A DNA stretch of 64,000 bases from Carposina sasakii (taxonomy: Eukaryota > Arthropoda > Insecta > Lepidoptera > Carposinidae), in the NCBI GenBank assembly GCA_014607495.2, contig CP053156.1, positions 15,126,015 through 15,190,014 on the forward strand, written 5' to 3'. How positions within the stretch are numbered: position 1 is the first letter of the stretch; each line of letters opens with the position of its first letter. A program made the translations under genes and the position numbers. The notes beneath the pieces were generated by a model. That model had not been told where the DNA came from, made no database searches, and worked only from the letters and a program-made list of their open reading frames with translations. Positions 1-64,000 of this stretch are shown in pieces.

Positions 1-817
1 AGGGGGTCATTTCTTGAATATTTTTGAGCCGAAACGCAACCACTAACGAACCGTTAACGAAACGCGATGCGAAGCAATATACACTTACCGCTTGAATATT
101 GATGTTTGTTTCCGAAGGATATATTATCTATGTATGCATCGGTCGCGAGTATGACAGAATAAAAACAAACCTTATCTGTCTCGTGGGACTAGGTTAATGT
201 GTTGTTAAGTGTGTGAATATTTATTTATTTATTTTATTTAATTATTGCTTTGTTCTGAGCGTCTACAACGGTTCCGTTTCGGCTTCGTTGCGACTCGAGA
301 CTTTTCGAGAATTGGCCCCCTGAGCATACCCAGAATAATGAAATAAAGGCAGGAAGATGATGATGACAGGTGTGACAGGTGTAATTTGTATGCTGATGAG
401 AATTTAAAATGTCTAGATTTATCAGTGCACTTTATCAGGGTTATCATTAGTAATATATGTCCCGTTGAGAAAGGGCCCTAAACATAAATATAACACAACT
501 TCCACAACTCATACTACAGTTTGTGTTCGAGTAAAACTTATTTTTATTGGATCCCAAAACAACTAATGGAAGAGAACTTCAACTTTATATTGCTTTGTGG
601 ATTTATTTTACAGCTTTAAAATTTGTGAGAGTATTTTTAACGGCAGTTTTATAGCTAAAAGAAAAATATTCGGATCAAAATTATGGCTTATTGGCAGATT
701 CTCACTTTGCATATAAAATATCAACCCTCTTCTTCTTCATTGAATACATTATCTATTCAAATTAACTTTCTTTCTCCACAAGCTTGGCCTAACTAATAAA
801 GTAGTTTGCACTTAGTA
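1..817. other. AT-rich intergenic sequence without a recognisable gene
   Basis: I see no coding exon, RNA gene or intact mobile element here. Open frames are short and have no family motif. Confidence 0.5.
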
Positions 818-895
818 CTACGAGAGCCCCTCGTAGCGGTGTTACGCCGTAGCCGTGCTACGCCGTAGTCGTGCTACGTCATAGGAGTACGGCAT
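818..895. repeat. GC-rich inverted repeat, left arm (partner near 7017-7092)
   Basis: The arm opens with a small hairpin (CTACGAG, loop, CTCGTAG) and continues with reiterated CGTAG/CTACG motifs. The reverse complement of nearly the whole stretch recurs at 7017-7092. The pair may be the ends of one 6.3-kb element or two separate copies of a short palindromic repeat. No target duplication was found. Confidence 0.5.
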
Positions 896-1596
896 TAACT
901 TTGTGTTTATAAATTCATAACTTTTCCTTTTATCAACGAGTTAAGGAAATCCTTTAATATTAAATATAAATATATTATTTATTTTAAATATACATATCAT
1001 AAAAATAACACATCAGTATCCTAAATAGTTATAAATGTACCCTACAAAGTGAATATCAATATGCGTATTAGTATAGTAACAGCGATTCACTTGTATTATT
1101 ACCTAGGTCGTGATTTTTTGTATGTCTGGGATAGTACGGACATATAAATGACATTTTAATTACCCTGTCTATGAGTCTGGTCCGGTACGCCGGACACGGT
1201 AAGCCGCGTTGCTCTAAGATCTGGTCGCATGATCTTAAAGGCAAGAAATAAAAAAGACCTAAAAACTTACATTTTACGAGAATAAAAGTAAAGCTTTATT
1301 TAATAAATTTTAAATTTAAATCGCTTTCTTGAAAGACTATTGTTTAAAAGTTTAAACTAATTTCGAGTTTGAAAACTTGTGTTCACTTAAATAATACTCG
1401 TTAGGAAAGAATAACCCCGAGGTTTAACGTAAATTACTAAAACCCGTGCCGAGGAGGATGTCTTTAATGATCTTCATTAAGGTTTATGTGAAATTATGTT
1501 TAAGTGTCAGCAGATTGGGTTATGTCTGTGTTAACACATTAACCTATATTCTCTCTCACACCAAGATCCTTGATATCTTAAGCTGATAAGCAGCTG
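896..1596. other. AT-rich intergenic sequence, nothing recognised
   Basis: No protein family, RNA gene or clear repeat was recognised in this stretch. Confidence 0.45.
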
Positions 1597-1597
1597 T

Positions 1598-2079
1598 ATA
1601 CAGGGTGTGGGTGACAGCCAGGCAAATACTGAAATGCTGAAACAAGTACCATTGTGTCGAGTTATAAGACAGTGTTATAACTCGCAGGAAATATATTTTT
1701 GATTTGATTATCAGTAACCTTGGTTCTCCTCGCCAGTTGTATCGGGTGATCCTGTGACTAATTAAATGGGTTTATTAGTTATTGTGTGACACATTCCTGT
1801 TTTTTGGATCGCTTAAGACTCTATTAGGGTTGAACAGTTATTTGAACCTTTTAAGGGCAATTTTATTTTTTTAATCATCTTTTGGTTCAAATTTTATTTT
1901 TAAGTCATTATTGTAAGGCCTAATTAAAAGAACTAAACTATTTTTTTCCTGAAAATATGAGAAAAATATCGGTATTTTTTTGAATTTTCCTGCAAACATT
2001 TGCAGTGTTTTCCGCCTCAGAATCATAGTCTGAAGTCGTGGTATCAATATTTGCCTGGCTGTCACAAACACCCTGTATA
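1598..2079. mobile_element. MITE with TACAGGGTGT terminal inverted repeats
   Basis: The left end (1598-1629) and right end (2046-2079) are inverted copies about 31 bp long with two mismatches, starting TACAGGGTGT and including GACAGCCAGGCAAATA. A TA dinucleotide flanks the ends, as in Tc1/mariner-type insertions. No transposase is present, so it is non-autonomous. Similar termini occur near 7108-7140, 39655-39690 and 47960, so it is a small family. Confidence 0.6.
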
Positions 2080-2420
2080 CATACATACAAACATATATAT
2101 ATACATATAGACACCAAAATAGAAATAGGGGTATCAAGAACTGCAGGATCATAAAGGATTAGTCTACAACCACGTTTAGTATAGCGAGGTCAATATTTTT
2201 GATATTACAAAACTGATAAATACTTGGGTCAGACAGATTTATATATAGGACTGACCACGATCAATTCCTAAAACATATATCTTACGACATGCACGGAAGG
2301 AGATGAGCCGATATTCTATCTAAATCATTTATTATTTTATCTATTTCGTCTGTGCTAAGCCTATTTATAAATATACATACATACAAACATACATATATAA
2401 ATATAGACACCAAAATAGAA
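2080..2420. repeat. Copies of a dispersed ~220-bp repeat
   Basis: The stretch reading AACTGCAGGATCATAAAGG and then CCACGTTTAGTATAGCGAGG matches copies near 11420, 12720, 14910, 17465, 33160 and 35860. A short motif (TAGACACCAAAATAGAAATAG) occurs twice, near 2107 and 2403. No coding capacity is visible. Confidence 0.45.
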
Positions 2421-2567
2421 ATAGATCCAATCATTTTATATGATATTTATTAATATTTTATCAAAATCATTAGAGCCATTTGTATTTTACACAAGTACGG
2501 GTATACGCAAGTAAACCAATGATAACGACACAATTAACCGTGATGATCATAAATCTCACTCGTGTCA

Positions 2568-2695
2568 CAGCGTGACGTATGCATGTGACGTCAGCGTGAG
2601 GAACGCGCGGGATCAGCAGATATTAGACTACGCTGAGCTGACAGATCCGGAGGAGGCTAAATTAAATGAGATCTTCACAAGGATATATTTTACAA
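2568..2695 (+). other. Possible isolated exon of unknown gene
   Basis: An open frame runs from an AG acceptor-like site (CACAG before 2568) with plausible protein composition (residues such as RDQQILDYAELTDPEEAKLNEIF), followed by a possible GT donor near 2695. No partner exon or family was recognised. It may be chance or a gene relic. Confidence 0.2.
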
Positions 2696-2763
2696 GTATC
2701 TGTTTCTTGGAAGTTTATCCACATGGAAGGAATTCCCAAAAAAGACGTTATAAACAATACTAA

Positions 2764-4600
2764 ACGTCCGTTTGTTAACTTATTGTAATTGTCAAACTGA
2801 CAGAGGTAATTAATAAAAAAAATAGCACTGAGTAATGAGCCTTTAATTATATTTTTTTTTTTTTATATGACTAGACAAACATTTGACCGCCATCGTGTCT
2901 GAGTTAAGCAAGATGCGGCCTTAAGGTGGTATATGAAATACCTTTATATAAGGTAATACGAGTGTAATGCTCTGTGATTTGGAGTCAGAGTGTCTTTCTA
3001 ATCGAGCCAAGGAAACTTGATACCCAGATGTTATGTCTAGAATTATAAATAGAAAAGTTTCTGTGTATTTATTTTTAATATTATTGCAGATTTTGGGCAA
3101 TTACCTTTGTTACTATTATACACAAATGCTACTGAACAGCTTTTGATGAAATTTAATTTAGCAAATAGGCTAAGACGTACGGTAACGCGAGTCATAAGCT
3201 CCTTAAATATGAAAGTGACTTTAAGTCAAATTTACTGCGATTTTAGTTATACAATAGACCTCAATAAATCTGTGAAAATCTGAGTTTCCGCGGATATAAG
3301 CTGCGAGTTTTAAAACATCCTTTATTATGCTAATGGCTGCCGAGGAGAGGATAGATAACAGACTGCAATATTTCACAATAAACTATGTCGACGGCTAGTG
3401 TCTGCGAAGAATGGAACTCATCCGTTAAGACTTCAATATAGGTAGTTCTTTGCCTACTACCCTAGATGGATATATTTTTTTTATTAAACTACTTGTTTAT
3501 ACTCTACCTAACCTATACTACTAATATTTAATGTTTATGAGAATTTAAAAAAGTTTTATCTTGTGCTTTACTAGAATATATATCTCCTTTAGCTTAACAT
3601 ACCCTTTCTGTTACAGATCCCACTATGTAAGTCACTAGAATATCTATGTAGGTTTTAAGATGTAAAAGCTAATTGTGTTTTAAAAGTTTTGAAACATAGC
3701 AATGGCTTATATATTTATAGAAGATATATAAATAGTATGAAAGGAACCTAAAAAATTTCAGTGACAGTTTATGAAGTAGTGCCTAAACAACTCAGCATTA
3801 AAAATAAACATGTGATTTCCTGAGTAGTGGGCTGTTTAGACTTTTAGCTTAACATACCTCTGTTAGTATCTATGTTTTTGATGTAAAGGCTTAAAAGTAG
3901 TTAAAATATAAATGGCGTATATAATAGAAGATATAAAATATATTAAAGTGACAGTTGAAGTTGCTAGCTTATAGCCTGAGAGATCCCCTCAGTTCCTTAG
4001 TCGACCATAATAATATAATCAAGTGAAGCTCCGCACCAAGCTCTAAATATAAAATCTCAATAATAAAACAATATACATACATGGAAGTGGATTTATATCT
4101 ACAATAATATGTAAGTACCTATACGTATCATGTAATAATATTCTTTATACCTGCTAACATTCCACCAAGCGATTAGTAAAAGAAAAAAATCGGTTCAGTG
4201 GTTTTAGTATGAAAGCCGGTCAGATGGACAGATAGACAGAGTTACTTTTATATTTATAATATTTATTATATTATTAGTATGGAAGGAGTTATAATCCTTA
4301 TTATAGCTATATGTTGAAGTGAACATTATCATGACATGGCCCAAATGATGTTGACCACATCATTATTATGAATTAAAAATCGTGTTGATACTAACCTAAC
4401 GGAGAATTTAATAAAATTACCATTAAAATGATATAGCCATCACTTAGATAACGTTTTGCTGCTTCGCATGCATATCGTGTTGTGTCATATGGAGTGTGCT
4501 AAGAGGGTAATGCGGCTTGTTTCGCTATCCAATGCTTGTAACAAGGGTACCTCCAGTGAAGTGTGAGACACGTGACAGGCGCCACCCGTGACAACGACAT
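2764..4600. other. AT-rich intergenic sequence with decayed repeats
   Basis: No gene was recognised. Two loosely similar segments (about 3590-3770 and 3845-3960) share TAGCTTAACATACC, a GATGTAAA motif and an AGAAGATATA motif, so they look like an old duplication. Another decayed dispersed-repeat end (TAGCCTGAGAGA...TTCCTTAGTCGAC) lies near 3970-4005. Confidence 0.35.
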
Positions 4601-4689
4601 ACGTGTAGAGACAACTACACTCCAGCCTACAGAGGAAAATATACTACACCCGTATCAAGAGCAATAACTTTAACTTGAGTAATGATTTT

Positions 4690-6203
4690 CATTCCATCTG
4701 CCTTGCCTTCGCCGGCCGGGCAAATTACAAAGGCGACATGCAAGGTCTTTGTTGCCCCCTTGTCGCTCCGTGCGTGCGGCCGTTTCACCATAGATAATAA
4801 TAATAAGCCCGCTTGTAGCTGTTATCCCACACAATATTAAAGTTCTCTAAAAAGGAGGTAGCGTTCCCACGGACCTAAAGTGCTCCCGGGGGAAGACCCT
4901 GTTCCTCATCTCCGGCGCCGGAGTGAGATCTGACGAGGAACATTCCCCCGCCTCTGCCTTGCCTTCGTCGGCCGGGCAGAGTGGAGTCGCGAGAGCTATG
5001 ACAGCTCGAGGGTGGACGTGCCCGTCCGTAAGTGGCGAGTTGGCTTCGGTTTAAAGTCCAGGGACACCTCTCCACCCTAGCCGCTCACCAAATGTTGCCC
5101 CCTTTGTCGCTCCGTGCGTGCGGCCGTTTCAGGGGGCCCATGAAATGAGTTGGCGAATCACCGCCTGCCACCTAACAATTATGAGACTTGGTTGTAATGG
5201 CAGGCGTCTGTTAGTCTCCTTCAATAGCCCGATTTTCCAACCCCACCCAAAATTCAGCCCCATAGCCCATGACCTTGTTTCCCATCGCATGACAGAGCTC
5301 TGCACTCCAATAGTCTTGCACATGGCGGAGACCATCGCCGGGTGTATCATATTGTGCGTTCGGCGATGGTATCCGTCATGTGTATCCAACACCATATTAA
5401 AGTTCTCTTAAAAGGGCCTCTACATCTTGGCTACGGCCCGATGCACGCCTCTCAAAGGACCGGGACTCTGTAGTCCCGAGAATTTCAAAAGAGATAATAA
5501 TAATAATAATAAGCCCGCAGGGCAGCTTGTGGCGAGCTGTTGGGAGGTAGCGTTCCCACGGACCTGAAGTACTCCCGGGGGAAGACCCTGTTCCTCATCT
5601 CCGGCGCCGGAGTGAGATCTGACGAGGAACAGTTCCCCCGCCTCTGCCTTGCCTTCGCCGGCCGGGCAGAGTGGAGTCGCGAGAGCTATGACAGCTCGAG
5701 GGTGGACGTGCCCGTCAGTAAGTGGCAAGTTGGCTTCGGTTTAAAGTCCAGGGGCACCCCTCCACCCTAGCCACTCACCAAATGTTGCCCCCTTTGTCGC
5801 TCCGTGCATGCAGCCGTTTCAGGGGGCCCATGAAATGAGTCGGCGAGTCACCGCCTGCCACCAAACAATGATGAGACTTGGTTGTAATGGCAGGCGTCTG
5901 TTTGTCTCCTTCAATAGCCCAGTTACCCAACCCCACCCAATATTCAGCCTCATAGCCCATGACCTTTGTTTCCATCGCATGACATAGATCTGCACTCCAA
6001 TAGTCTTGCACATGGCGGGGACCATCGCCGGGTGTATCATATTGTGCGGTCGGCGATGGTAGCCGCCATGTGTATCCCACACCATATTAAAGTTCTCTAA
6101 AAAGGGCCTCTACATCTTGGCCACGGCCCGATGCACGCCTCTCAAAGGACCGGAACTCTGTAGTCCCGAGAATTTAAACAGAGATACAATAATAATAATA
6201 ATC
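4690..6203 (+). mobile_element. Head-to-tail tandem of retroelement 3' ends with (TAA)n tails
   Basis: Two consecutive ~695-bp units (about 4808-5512 and 5513-6203), highly similar to each other, follow a partial unit. Each junction is an AAT/TAA microsatellite (4796-4807, 5492-5512, 6186-6203). A (TAA)n tail is characteristic of I-clade non-LTR retrotransposons, so these are probably 3' ends of such an element on the plus strand. Open frames inside lack reverse transcriptase motifs. The first unit is chimeric near 4821-4858, where about 38 bp homologous to 6073-6106 sits directly before the segment that begins GGTAGCGTTCCCACGG. Confidence 0.55.
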
Positions 6204-6724
6204 GATAGATTAATCTATACATACCTACCTATATAGTCCAAGTAATCAAAATGTATCTGTCTGTTAGTTTGCTCCGGCAAATCTCTGAAACGGCGGCTGG
6301 TCTGAATTGTCACTGGCAGATAACTTACGTATAAAGAATAACTTAGGAATTACTTTTTACCAAATAACAGGAATTTTTAAAGTTGATGCAGATATTTAAT
6401 ATCGCACTGCGAGTGATTTTATGTCATCGTGAATTAGAAAAACTTATCGAATCCAATATTTTAACAAGTTCTATCAGACTAAAGAGCGCAGTTTCGAACG
6501 ATAACATCAAGTTTATATTGTGTGCTGCCAGAGTAAACTGCAGTAAGGAGTGCGGAGAAAGGAGGTGCAATCTTGGCTGATAATGGTTCGGAAAACCGGG
6601 TGAAATACTCGAATAATACGTACATTGTTGTATACAGCTACTAGTATAGTACATATTATGTTTAGATGGCTTTTACCTTAGCTGAAGATCCTCAAGTTCC
6701 AGATCCTGGTAGCGATGTAGGATT

Positions 6725-6834
6725 TTAGGGATTTTAGTATCGGACAAGTTTTATCATCATCATCGTATATGTATTTAGGGATTTTAGTATCGGACAAGTT
6801 TTATCATCATCATCGTATATGTATACACTATTCT
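6725..6834. repeat. 60-bp tandem duplication
   Basis: About 50 bp beginning TTAGGGATTTTAGTATCGG and ending in a TCATCATCATCG run occurs at 6725-6774 and again at 6785-6834, exactly 60 bp apart, with essentially no differences. Confidence 0.8.
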
Positions 6835-7016
6835 TAATGAACACATTTTTGGTAACTCGTAAATAAATGGGTTTGAGAATTTCTTATAAACACAGGCTGC
6901 CTCTAGACTATGCAACGTTGATACACGTTTCCATAAATACTTGACCATTGACAATTGATATCATGGACCAATTAATGTGATATAGCACACAGTATAGATA
7001 GCACATCTCTAATAGA

Positions 7017-7092
7017 AAGGCGTAGCACGACTACGGCACGACTACGGCGTAGCATGACTACGGCGTGACACCGCTACGAGGGGCTCTCGTAA
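7017..7092. repeat. GC-rich inverted repeat, right arm (partner 818-895)
   Basis: This is close to the reverse complement of 818-895, with CGTAGCACGACTACGG motifs ending in CTACGAGGGGCTCTCGTA. The intervening 6.1 kb has no transposase, so a single long element is uncertain. Confidence 0.5.
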
Positions 7093-7140
7093 TTCTTACT
7101 AAGTTCAGTATTTGCCTGGCTATCAAATTACACCCTATTA

Positions 7141-9654
7141 TAATAAAAGAACATGATCACAGATTGGAGGACACAATATGAGGAGACTCGAAGGGAAAAC
7201 GTATGGTTATGAAAGTTTAAAAACACCGCAGGTTTACTCCTCCAACCCATCCCAACAAAGGCAAGCATTGCATCGCCTAACTTTTTACATAACGAACATG
7301 TTTACATGCTAATATTAGTAGAACCATAATAAGGTCGCATCCCCAATGTAATCCCGCAGAGCCTCCATCCCCAGTAATAAGCAATTAGCGGGCTTGCGGG
7401 ATTCCGGAAACAAGGGCGACTGCTAAACCTATTTTAGTTCAATTTTCTTGGCTAATTTAGATATTTTTATGAGTTTAATAATACTGAAAGCTCTTAAAAA
7501 TTAATCTCGTTTATGAAATTTAATATTAGACTATAAATATCATCATCATTTTAGCCATGAGACGTCCACTGCTGAAAATAGGCTAAACAAACATTACAGA
7601 GGGCAACTTTTGTAGCTTTTCACTTTGTACTTGTTCGCGTTAACGTAAAGCAGACAGCCAATCACAGTGTGGCGTAATGACGTGATGTACTTACTAAAAG
7701 TGAGAACAACGACACGACGTGATAGGTTAAAGTATACGTTATCGAGTTTGAAGTGGAAATTCACATTAAACACTCGCACAGACCTCAAAATGACGCTGCA
7801 ACTAAATAAATTCCTCTTTTATTATCTGTAGAGACACTCCCGATTGGATTGTTCCATCGGATATCGGCTGTTTTATTTGCTAACTTGCAACCGAATTTAC
7901 TTTGTAGTAACTGTACTGGGATTCTTAAGTCGCACTTAATTCATTGACTTTAAAATTGTTAGGCATGTTGTTATTAAATACCTAGTTGCATTGTTTACTT
8001 TAAGGTGATATTTAAATACATACACACGCTCGCACACACATACACGCAAAAACACACTCTCTCTCTCTCTTTCTCACAAAACCTTTGATTATTGTTATTA
8101 CACCTAATTAGTATCAAAAATGTTTGAAATTTTTCCTAATCCAGTACCAATTTAATAACCTATGTACCATTAATTTTAATATTTTTATTAATTTATTTTT
8201 TTCACTTCTACTTAGAGTTGCAATCTCAAACTTTGAAAACCAGGATTCGAAGAAGAAAATACCAGGACATTTCGATTAAAACCGTTTCGTGACAATACGA
8301 TTGGAGGGAGTTAGTGGCGTGCGAGTTTCAAAACATAGGTCTTTAACACATTTCAGGCTTTCTAGAGGTGTCGCTAACGCTTATTTGCCCGATGTCGGCA
8401 CACTTAGAAAATGATCCGACAGCGAATGTGTCAGGATTTCAAAAACCATAAAGATACTTTGTACCCAATGTAGCACGCAATAAAGAATTTGAACCAGGAT
8501 GATGCTTAAAAAGGACAGCCTAGGACACCTCAAAATGCAGGACATGTCCTGGGAAAACAGGACGGTTGGCAACCCTACTTCTAATACCTTGGTTTTGTGT
8601 ATAAAACTGTAGAATCAATAGAAGAGCCTGGTTTCTGCGATACAGGGAATCCTAGTATGGAAACCAAGGCACCCCATTAATGTATGCTTATGTGTTTTGT
8701 TCAATAAATAAATAAATTATAAAAAATATTATTATATATTATAATAAGCGCTTGACCTCACGTTGTTAACCCTATGGTATGGTCTCCGTACTGTAAGAAA
8801 ACGTGGACGCTTGTACATGACACAACAAAGATAACCTACCATAGTGATCCATACAATACTGTCGGCAGTATAGCAGGCCTACTATAAGGACGGCGAATTA
8901 GCCATATATTGATGGCGAAACGTGTGTGAAAAAGAGACCTATGGGTTTCAAACGGCCTAATGCCTAATGTTCAAGATTCACTTGTTTTCATAAAGTATTT
9001 AGAATCCTGAGTTAACAAAAGAAACACAATCAGTGGGTAAATATTTATCTTGGTGAGATTTATCGTCATTTACATTAAGTGCCTTTCTGAAGATACAATT
9101 TATTTACTTTGGAGATTATGTGGTTGGTAGCGTGTTTGAAACCTAAGTGCTAATACAAATACTTACTTATACTGAAGATCTGTATGTTCTGGAAATATGT
9201 ATTTAAGAGTTTTATTGTTGCAGAGAGAGGCCTATTCTATCCGTATGACTAGCATTTACTCGGTTAGTTATTTATATTAAAAATATTTTGTAAGAAAACT
9301 TTACATGGATAGAAGTAGACGCGGGGAACACCTAGTACATCTACAACAAATAAGTCTGCGTAATATTGTGTGTTGACTTTAATTTATTAAAGTCAGCACA
9401 CAATATATAGCCCTGCTCCGACCTCTGTCATCTATTAACAAACAATTCCGCACTCAGCTCGCAACTAATCAGTACACCAATCCTACTATTTTATTTCAAC
9501 TGAACCGCGCTGTCCAAAATATGTGAAGAATATGCATTTTAAAGCTGAACTAACAGACGCTCCTCCGCGTTAACTATTGAACGTATGTGTTATTCGTATA
9601 AGTATTTATGTGACTGTTTAGTTTCATCAAAATCCATTCATATTCTCATAAATA
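7141..9654. other. Intergenic sequence; microsatellite near 8020-8080
   Basis: No gene was recognised. A mixed CA and CT microsatellite occupies about 8022-8080. A short LINE-tail fragment (ATCATCATCATTTTAGCC...GTCCACTGCTGAAAATAGG) lies at 7540-7585. Confidence 0.4.
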
Positions 9655-9880
9655 CATTCTTACTAATATTATAAATGCGAAAGTTTGTAAGTATGAATGG
9701 ATGGATGGATGTTACTCTTTCACATAAAAACGGCTGGAGCGATTTTAATAAAATTTGGTATGGAGTTAGCCGAAACTCTAGATTAACACATAGACTACTT
9801 TGTATCCCAGATAATTTCGACTTTTTGGTTTTATCTGCAATCCGCGCGGACGAAGTCGCGGGCGTCCAGTAGTTTATAAT
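9655..9880 (+). repeat. Lepidopteran dispersed repeat (TACTAATATTATAAATGCG type)
   Basis: It starts ACTAATATTATAAATGCGAAAG and ends GCGCGGACGAAGTCGCGGGC, the conserved ends of an interspersed element common in moth genomes. Related copies occur near 15945-16130, 31680-31800 and 46895-47115. The overlapping 65-aa open frame is part of this repeat, not a gene. Confidence 0.6.
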
Positions 9881-10759
9881 AAGGATAGGACAATAAAATT
9901 CAACTTCAATTTATTATGGTTTCGTACAATTCAGGGTAAGAAATAAAGTAAAGAATTGGGGGACAAAGCCACTATACCGTGTCTGTACTATACGTCCACT
10001 TAACGAAGGTTATCCTCGCATTATCTTTACCCCTATTCTTCCTTAGACAATAGAGCCAGAACATAGAGCCACTTTCGTTTGGAGATAATTGTTAAAACTA
10101 TACAACTATCCTATAAAAACAAAATGTCTTTTAAATAAGGAGTTTTTGCTTATCATGTCACCCTCAACTAATGCCCTTGTTTTCGCAGCCAAATATACGT
10201 ATAAACGTAAAATAGCTCCGCCTTGTAAGTTATACATTAAGATTTTCTAAGTTGTTACAAAGTACAGTACTAGACAAACTACATAATAAAATTAACAACA
10301 TTTAACTTGATTATCAACACATTTACGACAATTTATTAATTTATTTCTCACACACTCACAATCTTATGATCATACAATACGAGGACAAGTCTAATAAGCA
10401 TCCTAGAGCCGCGTGGAATTAATTTAAAAATAACCTCAGATTTAAACATTATAATATCTCACTGTGATGTTAATATACTAACAAGGAAACTTATAAAGCC
10501 AGCAAGAGTCGTTACCAGTGGAAGGAGGTTGGGAAACTCCAGGCACATGTCTCACGCTCGTGGGCCCTTACGGGGCCATCAATCTCACGCTAGTTGGCGG
10601 TGAAACTCTACTACTTCTGTTTATTATTCTCAAAATGTAGGTAATGTAGCTAGATTAGTGTGTTACATCACGTCTAGCTACACTAAGTAGCCGGTGAAGT
10701 GTAAATGTAAAATTATCAATAAAATTGTATTAGGCGTTACAATTCGGAAGTTCAAACAT

Positions 10760-11067
10760 TCACTATGGGTGCGCCCACGATGAAGTAATGTGTTGGGTTT
10801 TAGAGGTTCATAATAATTAGTGGTTTACTAATTTACTAATTTCTATAATCCTGAGGATGCCACGGTTGTTGGCGAAACATATGTAGATTATTTATCTAGT
10901 TTTTGATTTCGGAATAGTGAAATGTATTGTCTTGAATGCTAGGTGCTCGGGTCTGGTTTCTCGTGGCGATTGTAGTTAGTGCAAGTGCCTGTTTTCGCAG
11001 TTATGAGTTATCAGATCCGAGGGTCAGTGGAGGGTGTAGGGCCCGGTGGTGGGCGCACCCATAGTGA
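10760..11067. mobile_element. 308-bp MITE with 19-bp perfect inverted termini
   Basis: TCACTATGGGTGCGCCCAC at 10760-10778 is exactly reverse-complemented at 11049-11067. The interior has no coding capacity. Superfamily is unclear because no convincing target duplication was found. Confidence 0.6.
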
Positions 11068-12240
11068 TTGTAAAATTATCAATTTATCTAAATAGGGCCT
11101 TACTAAATAAGGTAATTTTCTATGCTGCTCTGGGAGTGAAAAAAACGTATAATACTACAGGTGCTTCTCTTCCAGGGCATACTGTACAAGTCAGTAGAGG
11201 GACAAGAGGGTCTTGGTGTTTTGTAGGCGATGGGCTGACCACCTGTCACTACTAACCGAACTTGTATATCTCAACTATACCCTCAAAATTGGTCAGAAGT
11301 GGCACCCTGTGGTCCTATCGGCCTTTAGTGCTCTGCCTACCCCGTAAGTGATAAAGGCGTGATTATTATGTATGTTAATAAAGTTACACAAATATATGTA
11401 CCTATATACGGCTATGTTGCTAAAATGGGGTAGCCAGAAATGCAGGATCATAAAGGAGATCACACAGCCACGTTTAGCATTACGAGGACTATGTACGTGA
11501 AATAACTATACACTGACTGTACCTTTTGGTAACTATTATAATCACTTGCCCTTAACCATACCACTGCTAGGCATTTCCCTATCCCATAACACGTCATTGG
11601 CAACAGTCTACCATCTGTCCTTTCTAAAAAAATACCTAATTGAAAATCCGATATGCTTTCGTGAACACACAAACAGAAAGAGACGTCACTTATAATTATC
11701 CGAAGACAAAACGCTTGATACAAGTGGGCCTGAATGTTATACAGCGAGTTAGCAACATGTTTGCAACTTAACACGTAACTACAGTCCGCCACAACACGTG
11801 CCTCGCGAGCTAAACTAATATCACCTGGGAAACTACTTGTACTCTAGTTCCGGATCCCGCGGACGTCCCACGAGACCGTAATGAAGTGTAAGACGATAAG
11901 CTAAGCCTTTGTGTATTCAGCTTCGGATAAAGAAAAAACACGTTTCATTACCCCCCTGTATTGGTAATTAATGTCTTGACAGATGTAGGTAAACTGTGTT
12001 TTCATTAATTAGAAACAAGTAGCTATATTGATAGCTACCTAGGTCAGTAGGAACTCTTTTACTTCAAACTAGCAGACCTCCGCGACTTTACCCGCAGAAA
12101 AGCCCATGCATTATCCTGATGTACCTATGTATCTATACTGTAAGCTACATAACTACCAAGTCGCATAAAAACTCCGTAGCAAACATACATTCAATTATTA
12201 GTAAGATCTTATACATACATAGGTCATCGTCGTCGTCGTC
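11068..12240. other. Intergenic sequence with a dispersed-repeat copy
   Basis: A copy of the ~220-bp dispersed repeat (GGGGTAGCCAGAAATGCAGG...CCACGTTTAGCAT) lies at about 11415-11490. The open frames here have no recognisable motif. Confidence 0.35.
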
Positions 12241-12241
12241 A

Positions 12242-12700
12242 GCCTATTGCAGTCCACTGCTAGACGTAGGCCTCCCCCAGTGAACGCCACATGGCTCGAT
12301 CTCCCGTTTTTGCCATCCAGTCACTACCAGCCGTCCTCTTTAAGTCATCGGTCCATCTGGCCGGAGGGCGCCCAACGCTACGCTTGCCGGGGCGCGGTCT
12401 CCATTCGAGAACCCGTTTACTCCATCGTCCATCGGTTCTACGACAGATGTGGCCGGCCCACTGCCACTTCAGTCTACTACATTTCGAGACTATGTCTGTC
12501 ACTTTGGTCTTCTGCCGGATAATCTCGTTTCGGAGTTTGTCCATTAGCGAGATCCCGAGCATTAACCTTTCCATAGCTCTCTGAGTGACATGCAATCGGT
12601 GAGCCAGCCCCACCGTTAGATTCCACGTCTCGGCTCCGTAAGTCATGGCTGGTAGAACGTACTGATCGAACGCCTTGGTCTTGACATACCTATACATAGG
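12242..12700 (-). mobile_element. RTE-type LINE, 3' end of ORF (truncated)
   Basis: The minus-strand frame 12260-12769 encodes the C-terminal part of an endonuclease-reverse transcriptase of the RTE type. Recognisable landmarks in order are FDQYVLPAMTYGAETW, HRLHVTQRAMERLMLGISL, KWQWAGHICRRTDGRWSKRV and GKRSVGRPPARWTDDLKR. The catalytic FADD region and endonuclease are missing, so this is a 5'-truncated dead copy. The element's 3' tail is the CATCGTCGTCGTCAGCC region near 12225-12250. Confidence 0.75.
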
Positions 12701-13148
12701 TACATTACATAAATACACACAGCTGTGTTCCCGGAATGGAGTAGCCAGAACTGCAGATCCTACAGTCACATTTCATAAATAGTAAAATATTATGCCGGAT
12801 TAAAGTAACAAACTGTTTAGGGTGATAATATATAATCCAATCATAGTAAATAGCCCAGTCATACAAGTAGCCGTAATAATTCTCGAAATAACAACAATAA
12901 AAAATAGGTACATACAGTGATACGCAATAAAGAGCAAATGATCGTAATCTCTTGACCTTTTTCGCGAATGTCTAAATCAAGTATTTTACTCTAGCTAGAC
13001 GAAAGGGCCTCCAACAAGGCGACAATAAATAGGCCCAGTAAAGACTAATGGTCACTATTTATTGCGGGCCGCGACTGCCCGAACCCGCGCTAACTTCTTA
13101 ACGGAAATAAATTGTTGGAACAATCGCAAAGCAATGCGTAGTACCGAC

Positions 13149-14151
13149 TAGGGATTGCAATGCTGGATCCAGCACTCCAGCAATCCAGCACCTGGCGCTA
13201 GATCCAGCGGTGCGGATTCGCAATAACGTAAAAATAAGTAAATAACGTTTATTCCGCGCGAAAATGCCTCAAAACTTTACCAATGATTGACTTAATTCTT
13301 TAAAAGAGAGCGCAATCGCATTTTAACTGCGGTGCCAGCCTAGGTAACGTAGTCTATTGTGTTGATGGATGCACGCGGCTGGCAACGCCACACGCGGCAA
13401 AATACAATACGGTGAGTAGGCAGCGGTATGCAATTTCCTAGTGTGTGGGTCAGTTTTCTTATTACATTTATTTGTTTGGCTGGCACCGACTCCACTTTTT
13501 TAAAACTTTTTAGAAAGTTTGAATCGGTAGCTGGTTCAGATATACAAACAAAAAATATATACAAAACCTGCGGGCTTATTATAATTATTGTAAAACTGTG
13601 TTTTACAATAATTTCGCCGGTCATAAAAAAAATTGTTTCAAAAAAATTTACATCGCCCGTTAAGGAGTTCAGGACCATCAGCTGCCTTATAGCACAAATT
13701 GGTAATACTATAGCACGAGTCAGTGACAAGTTGCTAGCTGATGTATGTATTCTACACATACATCAGCTAGCAACTTGTCACTGACATTTTACATCTGGCT
13801 ATGCTAAACGTGGGTAAAGGACCCGATTCGTGATCTTGAGAGTCTTAGCTACTCCTTTTTGGAAAGAAAGCCGTGTCTGTATTTATATATGTTATAGTGA
13901 CAAGAGAAATACACCAGAATTGTAAATATCCAGCTATCACGGTTCATGAAATACAGCTTTCTGACGGATATCAGAATAGACAGATAGCTTAGTGTAGTAA
14001 TAAGGCCCCGTTTCTGATATAGAACCCTAAAAATTTATTAATTTCTTTGGAAAAATCGAATAATGTTTGGTCCGCGCTGGATCCAGCTGGATTTTCTTCG
14101 ATCCAACAAAAATCCAGCTGGATTGAAAATGCCGCTGGATTGCAATCCCTA
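13149..14151. mobile_element. Non-autonomous hAT-like element (1.0 kb)
   Basis: The ends are inverted repeats beginning TAGGGATTGCAAT (left 13149, right end 14151), followed on both sides by subterminal CTGGATCCAGC-type motifs. Flanking 8-bp sequences GTACCGAC (13141-13148) and GTACCAAC (14152-14159) form a target duplication with one mismatch. TAGGG-like ends and an 8-bp duplication are hAT hallmarks. Open frames inside show no transposase motif. Confidence 0.7.
13719..13785. repeat. Perfect 30-bp inverted repeat (hairpin)
   Basis: Positions 13719-13748 are exactly reverse-complemented by 13756-13785 with a 7-nt spacer. The arm reads GTCAGTGACAAGTTGCTAGC followed by TGATGTATGT. It lies inside the hAT-like element, and the right arm continues into a copy of the ~220-bp dispersed repeat on the minus strand. 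Confidence 0.85.
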
Positions 14152-14584
14152 GTACCAACCGACTACTATATGTTGGTATTGACTTAAGGATCGAGATCTA
14201 ATTCGTAAAATTGTAGATCAAATCTTTAGTTTCATTCAAAAAATTAATCTATTGAAACGAATTTATCTTCATTCCTATTAGGTAAGTATAGCAATTAGTG
14301 AAAAAAAATGAGGTATAATAAGCGATCAGCGAATACTGTACTATTTTGATTATCGCGTAGCTTTTACTAGTTCGGTTAATACGGGGCCAAGACAATATGT
14401 GCTAGTGACCGTCAGCGTATATTACTTGTCGGTATATAGGTCTTAGAATTTCAAACAAATCCAGATTACCAAGCAAAGTTTTTATCTAAATAGGTCCATA
14501 ACAAGCCCTGTTTATCATTCAGCCAGCGTCGGACCAAGGATGATAGCTTAGCGGGTAATCCGGCGGTTAATGTCGCCGTTCATA

Positions 14585-14695
14585 ATGCCCGGAGCCAAAT
14601 TAGTTAAAATACCGCGTCGGCCGGCCAGCGCGGGCGCCGCGGACTTGGAGGAAAAGCTAAGAAGAGATGCGATAGAACTGCAACTGTTCATGTAG
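14585..14695 (+). other. Short GC-rich ORF, possible first exon
   Basis: A 36-codon frame starts MPGAKLVKIPRRPASAGAAD and ends in LEEKLRRDAIELQLFM in a locally GC-rich patch. A diverged copy of its 3' part (encoding EELNRDAIELQSLL then stop) follows at about 14744-14795. This could be a small gene exon, but no family was recognised and repeat origin is equally possible. Confidence 0.2.
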
Positions 14696-14899
14696 CTTAC
14701 GCAGCTACTGTAAAATGGACGGATGACCTTAGTTAGGGAAGAAGAGCTAAATAGAGATGCAATAGAACTTCAATCATTATTGTAGCATAAGTAAGGTAAG
14801 TGGCAGTGGAGGTTGTTAGGGAAAGCCTATGTTCAGCAGTAATAAGTTTACTGCGGAACATCTAACGGCTAAAATAATGTCGCAGCAATGTACAACATA

Positions 14900-15060
14900 T
14901 ACACAAGGCTGTTTTCCCGATATGAGGTAGCCAGAACTGCAGTCTCATAAGGGAGATCCCACAGCTACGTTTAGCATAACGGGGACAGGTGTTAATGATC
15001 AGTGGCAAGTTGTTAGCTTATCGCCTGGGAGAATGCCCGAATTCCTTTAATAAACTCCCC
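14900..15060 (+). repeat. Copy of the ~220-bp dispersed repeat
   Basis: It reads GAGGTAGCCAGAACTGCAG, then CACAGCTACGTTTAGCATAACG, then GTTGTTAGCTTATCGCCTGGG, in the same order as the copies near 17465 and 35830. Confidence 0.55.
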
Positions 15061-15144
15061 CACTTAATAAACTGGTACAAAGAATATTATAGAATAGAAT
15101 ATTGTCACCTTCCCGTATAACGATGATACTATTATAAGTACTTA

Positions 15145-15495
15145 CGGGTTGTCAGCCTACGCAGTCCACTGCTGGACGTAGGCCTCCCCCAGAGCACGCC
15201 ACACTGCTCGATCTCTCGTTTTTGCCATCCAGACACTACCAGCCGCCCTCTTTAAGTAATCGGTCCATCTGGCCGGAGGGCGTCCAATGCTACGCTTGCC
15301 AAGGCCTGGTCTCCATTCGAGAACCCGCTTACTCCACCGTCCATCAGTTCTACGACCCACCGCCACTTCTGTCTGCTACATGTCGAGACTATGTCTGTCA
15401 CTTTGGTCTTCTGCCGGATAATCTCGTTTAGGAGTTTGTCCATTAGCGAGATCCCAGCATTGACCTTTTCATAGCTCTCAGTGACATGCAATCAG
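15145..15495 (-). mobile_element. RTE-type LINE 3' fragment, second copy
   Basis: It is homologous to 12242-12600. Minus-strand frames 15157-15366 and 15252-15491 carry the RRTDGRWSKRVLEWRP...GKRSIGRPPARWTDYLKRAAG segment and the ISLMDKLLNEIIRQKTKVTD segment, separated by a frameshift and small deletion. It is a dead copy. A further 60-bp tail fragment lies at 15775-15830. Confidence 0.7.
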
Positions 15496-15944
15496 TGCAT
15501 GCATTATACCTACAACTTATATAAATAAATGTTGTCAAGCCGCCTCCTCTTAATCCTTTCTTCACGGTGGACACAAACTGTCGCGACTAAATTATAACGC
15601 TGTTTTATCCCCGGGTGTTAATGCTGTTTTTATTCGCCGCCCAAATTGTAAAATATGCTAATGATTTTCTGCCTTCCGCTCGTAAAGCCGTCAAGTTAAA
15701 GTACCTATCATGGTGCATACAGGGTGTAACAAAAGAGCGAAAAGCCATGAACATAACCCACTACGAGTATAAGAGATCATCATCGTCAGCCTATTGCAGT
15801 CCACTGCTGGACGCAGGCCTCCCACAGAGCACACACTCTCCCTCGCCACAAGGCGTTTTTACCATCAAATCTCTAGAAGCTACTACTTTAGGAGATAATT
15901 AGATATTTATCTATAGGTACATATAATACAATTGTAACGGATCG

Positions 15945-16130
15945 ATATGTTTGTGCACACTAATCTCAGAAACGACTGAACCGATATATGTACGATGAAG
16001 TTTTCAGGAATATGTTGTGACAAGTCCCACTTAACATATACGCAACTTTTTATCCCGGGAAAATGTTTTTATCGACATTTTATTTTTTCTGCAGTCCATG
16101 CGGACGGAGTCGCGGACGTCCACTAGTATG
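15945..16130 (+). repeat. Lepidopteran dispersed repeat, diverged copy
   Basis: The right end GCAGTCCATGCGGACGGAGT and the following GGACGTCCACTAGTATG match the end of the element at 9655-9880. Confidence 0.45.
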
Positions 16131-16589
16131 TTAATAGACATATATTAGTACATGTATTGAGAACCTGTCCACAAAAAAAGACTCGATATCAAATGTCTGT
16201 TAAGGAATAAAGACTTTTGTGCATAGAAAAGGCAGTGGTTAGGCAGTGATTGGTCTATACTGCACGTTATAGCTTACATAACGCATGGCTACATTCCCAG
16301 AGCTCCCCTTCACATCCTGCTTCATTTTGTACTATCTCTGTCTACCTGACTATTCGAGGTGAACAAATTACGAAATACCTTCCGCGAGAATTCGGGACAT
16401 GTGACCGCGCTAAAGGGGGAGTTACACAAGTTACATACAGGTGGACATTCCTACAAGTCGAGTTCCTATGAAAGTAAGTTCAGGTACTCAAATAGAGCAC
16501 ATATAAAGTAATATCAAATTGCGAAGGAAATTCTTCTGAGCGACATCACGTGTAGTGAATAATGTTACTATTATACATACATACATACA

Positions 16590-16810
16590 TAATATTCACG
16601 CCTCTTTCCCGGAGGGGTAGGTAGAGATCACGGGTCTCCATTTGCTACGATCCTGACACACCTCTTTCGCTTCATCTACTTTCATGATATTCTTCATGCA
16701 CGCTCGTCTGTTTAGAGTACTCTTGACCTGGCCTTTCTTTAGAATTTCACCAATTTGATCGGTGAAAGTCCGGCGAGGTCTTCCCCTTCCAACCTTACAA
16801 CCCTTACAAT
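16590..16810 (-). mobile_element. LINE ORF 3' fragment (RTE-like)
   Basis: Translated on the minus strand it reads [19 protein letters not shown], then [20 protein letters not shown], then [20 protein letters not shown]. This is the C-terminal tail of a lepidopteran endonuclease-reverse transcriptase. Everything upstream is missing. Confidence 0.6.
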
Positions 16811-17177
16811 TATTATAGTCTAGTTATATGTTCTAGTTTAGATATTCTAGAAACTAAATAAAACAAACAGTGTTGTGTTATAAAGACTGCGGTGAAAGCC
16901 CAATGGCTACTATGACGTGAGCTTTTCTGTCGTAAGGTATAGGTTCGATACTGGTCACGGGCGTGTATTACAGAATTTATTATCATGTAAGTATTTTTTG
17001 ATAAACCTACTAAAATTGAAAATAAACTATATTGCACGGACCCCATAAATAATGGAATAAATAAAGGGCAGGCAGATTCGTGAAACTAATTAAAACCAGT
17101 GTTACAAAGACACTATGTACGAATCAGGACTAATTCTTTACTAAAACGAAAGTAAATATGTAAAACTGACTGACCTG

Positions 17178-18262
17178 TGCAGGCCTGGTTCTCGGCCAGC
17201 CGAGCGAAGCGAGTGACGACGCGAGAGGAGAAGCGAGTGAGGCCGAGGTTCCTCTCGAGGGTGAGCCAGCAGTCGAGCGAGGTAAGGAGGCCGCTCGCCG
17301 CATTGAGCCACGTGCCCTGGTGTGACGGCCATCTGAGGATAGAAACACACATTTAACAAACACATAGGTCCTAGTAGTAAAGAAATAAGGTCAGTCACTA
17401 AGGTCAGTCATCATGGATCCACTGAATTTAATGTTAACATCTACACACTTGCATACGTCTTTGTTCCCTAGAATAATGAACTACAGGATCAATAATGAGA
17501 TCCTATATTATGTATAGCCACGTTTCGCGTAGCGGGGCCAGATGTAAAAGATCAGTAATCGGGGCTAATTCATCGCTTGAGAGAACGATCTTAGTTCCTC
17601 TTACGATATGCACAGAAGGAGATGCAGCTGGATGTATTCTAGGGAATCCCCGTATGAACACAAAACATTGCAAGACAAAAATTTAATATAAAAAAATTAC
17701 ACTATTCCCAAAGAGGGTAGGCATCAAGCAAGTGCGCCCGACCCACGACTATCGAAAGAACCCTTTACTTTATGAACTTCAATATTAATAAGGTTAGAGC
17801 AGGTAGATCAGGCAGGACCAGAGATAAAATTATATACTCACTTTGAATACGATTTGTGGAGGGTAGGTCAGGAGTGGCCGCACGTCGCGGATACAACAGC
17901 ACGTTTTGAACAGGTGCATGACCAACGCTGGGCGCCAGTCGTTTCGTATTGACCAACTTGCCCTCAGTCTCGTTGGGCGCTTGTTGTTGGAGTTTTGTTT
18001 CACTAAACGGGACGTGTTCGTCGGGTTGCCCCACGTTGGGCGGCGTTGGCCCCACGCTGGGCGCCACGGGCTGGGCCAGCAGCTGACGGTATAGCTCGAG
18101 CTCATGATAGAAATCAGTCTCGTCAGCCCTCAATGGCGGTGCTGCGGCGTGTGACGGCGCTTCCGCCGTCAGCCCGTTGAGAACGAGTCGGCGCGCACTC
18201 GGCATGCCCATCGCCCAAGCATCTGTCAAGGTGCCCAGGGGCCCTCGCTTCACGGCTCGCCT
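17178..18262 (-). CDS. Candidate unrecognised gene, two putative exons
   Basis: Two GC-rich islands have splice-like borders on the minus strand. Exon A (about 17839-18262) follows a GGCAG acceptor, stays open, and ends at a strong GTGAGT donor. Its likely frame contains VKRGPLGTLTDAWAMGMPSA and ETDFYHELELYRQLLAQP. Exon B (about 17178-17340) starts after CCTCAG and ends at GTCAGT. The most protein-like frame of B (TWLNAASGLLTSLDCWL, then ERNLGLTRFSSRVVTRFARL) does not match the phase left by the likely frame of A, so either an exon is missing between them or one frame is wrong. I recognise no family. The Transib element inserted about 0.4 kb upstream of exon A. Confidence 0.3.
17465..17665 (+). 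repeat. Copy of the ~220-bp dispersed repeat
   Basis: Carries the ordered landmarks ACTACAGGATCA, CCACGTTTCGCGTAGCGGGG, GATATGCACAGAAGGAGATGC and TATTCTAGGGAATCCCCG shared with the copies near 14910 and 35830. Confidence 0.5.
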
Positions 18263-18638
18263 GCCGTGGGAATCATCAAGAAACTTCTACATAACTGTTA
18301 CTACAAGTTATCCTCGGCAGTCTAATGCAATAATCCAAAGTCACTCACAATGAAAAAGTTTTGTTCGAGAAAAAGTTTTAGATCTACCCGTTACCGAAAA
18401 AAATATTCCTTAACACTATTATTCTTGTAGGATAAGTTTTTGAAAGTCTCTAGACGCCGATTTTATTTACCTTACATTACAACAGTCTCTTAAAACAATG
18501 TTTGTTCACTTAGTTAGCGTGTTTGAATTCGATAATGTTAGTTTGGAAGTGCGGCAGGGGCACACGCGCCCCACAGTCGACTCGCGGCAATACACTGCCG
18601 CCGGCCGCCGGTAAACCGACACAGCGGCGCCGCCGCCC

Positions 18639-18650
18639 GCCCGCACAGTG
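18639..18650 (+). repeat. Transib left end: GCCCG target duplication plus CACAGTG
   Basis: The target copy GCCCG is followed directly by CACAGTG, the same seven bases as the consensus recombination-signal heptamer. The mirror arrangement CACTGTG-GCCCG is at 22229-22240. No nonamer-like A-rich block is visible at 12 or 23 bp from the heptamer. Confidence 0.9.
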
Positions 18651-21600
18651 GTTCCAATGTATGGGAGGTGCTGGACATTCGCTTCCAAAAAATAAAATTG
18701 GTGAATCTTGAGAAACTAATTATGCCATCTTGTTTGGTAGATCAATGTCTTTGAAAGTTATTATTTAAAGTTTTTTTGTAACTGTTATATTTGAGGAGAT
18801 AATTGAGAAATAGTGTTTTCTTACTATGGAAATGGTCAAACTTACTTACATATCTCTTGATTCCGGCCTCGTTTCAAGTTGCGGTCTTCGGTATTGTGTT
18901 TATATTTGAGAGAACTACAATTAATGCTAACACACATAGTGCGCCAAACGTGCACTTTCTGCGGTACATAGAAATGTTTGATTTTTAAATTATAATATAC
19001 TACAATGACAAGGATCTTACAATTTTCTGTTAAAATCATAGAGGAATAAGGGCCCCTCTAAATATGCGTATCGATAAATGATGTTGCAGAAATAAAAAAA
19101 TAATAATTAAATTAATTAATTTGCAAACGAGGGCAACGATCGATCCACAGACGGTCTTAGACTTTTAAATAATTAATTAATGAAATTATTGCATTATCAT
19201 TAAGACAGTAGTCATTAGCATTTCTATCAATTACAGATGTCATTCTTAGAGTAATTTTTAGCATTTTCAACAATTATTTGATGCAGGTGATTATTAATTG
19301 AAATCATTAGTACTAAAACATTACAAGAATAACAATTGTACGCAGTACGCAGTAATGAGGGTAGTGTAGTATAAATTGGTTGGTAATCCTTTATTTTACA
19401 TCAGTTTTGATTTCTATTTCGTTCTAATAAATATGTCTTTCCGTGGATTTGTTACAAATCTTGACCTTTATTGCGCTTTACGCAAACACAATGATCTACG
19501 TGACTTTGATCATCTATTCGGTGTCCTTAAAACGAATTGCAACGTTTCTCTTTGTGAAGGTGCCGAAGAAGACTTAAAGAACTGGTGTCGTCGATTTTGC
19601 TACCGGATCTATCCTAAATGGTCTCAAGCTGGAAGAAGCGAAGGAAAGTTTCTAAATAAACACTCAGAGTGGTTGCAGTCTGAAGTCCAGTGGCCGGATT
19701 CCCTAAAGGAAAATAATTTGCCTTTACAAGTATTACCTACGAACGCAATAGAAGAAGAAACTACTGAGCAGACGAATTTACCTTCTAAATCCGATGCCTC
19801 TACGTGTACTCATGTCTCTCCTCGTAAGCCCTTTGAAGATTTAAGTCCTCGTCAAAAGAAAAGACGCACTGAAGTACTTAGGGCATCTAGCAGCACTGAC
19901 GAGATTATGTTTTCTGCACAAAGCAGTCTTAGGGCTGCAGGGGAAAATGATGTAGCTGATATTATGAAGTTTTTAATGGAAAATCCTACAGAAGCTTCTA
20001 AGATCAAAGATTTCATTGGCGGACGGAGTACCACAGATTCAGATAAATGTATATCTCCACTAAAGGCCCTAGCTTTGTTTGTGTCGATGAACCTTTCAAA
20101 ATGGCGTTATATGACTTTACGGGATTTTCATGCTAAAGAAGGAGTAGCTCAATATCCCAGTTATTACATGCTTCTGAAAGAAAAAAAGAAATGTTACCCA
20201 AAACAAGAAGACGTTACAATTACTGAACACTCTGCTAAAATCAAATTGCAAGCGTTGCTAGACCTTACTACGACAAGACTTCTACAAACCCAAAACCTCT
20301 CTACCACTGAGGAGAAAAACCTGGTGCTCGTGAGCAAATGGGGCTTTGACGGTGCTTCGGATCAAAGTGTTTACCACCAGAAAAACAAGTGAAACTGAGG
20401 AAACGAATTTCGCCAGTGTATTTGTTGCAAGTCTTGTACCAATCCGGCTCACATCCGAAACTGGCCAAATAATTTGGGAAAATGAGCGGCCCTCGTCAAC
20501 ATCTCTTTGTCGACCAATCCTAATCAAGTTCATCAAAGAAACAAAAGAAAATGTTCAAATGGAGATGTCTGAATTCGAAGAAGAGATTAAGCTTCTGCAA
20601 CCTACTAACAGCGATGACGTAAGTGTAAAGCACCAGTTGCATTTGACGATGATAGATGGTAAGATTCACTCATACATATCAGGCACAGCAGCATCAGTGT
20701 GCGACATTTGCAAAGCGCGTCCAAATGAGATGAACGACATTAGTAAAGTAAGAAGCAAGCCAGTGCACGAAGACATGTTTAAATACGGACTTAGCTCGCT
20801 CCATGCATGGATCCGGACCATGGAGTGTTGTTTTCACATCGCATACAGATTAGACATAAAATCATGGCAAGCTAGAGGTGATGAAGCAAAGAAGAATGTT
20901 GCTGAAAGAAAATCAGCAATTCAAGAAAACTTCAAAAAAGAAACTGGAATGCGTCTTGATGTTGTCAAGCAAGGGAGTGGAACCACCAACACCGGTAATT
21001 GTGCTAGAAGGTTTTTTGAAAACCCAGAAAAATCTGCTGAATTAACCGGATTAGATGCGAGACTTTTAAGAAGGCTAGCTGTCATTTTACAGTGTATATC
21101 TTCAGGAGAGAAACTCGACATTGACAAATTTCGTATGTTCTGTAATGACACTACTTTGCTCTACGTGGAATTATATCCATGGTTTTATATGCCGTCTAGT
21201 CTCCACAAATTGCTGGTCCATGGGCCAGATGTCATTGAGAACTTTTCAATGATGCCTATCGGCTTTTTGTCCGAAGAAGCCTCGGAGGCACGAAATAAAG
21301 AATTTAGAAAGTACCGCGAAGGACATTCAAGAAAACATAGCAGTGTCTCGTGTAATGAAGATGTACTACACAATCTTTTATTATCTTCTGATCCGGTTCT
21401 TACAAGTATTCGCCCAATGTATAACAAATTTATTAAAAAATCTTGTTTCTCAGAATTTTATGAACTGATTATATCCGAGACAGGTAAATTTAATTTTGTC
21501 GATATAAACGAGTTAATCGAAATAGACTCCGCATCAGAATTGATCGATGATGATTGTGAAGACGATTCATAAATAAATTAAAATTTTAATTAAAATAAAT

Positions 21601-22235
21601 ATAAATAAATAAATTTTTTTATTACAGTTTAATAAAAAGATCTCATTCGTGTAACTAGGGTCTTTCTCTCTGTGTTTATAGACATTTTTAGTTAAATTTA
21701 TCTGTACTATTTTATAGATTTATAATGCATGTTGTGCTTTTCGTATTTTTGAATTTTATTAAATAAATACTACCACTAACAATTTTAGTGTAATTTAGTT
21801 CTCAAACCATTTGACCTACATTTTGGACATGTCAAAAATCAAAATTACAAGATCACTTTCATTGTAGTGTTCAGTATGGAACTTTTTCGTATATAAAAAT
21901 AGACATCTCTATGTACCGCAGAAAGTGCACGTTTGGCGCACTATGTGTGTTAGCATTAATTATAGTTCTCTCAAATATAAACACAATACCGAAGACCGCA
22001 ACTTGAAACGAGGCCGGAATCAAGAGATATGTAAGTAAGTTTGACCATTTCCATAGTAAGAAGATACTATTTCTCAATTATCTCCTCAAATATAACAGTT
22101 ACAAAAAACTTTAAATAATAACTTTCAAAGACATTGATCTACCAAACAAGATGGCATAATTAGTTTCTCAAGATTCACCAATTTTATTTTTTGGATGCGA
22201 ATGTCCAGCACCTCCCATACATTGGAACCACTGTG
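18644..22235 (+). mobile_element. Transib (RAG1-like) DNA transposon, 3592 bp
   Basis: Both ends are near-identical inverted repeats of about 334 bp (18644-18977 and 21902-22235), beginning CACAGTG. The GC-rich 5-bp duplication GCCCG flanks it at 18639-18643 and 22236-22240. A 5-bp GC-rich duplication and CAC(A/T)RTG ends are diagnostic of Transib, whose ends resemble the V(D)J recombination heptamer. The interior holds one transposase gene on the plus strand, broken by a frameshift. The matching arms and intact duplication imply a fairly recent insertion. Long arms are unusual, since most described Transib ends are short. Confidence 0.9.
19433..21572 (+). pseudogene. Transib transposase, frameshifted
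   Basis: This is a RAG1-core-like DDE recombinase acting as a transposase. The upstream frame starts at MSFRGFVTN (19433; an earlier in-frame ATG exists at 19376) and ends at 20392. The downstream frame runs 20346-21572. Putative catalytic residues are the Asp of WGFDGAS (about 20341-20360), the Asp of MIDGK (about 20650-20664) and the Glu in LSEEASEARNKE (about 21268-21303). Conserved blocks SSLHAWIRTMECCFHIAYRL and LLSSDPVLTSIRP match the family. An A5 run at 20381-20385 carries one base too many, so the first frame stops just after the first Asp motif and the two halves overlap by about 47 nt. All three acidic residues survive, so inactivation looks recent or could be a sequencing error in a homopolymer. 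Confidence 0.88.
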
Positions 22236-22379
22236 GCCCGGCGGAAACCAGTCGTGCGTGACGTGACCAACTTTCGAAATTCGAATTTTGAACCGTTGAA
22301 TACCGATTGCAATATTACAATGAAATTGTAATCAAAGCCTAACCTACCTGCGACAGATCACTACCACCACCACTAGGTA

Positions 22380-22615
22380 GGTACCGATCAAGGGCTATTG
22401 GTATCAGACACATAGTAACTAGCGCCATCATCCATCGGAACTATACGATGAAACCACGGTTCCTGCGAAAAAAGGAGTTCAACTTAATACTTCCTCCCTC
22501 CACGCATTCTTGCGAAAAAAGGTCTTGCTTGACAGACAGACAGCCGAACAACAAAGTGATCCTACAAGGGTTCCGCTTTTTCCTTTTGAGGTACGGAACC
22601 CTAATATGTTAACTA
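22380..22615 (+). repeat. Lepidopteran dispersed repeat ending GGTACGGAACCCTAA
   Basis: It contains ACTAGCGCCATCATCCATCGG, GACAGACAGACAG and AACAAAGTGATCCTACAAGG, then the tail TTTTGAGGTACGGAACCCTAA, a motif series I associate with moth interspersed elements. A fragment of the left part recurs at 29965-30020. Confidence 0.45.
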
Positions 22616-22704
22616 GAAGCATAGAGGAATCTAGAAGTAACATATCGATAAAATACCCGCTTCGTCCCTATACCTACTTTTAACTATAAATGTAGAGCAA
22701 AGCA

Positions 22705-22775
22705 CGGTATGTGAGAGGTCGTGAGTTCAAGTCTCACTCGGGTGAATTTTTTTTTCATTTCTTAATAATATTTAT
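22705..22775 (+). mobile_element. tRNA-like SINE, 5'-truncated copy
   Basis: It contains AGAGCAAAGCACGG, the B-box region GGTCGTGAGTTCAAGTCTCA and CTCGGGTG followed by a T-run and CATTTCTTAATAATATTT, matching copies at 26351-26561, 42942-43109 and 48757-48912. The D-arm half and leader are missing. Confidence 0.6.
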
Positions 22776-23277
22776 ACATGTATACTTAGATAGGGACCAC
22801 CCGACTATACAAACCTGCAACGAGCAATACAATAAGCATTACGAGTACAATGGACAGTAAATAGGTGTTCACACATTTGGCTGTATGGTGCAAACGACTG
22901 TAGCCTATTTAAAAAAAAAGATAAATGACAGCATGACAGCTGTGACATTTGAGTTTAGACTAGATAGAGGCACGTTCAAAAAAATAATTTTAAAGCGTAC
23001 CAGTTATTTCTGAGTATTATTTAATATTTACATTTAATAATATTTAACCTATAAACTGATAAATTTAAATAATTATTTATTATATTAAAATTATTATATT
23101 TTATATTACAGTAAAATAAAACTTTTTACGTGTCATGCGTAGCGTAGATAAGAGATAAGGTTAACAGGTTAACTTAACATTATTTACGAATGTTCTCCAG
23201 CTGGTGGTTTACGTAATGCGAGGATTCTAAAAGAAAATTTGTTCCTAATCCTTATACGTTTAAATAAACAAGAGAAA

Positions 23278-23448
23278 ATGGTTCGCCTTGGCAAGAAACA
23301 TCTGGAGATCGCGTCGTCATTCAGTGCATCAGCACTTGGCTTTGGTGGCGCTGCGTTCACCACACTCCTTTACTTCACTGACTGGAAGGTGTTCGTCGCC
23401 AACATCCCATTCTACGGTAGCAAGTTCCCTCCTGAATCTTCAGAGTGA
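23278..23448 (+). CDS. UQCR11: Cytochrome b-c1 complex subunit 10 (6.4-kDa, UQCR11-like)
   Basis: The frame encodes a 56-residue protein, the usual size of this small complex III subunit of the mitochondrial inner membrane. Residues about 12-34 form a single hydrophobic span, and the C-terminal block [17 protein letters not shown] matches the family pattern TDW...(V/I)P(Y/F)..GKF. The basic N-terminus (VRLGKKH) has no cleavable presequence. The start at 23278 gives the family length; the preceding AGAGAAA context is a plausible insect initiation site. An in-frame extension upstream to 23239 is less likely. The CDS is uninterrupted. An AATAAA polyadenylation signal lies about 200 bp downstream. 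Confidence 0.82.
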
Positions 23449-23648
23449 AGCAGATCCAACGCTTGTTTATGTTTAGTGGTACTTTAGCTATCATGTAATT
23501 ATATCGTAAGTTAAACTAACCTTCATGTTTAATTTTCTAGTCCCAAACAGAAGTCATGATCTGTACCTACTACTGTTTTTCCTGTAGATTCATTGTTAGG
23601 TAAGGTAATCGTGAGGAAGCCTTTATTATTGAACAAATTTTAAATGTA

Positions 23649-23654
23649 ATAAAA
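23649..23654 (+). terminator. Candidate polyadenylation signal of UQCR11
   Basis: AATAAA on the plus strand about 200 bp after the UQCR11 stop codon, with no other gene between. Confidence 0.45.
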
Positions 23655-23659
23655 TTTAG

Positions 23660-25490
23660 GTAACCATGAGTGTTGGGCATTAAATATATTTTTTCCCAGA
23701 CTAATGAATTCATTTATTTATGTTATGTACCTAATTAATCAAAGTATGTAATAAGTAGAGTAGGAGGAGCTTTGCTAGCCAGCTCAATACTTTACCCAGA
23801 AAAATACATATCTCAGATTCATTACATAATATTTAAAGTGTCCATTAATAAATTAAATAGTTGATAGGCTGTATTATGGTGCAGTCCACAGACATAATAT
23901 TATCATTAGCAGTATAGGTACTAAGCTCCGGGTAATAACAATCAGTCATAAAGGATGTATGAAGTATGGCGAGCACCTACCTACCAACACAAGAGCACTT
24001 TCACAGGAGCACTCGTAAACTTGTTTATAGGTGAAGTAATCTCAGAAATGTTAGAGTTGTTTTAAGAGTTGCCATTTTAAGTTAACAAAATAGAGATAAG
24101 GATATTCTGATTATGGAAGACTACTGTCCTTCAACCACCTCTCCTTAAGGTATTTATCACCAAGTATACCAGAAATTGTTGTAAAGCTGAACTAAGAAAG
24201 GATTGGGTCTCTGGGTAAGTAAATCTAACCATTATTTAAGGTAAGCTTTATTTTATTATATGTATTAAGTGAGTGTATTTTAAAAAAGTGCAAACAATGT
24301 CTAGATACCTAACTGTCTGGTGAATAGTTTAACTACAGTTTTTATTACAAAGTTTCATTATAAAACCTGAGTTACAAACATGTTACAGGACAGGACTACA
24401 CAATATACAACTACTTATCAAAATCTTACAGTCCCAAAAATACATGTAAATTGTGGCTATAACCCGTCTGTAGGTACAGATAAATAATTTATGTGACAAA
24501 GAATACATAATACTGAAATGTTATGTAAGGTTTGCAAAATAAGTTGCACATTATGTATTATAAATGGTAATAATTAGAGTGTATGAAAGCAGATACCATT
24601 ATCTTTCACTCCTATTCTTTATCAAATGATTAGTATTTTAATGTTGAAAATACCAAGTTTCATTTAAGTGATTAGTTTTAACTTAAGTTATTACACTAAG
24701 AACAATTATTTCTAATATTAACTAGTAATATCAAACATTCATAAGCTTTTGACTTAATTATAATAAATATTGACTACATTTATCTAAACTGGGAGGTTAC
24801 AGAGGAATCTTAACCATTCAGGTTGAGTCAGAAAACCTATTTGGCCATGACTACTACTGATGTTATAAAGTTTGTGACTAATTAATATAATAAAGACAAG
24901 TCAAGTATGTAATTGACATACCTATTGCTAAATACATTATTTAAAAAAAAACGTTAAGCTAAGGACGGTTAAATGTTTAAAAATCAACTAAGTATAGGAA
25001 AATAAAATAAAACTTAGGCCTGAAATTATGCATAATTTTAAACAATGTAATACCTACTAGCGGGGTTTGTAAAGTAACAAATTGTACAAATAGGCAGAGC
25101 AATGAGTTTTTATTTTCTGTTGTAATAAATCATAGAGGCAGAGAAAGTACCTACCTACTTACAGGGCCTGGTATTTCTGAATTTATTCAAAACAGCCAAA
25201 AAACAATTTAAAATGTATTTTCTTCTGATCTAATTGAGAAATATGTTGAGAAGTAGGTACCGGTCTTACGAATTACATAGGTAGACAATAAACTAGGCCG
25301 CGACGTCGGTTTTGTCGTATACTTACTAGTTAAGATAAGTAGGTACCTATGTATTTATGGTTGGTAAAACCATTACTAAATGTCACATTATATAAAAGAC
25401 ACTCTAATTATATAAAAACACTCACGTTTAAGCAAAAAAATACGCTGGAAATTTACCTACTTCAAAAGAGTAACCTCAAAGCATGAACGT
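23660..25490. other. AT-rich intergenic sequence between convergent genes
   Basis: No gene, RNA or intact mobile element was recognised between UQCR11 (+) and the testican-like gene (-). Confidence 0.45.
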
Positions 25491-25504
25491 ATAAAGAACA
25501 ACGG

Positions 25505-25595
25505 ACGTAATACTGTCAATGCACAGATTGAAGCACCGAAATGGCGGCGCGTTGCGCGTGTGTGCGTATTTTCTAGTAGGCGCCGAGCTTACTAT
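25505..25595 (+). repeat. Repeat shared with 29715-29800
   Basis: The segment containing GCACAGATTGAAGCACCG and TATTTTCTAGTAGGCG recurs with moderate divergence at 29715-29800 in an intron of the testican-like gene. Function is unknown. Confidence 0.5.
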
Positions 25596-26078
25596 GGTTT
25601 GTATGTGTGGGTGGATAACGCGTCGTAAATCTGCAATAAACATGAAAAATGGGCTTTCAGCGCTTTCAGACTCAACAGCAATGAGATTAGTCAAAGCGAA
25701 TCCAGATAATTTTTTTTGCAGCGCGTACTTCACTGTGTGACCGTGTGGCCATAGGCGCGCGATTGATGTGAGCGAGATAGCATGCGAGCGGACGCCATTT
25801 ATACATAGATCAATTCTTTATCTGCGCGGCTTATATTTACTTAGTACCCGATACTCTACCCTCATCAGTAGATAACTAATCATAGCTACCTACGTATCGA
25901 AACAGTTAAATAAATTAAATTCTACCTACGTAATAACTGATCAAATAAAAAACTGCAATAACGCTGTGAACTTAGATCAATGAAGACACTGATTGATGTA
26001 GACCCGCTTTATGATGTGTCGTCACGTCGACGCGACGCTCCACAACGCCAACTCTAGAGCGATGACGTCATCAAGGCA

Positions 26079-29000
26079 TTACTCGAGTATCTCTGCATCC
26101 CCACTCCCGGGTAGCGCGTCTTCATCATCGTGCGGCCAGTCGGGGGCCCTCGGGGGGCTGGTCCAGGCGGGGGCCCGCTCCGAGCCGAGCGCGGGGCCCT
26201 TCCACTCGGGGCCCCGCGCCGGCGGCCATGCGGCTGACTTGGCAGGAGTCGACGGACCCGCGGCCGGCACTTGTGGGATCTCGTTGCTCTCTATTGGTGT
26301 CAGGTCTACTACTACTGGTTTTTCTTCTGGAATTTTAGTAAAATGACAATTATAAATAAATATTATTAAGAAAATGAAAAAAAAATCACCCGAGTGAGAT
26401 TTGAACTCACGACCTCTCGCAAACCGTGCTTTTACTCTAACCAACTGAGCTATCGGGTCAATTAACTCGAATGACGAATTTTACCATCTCTTGTAATGTA
26501 ACGTTTTTGGCATATTATTTGGTTATTTTTTTCGGTTATTTTTTCATCTCGATAAAAATGATAAAATGACAATATTAATGTTAACCAAGAAAGAAATGAA
26601 TTTTATGGTGACATTTCATGATGTTGGTTTAGTCGCGCCGAGAAGGTTTGGCGACATTTAAAGACATGAGAAATCCAAAGGCTAGAAACATATATTCACA
26701 CGGGTCTCGGCATTACACAGCAATGCTGGGCCAGCATCAGCGCTCCCATTACAACACGTACATTCCAGCTGTAACAACTCACCTCCCGGGCAGTGTAACT
26801 TCCCCTTCTGCCGCTGCTTCGGCAGCTCGCGTCCGCCGCGGTCCACGCACCAGCAGCGCCCGAGCCGGCACTGGCGCGGCCGGAACCAGCCGTCGGCGTC
26901 GCAGCGCGGGCGCCACGCTCCCCCTCCCCCCACATTGGCCCGCGCCCGCGCGCACGGCCGCGCCCCGCGCACGCACGCGCACCACGCCGCCACGCGCAGC
27001 CCCGCGCCGCCCGCCGCCCAGCCGCAACGCTCCAGGAACGGACGCAGGCACACCTCGCGGGAGTCGTGCGCTGGACCGGGCAAACTTATATTAGATACAT
27101 TACTTTACTGTCTACGTACGTAGGGGGTTGATCGCTAACTACGCCAAGTGTAAGTTGAACTATAGACTAGTTGGACCCCATCATCAAAAATAAGTTGTAT
27201 TATAATATATATATTCACACACTTCACAAAACATTAACTCGGTCCCACGCTAAGATCCCTAAGGTCTTGTGTCGTGGGTATTAAGCAACGGTATATAAAT
27301 ACATAGATAAGTATAGAAACATCCATGACTCGGAAACAAACATCAATATTCATCATATCAATGTTTGCACCTACCGGGATTCGAACCCAGGACCTATGAC
27401 GTTGCAGGCAGGGCCACTACCTACTACACCAATCGGCCGTCAAAATAATAAGGCTTATGATAATATGATACCTACCTGTCTACTGTGGTAAGTTAAGTTG
27501 CGACTATTGTACTTTAGTGAGACAGTTAGGTGTCTCATGTTGATAATTAATGGCTGTTTTCACTCTAAGCAAAGGCCAATCTTGTCGTAGTATGTCTTGC
27601 ATAGAAATTATGATGATGACGCCCATGTATCTACCTACAGCAGATGGTAATTATAGGTATCATTAGCGTGTAAGACGTAGGTACTGACTGAGCGGGTAGA
27701 GGTCGACGTCGTCGAGCAAGCCGTCTCCGTCCGCGTCCAGGTGCGCGTGCATCCAGCGCACCTCGGGCAGGCAGCCTGCAAGAAGAGTAGTCATGAAGTG
27801 CGTTTCACCAAATAGTTCTTTGGAATGAAGGCACTAGTATATGTATATGACAACATTATCTGGGTTACTGCATACAAAAATAGAGCTCCGAATCTATCCC
27901 CTGTCTAGAGATAGTCTATAGCCGTATCGGCTATCTCTAAACAGTTCAAAGGTTATGATCAGTCATTAATAGCGTAACAAATAGAAGAGGCATGTATGTG
28001 TGTATTGCCTTCTTCAGACGACACATTATGCTACTTGAATCACTATGAACTGTCAAAAAAGATAGCCAATACGGAAGGCCAAGTGCAGAGTAACCAACAG
28101 CTTAACTGATATAGAAAGACTGTCATTCCCAAGTCTGAAGCACTATAACTAATTTAATACAGTACATATGTACTTGATCTAGATCTCTAGTAGACGGTTT
28201 ATAAAATTGGTCCTTCGAGCCGGATAAAACTTTAAAATTAGATTATAGAGTAGAGTAAACTTTTACATGCATTTTAATGACAGTCGTGCGTGATTTCCTA
28301 TGTCTCTAGCTAGTTGAACTAACCTTCTGCATCAAGCTGTCCCCGCGCCCCCTTGCCGGCTGGGGGCAGGACGGCCGCGCCCCCCTCCCGTCCGGCCGCG
28401 CCCCCCTGCAGGCCTGACGCGCGTGCCGCCTCACGCAGCACACTGAACCAGTCCAGCAGGCGCGCCGACAGCGCCGACCACGAACATGATACCGCTGGGG
28501 ATTGTTGGTAGGATTATCGTTAAGGAAATATCGCCTCTTTGAAACAACATGATATTTTATTTACCACTAATTTATGAGATGTCTGTCACGTTGCTCTTGT
28601 ACAAAGGCGATATGGTTTTAAAGAACTCACCTGGTCCACCAGCGTGCGAAATCTCGTTGAATCGCCTTTCCTGTAATACAATATATAGATAAGATCTTAA
28701 ACTTTATCTATTATTAATCCAAAGCTAGAAGTCTACCTACTCATCTGGGGGCACGATAGTGCCTCGGCCAAGTCTCGAGGAAAGCGACTTATAGGCTTTG
28801 TGAATCATATTATTTTTCTCATAGCACGACTAACAGAGCACACAGGGCTTTGCCTCTGCCATTCGTACTTTGGCACTATAAGCAGGATTTTTAAGGGCGC
28901 TTAAGCTTAGCCCTGTGGGTACATACATGTATTCCATGCTTGGGTCGGTGCGCTCTCGGCGCGGCGCGCGCTGCGCACGGACATGCGCCGGCGCAGGCGA

Positions 29001-32000
29001 GCGCGACCGGCGCGGCGTGCCCGCTGCGTGCCCCGCGCGCCCCGCCCCCGCCCCGCCCCGCGCGGCGCAGGCAGTTGTGCAGGTCGAGGCGGCACAGAGA
29101 CGAGTAGGTGCGGTTGTCGGAGCCGCAGACCAGTGCGGAACCCGACTCCGTGCAGCCCACGCAGCTGTGGATAGAGGCTGGTTGAGTGTGGACACTACGA
29201 CTGTGATGGGTACGTTTCCAATGAAGCTGGGCCGAGTGTATGCAATTGTAAGAAAAAAAAATACTAATAATCCGTCCACGAACTTTTAAAAATATGTATC
29301 AAATTAAGTAAGTCACTATTTATATAGGCACAATTGCATGAAAATGCAAGGGAAGGACTGGTCGTGAGTGTATGCACAAGCAAAGGATGCGTCGCGTTAT
29401 GCCGACTTACGCTATCTAAGCTGAGGTGAGGTCGCGCGGACTGTAGAAGAAACTGAACTGCTGTGTACCACCTACCGCGGTGTATCCTCATTGTTGACGG
29501 CAGCGGGTGCAGACGCCTCATAGAACACGTCCTCATCTCCGTCCCCCTCCCCGCCGCCCGCGCCGCGCCCCTCGCCCTCATCTTCCGCATTATCCTCCTC
29601 TTTGCTCGCCGGATAGGTCGCATCGTTCGCCATCACCAGGATATCGCTGCAATCATGATTATGATTAGGATTTTACGTTCATCAAGCTTGTAATCATAAA
29701 CGTAAGAGCGGAAGGAGTGCTGTCACTGCACAGATTGAAGCACCGTGCAAAAATACGCCTTTTGCATGTGTATAGGTATATTTTCTGGTAGGCGAATTGA
29801 ATATACATCCCTCATGCGTCCATCAGCTTACAATTAATGCTTCATCTGTATACTGACAGCACACCGTTCTTAGGTTAATGCTTGTAGAGTTCGTTTCATA
29901 GAATAACCCCTGTTTCTGATTTCGGAACTAAGTATGCAGATAATATTGTACTCACACACATACCTAGTAACTAGCGCCAACATCCAAAGGAACAATTTGT
30001 TGACACGCATTCTAAATGTGCTACCAACGGCGGATCCAGGGGGGGGGTCATGGGGGTCATGACCCCCCCCTGAGCTGGTTCCAGGACTTAGGTGGACATA
30101 ATGATTTTATTTATATATTTAATATATGTAGTATAATAACTTTGTATGGTGGCAAACGTTTGGGAACGAGCACATCGAAAATTTGAATTTTACCGCGCCA
30201 CACTTGCGTCGGCTACGTAACGTCTAGCACAGGGCTGCCAGATCGTATAATTGAATACAAAATATGTATAATCAGACAGTGTATTGTATCCTTGATCATT
30301 TCGTATAATACGATACAAACGCATACGCCATGAAATGGAACGTGAGTTCGTCTCTTGCTTTTCTCGAAGTTGTTCGCTCACTCTAGTAAACTTAGATGTG
30401 ACGCCCGCAGAAGGCTGCCATCCATAAAACCCGCACACTTTTTTGTCAGGGGAAATCTGATTAACTTGATAGAAGGATATGTTTTGCAATTACGCCATTT
30501 TATAGTAAAAAAATTTGGTGGACCAAATGTAGCCGCCCTGCTCCGTGTAGCGGATGCAGGCGATATCGAAGTTTCTTACAATGTTTGGAATATATACATG
30601 GGCCAAACAACGACTAGTGGCCCGGCGGGGCCGGAAGCGCTTCCCTTTTCACCAACCCCACATTGGTGACCCCTGTGAACTGGACATACGCAACCTTCAG
30701 TCTTCAGGCACTTCACCATTAGCAAAGGTATCACACAACAGCATCACCTCCCCTCTTCTTCCACGACAGCAGCAGCAGCACGCCAGTAGCCAGCAGATTC
30801 ATAAGAAGCCGCCATGAAAGCTTCCTGGACCTGTTAGCAATGCACGCACGCATCGGCATCACGGAACAACATGTTCCCATTCCACGCGCAGACCAGAACA
30901 CATCAGCCGCATCACGTTCGCAGTCGCCACAAAGACCAGAACGCATCGCCGCAACACGTTCCCAGTCGACTCACCGACCAGAACGCATCTCGCCTGCACG
31001 CTCGTCGCAACACTTTCCGGTCGACTCACTGACCCGAATGCATACTTGTGATAATACATGCTGGGTGCTGCCGAAGACATATCGACCTCCGGTCTGGAAG
31101 GGGAGTAATGTAGCGGGCCCATCTATCGGATGCAGGAGAGAACCACAATCTAATGCGAAATCCTAGAACGCGATATCGAAGTTTCTTACAATGGTTGGAA
31201 TATATACATGGGTCAAACAATAACTAGTGGCCCGGTGGGGCCGGAAGCGCTGCCCTTTTCACCACCCCCACACATCCTGCTCTATCCGCGCATGCTGCTC
31301 TATGTATTAGGGACGTGGCTGCGCCGCATCAGCCGTACCTACCTCACAATAATACGGGGCCTCTGGCCTAACACAAAATTCTTGTGTGAGGAAAATAAAA
31401 TATAATAGTAAAAATGCTATTTTTTACAAAGAAATAATCGAAGCTTTAATAGTAGAAAATGGCTAATAATTATCGTTCGCTTCACCTGCATCAGCATTAC
31501 CATGATGCATTAGCGATCGTCACAAATTCTCGATAGAGCCTGCATTTTCGAGAAATAAATGGCAACAGTGTGCAAAAAAAACCCTAAAAATATTGCGCTC
31601 GCTACGCTCGCGCTATAATATTTTCTTTGTACATTTTTTATACATTCAGTGCCGGCGACTACTTATTACACTATTTTAAAGGCGAAAATTTTTGAGTGTG
31701 TATGTTTCTTACTTCTTTACGTCTACAAACGGATGGAGCGATTTTAATAAAATTTTGTATGGAGTTAGCTGACACCCTGGATTAACACATAGGCTGTTTT
31801 TTCTGCAGTTAAGTTTTTCAAGTGTACAATATAGAATAAATATTTTTGAGTACAGTAGGTACTTACGTACATTAATAAAATACCTACTTTTTACTTGTAT
31901 CTATTGTTATCAAAATTAAATTATAAGTTCTTGACTTGACCACGACTATGTGACCCCCTCCTGGCGCCAAAGCTGGATCCGCCCTTGTGTGCTACTAGAC

Positions 32001-33694
32001 AGTATACAGTTGCTGTGGTACCTAAGTAATAAGTACAAACCCTTGCGCATGCAGACGTGCCCGGTCGGCACACAGCGCGGCGCGTCCGCGCAGCACACAC
32101 AGCTCACGCCGCGCGCACGTCACGCCCGCACACAACGCGTCTGCGAACACAAAACATGGACTTTAGCATCTCTCTATCGTTGTATTACCTATCAAAGTTC
32201 ACACGAGTCGATTGTAGCTAAAGATATAGGTAAGGAAATAAATAAATATCCACACACTTTACTACACATTAACCGACGCTACACTTGGTCTTGGCTCCTG
32301 GGTACTAAACAACGGGTATTAGTATAACCCCTACTGAGCCCCGACCGGGATTTTAACCCTGGCCCTATGATTTGTCAGGCGGGGTCACTTTCAACTCACA
32401 TCAATCGGTCGTCCTGGTGGTGTAAGTTTTACCTTTTTTCCAACATTATTTAATTTTTTTACCTTCTATTATACAAACAAACAGTTCTACAAACAAATCT
32501 ATAAATCTTATCAATTGTATGATTGAAACTTAGAATAAAGATTCGCTCCGCTCAAGACCTATCATTAATCTAAGGATTGAAATTATTCATTGGGCTTTCA
32601 TCCCATTGCCTTGCTACGTTGTACCTATTACCCAAGATACCTAGGTAGGGTAGGTATTCGGATAAAAATAATAAATACTGTTACTAACTTGTAAACTCCC
32701 CGGTCGTAACAATACTTACTATGAGGGTCGTAGATGTATTTCCTCGGACGGCGTGTGCGGCCCGAAGCCTCCTGCAACATGGAACGACTTTTTTATCTCA
32801 GAGTTTCTCAGATGTGTCATGCAATACCTTTACTACTATGTGGCAGGACAAACCGATATGGTACGTAATGCCTTCTGGCACAGAATAATCTAATAGCCTG
32901 GAACATCCTATGAGCCTTGGAACCTCGAATTTATTAATAAAATACATGAAGGTAGAGGCTGTGCTGATGCGGGGCTTCATTAGTATTCATTGAGCCTCCT
33001 TCTCGAATAATTACTGCACTGAAATGTATGGAACAGCTGATTTTTTTTCAATATTTCGGATTTGGTCCCATAGTGAAAGTTGTTTCTTTTTACCTACCTA
33101 GTTTCGTGTCAAAACATAATCACTAATTTTGGGTAGACCTTATATGCTTTTGTTCTCGAAAACATAGCAGAACTGCAGGATCGAATTAGCGGAAGGAATT
33201 AGCGGGCCTGTAAATTATCAGTGATAATAAATAATTTCGAGCTCATCGCGTGAGAGAACGCCCCTAAACTCTGATGCTGAATCTAAATGTTAGTAAACGA
33301 AAACCTTAAAATTTACACAGATATTACAGAGTGCGAAATTCAGCGAAGGCTTTGCTTACTTATAGTAGTTATAGCATGCCCTACATTTAATCAAATTTCA
33401 GTAAAATGGTATCTGTAGCTATTGTTATGGTAATGTATCCTCCCGGGTCCGCGCAGTATCGACGCGCTACATGTTTAATGTCGCGCTCTCCGCATTCAGC
33501 AACGAGCCTGCGAGAGGGTTATCCGACCTCTGTTTACGCCAAAACTGGTTTTAACGCCCTTGAATCCGTTCGCGGACGACAGCAATTGCAATGTTTACCG
33601 CATCATCGTCGAACTCGAAATCCTGGTCGGGTCGCTTGGCGCCTCGAGCGGCCGCCGTCGCCAGCAGCGCCGCCAGCAGCAGCGTCGCCCGCAT
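26079..33694 (-). CDS. Cow: Testican/SPOCK-family secreted proteoglycan (Carrier of Wingless-like), 10 exons
   Basis: Exons, 5' to 3': 33599-33694, 32720-32771, 32041-32140, 29476-29646, 28927-29164, 28631-28670, 28324-28494, 27685-27775, 26783-27084, 26079-26326. All have AG/GT borders and phases that close into 502 codons. The protein starts with a signal peptide (MRATLLLAALLATAAA), then a Cys-rich follistatin-like segment (about 50-82), a Glu/Asp/Gly-rich exon (83-139), a Kazal domain (about 141-195, CGSDNRTYSSLCRLDLHNC), the SPARC extracellular helix (WSALSARLLDWF, about 237-250), an EF-hand loop (303-314, DADGDG), a thyroglobulin type-1 domain (about 376-418, with QC and CWCV) and an acidic tail with a Ser-Gly glycosaminoglycan site (495-496). 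This is the testican order. In Drosophila the homologue Cow binds heparan-sulfate-type chains and Wingless. The gene symbol is by homology only. Non-coding 5' exons were not sought. Confidence 0.87.
26351..26561 (-). mobile_element. tRNA-like SINE with leader, in last intron of testican-like gene
   Basis: It is bounded by a 12-bp duplication TAAAATGACAAT (26339-26350 and 26562-26573). On the minus strand it has a leader (GCCAAAAACGT, GAGATGGTAAAATTCGTCAT), then a tRNA-like block (GACCCGATAGCTCAGTTGG...GGTCGTGAGTTCAAATCTCA), then a T-run and CATTTTCTTAATAATATTT. The anticodon arm does not fold properly, so it is a SINE rather than a tRNA gene. Confidence 0.8.
27195..27441 (-). mobile_element. 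tRNA-derived SINE, second family
   Basis: The tRNA-like head lies at the right end (minus-strand GACGGCCGATTGGTGTAG and GGTTCGAATCCCGG). The body contains GTCCCACGC, CTTGTGTCGTGGG and TTAAGCAACGG. A diverged relative with the same body order is at 32235-32415. It lies in the testican-like gene intron between exons 8 and 9. Confidence 0.6.
29476..29646 (-). other. Acidic exon of the testican-like gene
   Basis: The exon has one leading and two trailing codon bases, so it can be included or skipped without changing frame: exon 3 ends with two bases and exon 5 starts with one. It encodes 57 residues rich in Glu, Asp, Gly and Ala (for example KEEDNAEDEGEG and GDGDEDVF). It may be alternatively spliced. 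Confidence 0.6.
30528..31272 (+). mobile_element. Small non-autonomous LTR retroelement (TRIM-like) in intron 3 of testican-like gene
   Basis: The left LTR is 30528-30662 (135 bp) and the right LTR 31109-31272 (164 bp). Both begin TGTAGC and end CCCCACA, and share ACTAGTGGCCCGG and GGGGCCGGAAGCGC. A primer-binding-like TTGGTGACCCCTG follows the left LTR directly, and a purine tract (GGAAGGGGAG) precedes the right LTR. The 446-bp interior contains short CCAGAACGCATC repeats and no gag-pol gene. The left LTR lacks an internal block present in the right one. No flanking duplication is evident, so the copy is old or rearranged. Confidence 0.7.
31680..31800 (+). repeat. Lepidopteran dispersed repeat, truncated copy
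   Basis: It contains GGATGGAGCGATTTTAATAA and then TATGGAGTTAGCTGACACCC, matching the interior of the element at 9655-9880. It lies in a testican-like gene intron. Confidence 0.5.
32235..32415 (-). mobile_element. tRNA-derived SINE, second family, degenerate copy
   Basis: Same body order as 27195-27441 (CCACACACTTTACTACACATTAA, GGGTACTAAACAACGGG) with a decayed tRNA-like head at the right end (CCGACCGGGATTTTAACCC...ATCAATCGGTCGTC). It lies in intron 2 of the testican-like gene. Confidence 0.45.
33140..33285 (+). repeat. Copy of the ~220-bp dispersed repeat, internally shortened
   Basis: Carries AGCAGAACTGCAGGATC and AGCTCATCGCGTGAGAGAACGCCCCT in the family order. Confidence 0.45.
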
Positions 33695-34820
33695 CCTCAC
33701 AGTCACTCGCGGTCGCGGCCGGGCCCACACTGCCGCACTGCGCCGCCGCGGGCCCCCGCCCCGGGGCCTCTCCCGCCAAACCTACGGGACCAGAGCCTCC
33801 ATCCATAATGTAGCGTAACCTTTAGAATGATAATGACTCATCTCAAAACAAAATGTGAATGTAGTCCAAAATTGTTATTCTTTCTTAGGTTGAACTGCGT
33901 TTAAATTTTTTTTTTCCAGTAAGTAGGCAGGTAGTAATTAGGTAGGTACCTATGATAGCATATTTAATCAAAGGCCGATTTGCAAATTGTAGATTGTTTG
34001 TAAGAAAACATTTGGCACTTTTTCTTATTACTTAAAACAACTTTCTGTATTTAGAGGTAGGTACTTAGTAATAGCATAGGTAATAGGGAATATGCGTCTG
34101 ACACGAAAACACTTTTTTTAAATGTTTTATTCGAAAGATATTACAAATACAAACCGAATAAGTAGGTACATAGTGCAAAAATAAAATAAATCTGTTGAGT
34201 ACCTAGTATCTAAATACCAAAGTTAGGGAAGAGTTGGGTATTACCACGCGGTTGATAATTCCGCGCATCAGCATATATTAAAAACCATCCACTTTTGCGA
34301 TATAGTGCATAAACATCGAAGCTCGACATGCCTACACCCTACTATTATTGAACCAGTTTGACAATACCACGCTTCTAAAGGTCTTTGTAATTCTACAATA
34401 ATTAATTTCTGTTTCAATTTTGTGAACCTGAATAAATGTTCTACTAATTATTGCATTTTGTTTAATTTAATATCAAACGTTTTCCTAATTATGGACCCAA
34501 GTCCTTAGGGGCTCGGTAATATTCAACTCTCCTCTACAGGTTGTTAAAATTTTAAAAATTGAAAGAAGTTTTTTTTCAAATTTTAATTCAAATTCAAAAT
34601 CATTTATTCGACATGAAAACATTAACAACTTGTTTGTCGATTGTCTAATTATATGTTACTTTCTATGTTCGTACCCCAAAAATGAAACCGCTACCAAACA
34701 AAAAAGGAGGTGAATTTAAACAACCCAAAAATAAATAAATCGCAAAGCTTTTGCTTTGGCAACGGTCACCACCCCAAGGTGCGATTTGTTACGGTCATGC
34801 ATACCTATACTTCATTTCAT
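33695..34820. other. 5' flank of the testican-like gene
   Basis: AT-rich sequence upstream of the start codon. A promoter or non-coding first exon is expected somewhere here, but no TATA box or other decisive signal was identified. Confidence 0.3.
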
Positions 34821-34823
34821 GCA

Positions 34824-35219
34824 TATACTGGGTGTAAAAAGACAACTTTGTTCTTTTAATACCTCTTATTCTTTGTAACATCACGATCATTTTTTTCTAT
34901 GGAAGCACCCCTGGGAAACCACGGGTTTCCAAGATATTGAGGTCCAAAGTTACATTAATATTATCGTTTTTTTTTTACATAAATCCATCTGAAATAGGTT
35001 AACAAACATTTTTTCCAAAGATACCATGTCAAAACGTTATAATGTTAGTTTTGTAGGTACATTTGTACTTTGAGCATCAAACGAATACATTGCTTGCAAT
35101 AAAATGACAGTATTTTTTCATAATTTTTTTGTTGTTGGTTCCATAGAAGAAAATGATCGTAACCTTACAAAGAATACGAGGTATTAAAAAAACATCGTTG
35201 TCTTTTTACACCCTGTATA
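34824..35219. mobile_element. MITE with ~80-bp inverted termini
   Basis: The left arm (TACTGGGTGTAAAAAGACAA ... CACGATCATTTTTTTCTATGGAA) is mirrored at the right by TTCCATAGAAGAAAATGATCG ... TGTCTTTTTACACCCTGTA. TA dinucleotides flank both ends, suggesting Tc1/mariner mobilisation. It is about 396 bp long with no coding capacity. Confidence 0.7.
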
Positions 35220-35819
35220 GTTACCCTATTTTCTGATTGATTGTGGAAACACGTTATTAAGTTAATTCTCTCAAAAACTTTTTATTTAAACATCGATTCC
35301 GTCATATAGCGGCGGTACGCACACAGGACGGCACCATGTGATAAGTTCCTTCAAGGGCGCTAAATGACGTCACCGCTATTGTAGGAAACCTTAGCTTTAG
35401 TAGGTAGAGTGCATTTTACCAAATACATAGTTCCTTTAAATGATAGCGCTTAGGTTCTATGTGTATGTATCTGTTCTGCATAAGTAGGTACCTAAAAAAA
35501 TAGTTCCGAAATCAAGCATAGGGTTCTATGAAACAGATTCTAAGAACCTACCTATGGACTTCGTAGCTCAGCCGTACGTATCCCTAAGTGGGAGACATTG
35601 GGGGGCTTCACATCACAAGACGGAGTAGAATGAGTTCACGGCGAGATCAACAAACAAAGCCGGATCGATGTGCGGGGGGACCTTACGCCGACGCCATAGA
35701 GCCGACAGTGCCGTGGCAGCCTGCCAGACCAGACGGCGCCTTGTCAGACCTAAGACGACGCTATTTACTGGTACATTCTAGACTCTAGACAGTAACAGGA
35801 AAATCTAGCGTACCTACTT

Positions 35820-36040
35820 ACAATAATACACAACGCTGTTCTCCCGACAATGGGATAGCCTTCTGCAGTTCTCTGCAGGATCACGAATGTCATCCTACAG
35901 CCTCGTTTAGTACGGCGGAGTAGGATGTAGAAGATCAATCTGATAAGACAGGAACGCCCCTGGGGGTTCCTTAGTCGACTTACGGTATGCACGGAAGGAG
36001 ATGCAGCTGTTGTATTTTAGTGAAACCCCGCATCAGGCAC
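35820..36040 (+). repeat. Copy of the ~220-bp dispersed repeat, near complete
   Basis: The landmarks are TGTTCTCCCGACAATGGG, TCTGCAGGATCACGAATG, CCTCGTTTAGTACGGCGGAG, GTTCCTTAGTCGACTTACG, ATGCACGGAAGGAGATGCAG and GAAACCCCGCATCAG. This order is shared by the other copies. A reversed fragment lies at 36640-36730. Confidence 0.6.
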
Positions 36041-36259
36041 AAGAATAGAAATTTCAATCAAAATGGTGCTTATAACGAGTAGCTACATAGCTTTCATTTC
36101 ATGACAGGTAGGTAAAATACCTAGATTAAATTATTATTAAAGAAGGCATTCGCAGTTTACTTCATAAGTATTATAATTTTCAGCCATATGAGAAGTCCAA
36201 TGCTGAAACATAGTAGGCCCCCCAACGACCTCCACTGGGGAGTCGCGTTGTGCGGCTCT

Positions 36260-37350
36260 GCTACTGCAAATTACGTAATAGCCCTGCGCGATTGACTTTA
36301 AAGATATACTTACCTAATCTAATCTGCACAACAACGAAATGATAACTACCTATATACCTAGGTACTCTATAGGTACCAACATTACCTAGGTGAATTCAGG
36401 TGTACCTAAGTATGTAGAGTGCCTAGTCCTACCTGTCTATTTAGTATGTGCTGTTAGGAGCATGTTCAGATAAAATAGCTAGGTCTAGGCGCCTATAAGG
36501 GATTAGGTACTTCTTACCTGTTTTGTCGTAAAGGGCCATCAGTAGAAATAGGGGAGCAAGGTGTCGGTACTGGTACAGAATGAAGCTTTAACTGTACTTA
36601 TTACGTAGAAAGTTTCAGCTATAACACTAGATAACATCAGCTCCGATATGCTAAGCGTGGCTGAGGGACGTTCTTTATGATCCTGCAGATAACCGCTACC
36701 CCGATTCGAGAACACAGCAGTGTTCCGGCACATATCAGTATGTAAGTTGCATTATAAGAGTATACCTACAAAATAGGAAGGTCCTAAAAATATTAAGTTG
36801 AAAACGTGCTGAAAGATTGACCGACAGATACGAAAAACTATAAAATTCGGCACTTACCTCTGAACAATAACCATCTATATACCCCAACAACCATAATAAT
36901 TATATTTCTACGCTCATTACCTACCTTCATTCACCATTTCTCTCATCTTCGTCCAACTTATAAGTATTATTAAGATTGAATAGCTAGCTGGGTACTTCTA
37001 CTCTACTCGCTTCTACTTTTTATATTAAGGCGACGATAAACGAGAGATAACTCGCTTAATTGCTTGACTTTTTTTTAAACTTGATCAACATGGAGACAGC
37101 GTCAACTTTATCCTTCAAATTGATCTTGCTGAGCATTGTAGGCTTTAGCCTATCTGAAGAATAAAGTTGCTGCTGCTGTGTTTCTTGATCATGTCTTTAT
37201 TTTTCAGATATCTGACGTTTGGAAAAATAAGCCCTTAAGGGAATAATATTCTAAGTATTAGGTACTACTATTATTGACCTTTCACCATATATTCCCGGTA
37301 GTATACTATACTACTAACCATAGAATTGAATAAAACAGCATGCATACAAA
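36260..37350. other. Intergenic sequence between the two minus-strand genes
   Basis: No gene was recognised. A LINE-tail fragment (AGAAGTCCAATGCTGAAACATAG) lies at about 36190-36225 and a reversed dispersed-repeat piece at 36640-36730. Confidence 0.4.
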
Positions 37351-37356
37351 AGTAAG

Positions 37357-37362
37357 TTTATT
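37357..37362 (-). terminator. Candidate polyadenylation signal of pyrophosphatase
   Basis: AATAAA on the minus strand about 160 bp downstream of the pyrophosphatase stop codon. Confidence 0.45.
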
Positions 37363-37523
37363 ATTTACAAGTTATATCACCGTTTCCACTTACATAGCTA
37401 AGTTCGAGCGTAACGACGTCTAGGAACATCGCACATAAATAACTAACACAACACAGCACTGAATGGGCGCAGATAATAAATAGTAGGTGAGGGGGGGGAG
37501 AGAGGGGGGGGCGGCGGCGGCGA

Positions 37524-40500
37524 CTAGATGTTGGAGAGGAAGTGCCACTTGTCCACTGAAACAGAAATAGGTGGTGTTAGAGGATGTTCTGCTGTTGGGG
37601 TGTTCTGTGTTTAGTACTGACGATGACAGAATGGAGTTTCGGGTGAATGTAACGCTGATTCGAGTGACCGCAGTGTCTGCAGTACACAACTTGTGTAGTG
37701 CTGGCTCTCTGAGTAAGTGAAGAGTGTACATAATTCCAGTGAAGTTTGTGTGTATAGTACCTATTACTCAAATAGATATGTGTGCTAAGCAGGCGTTTGT
37801 CTATGTATACGATGACAGACTAGACTAGCTGTCACCGAGATGCTGAATGTTCAGTAGCAGTACAGTGTGTATGTGACTGCGGAGTATACATAGTATATGT
37901 ATATAATGCAAGATGTAGAGTAGGTACTCAGATATCAAGCCGCGTGCGTGTTAGTGCTGAGTAGTCCTAAGTGTAATGTAACGGGCCGCGGGCCATGGGA
38001 GTAACCAGTAGTGATGTCTGCTATTTCTGTAGTAGCTATAGATTGCGGAGTGTATGTTATGTAATATAAGGCGGTGTGTATGTGTGCATCTCACCGTGCG
38101 CCGGCAGCGCTTGCGGCAGTCCGCGCGCGGGCGCGACACTCAGTGCGGCGGCGACCGAGGCACGATCCGTCAGGAACGGACTGCCCGATACTGACACGTT
38201 GGTTCTAAGGGGAGGAATGCGAGCTCTAGTCAATCAAACTTCATCTTGTTCATATTAAGAAACACTCAAAATGTTTACATTATCGTTGTGTGACGTTCTT
38301 TGGTTACAAGGATATTAGATAACCTAAAGGAGATATTCGTAAAAAAAGATAAATAAAAAGTATAAGCATTACTCACTTTTCAATATCGTTGGCCTCGGAC
38401 ACCTGTCCAGAGATCAGAGCCTTCCAGAAATCGTGCGTCTGTAAAAGACATAGTCTCTTCAGTAAAGTTCGTTTCAGGTACAGTATATCAGGAGGGCCCG
38501 ATACGCACCTGGTCAATGACTTTGAGTGCAAAGTCTCTGTCCTGCGCCTGTCCGTCGAACGCAAACTGGTTGACCGGCTTGCCGTCCGGCACCTTGTACA
38601 GTCGGAACCACTCTACAGTGGCAGCAAGCAGGCCGGGTAACACTTCCTTCACGTCCGACACGTCGTTAAGGCGGGTCGCGAGCGGGTCTCTCACGTCGAT
38701 GGCGATCAGCTTCCAGTCCGTCTCGCCCTCGTCTAACATGGCTAGTACTCCGAGGATCTTTACCTGTAATTATACAGACGGGGTGTAATAAAACGTATTG
38801 ACGGAGTGATTTGAAGGAGTGACGACGGTTTTGTTACCTATACCATACATACATGATACTTAATATAGTAGTTAATATATTAAAAACGTGAACAATTGAA
38901 ACACACAGAGAAAATGACATTGATTTATTATTAAGCCACATTCTGTAAGCTGCCTCTGAGTCAGGAAAATACCTATTTACTGATTACGGCATCCTCACTG
39001 ACTTCTTCCTGACATATGACAATTTTTCATTGTAGGTTCAACTTTTCAGTTGTTTTAATACTACGATAATTGCCACCCTGTATACATAGATCTTAAAGAA
39101 GCTCATCACACTAAACAAGCTTACACTAAAAGCTACAGTTACCTGCAACACATCGCCCCTGGCGGCGACCCGCTCCCCGATCTCGATAACGTCGATGGGA
39201 TCGTTGTCTCCGCGCGCGCCGGTGCGCTCGTCCACATGTCGCGGGTCCTCCCACGTCTGCGGCAGCGCGCCGTAGTTCCAGATGTACCCGCGGTGAGGGA
39301 ACACGTTGCTGACGAAGCGCAGCGAGCCCTTCTTCACGTCCTGCTTGATCGGGTTCAGCTTCTCGGACAGACTGATCTCCATCTTGGCGTTGGTCCAGCG
39401 CGGGACCTCGACCACCATGTTGGCGACGCCGGCGGCGCGGTCCGCCCACAGCGGGATGTCGTGCAGCGGGGACACCGGCCCGGACGCGTCCTCTACGGGG
39501 GAGGGGGGAATGCAATTACCGTCAGGCAAATACAAATTAACACTGACCACCAGTATCAGTCTTTTTACATTTAACAGAATTTTGTTGTTAGAGAAAAAAA
39601 TGATTAATTATTTTCACCTTATTGCTTCTGCTTCAGAAATGGTCTAAAAATTTTAATATTTGCCTGGCAGTCACTTACACCCTGTATGATAATAGTAAAC
39701 AATACACCAGTATTTACATATTATCATTATTTTACTATTCGATTATTAATTATTTATTACAAACGATCAAAAGAAATATCAATTCACCTAAACCAAAGAA
39801 TATACTTACTCTACCTAAACTCATCGCAAAATAAAAGGCCCGTTTTGAAATTTGTCTTCATGACTAGTGATGTAACCATATACGACCTAATACTCGATAC
39901 TGACGATAAATCGATTGAGTATTTTGTTTGCATGAATATGTATTATGTACAATAAAGAATAAATCTTCAGTCAATCATTTTCTTCAGATGCTAAGCTAAA
40001 ATTGTCAGATGCGCTATCTTGTGTAAAATTTAATATGAGCTTTTATTTATTAAATTCCCAGTTTAATAATAAATGAATGCAAAAATTTAAAAGTGGCACA
40101 CAACCATGGCCGAAAGCTCTTGACAGACACATAGACAGTAAAGTAAGAAAAAGTCAACTATAGAAGAACTCTGACATTTTCTCAAGCAATAAGATAGCAA
40201 CTTGACACTGATCTTTAGTTCCCGCTCTGCTAAATGTGTCTCCTTTAATATCCTGCAGTTCTGGCTACCCCTTTTGGGGATGTATGTATGTCATTATGTA
40301 AGTTTTTTCATTTATTACAAGTATTTAAAATATGTAAACTTGTAACTTATCAAATAAACAATGACTGATGTTTCATTACACACTCCTATGATATGCATCA
40401 AATTCCATCTCCCCTTTTTACTGAAACCAGGCTTATCCTCCTCCATAGTATGTTAAGTCCCTACATATATACCTCAAAATGTCAAACCAAGAAATAGCCA

Positions 40501-43500
40501 TATTTAGAGATTGTACAACAGAAGTGCGACAATCAGTTGCCCGACGGACATTTGGCCGACAGAATTTTTGACCGATATTACTTCTAGACGACATTACTTT
40601 TGCCCGAAGAATGTTTAACCGACCGGACATTTGATCGACAAGGCATTCGACCGACACTACTTTGGTCCGAAGCACTTTTAACTCACAGCAGCTTTAAACG
40701 ACGTTATTTCACGTAATGGTATTTATTATCTACGAGTATATGAACAGTTCAAAAACTGACCATAGTTAACAAAGGAAACAAACCAAATCATTATTTGTAT
40801 AAAAAATCATTTGTTCTTAATAAATAAAATATGTGAAAGTCCCTTCAAAAAAGTGATATCATCCATATCTTTCCTTATTTCCATATGCCTTTTTAGTCTC
40901 TCTTCCCCAGAATTCCTTTTCTTTTTTGTAGGTACTTCTTGCGCCAAGATACGTTGTACTGCACATTCGGTGTTTTTTTGTTCTTTTATGAACTCTTCAA
41001 TTGTGGTATAAATATTCCATTTTTTTCGCCCTAGTAGGATATTCCACCTATTATGCCAAGATTCAAGGACGTTTTGGGTTCGTGGGATAGTTGTTTCCTG
41101 GCAATTATGCACAGACCACATATGAGGTGGAAAAGAAGGTTCTTGTTTTTTTATAGAAAGTCGAAGTGACTTTTTAGATGGGCTTCTTTTACTTGTGTAA
41201 CTTCCGGTTTATGGTCGGTGTATGGTCGTGCGCATAGAATCTTTTTTCGGCATTAGTGGAGCGCTAGTACTTGGGATGCTTTGCATGCAGCGCTGAATTA
41301 TTTGGGAAGGAGCATCCATACTATTAGTTGCTTTATTTTTTAAAGAATTATGCAATTTTTTAACAATTATATCTTCGGGATTAGGGCAATGGAGATGTGT
41401 AATTTTACTGTTATTTTGTAAAACGTGTTTGTCGCCATTTAAACAAGTTTTCACACTAACGCCACATTTGATTCTTTTCTTCTTTGAACAAATCCAGTAG
41501 TAATTTTCGCCTCTTTGTTTGTTCAAATAGTATAAGTATCCGCTAATAACCAATATATCACGTCCGAACTTAGATTTCATAACGTTATACTCACTAATGG
41601 ACGTCATTATGTAATTGTCTTTAATTTAACCCTGTTAGAACCATACACTGCACTTCAATTCCACCGAATGATAATTACTCAAAAAGCTCACCTGAACAAA
41701 TGACAAAGAACATAGCAATTTAAATTAGAAAGAACATAGAACGCATTTAAGCTAAAGACTCCTTGGTCAATTTAGGACAGTAAAGTGGTTCTCTATTTTG
41801 TCTCATAAATTTTTTATCCATAATCTAACGTGTCATAATATTTTGTGACATGATGATCTCCGACCGTATTTCGGCCGATCTCTACGGAGATTGGCCAGGT
41901 ACGCAGGAGATATTATAGTGCACAAGTGTGTGCGCAAACACAGATGCACTCTCTATTCCCTCACTCTCATAGTCCGATGGGCCGGAAAACCGACACGACC
42001 GGAGAGAGATTAGGCGCAGGACCAACGCTTTTACGTGCTTTCCGAGGCACGAGCTAAGTGACAATTTTTACAAGATTAAAATCTGTACATGAAATAAATT
42101 CATTGGTACAGGCCCGTAACTGGGATCGAACTTACGCCTCCTGCTTGGAAGGTGCACGTCTTAACCACTGGGCTATCACCGCGTATCACCGATTTTGTGA
42201 CATAATCATCATGTGTCCATTATGATAAGTATTCCTAACTTAATGTCCTATAATATCACTTGTCCGATAACCGAAATCCTTAAATATAATAATAATATGA
42301 CCTATTTTTTTTGCTATAACTATCACAATCTATAATATTCATAAGACATAAAATACTTTTCTATAATAGACAGATTTAATAGGTATTATTATAAACCACC
42401 ATTCGGTCTAACGTACATTATACAATTAATACTTAGGACAAGTGACTTTATAGCAAGAAAAATTAAGACATCTAATCATTATAGTACCCGATTTTATGGC
42501 ACCAAAGTATAAGAATTAAAGACGATTAGGTAATATACAATTTCGTATACGCGAACATTATGGAAAGTGATGATTATAGTAAACTTGTTAGGGATTATGA
42601 TTTTCGGACGATCGATATTCGGAGAAGAAAGGGACTAACCCAGTAAAGTGCCAGTTCGCATTACCGTTTTTTTCCACAAGCGGTTAACCGTGTAACGGCA
42701 AAACCGCTCGAGACGCACACACTACGCTTAAAAACCGCCAATATAAGTTCTATGGATACCAAACAGTGGCGCGGTTTTTACCCGCTAGTCATGTAACAAA
42801 ACGCGGTTTTAATCTGTCGCGGGAAAAACGGTCAGTGCGGCCGCTTTAATTGGTTTTCTTTAGTCACTGTGGGGGTGGTGAAAAGAGAAGCGCTTCCGGC
42901 CCCACCGGGCCACTAGTCGTTGTTTGGCCCATGTATATATTATAAAATATTAACAAGAAAATTTAAAAAAATTTCGCCCGAGTTAGATTTGAACTCACGA
43001 CCACTCGCATTCCGTGCATCGCTCTACCAACTGAGTTATCGGGTCACTTAACTCGGATGACGAATTTTACCATCTCTTTTAAATTACGTTTTTGGCGACG
43101 TTATTTTTTCATGTATATATTCCAATCAATGTGAGAAACTTCCATATCGTGTTCTAGGATTTTGCATTCGATTGTGATTCTCTCCTGCATCCGATAGATG
43201 GCTCCGCTACATACAAAGTCAGGGGGTTAAAAACCGCGGCGTTTTTGCGGCCTCACACTAAAATAGTACAGAAATCAGAAATATACTCATACTTACCAGC
43301 TCATAGAGCGCATACATATTAAAGAACCTGTCTACCCACCTTACAGAAAAATAACTAATAAATAGTTGATCCTTGTTTTGTCACCTGGTGTCGATCATTT
43401 TTTTAGCTGAACCAATAGAATTATAACCTATAGAAAGTGTGTTCCAACCAAACGCAAGGCGAAAAAATAGGCATAAAATATCGACTTGACGTATGCATGA

Positions 43501-45457
43501 CATAAAATTAATGTTGCCTTAAAAATGTTTATTCCCTAGATGTGGGGAAATAGTCGATAAAATTATTATTGATGCTGAGAAGTATACTGATTTGCACACT
43601 CTTGTAGAATTATCGTGAAATTTAAATATATTAAAAGGAGATGATCGGACTTTTCCACATCATTGGTCCAAAAGTGTGAAAAAAAAAACAATATTCTGTT
43701 AAAAATTGTCCCTCTGAATAATTTGTCATTATGTCAACAAAGCTGTGAGGCCATTCTCCATGGTTTTATTTCATTCAATAAAGGAAAGAACGATGCCCAT
43801 TTTAAAGATCTAATGTTTAAACATAATATTATAGTAACAATATGTATAGTTTTAAATAATTCGGTGAGAGAGCTTGCAGGTAATTCCACAATCAATCAAA
43901 GACAAAGTAGATCCAACTACTTTTACCTACAATCTGCATGTTTAAAAATAGGGTAAAATTTCACACTTATGGCAACATTTTGTTTTCAATGACAGATAAA
44001 AAAATATGAAAATTTGATTGTGTATTTATTGTTTTATCAATGAAATTACGTAAAAACATCAAATATTTACCGGTGAAATGTGATGTTATTTATTTTCTTA
44101 TGTTTTTGAGCATAGTTTTGGCAGGATCTCAGTGCACATTTCGTCATGGTAAGTCCTTTAGGTTGACATACACACGTAGCCACTGACCGCTGAGCACTGA
44201 ATGACAGAGCCGCGATTGGTTCAAATTTGCACCCATAAAAATTCCTAAAATCGGCCTTCGGACTATACTTCTATAGGTTATAATTCTATTGCTGAACCAT
44301 AACGTCGTTATGAACATCGATTATATTTCCTGGATCTTTTTTTCGTTTAACTAGAACGTCATTGAAAGCTGCTGTGAGTTAAAAGTGCTTCGGACCAAAG
44401 TAGTGTCGGTCGAATGCCTTGTCGATGAAATGTCCGGTCGGTTAAACATTCTTCGGGCAAAAGTAATGTCGTCTAGAAGTAATATCGGTCAAAAATTCTG
44501 TCGGCCAAATGTCCGTCGGGCAACTGATTGTCGCACTTCTGTTGTACAATCATATTTAGAATGCACATTTTAGTAGATAAAACCTTGTTAAAAATTATAA
44601 GATTCAAAACAAATAGGCATTACAGACAACCAAGTGTTTGGTTTTTGTCATAAACTAATATTGATGTCTACAACATTAAATATATTTACACTTAACTAGA
44701 ATAACAAATAAGGTGTATTCAAGATATCTTCAGACACTACCGGTTCAGTGTCACTTCCGTTATCTTGTTTAGCTACCTACTTATGGATAATAAAATCATA
44801 ATAAATATTTTATTACTTTAATTGGATTGGCTGTTGATAAGAATTAAAAAGTTCCGTCTTTAGATTACTTCGAAAATTTGTTTAGAATAAAATTACTATG
44901 AAGGAAGTAACTTGGAAAGTTACTATTTTTGTTGATAAGTTACCTGACATAAATGAAATCAATATTTTAAAGTACTTTACATACAGCTAATATGATGTAC
45001 GATGGGTGACGCATCTATAAGGTTAAGGTCAAGTAAGTAAACATGACAATCTTTGAAAATTGCAAAGTTATTGATTAAAAGAAGGTAGGTACTGTTGCCA
45101 CAAATATTTAGGTATCGACCTGGTAAATATTTAACCTGCTTGCTATAAGAGACGGAGTTATAAACATATACTTGTGTAGCCAGTGGTGGTTAATTAACTA
45201 GATATAAGTAAAGGTAGCGTGCACTTACTGAAATAGACCCGGTAGTCGGGCGCGTATGCGGAACCGCGTTCTTCGGCGACGTACATAGCGGAGAAGGGTT
45301 TAGTGGAGGATATTGGTTCTGACGTGAGCTGGCGACTCCTTAGGTGCGGCGTGGCCGAAAAACTTTGCCGTATCACTAAAGAAGATCTAAGAAACGATAT
45401 CGTCGGCACAGACACGAAACGTGTTAAACGTGTAAATGACATTTTGTAGTTTGACAT
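37524..45457 (-). CDS. Nurf-38: Inorganic pyrophosphatase (NURF-38 type), 6 exons
   Basis: Exons, 5' to 3': 45229-45457, 39143-39492, 38509-38763, 38377-38438, 38095-38204, 37524-37555. All have AG/GT borders and the phases close into 345 codons. This is a soluble family I pyrophosphatase, which hydrolyses PPi to two phosphates; in Drosophila the same protein is also a subunit of the NURF chromatin remodeller. The active-site signature DNDPIDV is at residues 172-178, preceded by [14 protein letters not shown] and [13 protein letters not shown]. The C-terminus is WHFLSNI. The first exon adds about 60 residues rich in Arg, Ser and Thr before the conserved start of the family (YVAEERG...YRVYF), consistent with a mitochondrial presequence. 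A second ATG five codons in (45442) and the Met of [10 protein letters not shown] are alternative starts. Symbol by homology. Confidence 0.9.
39655..39690. repeat. MITE terminus (TACAGGGTGT family)
   Basis: AATATTTGCCTGGCAGTCAC followed by ACACCCTGTATG matches the right end of the element at 1598-2079. A weaker partner (CACCCTGTATACATAG) lies at 39074-39090. It is in pyrophosphatase intron 1. Confidence 0.4.
40130..40290 (-). repeat. Copy of the ~220-bp dispersed repeat
   Basis: Read on the minus strand, the landmarks GGGTAGCCAGAACTGCAGG, CATTTAGCAGAGCGGG and GTGTCAAGTTGCTA occur in family order. Confidence 0.45.
40807..41121 (-). pseudogene. MULE transposase, C-terminal remnant
   Basis: A minus-strand frame contains PPHMWSVHN (partly from the upstream codons), then [16 protein letters not shown] and [12 protein letters not shown]. 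This pattern (PRT.N..E.WH.R.N followed by a helix ending in QR) is the C-terminal end of animal MULE transposases. It lacks the catalytic core and a start. Confidence 0.65.
41209..41607 (-). pseudogene. MULE transposase, N-terminal FLYWCH zinc-finger remnant
   Basis: This 132-codon frame begins [20 protein letters not shown]. It carries the FLYWCH arrangement GYLYYLNKQ...[14 protein letters not shown]...KTCL...HLHC, a Cys2His2 finger used for DNA binding by MULE transposases. It stops just before the internal deletion that joins it to the C-terminal remnant. Confidence 0.7.
41852..42192 (-). mobile_element. tRNA-derived SINE, third family
   Basis: It is bounded by TTTTGTGACAT (41841-41851 and 42193-42203). 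At the right end, on the minus strand, is a tRNA-like head with A-box-like GTGATAGCCCAGTGG and B-box GTTCGATCCCAGTTAC. The ~250-bp body contains GATGGGCCGGAAAACCGACACG. It is nested in the MULE. Confidence 0.75.
42868..43211 (-). mobile_element. Solo LTR related to the TRIM at 30528-31272, interrupted by a SINE
   Basis: On the minus strand it starts TGTAGCGGAGCCATCTATCGG and ends CCCCCACA, matching the right LTR at 31109-31272 along its length except for the SINE at 42942-43109. No internal region or second LTR is adjacent, so it is a solo LTR, nested in the MULE. Confidence 0.75.
42942..43109 (-). mobile_element. tRNA-like SINE inserted in the solo LTR, with 12-bp duplication
   Basis: The duplication CATGTATATATT is at 42930-42941 and 43110-43121. 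The empty site occurs once in each LTR of the element at 30528-31272. On the minus strand the SINE has a leader (AACGTCGCCAAAAACGTAA, GAGATGGTAAAATTCGTCAT), a tRNA-like block (GACCCGATAACTCAGTTGG...GTCGTGAGTTCAAATCTAAC), then a T-run and CTTGTTAATATT. Confidence 0.88.
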
Positions 45458-46890
45458 TGATAACTACATTTTTTAATTCACAAACAAGTAATGTCTGCGA
45501 GATAAGCAAACCATACAGCCAAAAACACACATGCAAATTAATATTTTTTTATTTAAATACAGTAAGTACTTAACGCAATACAAAATGTACTTTATAAAAA
45601 CATTATTATTCGGAAATAAGGATCTTCGTGAGATTCAAATTTTTTCCATTATTATTATTTCTATTCAATTTAGGTACTTTTACTAATTGGCAATTTCAAC
45701 ATCAGCCTTTAAATAGGAACGTGAGAAATTTATAACACTATAAAGGACGTTACGTCTCAAAGGCTACTACATGGTGCTACGGCGTAGAAAGTAGTGGTGT
45801 TCAAAAAAGCTATATTCTCGGAACGCGTGAAAGTGTTATGATATGCTACATGCAAATAGCGCGCTATTTTTTTTCCGTGACGATATAACGTTACGCGCGC
45901 AAATCACAAGTCACGAATGAATGACTGAACGAATACGCTGTATTCTTATCCCGCCAATGACAAGTCGTGAAAACGCTATATTCTAGTTGACGCGATTTCA
46001 TATAGCTGTTGGTAACCAATGACAAGTCACGAATACGCTATTTTCTATTTGACGCGATTTCATATAGCTGTCGGTAGTCCAGCGCCGGCCGTCACGCGCT
46101 ATGCATGTGCGTGTCGAAGGCGCGATGAGTCATGCGTACGCAACACGTGAAGCGCGCATATCGTTATAGCGTTTAGCTTGGAACGAGTCAATTAAATCAT
46201 TGGTTATTGCGCTATGGACAAATAGCATGTTATTTTTAAAAGCTATACGTTATATTAGCTACCACTAGTTGAAAGAGAATGGTCTACGAGCTACTACTTA
46301 ATTTTTTTTTTTTTTTTTCATAAAATTGGAATCGGATGATTTAAAAATACCTATGTTGATTTATAATTTACTTAATTTATAATTGACTATTATAATATTA
46401 GTAGGTATACTTTATAACTTTTTTTTAAAAAAAAAGGTAAATAATAAACAATTTGTGATATTTTTCAGCCTTAATTGATATAAGAGCCTTTTTTTAAATA
46501 GATATTACATATACAATTGATTTTTTGACGTGAAACGTCTTTAAAATCGCGCCGACACATACGGGTACCAGGTTTAAAAACTGGACCGTAACGAAAAGGT
46601 CTATATCATCGTACCTTAATAATTAAAAAACTATTGGTCTTAGAAACAAAAATGTGGTGTAAATATTTCACTTATATAGTCAGCTCGCTGTTATGACATT
46701 GAGTTCGTGTCGGGGTCAAGCGGGGGGGCGGGGGAGGGATACTGCGATAACTGTGCGAAACCGGCGCTCACGCTTGTTTCTATTCAGTGTAACTCGTGAC
46801 TCCGACTTTATAGCGTGGTGATTCTTTCGTGTGTTTGTCAAGTTTATTTGAACCGATTGATTTATACAAAAATAAGTGTAATTTGGACAG
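45458..46890. other. 5' flank of pyrophosphatase and intergenic repeats
   Basis: No gene was recognised. Between about 45955 and 46080 two diverged ~60-bp units repeat (ACAAGTC..GAA..CGCTAT followed by TTGACGCGATTTCATATAGC). A palindromic motif GACGTGAAACGTC lies at 46528-46540, and its inverted counterpart AGACGTTTCACG is near 47265. Confidence 0.4.
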
Positions 46891-46894
46891 TATT

Positions 46895-47115
46895 TATATC
46901 TATATCTATACTAATATTATAAAGCTGAAGAGTTTGTTTGTTTGTTTGTTTGAACGCGCTAATCTCAGGAACTACTGGTCTGATTTGAAAAATTCTTTCA
47001 GTGTTAGATAGCCCATTTACCAAGGAAGGCTACAGTCTATACAACAACCTGCCCGGCTTCGCACGGGTACAACGCCCCCTCACGCGGACGAAGTCGTGGG
47101 CGGCTGCTATTTAAA
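46895..47115 (+). repeat. Lepidopteran dispersed repeat with GTTT microsatellite
   Basis: It opens TATACTAATATTATAAAGC, contains (GTTT)n, CGCTAATCTCAGGAACTAC and TTCAGTGTTAGATAGCCCA, and ends CGGACGAAGTCGTGGGCGGC. These ends match those of the 9655-9880 class. Confidence 0.6.
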
Positions 47116-47616
47116 ATAACCAGAAAGTGACAATAAATATATAAACATTTGCTATGTATTTTATGTTTCTATTACGTACCTGTTCTTTTTTTATTAAAAT
47201 ACTTAAAACAGCGTCCATCTTGTTTTCATTTCAATCTTTTACTTTAAAAGCGATTCGCTAACATAGACGTTTCACGTTAAAACCAACGGCCGTGTGCCCC
47301 GACACAGCCCCACCCGCTTTTTTTACCACTTTTTACTTAAAATATAATCAAGAATAAAAATAAAGATTGTTATAACTGACCATTACCAAATCCCTGTAAC
47401 TGACGGAAGCTTTACTTTAGTGACAGAAAATATAACAACAGGCTAGTGTTGCAATAAAAATAACATTGTGGGGTTGCTATTTCATTAATTATTCTGTTAA
47501 TAAAAATAAAAATTCTGTCAACTACTCGATTAAGCTAAGATGATTTAACTGTATTAGTATTATTTTACACTTATAATTCCAATAAAATGTATAAAATTTT
47601 ATGAACACATGTCACA

Positions 47617-47907
47617 TTATATCACTACACACAAGGCTCTCAAGGATATTTGATAATTTTGGTCGACTTGTATTATTTTATTACGTACAAAAAATAACTC
47701 CATATCTAGTGCTATAAATCGACTTATATCAGTTTTCACTGAGGGTACAGAATTTGCACCTAAAATTACCATGTCCAGTGAGAAACTGTGCTGTGGGGTC
47801 ATCAACTTTAATCCAAGGCATATACTTTCGTCTGTATATGCTTTCTTATATAGGTGGGGCACGGGATCTGAGATAGAATGTTTCCATAGTCCCACGACCC
47901 CGTGCAA
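47617..47907 (-). other. Unrecognised 96-codon ORF, possible gene or element fragment
   Basis: A minus-strand frame encodes residues such as SDPVPHLYKKAYTDESICLG and MTPQHSFSLDMVILGANSVP with ordinary protein composition. No family was recognised. A perfect short palindrome (TACGGATAGG-TAC-CCCTATCCGTA, about 47918-47942) lies just upstream of it. Confidence 0.25.
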
Positions 47908-48153
47908 GGCGGCGATTACGGATAGGTACCCCTATCCGTAAAGGGATTCCCCCACGTAAAAAAAACTGGTGTGGGTAACATACAAATACTGAAATGTTGA
48001 ACAAGTACCATCGGAGTTATGCGACAGTATTATTACTCGCAGGAAATGTATTTTTACCCGAATGCGCGAAGGAAAGGAGTTGTAATGTGTTTAACAGCCT
48101 ATGTATGTATGTTTGTATGTTCCTTTGAAGCACTATATACAAACGCCTGGGCC

Positions 48154-48155
<2 letters not shown>

Positions 48156-48203
<48 letters not shown>
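48156..48203 (+). repeat. Poly(T) tract, 48 nt
   Basis: An uninterrupted run of T follows CCTGGGCCGA. It is probably the tail of a minus-strand retroelement or a slippage-expanded tract inside a dispersed repeat. Confidence 0.7.
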
Positions 48204-48206
<3 letters not shown>

Positions 48207-48756
48207 GTTTCATACGTCTATCTATTCCTCTTAATCCGACGAGTGTCACTAAAGAAATGACGTTAGTGAAAATCCAATATGGCGACTACTGGACTCCATA
48301 TTGTGAAAAATGAGAAAAAAAAAAGTCTACAAACTATATCAAGTGGGGTATCGTTGCATAGGTCGTCTTTCAACATTTTTCGATTCGAATGACCGTTTGG
48401 GATCTATATCTGTTTTAAGTTGTGTAACAACCATTCTCAACAACATATAAGTTTTTAAACAGCAACAAGACAAAAAGTTCTTGCTGCCGAGTATGTTTCT
48501 TGAAGCGTAGGAATCTATTATAATTAAAAAAATTCAAAAAGCCGACTGCGTAAAAAAGAACCAAACTATGTACATAATAAATAAATACTGAAAAGAAGAA
48601 AACCATGCACTTCGATGTCCGGTGGTCTAGAATAATATTATTATGGAATGAATCTTTTGAAGAAAATAAAATATTTTCTAATGGTGTAACATAACAACTA
48701 AACAGTCGGGAACCATTATCCGACAGCCAAGCAAATATTTCAATGGATCCTTGCAA

Positions 48757-48848
48757 AAATTCGTAATCCGAGTTAATTGACCCGATAGCTCAGTTGGTTG
48801 GAGCAAAAGCACGGTTTGCGAAGAGGTCGTGAGTTCAAATCTCACTCG

Positions 48849-48912
<64 letters not shown>
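48757..48912 (+). mobile_element. tRNA-like SINE with 62-nt T tail
   Basis: The leader AAATTCGTAATCCGAGTTAA precedes TGACCCGATAGCTCAGTTGG and GGTCGTGAGTTCAAATCTCA. It runs directly from ACTCGGG into a 62-nt T-run (48851-48912). It is the plus-strand relative of 26351-26561. Confidence 0.7.
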
Positions 48913-49646
48913 CGTCCTTAAATACTTACGTCATTAAATATTAGCACCCTTATATACTTGACGGAGATGGAGCGAAGGTGGGCGACAACGTTCGGTGTCA
49001 GGCATGGTCAAATATCCAAAATACCTAATTATAGATACCTAATTAAAGAACTTTAATTAGGTATCACAAATACTTCCACGGTATTAACACACAGGATTGC
49101 CAAGGTTATAAGGGATAACGTAGAAACGTGGCAAGTACACGACGGCTGATCGATACCAGTGCATAGCTCGACAGTCGCAACAAGAATCTACCCACAGCTC
49201 AATTCAAGCTACCATGTGGCCGTTCTAAAAAGTAACCTGTATTGTCCATGCCCAAGTGACAGTGACAGCTGCTCACTTGACGTTTCTAACTCCAAGAATT
49301 GAAAATAGGTGGCGTCGCAGATCCAACTACGACATAATTATGTCCTTATAAACTGACCTCCTTACGCACTAACGCCCCTTATACATAAATTGTTACGTTA
49401 TTGTTACTAGTTTACATTGGATTTTTTTTTTTTTTTTTTTTTTCGATGAAATTGATAATATTACTGCACACTAAAAGGTCAGACACCGGTGACCAGACAC
49501 ACTGTATACTTACGTCATTAAGTACTTACGCCCCTTATACATAAACTGTTACGATCGAGGAGTTGGCTCACTAGATGGCAGCATTTAAAATGAGACACTA
49601 AATCAAGAACGCGATGTCGTTTACTCGCAGTGTTTCTATAATATAA
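48913..49646. other. Subtelomere-proximal intergenic sequence
   Basis: No gene was recognised. A short motif (TTACG..ATTAA..AC.TACGCCCCTTATACATAAA.TGTTACG) recurs near 48930, 49365 and 49510. A 22-nt T-run lies at 49422-49443. Confidence 0.4.
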
Positions 49647-49826
49647 TTAGGTTAGGTTAGGTTAGGTTAGGTTAGGTTAGGTTAGGTTAGGTTAGGTTAG
49701 GTTAGGTTAGGTTAGGTTAGGTTAGGTTAGGTTAGGTTAGGTTAGGTTAGGTTAGGTTAGGTTAGGTTAGGTTAGGTTAGGTTAGGTTAGGTTAGGTTAG
49801 GTTAGGTTAGGTTAGGTTAGGTTAGG
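49647..49826 (+). repeat. (TTAGG)36 telomeric-type repeat array
   Basis: This is 180 bp of uninterrupted TTAGG, the insect telomere repeat, on the plus strand. It starts abruptly after ATATAA. It ends where the T-run at the 3' end of the TRAS-like element begins (GGTT followed by T5A). Confidence 0.95.
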
Positions 49827-50461
49827 TTTTTTTACTTTTAAAATCATTTATTTCACAAAAAAGGCTTAGATTAATATACAAAAGGAATTCCGGAAGCGAT
49901 TTGATACTTGCCGGCTGAGACACATATTCTTTAAATGTTTCTTACAATATTTGTTTCACAGTAATTATTAAGATAATATAATATTATTATCATTATTATA
50001 TATAGCGATTTACAACAAAGCGATACGCAAACAAACAAACAGACAATTTCACACAATCACAAAAGAAAAATACACTAAAATTATAAATGAGCTATAGTTA
50101 CATTAATGTTTAAACTTTATCCCCGCCACAAAGTGCGAGTGGAAATATTAGGATATTAGGATACAAAAGTACAAGAGATATCAAGAAATTAACACAAGAG
50201 ATTTTCACAATAAAATGAAATAACAAATAAAATTATATCAATGAAGATAACAAAAATGACTAAGACACAAAGACACAGAAATACAGGCACAATAGTGTAC
50301 AGTAATGAAGTTATGAAGGTGTAAAATACAATACAATACTCGGTGAGCAATTACAAAATTTTAAAACAAAACAAAACAAAACAAATCAAATACATATAAT
50401 ATTACAAAATATTGGTGGCAGGATTGAAGGCATAGTGCCTCCAGCAGTCGCGCCAATGAGT

Positions 50462-53400
50462 CTACGTTCCGTTAAAGGCTTTGAGCCTGGACATTATGTA
50501 GTTAATGAGTTCCAGGACCGACTTCAGGCTCGTCTCCTTGCCAAGGAGCTCCTCGACACAAAAGGGGGAGACCTCCAAATTTAGGCAAAGAGCCTTGTGG
50601 TCATGGATTTTAGGGCCGAATCTAGGGCACTCTTCCAGTAGGTGCTTCAACGTCTGCTTGGAAGCGTCATCGCAGGGGCACTTATCATCGCCAGTGATCT
50701 TGAATCTGTGCAGGTATTCTTTGTGAAATCCGTGCCCCGACAATACCTGAGTGAGATAAAACGATGGTGTTGTGGCCTTCCACAGCCTGCGTATACTCTC
50801 TATAGTGGGAAGCAGTGCCCTGGTGTGAGCGCCCTGTTGAGCGCTTTGATACCTGTGCTGCCATGCTTGGAGAGATTTCTGTTTAGCAGTTCGCTTGATA
50901 TAGGATATTGGGAAGAAGGCATAATCTGGGGCCTTTTTCAAGGAGGCTGCACTAAAGGCGGCGGCATCAGCTGCCTCATTACCTATGTCCCCAGAGTGTC
51001 CCCTAACCCAGTCAACAGCCACCTGTAGTCCCCTGTCGCGTAATTCCTTGATGACCTGAAATATTTCCGTAACCAGGGGATGGGTGTTACTCCTGTCTCC
51101 AATTGCCATGATGGAAGACATAGAATCCGAACAAATCTTGATTCTGGTGTTGGCCTCAATTGTCGCAGTGTCTCCCAGCCGAGAGGCCCACCTGCACGCC
51201 GACAGAATGGCGAACAGTTCCGCCTGAAAGACCGAGCAACAACTGTGCAATTTAAATTTTCTTGTCACCTTAGGCTGGAAACATACAAAAGCTGCCCCCA
51301 CCGATCCATCCTCCAACTTGCTTCCGTCTGTGTAGATGTTTGTACACGTGGACTCAAGACCAGGATCCGGCGAACACTCAAGCTCAAGTGCAATGGACTG
51401 ATTGGTGATATTGTCAGGTGCTTGCACTTTCTTAGGCATATTGATTCGTTCAGCTGGGTGGAATAGGTGTTTAACAGGAGTGGGTTTTTCTAGCTCGATG
51501 TCTTCCGGGAGATGGGCTCCACAGCTGCCCCGAAGTCTGGCCTCCTCGAAGCAGTGCACCTGTTTAACCTCCAGATCTAGTGGAAGAAAGTTTGCCAGTG
51601 CAAGCGCTGCATTAGTGGACACGGTGCGGAAGCTCCTTGTGGCTCTGATCGCGAAACCCCTCTGCACAGACTCCAGAGACCTGCGGACAGCCTTCCTGGC
51701 CACCACATGACCCCAGATCCCAGCAGCGTAGGTGATGGTAGGGACGATGACCTGTTTATAAATGGTGCTAATATTCTCAGGGTGAGCTCCCCAAGTCGGT
51801 CTGGAGTACATGCAGAGTTTGTTGAAGATTTTTGATGCCTTCCCAGTGACATATCTGACGTGTGAGGTGAAAGAAAGCTTCTGGTCGATGATGACACCCA
51901 GAAGCTTGAATTCATGCACGAAAGGCAAGATGTGGCCATCCATACGCAGTGTGGCCTGCTTAGCCTTGGGGGTGAATGCAACCACTTGGGTCTTGGCAGG
52001 GCCAAAGCCAAGCTTGACGCTTCTACCCCATGCAGAGATGGTGTCCAAGGCTCGTTGGTGACTCTCTGAAGCTCCTCTGCACTGCAGGCCGATGCGATCA
52101 GCAAAACGTCATCCGCAAAGGCCTGAACATGGCAGCCAGTAGGGAGGGCAGTGTCCAGCAGCTCGTCCAGAATGACATTCCATAACACTGGTCCGCATGC
52201 AGAGCCCTGTACACATCCCTTTGTCATGGTCTTGCTGACTCTTTCCCCAGCGTGATCCAAGATGACCTCTCGTTCCCTGAAGTAATTGCGGACCAAGCCA
52301 AACACATTCTTGGGGCATCCTATGTGCCTAAGCCTGTTAAACAACGCTGGCCACCAAGCGTTGTCGAAAGCTGCCTTTATGTCCAGGCTGACTGCCACGA
52401 CCAGCCGCCCATCGGCCCTGGCCGCTCGAACGACCCCGAGCGCCGCATCAAGGGCAGCGACGGTGTTTGTCTGCTCCTTGAATCCGTACTGTCTGGGATT
52501 AAGTTTGTTTGATTGGGCTGCCCTGTACGTGATCCTCTTGATGAAAAGTTTCTCGAACAGCTTCCCGAAGACAGGCAGCAAGCCGATTGGCCTGAAGGAG
52601 GATAAGGAGCTGTAGTCGGTCTTTCCAGGCTTAGGAATGATCCTGACGTAGGCTGATTTCCATTGGCGAGGAAAATATTGTAGCTCCAAGCAGCGGTTGT
52701 AAATGTCAGTGATCAGTTTGGGGTACGCCCGAGCGAAGACGAGGCATATGTCCGCCGTGAGGTGGTCCATGCCTGGGGCCCTTTTGGGGCTCATGTAGCC
52801 CAGTTGTTCCAGGACTTCCTCCTCGGTGAAGGGGGGGTCATCATGTCCGTTCGCCGAAGCAGATTCCATGCTGCTGAGTAGATGATTGCGTGTTTCGCTG
52901 TTTTGCGTATCCTCAGGATAAAAATGATCCAATAGAGCCCTGGCAGTCTCCTCGCTGGTCTGGGTGGTGTGATCACCCACCTTTAAGGTGGTGGGGGGGC
53001 GCCGGGGATTGGAGTCTCTGAGGAGCCTATTTGTGAGGGACCAGACGTTTTCGCCTGTCTGCATCTCGCAGAACTCTTTGAATTTTGCCGTGGACACGGC
53101 TCGGATCTCCTGAGAGTAGTGCTTCTTGAGACACCTTTGCTGTTCCAAGAGATCCTCTAGAGGTTGTCCCCCTTTCCTTGCCGAGTGTATTCTATGATGG
53201 ATCCGAATGACCTCTTCCTTCCTTTTATCCAGCCCTTTAGTCCACCAAGGCGCTCTCATTCTGACCCCCGGACGTTTGATCTTTAAGGATTCGTGGCAAG
53301 CGTATCTGATGACCCGCGTGAGTAGTTCCACCACTTCGTCGAGCCTCTCTCTAGTGCAGCAGTTCAGGTCTACGTCCAGCAACTCAGATTCAGACATTTC

Positions 53401-54183
53401 AGTGTGCAATGAGTCCCTGAAGCCTGACCATGCAGCCCTGTCGCATTTATAGAGAAAAGTGGTGGGGTTGGGATTTGCGTAAGGCAGAGGTGCTCTGCTC
53501 CCAGTCCTGATGCGAAATGTGACGGCGTTGTGTTGCGACGAAGGGCAGACTCTAGTGTCCACCTTCCAATCCACAATGCCGCTGACGATGGACCCTGATG
53601 CAAAGGTGACATCAATGATAGAGGCCCTGTCTCGACCGTGCGTGACCGTCTCGAATGTGGGAGTGTCACCTTCATTACAGCAGTACATGTCGCTGCCATG
53701 CATGACCTCCACAATCTCGTTTCCGCGTTTGTTAGTGGATGCGCTGTGCCAAATCGTGTTCCACCCGTTGAAGTCGCCTCCCACCACCTTGTGATGGTTG
53801 GCGGTTGCCTTTAGAAACAGGTCAATTCTGGATAGTGTGTTTCCCTCATCCTCGTCAGGCTCAACATAGGCGGAAGCCAGGTAGACGGTACATTTGTCGA
53901 TCTCGATGCCGACCACGCTGAGATTGGCCGTTGAATACTGTGAGACGCCCAAAATCCTCCCGCGACCAGCCTTGGCAAGGACACAGGCCTTGACCCGCCT
54001 GCCCTCAGAATGCTGGAAGATATCAATTCCCTGTATAGGGCGCATTTCGTTACCCGCACCGACATACGGTTCCGAAATTAATGCAATTTGGAAGTTACTT
54101 TCCATGAAATATATTAAAAATTCTTGTTGGCTGTTTTTGGAACGATCAACATTGCATTGTATGATGTTGATGAACTTATCCAT
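50462..54183 (-). pseudogene. TRAS-like ORF2: APE endonuclease, reverse transcriptase, RNase H, frameshifted
   Basis: ORF2 starts MDKFINIIQCNVDRS. Its APE-type endonuclease shows QCN, SEPY, GGDFNGWN, IIDVTF and SSQHN. The reverse transcriptase shows SFRPIGLLPVFGKLFEK, SLDIKAAFDNAWW, GCVQGSACGPVLWN and the catalytic FADD. A one-base loss near 52048-52052 then shifts the frame shortly after the RT core. The remainder (50462-52048) continues with the thumb region and an RNase H domain (YTDGS, AELFAI, CSDS, GNEAADAAA). It ends with a CCHC-like motif (CPCDD...H...CP). RNase H occurs in several I/R1-group lineages. The protein would nick the TTAGG strand and copy the element RNA there. Confidence 0.88.
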
Positions 54184-55729
54184 AATCGATGCGGGACTCT
54201 ATTTTGTTTCTCATGAAAGATAATGTTGGGCATTTGGGTGAGGTTGCCTCATGTTGAGAGTGTGTCTGTTTGTCGGCTTTAGAGGAGGGGGACTTTGTGC
54301 TGCTGTTGCTGTTGTGTCTGCTGATGCAGTTGGTGCACTTGGGTGTCTCCTGTTTGGAGGGGCATTGTGAAGTGAAATGGGTGGTATTTGCGCAGTGCGC
54401 GCAAGTAGGCTCATTCGCCGAGCATCTGCCCTGCAGATGCCCGAACTGCAAACACTTGTGGCACTGTATAAATGGAGAGAATGGCTCCGTGTGGACCCTC
54501 TGATAGTCAACGTTAACCCTCTCAGAGTCAATAATGGCCTTCCACACGCTAGGATTGGCCACTAAGACCGCGTTGTATAGTTTTTCATTGCGATTTTTCC
54601 TAATGAATCTTAAGGTCAGGTCGCTGTCCTGCGTGATTTTGCTGTCGATGTGTGGGTTTTGTTTTCTGATGATCGCAATTAGTTCCTCCGAAGGAACGTC
54701 AGTGTTAATCCCTTTGAGGATTGCCATGGGGCGCAATCCCCTAGCAGCCTCAGCTGTTACGAAAGAGGAGGACCCCAACTTGGAGAGAGCCTCATCTCTC
54801 TGTTGTGGTGTCTGGAACTCGACCCTCAGCTTATTATTTGATACAGTTTGCAGACTCGTTGGCGCATAATTACAATTTTTAAAACTAATGCTATCTCTAA
54901 AAGATTTAATTATATCTTGCTTACTATTAACCTGCATACATGGGGTGACTATAATTGCTGGTCTAGAAGAGACTGGTGCGGAAAGGGTCGCAGCTGTGTG
55001 GGAAGGGTAGCGTCGAGAACCGCTCCCTCCCCCTCCTGCGGCCGCCTGAGCGAATGTGGGACCGTTGAAACCGTTGAAGGTAGGGAAGCTTCTCACCTTG
55101 TTTATTTCCTCTCTGACACAGGCCAGAATATCCTGCTTAAATGATGATAGGTCTGCAGTAGTGGAGGACGCTATCTCGTTGATGGTGTGCGGTAGAGGTG
55201 ATGGAGGTGAAGGGGTTTGGCTGATGGTAGTCGCCGCCGCCGCCGGGGCTGTAGCCATTTTGCAGGCGGCCCGCCGGATTCCCTCTGCTGCCGCTACAAT
55301 TCTTCGCTTGTTGGATGCGGTGACGCTCTTTCCGTCATTTACAGCTGCAATAATTGTGTCAGCAAACGACTTGACCAGGTCGGTGAATCCCTCAGTAGTG
55401 GATACCTCCGCAGCCGCCTGGTAAAAGACCTCAATCTCTTCCTTTTCCTCCGCTTTTTGCGTTACTTTTGGTTTTTTAGGCTTCTTCCCGCCTCCGAGGG
55501 AGGTCAGGGGGCTGGGGGGGGAAGGTGACATAAATGGTGGGTCCTCGCAGCAATCCCCCCTCCCGTCTTGTGTCCCGGATTTCCGCTCCTCAGAGTATTT
55601 TTCCAAATTGGGGGGGAAGGGGGGGGTGTTTTCTGTGGGGGGGGTTGAAGGGGGAGGTCCTGGGTCTGATGGTATCAGCCCCGATTCTGCATCCCCCATA
55701 TCGGCTGAGTTGTTAGCACTTTTGTGCAA
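54176..55729 (-). CDS. TRAS-like ORF1 (Gag-like RNA-binding protein), 517 aa
   Basis: The protein has a Pro/Ser-rich N-terminus (about 1-80), an Ala-rich middle (130-180) and a region resembling an RNA-recognition fold (about 255-400). Zinc knuckles follow near the C-terminus: CHKCLQFGHLQGRC, CAHCANTTHFTSQC, and a third, looser Cys/His cluster starting CTNC. ORF1 proteins of TRAS/SART elements coat the element RNA and direct it to telomeres. The frame is intact. Its stop codon overlaps the ORF2 start codon (ATGGATAA on the minus strand, 54183 to 54176). Confidence 0.85.
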   Translation of the reverse strand: MHKSANNSADMGDAESGLIPSDPGPPPSTPPTENTPPFPPNLEKYSEERKSGTQDGRGDCCEDPPFMSPSPPSPLTSLGGGKKPKKPKVTQKAEEKEEIEVFYQAAAEVSTTEGFTDLVKSFADTIIAAVNDGKSVTASNKRRIVAAAEGIRRAACKMATAPAAAATTISQTPSPPSPLPHTINEIASSTTADLSSFKQDILACVREEINKVRSFPTFNGFNGPTFAQAAAGGGGSGSRRYPSHTAATLSAPVSSRPAIIVTPCMQVNSKQDIIKSFRDSISFKNCNYAPTSLQTVSNNKLRVEFQTPQQRDEALSKLGSSSFVTAEAARGLRPMAILKGINTDVPSEELIAIIRKQNPHIDSKITQDSDLTLRFIRKNRNEKLYNAVLVANPSVWKAIIDSERVNVDYQRVHTEPFSPFIQCHKCLQFGHLQGRCSANEPTCAHCANTTHFTSQCPSKQETPKCTNCISRHNSNSSTKSPSSKADKQTHSQHEATSPKCPTLSFMRNKIESRIDYG

Positions 55730-56585
55730 AAAAGTGGTGGGGGGGGGTTGAAAGTAGGGGGAATAGGTAGTCCACCCCTATGATCGCTTCTGATCAAGCA
55801 GAACGGAAATCACGTCAGATTTGCTCTAGGACGCTCCGTTCACGAGTAATTAAAAGAACCACGTTATTACGTAATGGCGGAAAGGGATAGGTGTGAGGAA
55901 AATATTCCTCAAAATTTGAAAATTTGAGATAGAGAGGCAAAAGAGGTGTCGAAAGCTAGGGCGGGAGATGCCCTAAGTACTGCTAATAAGGAAATGTGGT
56001 GTTCTCACTTTACTTTTTGCTCCAGAGTCCATAAAAAACTGCACAATATGAAAATAAACCGCTAATGGCGTGGTTTCCACAGCAGCACAATCAGAAAGTT
56101 TATTTTGATTACGGATCCATAAAGCGGGCGTAACGGCGATTCGATAGACGTATCGCACGTCTACCAGGCCCTCCTGGTTGCCAAGATCGCCTTTGAGGTT
56201 AGGTTCACGTGGATTCCATAAACTTGCTTCCAATGGGACAACCCCAGCTCGGAAAAATCCAACTGAGGTGTCAAAAGTTGCGTCTCACGGAGACGAATGT
56301 GATGCACAAATAAAAACAGGCACTTATGGCGACTGGGAGAGCGCCGCACGCACTTTTGTGTTAATTTCACCACGTGTTCATAGAAAAAATCACTTTTTTG
56401 ATCACAACTTTTTTGTTTATTATCCGATCTTCACAAACGATGTGTCCTCGAGTTGGTCTCGTTGAGACGCTTCTTTTGATGTATAGCACTTCACTCTACG
56501 TTAACTTTTGCCACCGTCGGGAATTTTTGCGACACAGAGCTCCGCGAAAACGATCCGTGCGGGGCGCCGGGTGGCGCGGAACTGG

Positions 56586-56651
56586 TTAGGTTAGGTTAGG
56601 TTAGGTTAGGTTAGGTTAGGTTAGGTTAGGTTAGGTTAGGTTAGGTTAGTT

Positions 56652-56654
<3 letters not shown>
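56586..56654 (+). repeat. Short (TTAGG)n array between two elements
   Basis: About 69 bp of TTAGG, with one 4-nt unit (TTAG) near 56646, separates the 5' end of the TRAS-like element from the poly(T) end of the ORF1-only element. Confidence 0.95.
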
Positions 56655-56698
<44 letters not shown>

Positions 56699-56711
56699 CT
56701 GCTGCTGGTCT

Positions 56712-56897
56712 CCCTGCCAATTACGTGCAGGGAATTATCTACTTTATCTTTGTCTACTGGGTAGTTTTGGACTTGACCGTTAAGCGGTCATACAATTTCT
56801 TTACTACTCTATACTATGCTAGGGCAAAGCTCATTTACATTTACTTCTAACTTTAAGTGTTCCTCAATATGTGTTGCGAGTGACTGGGCTTGTCACT
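56712..56897 (-). promoter_or_regulatory. 3' UTR hairpins of ORF1-only element, copy A
   Basis: Three short stems lie just upstream of the poly(A): HP1 56712-56732 (CCCTGC/GCAGGG), HP2 56775-56789 (GACCG, loop TTAAG, CGGTC) and HP3 56879-56897 (AGTGAC/GTCACT), given on the plus strand. The same three, in the same order, occur in copy B with compensatory changes. They are good candidates for reverse-transcriptase recognition structures. Confidence 0.75.
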
Positions 56898-57225
56898 TAA
56901 TCTGTGTGCTATGCTACACTAATCTAATGTTCTTTCTCAGGTTTTGGGACTTAGGAAGAGCAGATCTTTTTCTTTATTTTTACATTCCAACTTCTTATAC
57001 ATGGTTTTATCTTATATCTATTTATATTTTCTTATCTTATAACCTTATGATTAATTACTTTAATCTTTTTCTTTCCAGCATAATTCTTAATTCTATATAA
57101 TATAAGTCAGTATGAACGTTAATATTCGCCTTTGTATATATTATTGTGGGGATACATAACTGGTACTTACATCATACCATGTCATAATTTTGCTGGGCTT
57201 GGAATATAAACATATACATATGGAT

Positions 57226-57256
<31 letters not shown>

Positions 57257-57579
57257 GTGAAAATACATTGTTCCTAGTACTATACATTTTACTTATTTAA
57301 CATCTTTACTTTAAACTTTTATATATATATATAAATTATATATAGGTAAGTTCAATTACTTGCTACTTATTTCGTAAATAACTTAGTTGCTACTTATTTT
57401 ATAGTACTGCTTTGGTTGCGAGCAAGGCAATTTTTCCTTAATTATGTTTATGACTTTAGCAGATCACTCATCTTAGTCACTAAGCTGAGGCTGTTTTAAT
57501 AAAAACTTATTTTAGTGCTTGGTCTAAACGTGTATTATTCTAAGGTCTTTGCCTGTCCCGCTTCCACGTCTCAGAACTC

Positions 57580-59055
57580 CTAACTGTACGCGACCATGGA
57601 TCTGGCCAGTGCGTCCCACCTCATCCTTATAGGACAGCAATCACTAAAGGCGTTGTGGTCCGCCCCGGTCAGTCCTGATCGCGTACAGTTTGTGCAGGAG
57701 GGTGGTGAGCCCGCCAGCCAGTCGGGACACTCCGCCCGCATGTGAAGCCCGCCACAGTGACTGCATCTATCCCCTGCCTGACCGCAGAAACGGCGGCCGT
57801 GTCCGTATCCGAGGCACCTCGAGCATTGGACCAGGGGGGACTGATCCTCCACCCTGACCCTCTGCAGGTCCACAAACACGGACCCAGCCACCGTCATGCG
57901 TTGCCAAACCTTGGGCGAGACGCTCACTACGACGTGCGCCACATGCGGGTTTCTCGTCCTCTTCCGGTACCGGACCTCCATCTCCTCCTCTCCACTGTCG
58001 AGAGAGTCAAACACAGCCGCGTTCTGGTTCCGAAGGGCGGTTGTGATGTCATCATCACTGTTGCACTGCAACACGCCCTTCAGAACCACCAACGGGTTCC
58101 TGTTCCTGACCTCCTCCACAGTGAAGAGATCTCCTACCTTGCCTAACCTACTCTTAACTTTTTCACGCTCCTCCTTAGTCCTACAGCCCATAATAATCTT
58201 GTTTCCTTTTGCGCGACGCACTCGATCTATTTGAACACCACCGCTTTTTGCGTCAATCACTTTTTTGATCTTTTGTAGCACTTCGTCACTCGTATCCGTT
58301 TCAATAGTAGAGCTTACTACGACGGAGTGCAATGAGTCATGTGCCGGTTTCTTCGGTGACTGATGTTGTGGAGGGCCGGCCACCACGCTGGCATACGTAA
58401 TCTCTTTCTGCTGCAGCACTCTGCCTTGTTCTGCGATCGCTGCCTTTACTTCATCCATTTTTGTGGCGTTCAGTTCAAGGATCTTGCTGTGCTCTTCAAT
58501 CTTTTCTTTGAGGGCCCTGACTTCTCTTTTTGCCTCACTTGCCTGACTCTCGACTTTTTGCCCCATTGAGAGTCTTCTCTGGGTCAGGCGCCTCTCGTCC
58601 TCCGACTCTTTGACTATCTTGAATAGGGTGTCAAGGGCTGTTAGCACCCCCTCCTTTATATCGGTGCGTATGTTTCTGCCCCAGCCGATGAGGGCTTTCG
58701 CCGTTTTTACGGTTTTTGTAGCTTCGAATATACGAGTTTGCGTGGCGGCCCTCGCGACTGGGAACTCGGTAGGAACATACTGCTCCGCCTCGTAGTCATA
58801 AAGCCCGTCGACATCAACGCTAGCGAGGGATGGTCGGTATACCGGTCTCTGCGCTACCTCCGACTCCTCCTCCCGGTATCTATATTGCTCCTCATTTCCT
58901 CCAGAGGGGCCCGGGGTGAAAGTAAGCAGTTCCGGTGGAGGTGGCCTTGTCGCTGGGGGTGTCGACGCTGACGACGGCTTCGCCTTCGTCCTTGTCCGCT
59001 GAAGCTCCTTTGAAGGTTTCGGTCTTGAAATTGGAGTGCGCGCGCCAGGCATCAT
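57580..59055 (-). CDS. ORF1 (Gag-like) of the ORF1-only element, 491 aa, intact
   Basis: The N-terminus is Pro/Thr/Ser-rich. Residues of about 145-220 form a charged coiled coil (QKVESQASEAKREVRALKEK, IEEHSKILELNATKMDEVKA). An RNA-recognition-like region follows (about 240-400). Three zinc knuckles end the protein: CSRCLGYGHGRRFC, CSHCGGLHMRAEC and CTNC...DHNAFSDC. This is the ORF1 architecture of TRAS/SART elements, but it is only distantly similar to the ORF1 at 54176-55729. The start chosen is the first Met of MMPGARTP. The frame is open throughout, suggesting selection or recent activity. No ORF2 follows. Confidence 0.85.
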   Translation of the reverse strand: MMPGARTPISRPKPSKELQRTRTKAKPSSASTPPATRPPPPELLTFTPGPSGGNEEQYRYREEESEVAQRPVYRPSLASVDVDGLYDYEAEQYVPTEFPVARAATQTRIFEATKTVKTAKALIGWGRNIRTDIKEGVLTALDTLFKIVKESEDERRLTQRRLSMGQKVESQASEAKREVRALKEKIEEHSKILELNATKMDEVKAAIAEQGRVLQQKEITYASVVAGPPQHQSPKKPAHDSLHSVVVSSTIETDTSDEVLQKIKKVIDAKSGGVQIDRVRRAKGNKIIMGCRTKEEREKVKSRLGKVGDLFTVEEVRNRNPLVVLKGVLQCNSDDDITTALRNQNAAVFDSLDSGEEEMEVRYRKRTRNPHVAHVVVSVSPKVWQRMTVAGSVFVDLQRVRVEDQSPLVQCSRCLGYGHGRRFCGQAGDRCSHCGGLHMRAECPDWLAGSPPSCTNCTRSGLTGADHNAFSDCCPIRMRWDALARSMVAYS

Positions 59056-59369
59056 TTTTATGGAGGTGGAAGTAATGCTTATTACACTCTAACACGGTCT
59101 TAAAACTAGTATCCCCACAGAAGACTGTAGGGGATAGTCAGTACACCAAGTGTGTCAATACGGAATAAAACAATGAAAACCAAATAAACCAAAAAACAAA
59201 ATAAACAATAAGAAAAAAACTTAAATCTAATATCCTGGCAGAATACTGCACAGGATGTCACTTAAAACTAAGGTCGCCGGCAGAGGAATAAAGTCAAATT
59301 GAAAATTTTGACTCTTCCAGAACTCTACGTAGAGTCTGGAGTCCAAAAAGCTAAAAGGGTCCCGGTCCG

Positions 59370-60205
59370 GCGAGTCCAGCCGCGAAAACCCCGACTCTCT
59401 ACGACCACCCGGGCCTGAGTTGTTGCCGCCGAAAGTTTTCCAAAATGGCGGCCAAAGTCCGCCAAAATGTCAAAAAATCGACAGCTCTCCTCCCAGTGGG
59501 CGCAGACAGTCGTTGCTCCTTGGCGTGAGTCCACCTGGCCGGTCCGCGTCAAATCCGAAAAATTTTCCTGAAAATCCTGAAGGGATTTTTCAGGCGTGTC
59601 AGAATCACCTGCCAGCGACTAGACGAAGGCCGAAAACCCCGTCTCTGTGCGACGTCTGGTTCGGAAGCCACGGGTCCGCAACGTAAGCGTGGCACAGTGG
59701 GATATCCCCAGTACCACGGGATCTCACGGGGGATATTGCGGTAAAACCGAAATATCTACCACAGCTCCTCCCCCAGTAGGCGCGAGAAGTCGCGGCCACC
59801 TCGTCGGGCGTTCACCAGACCAGGCTTACGTGCCTCCTGAAAAATTCCTGAAAAATATTTTTTCAGGATTTTCAGGTGCAAACCACTGACCTCAACGTGG
59901 CAAAGCCAACGGTGAAAACCCGACCCCACGCGACGCCTGGTTTAGGAGCTACGGCCCCGCGAAGTAACCGTGGATTGGGGATCTCCCCCTTGCCACCTCT
60001 GAAAAGATATTGCGAATATTGGAAATCCCAATAGCTCGGCCGGTATGGCACCAAAAAGCTCAAGCTTGGGCTTCCCAAATTCGTCTCGCTGAGACCTTTC
60101 GATCCTGATACTCCGTTTTCCTGAAAAGACGCTTTCAGAATTTTCTGTCCAGAATTGCTGTCCTGAAAACGTTGTAGCTTCCGAACCAGTAGCCGCAGCG
60201 GCTTC
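59370..60205 (-). repeat. Imperfect ~250-285-bp tandem repeats in the element 5' UTR
   Basis: On the plus strand, anchors such as AAAACCCCGACTCTCTACGAC recur at 59383, 59633 and 59916. CAGCTC...CCCAGT.GGCGC recurs at 59482 and 59762, and GACG(T/C)CTGGTT at 59651 and 59932. Each unit carries a palindromic CCTGAAAA...TTTTCAGG cluster. A weaker third unit follows to about 60200. Tandem monomers in a 5' UTR often act as promoters in LINEs. Confidence 0.7.
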
Positions 60206-61254
60206 GTACAAAACTTATCCTAGTCCTAAAACTAAATGCGACACAATGTAACAACGCGCTTTGCTCTAACGCTTCAGGGGGCAGTTTTCAGTTTTTCCCC
60301 TGACTATATTTCAGGGGATACTGCTCCTACCACCCCGTGTGGGGTATCAAACAAAGGTCTCCTCAAGGCGCTTTACACTGTGTCTTTGTAAATATTTTAG
60401 TGATAGCCCGGTTTTTATAAACAATAAACACTATAACATTTACCAAAGCTAAATAAAAATATAAAAATTAATTTTAAAAATCCGGAAAAGTTTCTAATAT
60501 TCTAAATTAAATCTGCTCTATTTTTCCGAATAAAAAATATTTTCAGGAGTACTACCGTTCAGGAGTTAGAATTTTCCCTGAAACTAAAACTATGAATATT
60601 ATCTAAACTTACAGTCATTAAATTAAAATTTATATTGCACTGAGTAGTTTGTCACCAACACTACATGGATCACTTTTCAAAAGTATGTCTCACTGATCTG
60701 TTTCAGAAAATATCAGCCGCTGAAAATTTTAACGATTTTTGAGGCCTTGTAATTCTTTCATTTATCGTCCGATTTTCGTTCTGAAAGTTTTGCCGAGCTC
60801 GTGCCCGCGGGTACTACAAAACCCTATACTTGGATTGCGGCGGTAGGCTCAAACGGCGATTTTCGATGAAAACAACAAAACTTTCAGGCTTATCGCTCAG
60901 CCGTCTTCAGCGATATGAAGCTGAAACTTCTTAGGGACAAACTTCCGGTTGACAGCTCTCCAGTGGTGTGAAAAAAAGTGGGGGTTGTGGCGACTAATCG
61001 CGCGCCGTAGCCCGCCGAAAGTTTTACCAACCGCAAATAGCGGTTTTTTGCGTGGTAATCACAGTTAACTTTCACTTTTCACTTTTTTGAAACTATCACT
61101 GGATAGCGCTCGTCAGCGCGCTTCTTTTGAGCCTATTTCGGCCACTGTGGCTGCACTTTTTCTATTTTTAGCGAATTTTTTGCGCGTAGCTTCGCAGACA
61201 AAATCGTCCGGCAGTTCCCACGAGTGTTAGGGACACTTGGGGCAGCGTCACTGG

Positions 61255-61973
61255 TTAGGTTAGGTTAGGTTAGGGTTAGGTTAGGTTAGGTTAGGTTAGG
61301 TTAGGTTAGGTTAGGTTAGGTTAGGTTAGGTTAGGTTAGGTTAGGTTAGGTTAGGTTAGGTTAGGTTAGGTTAGGTTAGGTTAGGTTAGGTTAGGTTAGG
61401 TTAGGTTAGGTTAGGTTAGGTTAGGTTAGGTTAGGTTAGGTTAGGTTAGGTTAGGTTAGTTAGTTAGGTTAGGTTAGGTTAGGTTAGGTTAGGTTAGGTT
61501 AGGTTAGGTTAGGTTAGGTTAGGTTAGGTTAGGTTAGGTTAGGTTTAGGTTAGGTAGGTTAGGTTAGGTTTAGGTTTAGGTTAGGTTAGGTTAGGTTTAG
61601 GTTAGGTTAGGTTAGGTTAGGTTAGGTTAGGTTTAGGTAGGTTAGGTTAGGTTAGGTTAGGTTAGGTTAGGTTAGGTTAGGTTAGGTTAGGTTAGGTTAG
61701 GTTAGGTTAGGTTAGGTTAGAGTTAGGTTAGGTTAGGTTAGGTTAGGTTAGGTTAGGTTAGTTAGGTTAGGTTAGGTTAGGTAGGTTAGGTTAGTTTAGG
61801 TTAGGTTAGGTTGGTTAGGTTAGGTTGGTTAGGTTAGGTTAGGTGTAGGTTAAAAAAAAGGTTAGTTAGGTTAGGGTTAGGTTAGGTTTAGGTAGGTTAG
61901 GTTAGGTTAGGGGGTTAGGTTAGGTTAGGTTAGGTTAGGTTAGGTAGGTTAGGTAGGTTAGGTTAGGTTAGGT
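61255..61973 (+). repeat. Degenerate (TTAGG)n array, about 720 bp
   Basis: This is mostly TTAGG with scattered variants (TTAG, TAGG, TTTAGG, TTGG, GTGTAGG, a short A-run near 61852) that concentrate toward the right end. Such decay suggests an older or subterminal tract, or error-prone assembly of a repeat. Confidence 0.93.
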
Positions 61974-62028
<55 letters not shown>

Positions 62029-62042
62029 GCTGCTGCTGTTTT

Positions 62043-62239
62043 CCCTGCCAATTACGTGCAGGGACTTACTTACTAGGTGTACATTATTTACAGTAGTGTT
62101 TTAATGTTTTTGTGATCGTTAAGCGATCCTTCAATTTTAATGTACTACATTATATATAAAATGCAGAATACATTTGCTTGTTTTCATTAATAAGAGGTGT
62201 ACCCTAACAGTGTGGAGCTAGCGATTGGGTTCTATCGCT
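62043..62239 (-). promoter_or_regulatory. 3' UTR hairpins of ORF1-only element, copy B
   Basis: HP1 is at 62043-62063 (identical to copy A), HP2 at 62114-62128 (GATCG, loop TTAAG, CGATC) and HP3 at 62220-62239 (AGCGAT/ATCGCT). Differences from copy A fall in paired positions and keep pairing. Confidence 0.75.
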
Positions 62240-62844
62240 TATTCTGTTCAGCTACTTTTCATTCTTTTGTTTTTACTGAGGATTGGATTCAGGGATGCAG
62301 CTCTTTAACTTTATTTACTTCTTATACTACTTCTTATTACTATATCTATATATAAATTTTCTTAGATCACTTACTTGATGCTATGTTTTTTCCTTATCTT
62401 TCTATACATAACAACTTGATACTTAATTTAATCAACCTTAAGAATTACATTCTATTGCTACCATTTTCTTTTTCTTTTACATTTATGTCTAGCAGCGTTT
62501 GTTTCAGTTGTGCTTTTACCAATATATTTTACCTTAATAATATTATCTAAACTTATCCTATATAACTCAGTTATATATGTAAGTTTATTTAATTGCCTTA
62601 TTTATTTATTTATTTATTTATCTTATTAAAAACTTTAGTTCTTACTTATAGCACTTGCAGGCTACATCGGAGTCCTGGTACGGTCGGTCTTGCTGTTTTA
62701 CTGTCTAGATTTCCTTCACGATTTTACACTTATTCAATAAGTATAGTTGCTTTTTCAAAACCTCTCGCATGGGAATCTCGGTTGGACTCATTTTGGCTGT
62801 TTTTGACCGCCGCATCAGACCTCGTCCGTAGCTTTTACAGATTC

Positions 62845-64000
62845 TCAACTGTAAGCAATCGAGGATCTGGCCAATGCGTCCCACTTTTGCCTTATAGGGC
62901 AGCAGCCACTAAAGGCATTGTGGTCGACCTTGGCCAGCCTCGAGCGCGTACAGTTGATACACGCTGGAGGGACACCCGCCATCCATCGGCGCAATCTGCC
63001 CGCATGTGAGGCCCACGCAATGGCTCTGCATCTCTCCTCTGAGTGGCTGCAGAAACGGCGGCCGTGCCCGTAACTCGAGACATTTCGAGCATTGGACTCA
63101 GGGGGGATTGTGTCCTCCACCCTGATCCTCTGCATGTCAACGTATACAGACCTGCCGCCGTCATCCTCCTGCCACACCTTGGTCGACACTTGGATCACGA
63201 TGTGCGCCACATGCCGGTTTCTTGTCCACGCTTTCGATAGCGGACCTCCATCCCGCTCTCCTCGCTTGCTGGGAGTCAAACACAGAGTCGTTTTGGTTCC
63301 GAAGGGCGTTCGTGATGTCCCATCACTGTTGCTTTGCAACAACGCCCTTCAGAACCACCAACGGGTCCCTGTTCTTGACCTCCTCAACCGCCAGATTAGC
63401 TGCTCTTTTTTTTCCAGTCTTTTCTTTCACTTTATCCCTTTCCCTATTACTGCTGCAACCCATAATACCTTATTCCCCTTTGCTTTACGCACCCTTTCTA
63501 TCCTAATTCCCCCGTTCTTCGCATTCACAACCTCTTAAGTTTCTTCAGGACCTCCTCACGGTAATCAGTCTCCGTCTTCGATGTGATTATCACAGAGTGC
63601 AGCGACTCGAGCCATAGTCCTCGGTTTTTCCGGGCGTCTGTCGCCGTGATGGTCCAGGCGTATTCTGCAGAGACTGTGGTAGGCCGGCCACCACCTGGCG
63701 TACTTTGTCCTCGTTTCGCTGCAGGATTCCTGCCCTGTTCGGCGATCGCGGATTTCACCTCGTCCATCTTTGTGGCGTTTTTCTCCAGTATCTTTTTATA
63801 TCTCCTCTAACTTTTTCTTTGAAGGGCCCTGATCTCTCTATTGGCTTGTGCTAGCCTGGCTCTCCACTTTCTCACCCATTGATAGTCTTCTCGGGTCAGG
63901 CGCCTCTCTTCCTCCGACTCTTTTATTAGGTGAAGAGGGTGTCGAGGGCTGTTTACACCCCCTCCTTTATGTCGGTGCTATGTTCCTGCCCCATCCGATT
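62845..64000 (-). pseudogene. ORF1 (Gag-like) of copy B, frameshifted
   Basis: Homologous to 57580-59055. The frame 62845-63342 covers the C-terminus (TRNRHVAHIVIQVS, VYVDMQRIRVED, GHGRRFC, CINCTRSRLAKVDHNAFSGC, ending WDALARSSIAYS), with the first and second zinc knuckles damaged. The segment 63525-63767 matches the region around MDEVKAAIAEQGR. Homology to the coiled-coil and upstream region continues to the window edge in shifting frames. Several indels mean no full-length protein. The C-terminal ending WDALARS..AYS is shared with copy A. Confidence 0.8.

Follow-up and report, generated by a model that had tools for sequence, protein, structure and literature searches.

The TTAGG arrays of this genome, which in all likelihood belongs to a moth or butterfly, harbor a family of retroelements that have kept a selected ORF1 and lack ORF2, and that are, with a probability of roughly 0.8, copied by a borrowed TRAS-type endonuclease and reverse transcriptase (RT), family and TRAS-type relatives having similar predicted terminal hairpins. 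A first-pass annotation of the window, i.e., the whole 64-kb stretch of DNA analyzed here, had proposed an ORF2-less master that moves by means of another element's enzyme; this proposal is supported by the absence of ORF2, by selection on ORF1 and by the grouping of the ORF1 sequences in one clade, and we infer the trans step.

One copy in the window, copy A, is complete:

56655..61252, minus strand: copy A, an ORF2-less element present in full, whose 5' end is at 61252
59056..61252, minus strand: copy A 5' untranslated region, about 2.2 kb
57580..59055, minus strand: copy A ORF1, a Gag-like frame of 491 aa containing three CCHC-like knuckles
56699..57579, minus strand: copy A 3' tail, 881 nt, no ORF2
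57308..57357, minus strand: copy A SL1, a predicted hairpin present in ORF2-less tails and in 0 ORF2-bearing elements read
56712..56732, minus strand: copy A predicted 3'-terminal hairpin, of the same form as the hairpin of ORF2-bearing relatives
56655..56698, minus strand: copy A poly(A), poly(T) on the forward strand, abutting TTAGG
56584..56654, plus strand: TTAGG array separating copy A from the neighboring ORF2-bearing element
49829..56582, minus strand: neighboring TRAS-type element outside the family, with ORF1 and ORF2 in two frames and no terminal hairpin

In line with the initial description of copy A as having both ends and an intact 491-codon ORF1, the frame is open and TTAGG flanks the element on either side. 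The three knuckles noted at the time are legible in the sequence as CCHC-like, and this ORF1 is related to R1-clade ORF1s. A Pfam search of the copy A ORF1 gave no domain match. In the RNA of copy A, the predicted 3'-terminal hairpin is followed by CAGCAGCAG and then by poly(A). The 5' region of copy A and the tails of both window copies had no match at E <= 0.1 in 21 longer ORF1-containing relatives, 17 of which have a reverse transcriptase domain and 2 an endonuclease only. The neighboring element was considered as the enzyme donor and rejected: it has a TRAS1-like endonuclease, but the hairpin is absent and ORF2 lies in two frames. At the gathering cut-off, an Rfam search of window positions 48000-64000 returned one tRNA and nothing else.

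The second copy is truncated because contig C9 stops there, and the window with it:

61253..61973, plus strand: TTAGG array separating copy A from copy B, with many errors from about 61454
61975..64000, minus strand: copy B, tail and partial ORF1, truncated by the contig end
62543..62590, minus strand: copy B SL1, predicted hairpin
62043..62063, minus strand: copy B predicted 3'-terminal hairpin

In copy B, poly(T) lies at 61975-62025 and the tail has 819 nt. Its likeness to the tail of copy A is above chance even without the last 60 nt, as none of 200 shuffles reached the score. The part of the TTAGG array directly preceding copy B (61454-61973) departs from the repeat by 31 edits over its 520 nt, including 26 indels, compared with 0 edits in 182 nt at 49647-49828 and 1 in 200 nt at 61254-61453. 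Since this array is error-rich, the frameshifts of copy B are probably consensus errors.

Searches of the whole genome (31 contigs, 399 Mb) for ORF1 and RT, which give lower bounds, revealed a large family. In fetched DNA, 28 copies were read, and 27 of them, from nine contigs and several diverged subfamilies, show the same layout of 5' untranslated region, ORF1, a tail of about 0.75-0.96 kb and poly(A) without ORF2; the tail of C20a measures about 818 nt by alignment to C9m5. The 28th copy carries a 3.5-kb insert without similarity to ORF2. Similarly, the end of ORF1 was found at the copy A distance in all 18 longer 3'-end matches, a count for which 71 of 98 match rows were used, the unused rows including five 3'-end matches of 44-57 nt that are mostly poly(A). 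ORF1s above 53% identity, a limit set by the analyst between two groups, are referred to as A-like; for 12 copies clade membership is given by a tree, and the remaining A-like ORF1s were grouped by the 53% limit. From 91 ORF1 rows, 15 ending short of residue 485 were left out, and two of the included rows are also short. Among the RT matches listed, none of the 61 A-like ORF1s reaching the C-terminus is followed by an RT of its own, whereas in the more distant group of 13 ORF1s an RT lies 1.57-1.79 kb downstream of 10, the three without an RT row among the matches listed being C3:16458, C26:9347211 and C21:2165205. The distant group includes C5:15929203, a partial row with 61% over the C-terminal part, which was counted there since the element read at this place in the DNA carries an ORF2. 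These RT figures rest on 76 scored of 3291 candidates and on 37 of 81 rows; the other 44 rows are at or below 50% identity except for three pieces of 75-81% (C8:6939449, C4:5636, and C5:15941203), all located beside used rows.

An RT row does occur within 7 kb of seven of the 61 A-like rows, and in each case the RT is part of the next element. On C13, C30 and C23, a distant ORF1 is situated between the A-like ORF1 and the RT, and at C15:13482223 it is the next ORF2-less copy that intervenes; for C15:13477542, copy A and C8:12670808, the RT was assigned to the next element by reading the DNA. The ORF2-less family first claimed from two copies is thereby borne out, and the opposite arrangement, in which an ORF2 would separate ORF1 from this tail in most copies, was looked for and not found in the 18 longer matches, the DNA-read copies or the 61 A-like ORF1s. 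A collapse of the assembly at the ORF1-to-tail junction had also been named as a possible source of error. Error-rich sequence near the end of C9 and the broken frames of several copies at contig edges might point to such an artefact, which can nonetheless be practically dismissed, as the junction is repeated in 27 copies from diverged subfamilies on nine contigs.

In the tree, the 12 intact ORF2-less ORF1s form one clade (support 100/100) and share a common origin. Their sister (support 96/97) is an ORF1 whose element, also of this genome, does carry ORF2; it is a single type that sits at C12 and C5, outside the ORF2-less clade. This sister relationship to a TRAS-type ORF1 agrees with the earlier suggestion of a TRAS-based case separate from HeT-A. 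Descent from Drosophila telomeric elements was rejected on the basis of this sister and of the named ORF1 relatives, which are all lepidopteran among the matches listed, rather than by direct comparison with the HeT-A sequence. The best protein match to copy A among those listed, P0090 (55% over 62% of ORF1), falls outside the clade in the tree, and a second in-clade ORF1 used as protein query retrieved nothing above 51% identity among 120 matches listed. Given these identities, the clade is known here from one genome only, among the protein matches listed; in viral and bacterial genome collections, no related locus was found.

The ORF1 is under purifying selection within the ORF2-less clade, with a pooled dN/dS of 0.14 for five sister pairs. 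For copies A and B the value is 0.17 (335 of 370 codons usable), so that dN/dS lies far below 1 in both comparisons, the check suggested in the first reading of this DNA. In 29 A-like matches, ORF1 has its full length and an uninterrupted frame. Strong selection of this kind would also suit an ORF1 retained as a host telomere protein and not for element mobility, but this is very unlikely for copies that are numerous and dispersed, have the ends and the poly(A) of an element and share conserved predicted hairpins, all of which would be expected of mobile DNA. Among the ORF2-bearing elements found in the genome, none has an ORF1 that falls within the ORF2-less clade, and no direct parent comparable to TAHRE was thus found. 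An autonomous in-clade master, of which the ORF2-less copies would be satellites, might have been lost from the assembly in gaps and telomere ends, considering that the arrays adjoin contig ends and N gaps and that the genome searches are lower bounds. However, none of the 61 A-like ORF1s has its own RT among the matches listed and divergence within the clade is deep, with dS above 1 for many pairs, so that any master must have stayed rare throughout, which makes this explanation distinctly unlikely.

The predicted hairpin SL1 is present in 28 of 28 ORF2-less tails and was found in none of the five ORF2-bearing elements read. In an arm-pairing test, its own-pair count was above all 2000 shuffles, although wrong 3' arms entered for C28a, C1a and C15c lowered that count; the RNAalifold model R1 used only five inner pairs of SL1. 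These observations bear on the view that the copies are dead remnants of ordinary TRAS-like elements with independent internal deletions. The middles of the tails differ widely between subfamilies, as such a history would allow, but the single ORF1 clade, the distribution of SL1, the similar tail lengths, the 29 open ORF1s and the dN/dS of 0.14 in ORF2-less sister pairs make it highly improbable, in keeping with the original judgment that ORF2 was hardly lost several times.

The ORF2-bearing relatives have a similar predicted 3'-terminal hairpin together with a GCAGCA motif. The pairing of this hairpin is kept while its sequence varies, and its form is shared by the Gag-only elements and those with ORF2. 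A tail-end profile matched three of four ORF2-bearing elements (E 4e-26 to 4e-30), two of which are 99% identical to each other, and did not match the C20 element; a search of viral contigs for the terminal hairpin gave 0 matches. The ORF2 frames of the relatives with a similar tail end are open, and the best solved relative of the C5 and C20 ORF2s is the TRAS1 endonuclease (1wdu; E 1.4e-70 and 1.3e-76). A relative with the same 3' end plus an ORF2 had been sought, and relatives that combine ORF2 with a similar tail end do exist in the genome. The predicted terminal hairpin may be regarded as a candidate recognition signal.

The junctions were compared with those of known telomeric elements. 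By eye, 15 of 22 listed 5' junctions, copy A included, read CCTAACC followed by AGTGACGCTG; in five, CC and AGTG are separated by a single additional base, one has TC replacing CC and one (C12) a non-telomeric flank. At the other end, 38 poly(A) runs were listed, and in 28 of these CCTAA comes next. The TRAS site has been described as the C/T step of (CCTAA)n, and SART inserts on the opposite, TTAGG strand (PMC7265360). As judged from the junctions, cut site and orientation are of the TRAS type, and SART-type insertion, for which the opposite strand would be expected, was ruled out.

Because the family has no copying enzyme of its own, borrowing from related elements is likely, and trans-mobilization by a TRAS-type ORF2 protein, comparable to HeT-A, would be the most likely mechanism. 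The element RNA would be bound by its own ORF1 protein, and a TRAS-type ORF2 protein would recognize the terminal hairpin and poly(A), nick the G-rich strand at TT/AGG and reverse-transcribe the RNA at the nick, so that the inserted element would be flanked by TTAGG and its 5' end would face the chromosome end. The folded RNA and the recognition of its hairpin are predictions. For SART1Bm, the ORF proteins are reported to mobilize in trans an RNA bearing their 3' UTR (PMC7265360).

Sequence exchange among copies clearly takes place as well. The ORF1s of C1a and C9m4 are 74% alike and their 5' regions up to 99%, and tails are swapped between ORF1 lineages; recombination or template switching thus moves sequence too. 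It is unlikely, however, that the copies spread mainly when telomeric arrays recombine or undergo gene conversion, rather than by retrotransposition. Their head-to-tail order in arrays and the two similar pairs that C28 and C1 have in common (C28d/C1b and C28a/C1d) would fit such spreading, but copies finish in poly(A) of variable length at the TRAS cut site and selection persists on an ORF1 that exchange alone would not need. In addition, the four near-identical copy pairs (99.2-99.6% identity, gaps not counted) lie on different contigs and differ in their neighbors wherever these were read.

HeT-A is the textbook Gag-only telomeric element and probably borrows its copying enzyme; it joins chromosome ends without nicking, has its promoter in the 3' UTR and, like the family described here, faces the chromosome end with its 5' end. 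Both are Gag-only telomeric non-LTR elements in head-to-tail arrays, with a Gag under purifying selection in the family and with ORF2-bearing relatives (TAHRE and TART in the case of HeT-A) in the genome. In contrast to HeT-A, the family is TRAS-related and occupies a nick-type site within TTAGG repeats and, unlike the HeT-A/TAHRE pair, has no parent with an in-clade Gag that was found in this genome. HAL1 (half-L1) of mammals likewise derives from a non-LTR element with two ORFs and has ORF1 only, but is non-telomeric and belongs to another clade. With TRAS (TRAS1 of Bombyx mori, R1 clade), the family has in common target site, orientation, an ORF1 with CCHC knuckles and poly(A), and the ORF2-bearing relatives in this genome have a TRAS1-like endonuclease. 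It differs from TRAS by the lack of ORF2, and thus of endonuclease and reverse transcriptase, by the additional predicted hairpin SL1 in its tails and by an altered ORF1 end, AYC being near-universal in the relatives. SART is also R1-clade and telomere-repeat-specific, and its proteins can act in trans (PMC7265360), but the family is inserted in the opposite, TRAS-type orientation.

Tentatively, and at slightly less than even odds, the family may represent a second, independent HeT-A-like system, in which a dominant Gag-only RNA with SL1 in a TTAGG lineage is copied in trans by minority TRAS-type elements. If so, telomere growth by retroelements would draw its template from one element and its enzyme from another, a division also seen in Drosophila and in telomerase. 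The origin of HeT-A has been called unclear (PMC5537684), and a TRAS-based parallel would show that loss of pol with Gag kept can recur at telomeres. It would also raise the question of what a telomeric Gag gives its RNA beyond the Gag of the enzyme donor. Trans-mobilization is experimentally tractable, since SART1 retrotransposition assays exist for insect cells (PMC7265360). The elements may play a role in telomere length; unlike in the case of HeT-A, a 562-aa open frame in this genome has a weak match to the telomerase RNA-binding domain (28.2 bits, above the cut-off of 25), and the telomeres therefore need not depend on the elements.

The last base of the window (C9:15126015-15190014) is also that of contig C9 in the 399-Mb assembly of 31 contigs, and from the chromosome end inward the region holds two ORF2-less copies and a TRAS-type element separated by TTAGG, the host telomere repeat, all three elements with their 5' ends facing the chromosome end:

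61975-64000, minus strand: copy B, ORF2-less, cut by the contig end
61253-61973: TTAGG array, error-rich from about 61454
56655-61252, minus strand: copy A, complete ORF2-less element, followed inward by TTAGG
49829-56582, minus strand: neighboring TRAS-type element with ORF1 and ORF2

Copy A consists of a 5' region of ~2.2 kb, an ORF1 of 491 codons and a tail (the 3' sequence from the ORF1 stop to the poly(A)) of 881 nt excluding poly(A); the tail of copy B measures 819 nt. Read in the DNA, both copies are structured as the first-pass annotation had described them, and its interpretation as an ORF2-less family holds. The array ahead of copy B carries 6% edits, mostly indels, from about 61454 toward the contig end, which indicates a low-quality consensus in that stretch; the frameshifts of copy B are therefore no evidence of decay. 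In the neighboring element, which is without the family's terminal hairpin, ORF2 is open in two overlapping frames of 868 and 528 aa (50462-55729). A tRNA gene (Rfam, 42.5 bits; 48779-48912) abuts a 62-nt poly(T) run.

A whole-genome DNA search returned 98 matches. Each of the 18 longer 3'-end matches is accompanied by an ORF1 end with the spacing seen in copy A. Two further rows are full length: copy A and C12:16479-21162, the latter with an ORF1 disrupted by stops and shifts. In fetched DNA, 28 copies with an ORF1 end and poly(A) were mapped on nine contigs; 12 possess a full-length open ORF1, and 27 carry a tail of ~0.75-0.96 kb without ORF2, so that the suggestion that independent ORF2 deletions are unlikely is borne out by a family rather than two deletions. 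In the 28th copy (C1z), the first 14 nt of its subfamily's tail are followed by ~3.5 kb (C1:19068-19072 kb) showing no similarity to ORF2 and then by the remaining tail. Head-to-tail arrays whose copies are spaced by short TTAGG stretches occupy the ends of C28 (five copies in 23 kb) and C1; other copies are terminal on C9, C12 and C3 or lie inside scaffolds, e.g., in C9 at 7.5 Mb. The mid-contig ORF2-less array at C9:7487322-7518523 runs to a 500-N gap and represents either a scaffolding error or an interstitial telomere.

Genome-wide, ORF1 as a protein query yielded 91 matches (best 87 of 438 candidates scored) and the reverse transcriptase (RT) of the closest tail type yielded 81 (best 76 of 3291 candidates scored); both counts are lower bounds, and a remote RT could escape. 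At least 74 ORF1 matches extend to the C-terminus. Among the RT matches found, none belongs to any of the 61 ORF1s sharing at least 53% identity with that of copy A ("A-like"), at least 29 of which are full length without a stop; a situation in which most copies carry an ORF2 before this tail was not found among these matches. Seven of the 61 have an RT within 7 kb, which belongs to the next element (the C8 case was read in the DNA). For the more distant ORF1s among the matches listed, 10 of 13 have an RT 1570-1794 nt downstream, eight of these at 1570-1577 nt. ORF1 relatives bearing names are all lepidopteran among the matches listed, most rows being nameless; together with the TTAGG telomere repeats, this makes a moth or butterfly the most likely host. 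The 5' region of copy A and the tails of A and B gave no match at E <= 0.1 in 21 longer ORF1-containing relatives.

The 12 intact ORF2-less sequences group as one clade (100/100) in a tree of 44 ORF1s, and the sister row of that clade is the ORF1 of an ORF2-bearing element at C12 (96/97); a FastTree of 153 rows recovers the same grouping for 10 intact ORF2-less ORF1s. ORF2-bearing elements fall outside this clade: C12 and C20 by tree, C13 with 37-42% identity to four in-clade ORF1s, and the others with 39-51% identity to copy A. HeT-A is described as a Gag-only element with proposed partners and unclear origin (PMC5537684; PMC4700185). In contrast to HeT-A and TAHRE, no ORF2-bearing element with an in-clade ORF1 was found here by tree or by identity. 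The proposed purifying regime on ORF1 (dN/dS below 1) was confirmed in five sister pairs inside the clade, four with values of 0.09-0.16 and the fifth with zero amino-acid change (pooled 0.14). All within-clade pairs with computable dS show dN/dS <= 0.22, many at dS > 1, so ORF1 has long been under selection in lineages that lack ORF2. The last residues of ORF1 are AYC in 119 of 120 database relatives listed, as they are in four ORF2-bearing elements (C12, C5, C20 and C13); of the 24 ORF2-less copies whose end is readable, just one has them. As the ORF2 frame starts within the last part of ORF1 in C12, C5 and C20, the change of AYC is likely due to release from the ORF1/ORF2 overlap. The Ostrinia nubilalis gene model P0121 contains ORF1, ORF2 and a second ORF1 with an AYS end, and is perhaps two adjoining elements.

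A predicted hairpin closes the tails, with a GCAGCAG-like motif and poly(A) after it, and the pairing of the terminal stem is kept despite variable sequence, with a hairpin fold in 17 of 17 chosen sequences (three from ORF2-bearing elements). The same arrangement is present in the ORF2-bearing elements C5, C12, C15 and C20, of which C5 and C12 are 99% identical and represent one type; a tail-end profile matches C15, C12 and C5 (E 4e-30 to 4e-26) and gave no match to C20. The 21-nt terminal hairpin of copy A occurs 56 times at <=1 mismatch vs. 0 in a reversed control, the element type having been read for part of these sites only. Such sites also lie on C2, C10, C18, C24, C27 and elsewhere, some of them possibly dispersed or truncated copies. 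A second predicted hairpin, SL1, starts ~190-270 nt past the ORF1 stop and folds in 21 of 21 copies. Its model, built from ORF2-less tails, matches 28 of 28 of them partly by construction (27 at E < 0.002, C1d at 0.04), as well as a strongly truncated copy on C1; its absence from the tails of five ORF2-bearing elements (C5, C12, C15, C20 and the window's TRAS-type element) is not subject to this circularity.

At the 5' junctions, CCTAACC is joined to AGTGACGCTG in 15 of the 22 listed cases and separated from it by one extra base in five, and CCTAA follows 28 of 38 listed poly(A) runs, a set that also contains runs from ORF2-bearing elements and some that are not terminal. The insertion site is that of TRAS (PMC7265360). 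The C20 relative has open ORFs of 494 (ORF1) and 1243 codons (ORF2), and the C5 relative an ORF2 open over 1252 codons with ORF1 in two frames (ORF1 and ORF2 lengths in C20 and ORF2 in C5 stop to stop). Both ORF2s comprise endonuclease, RT and RNase H domains, with TRAS1 ORF2p as their best solved relative. SART1Bm proteins are reported to mobilize in trans RNA carrying their 3' UTR (PMC7265360). Given this precedent, the TRAS site and the TRAS1-like relatives, mobilization of ORF2-less RNA in trans by a TRAS-type ORF2 protein is the best explanation. In four pairs of copies located on different contigs, identity is 99.2-99.6% when gaps are ignored, and the neighbors differ where read, which fits recent movement.

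Copies are mosaic. C1a (C1:19077764-19082349) and C9m4 (C9:7505272-7509855) share 99% identity over the first 2035 nt vs. 74% in ORF1, and other pairs likewise combine near-identical 5' regions with strongly differing ORF1s. The boundary recurs at ~nt 2030-2060, ahead of ORF1, and tails are swapped between ORF1 lineages; therefore, telomere recombination or template switching must contribute. Among the titles and abstract beginnings of open-access papers listed, none reports an ORF2-less Gag-coding TRAS or SART family. Beyond the first-pass annotation, the analysis contributes the size of the family and its common origin, a test for selection, the TRAS-type insertion site, relatives that carry both ORF2 and a similar tail end, the SL1 hairpin and the mosaic structure. 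A telomerase RNA-binding domain match at C24:4873581-4873763 is weak (28.2 bits, cut-off 25) and lies in a 562-aa open frame. C28 and C1 have two similar copy pairs in common, which could reflect exchange.
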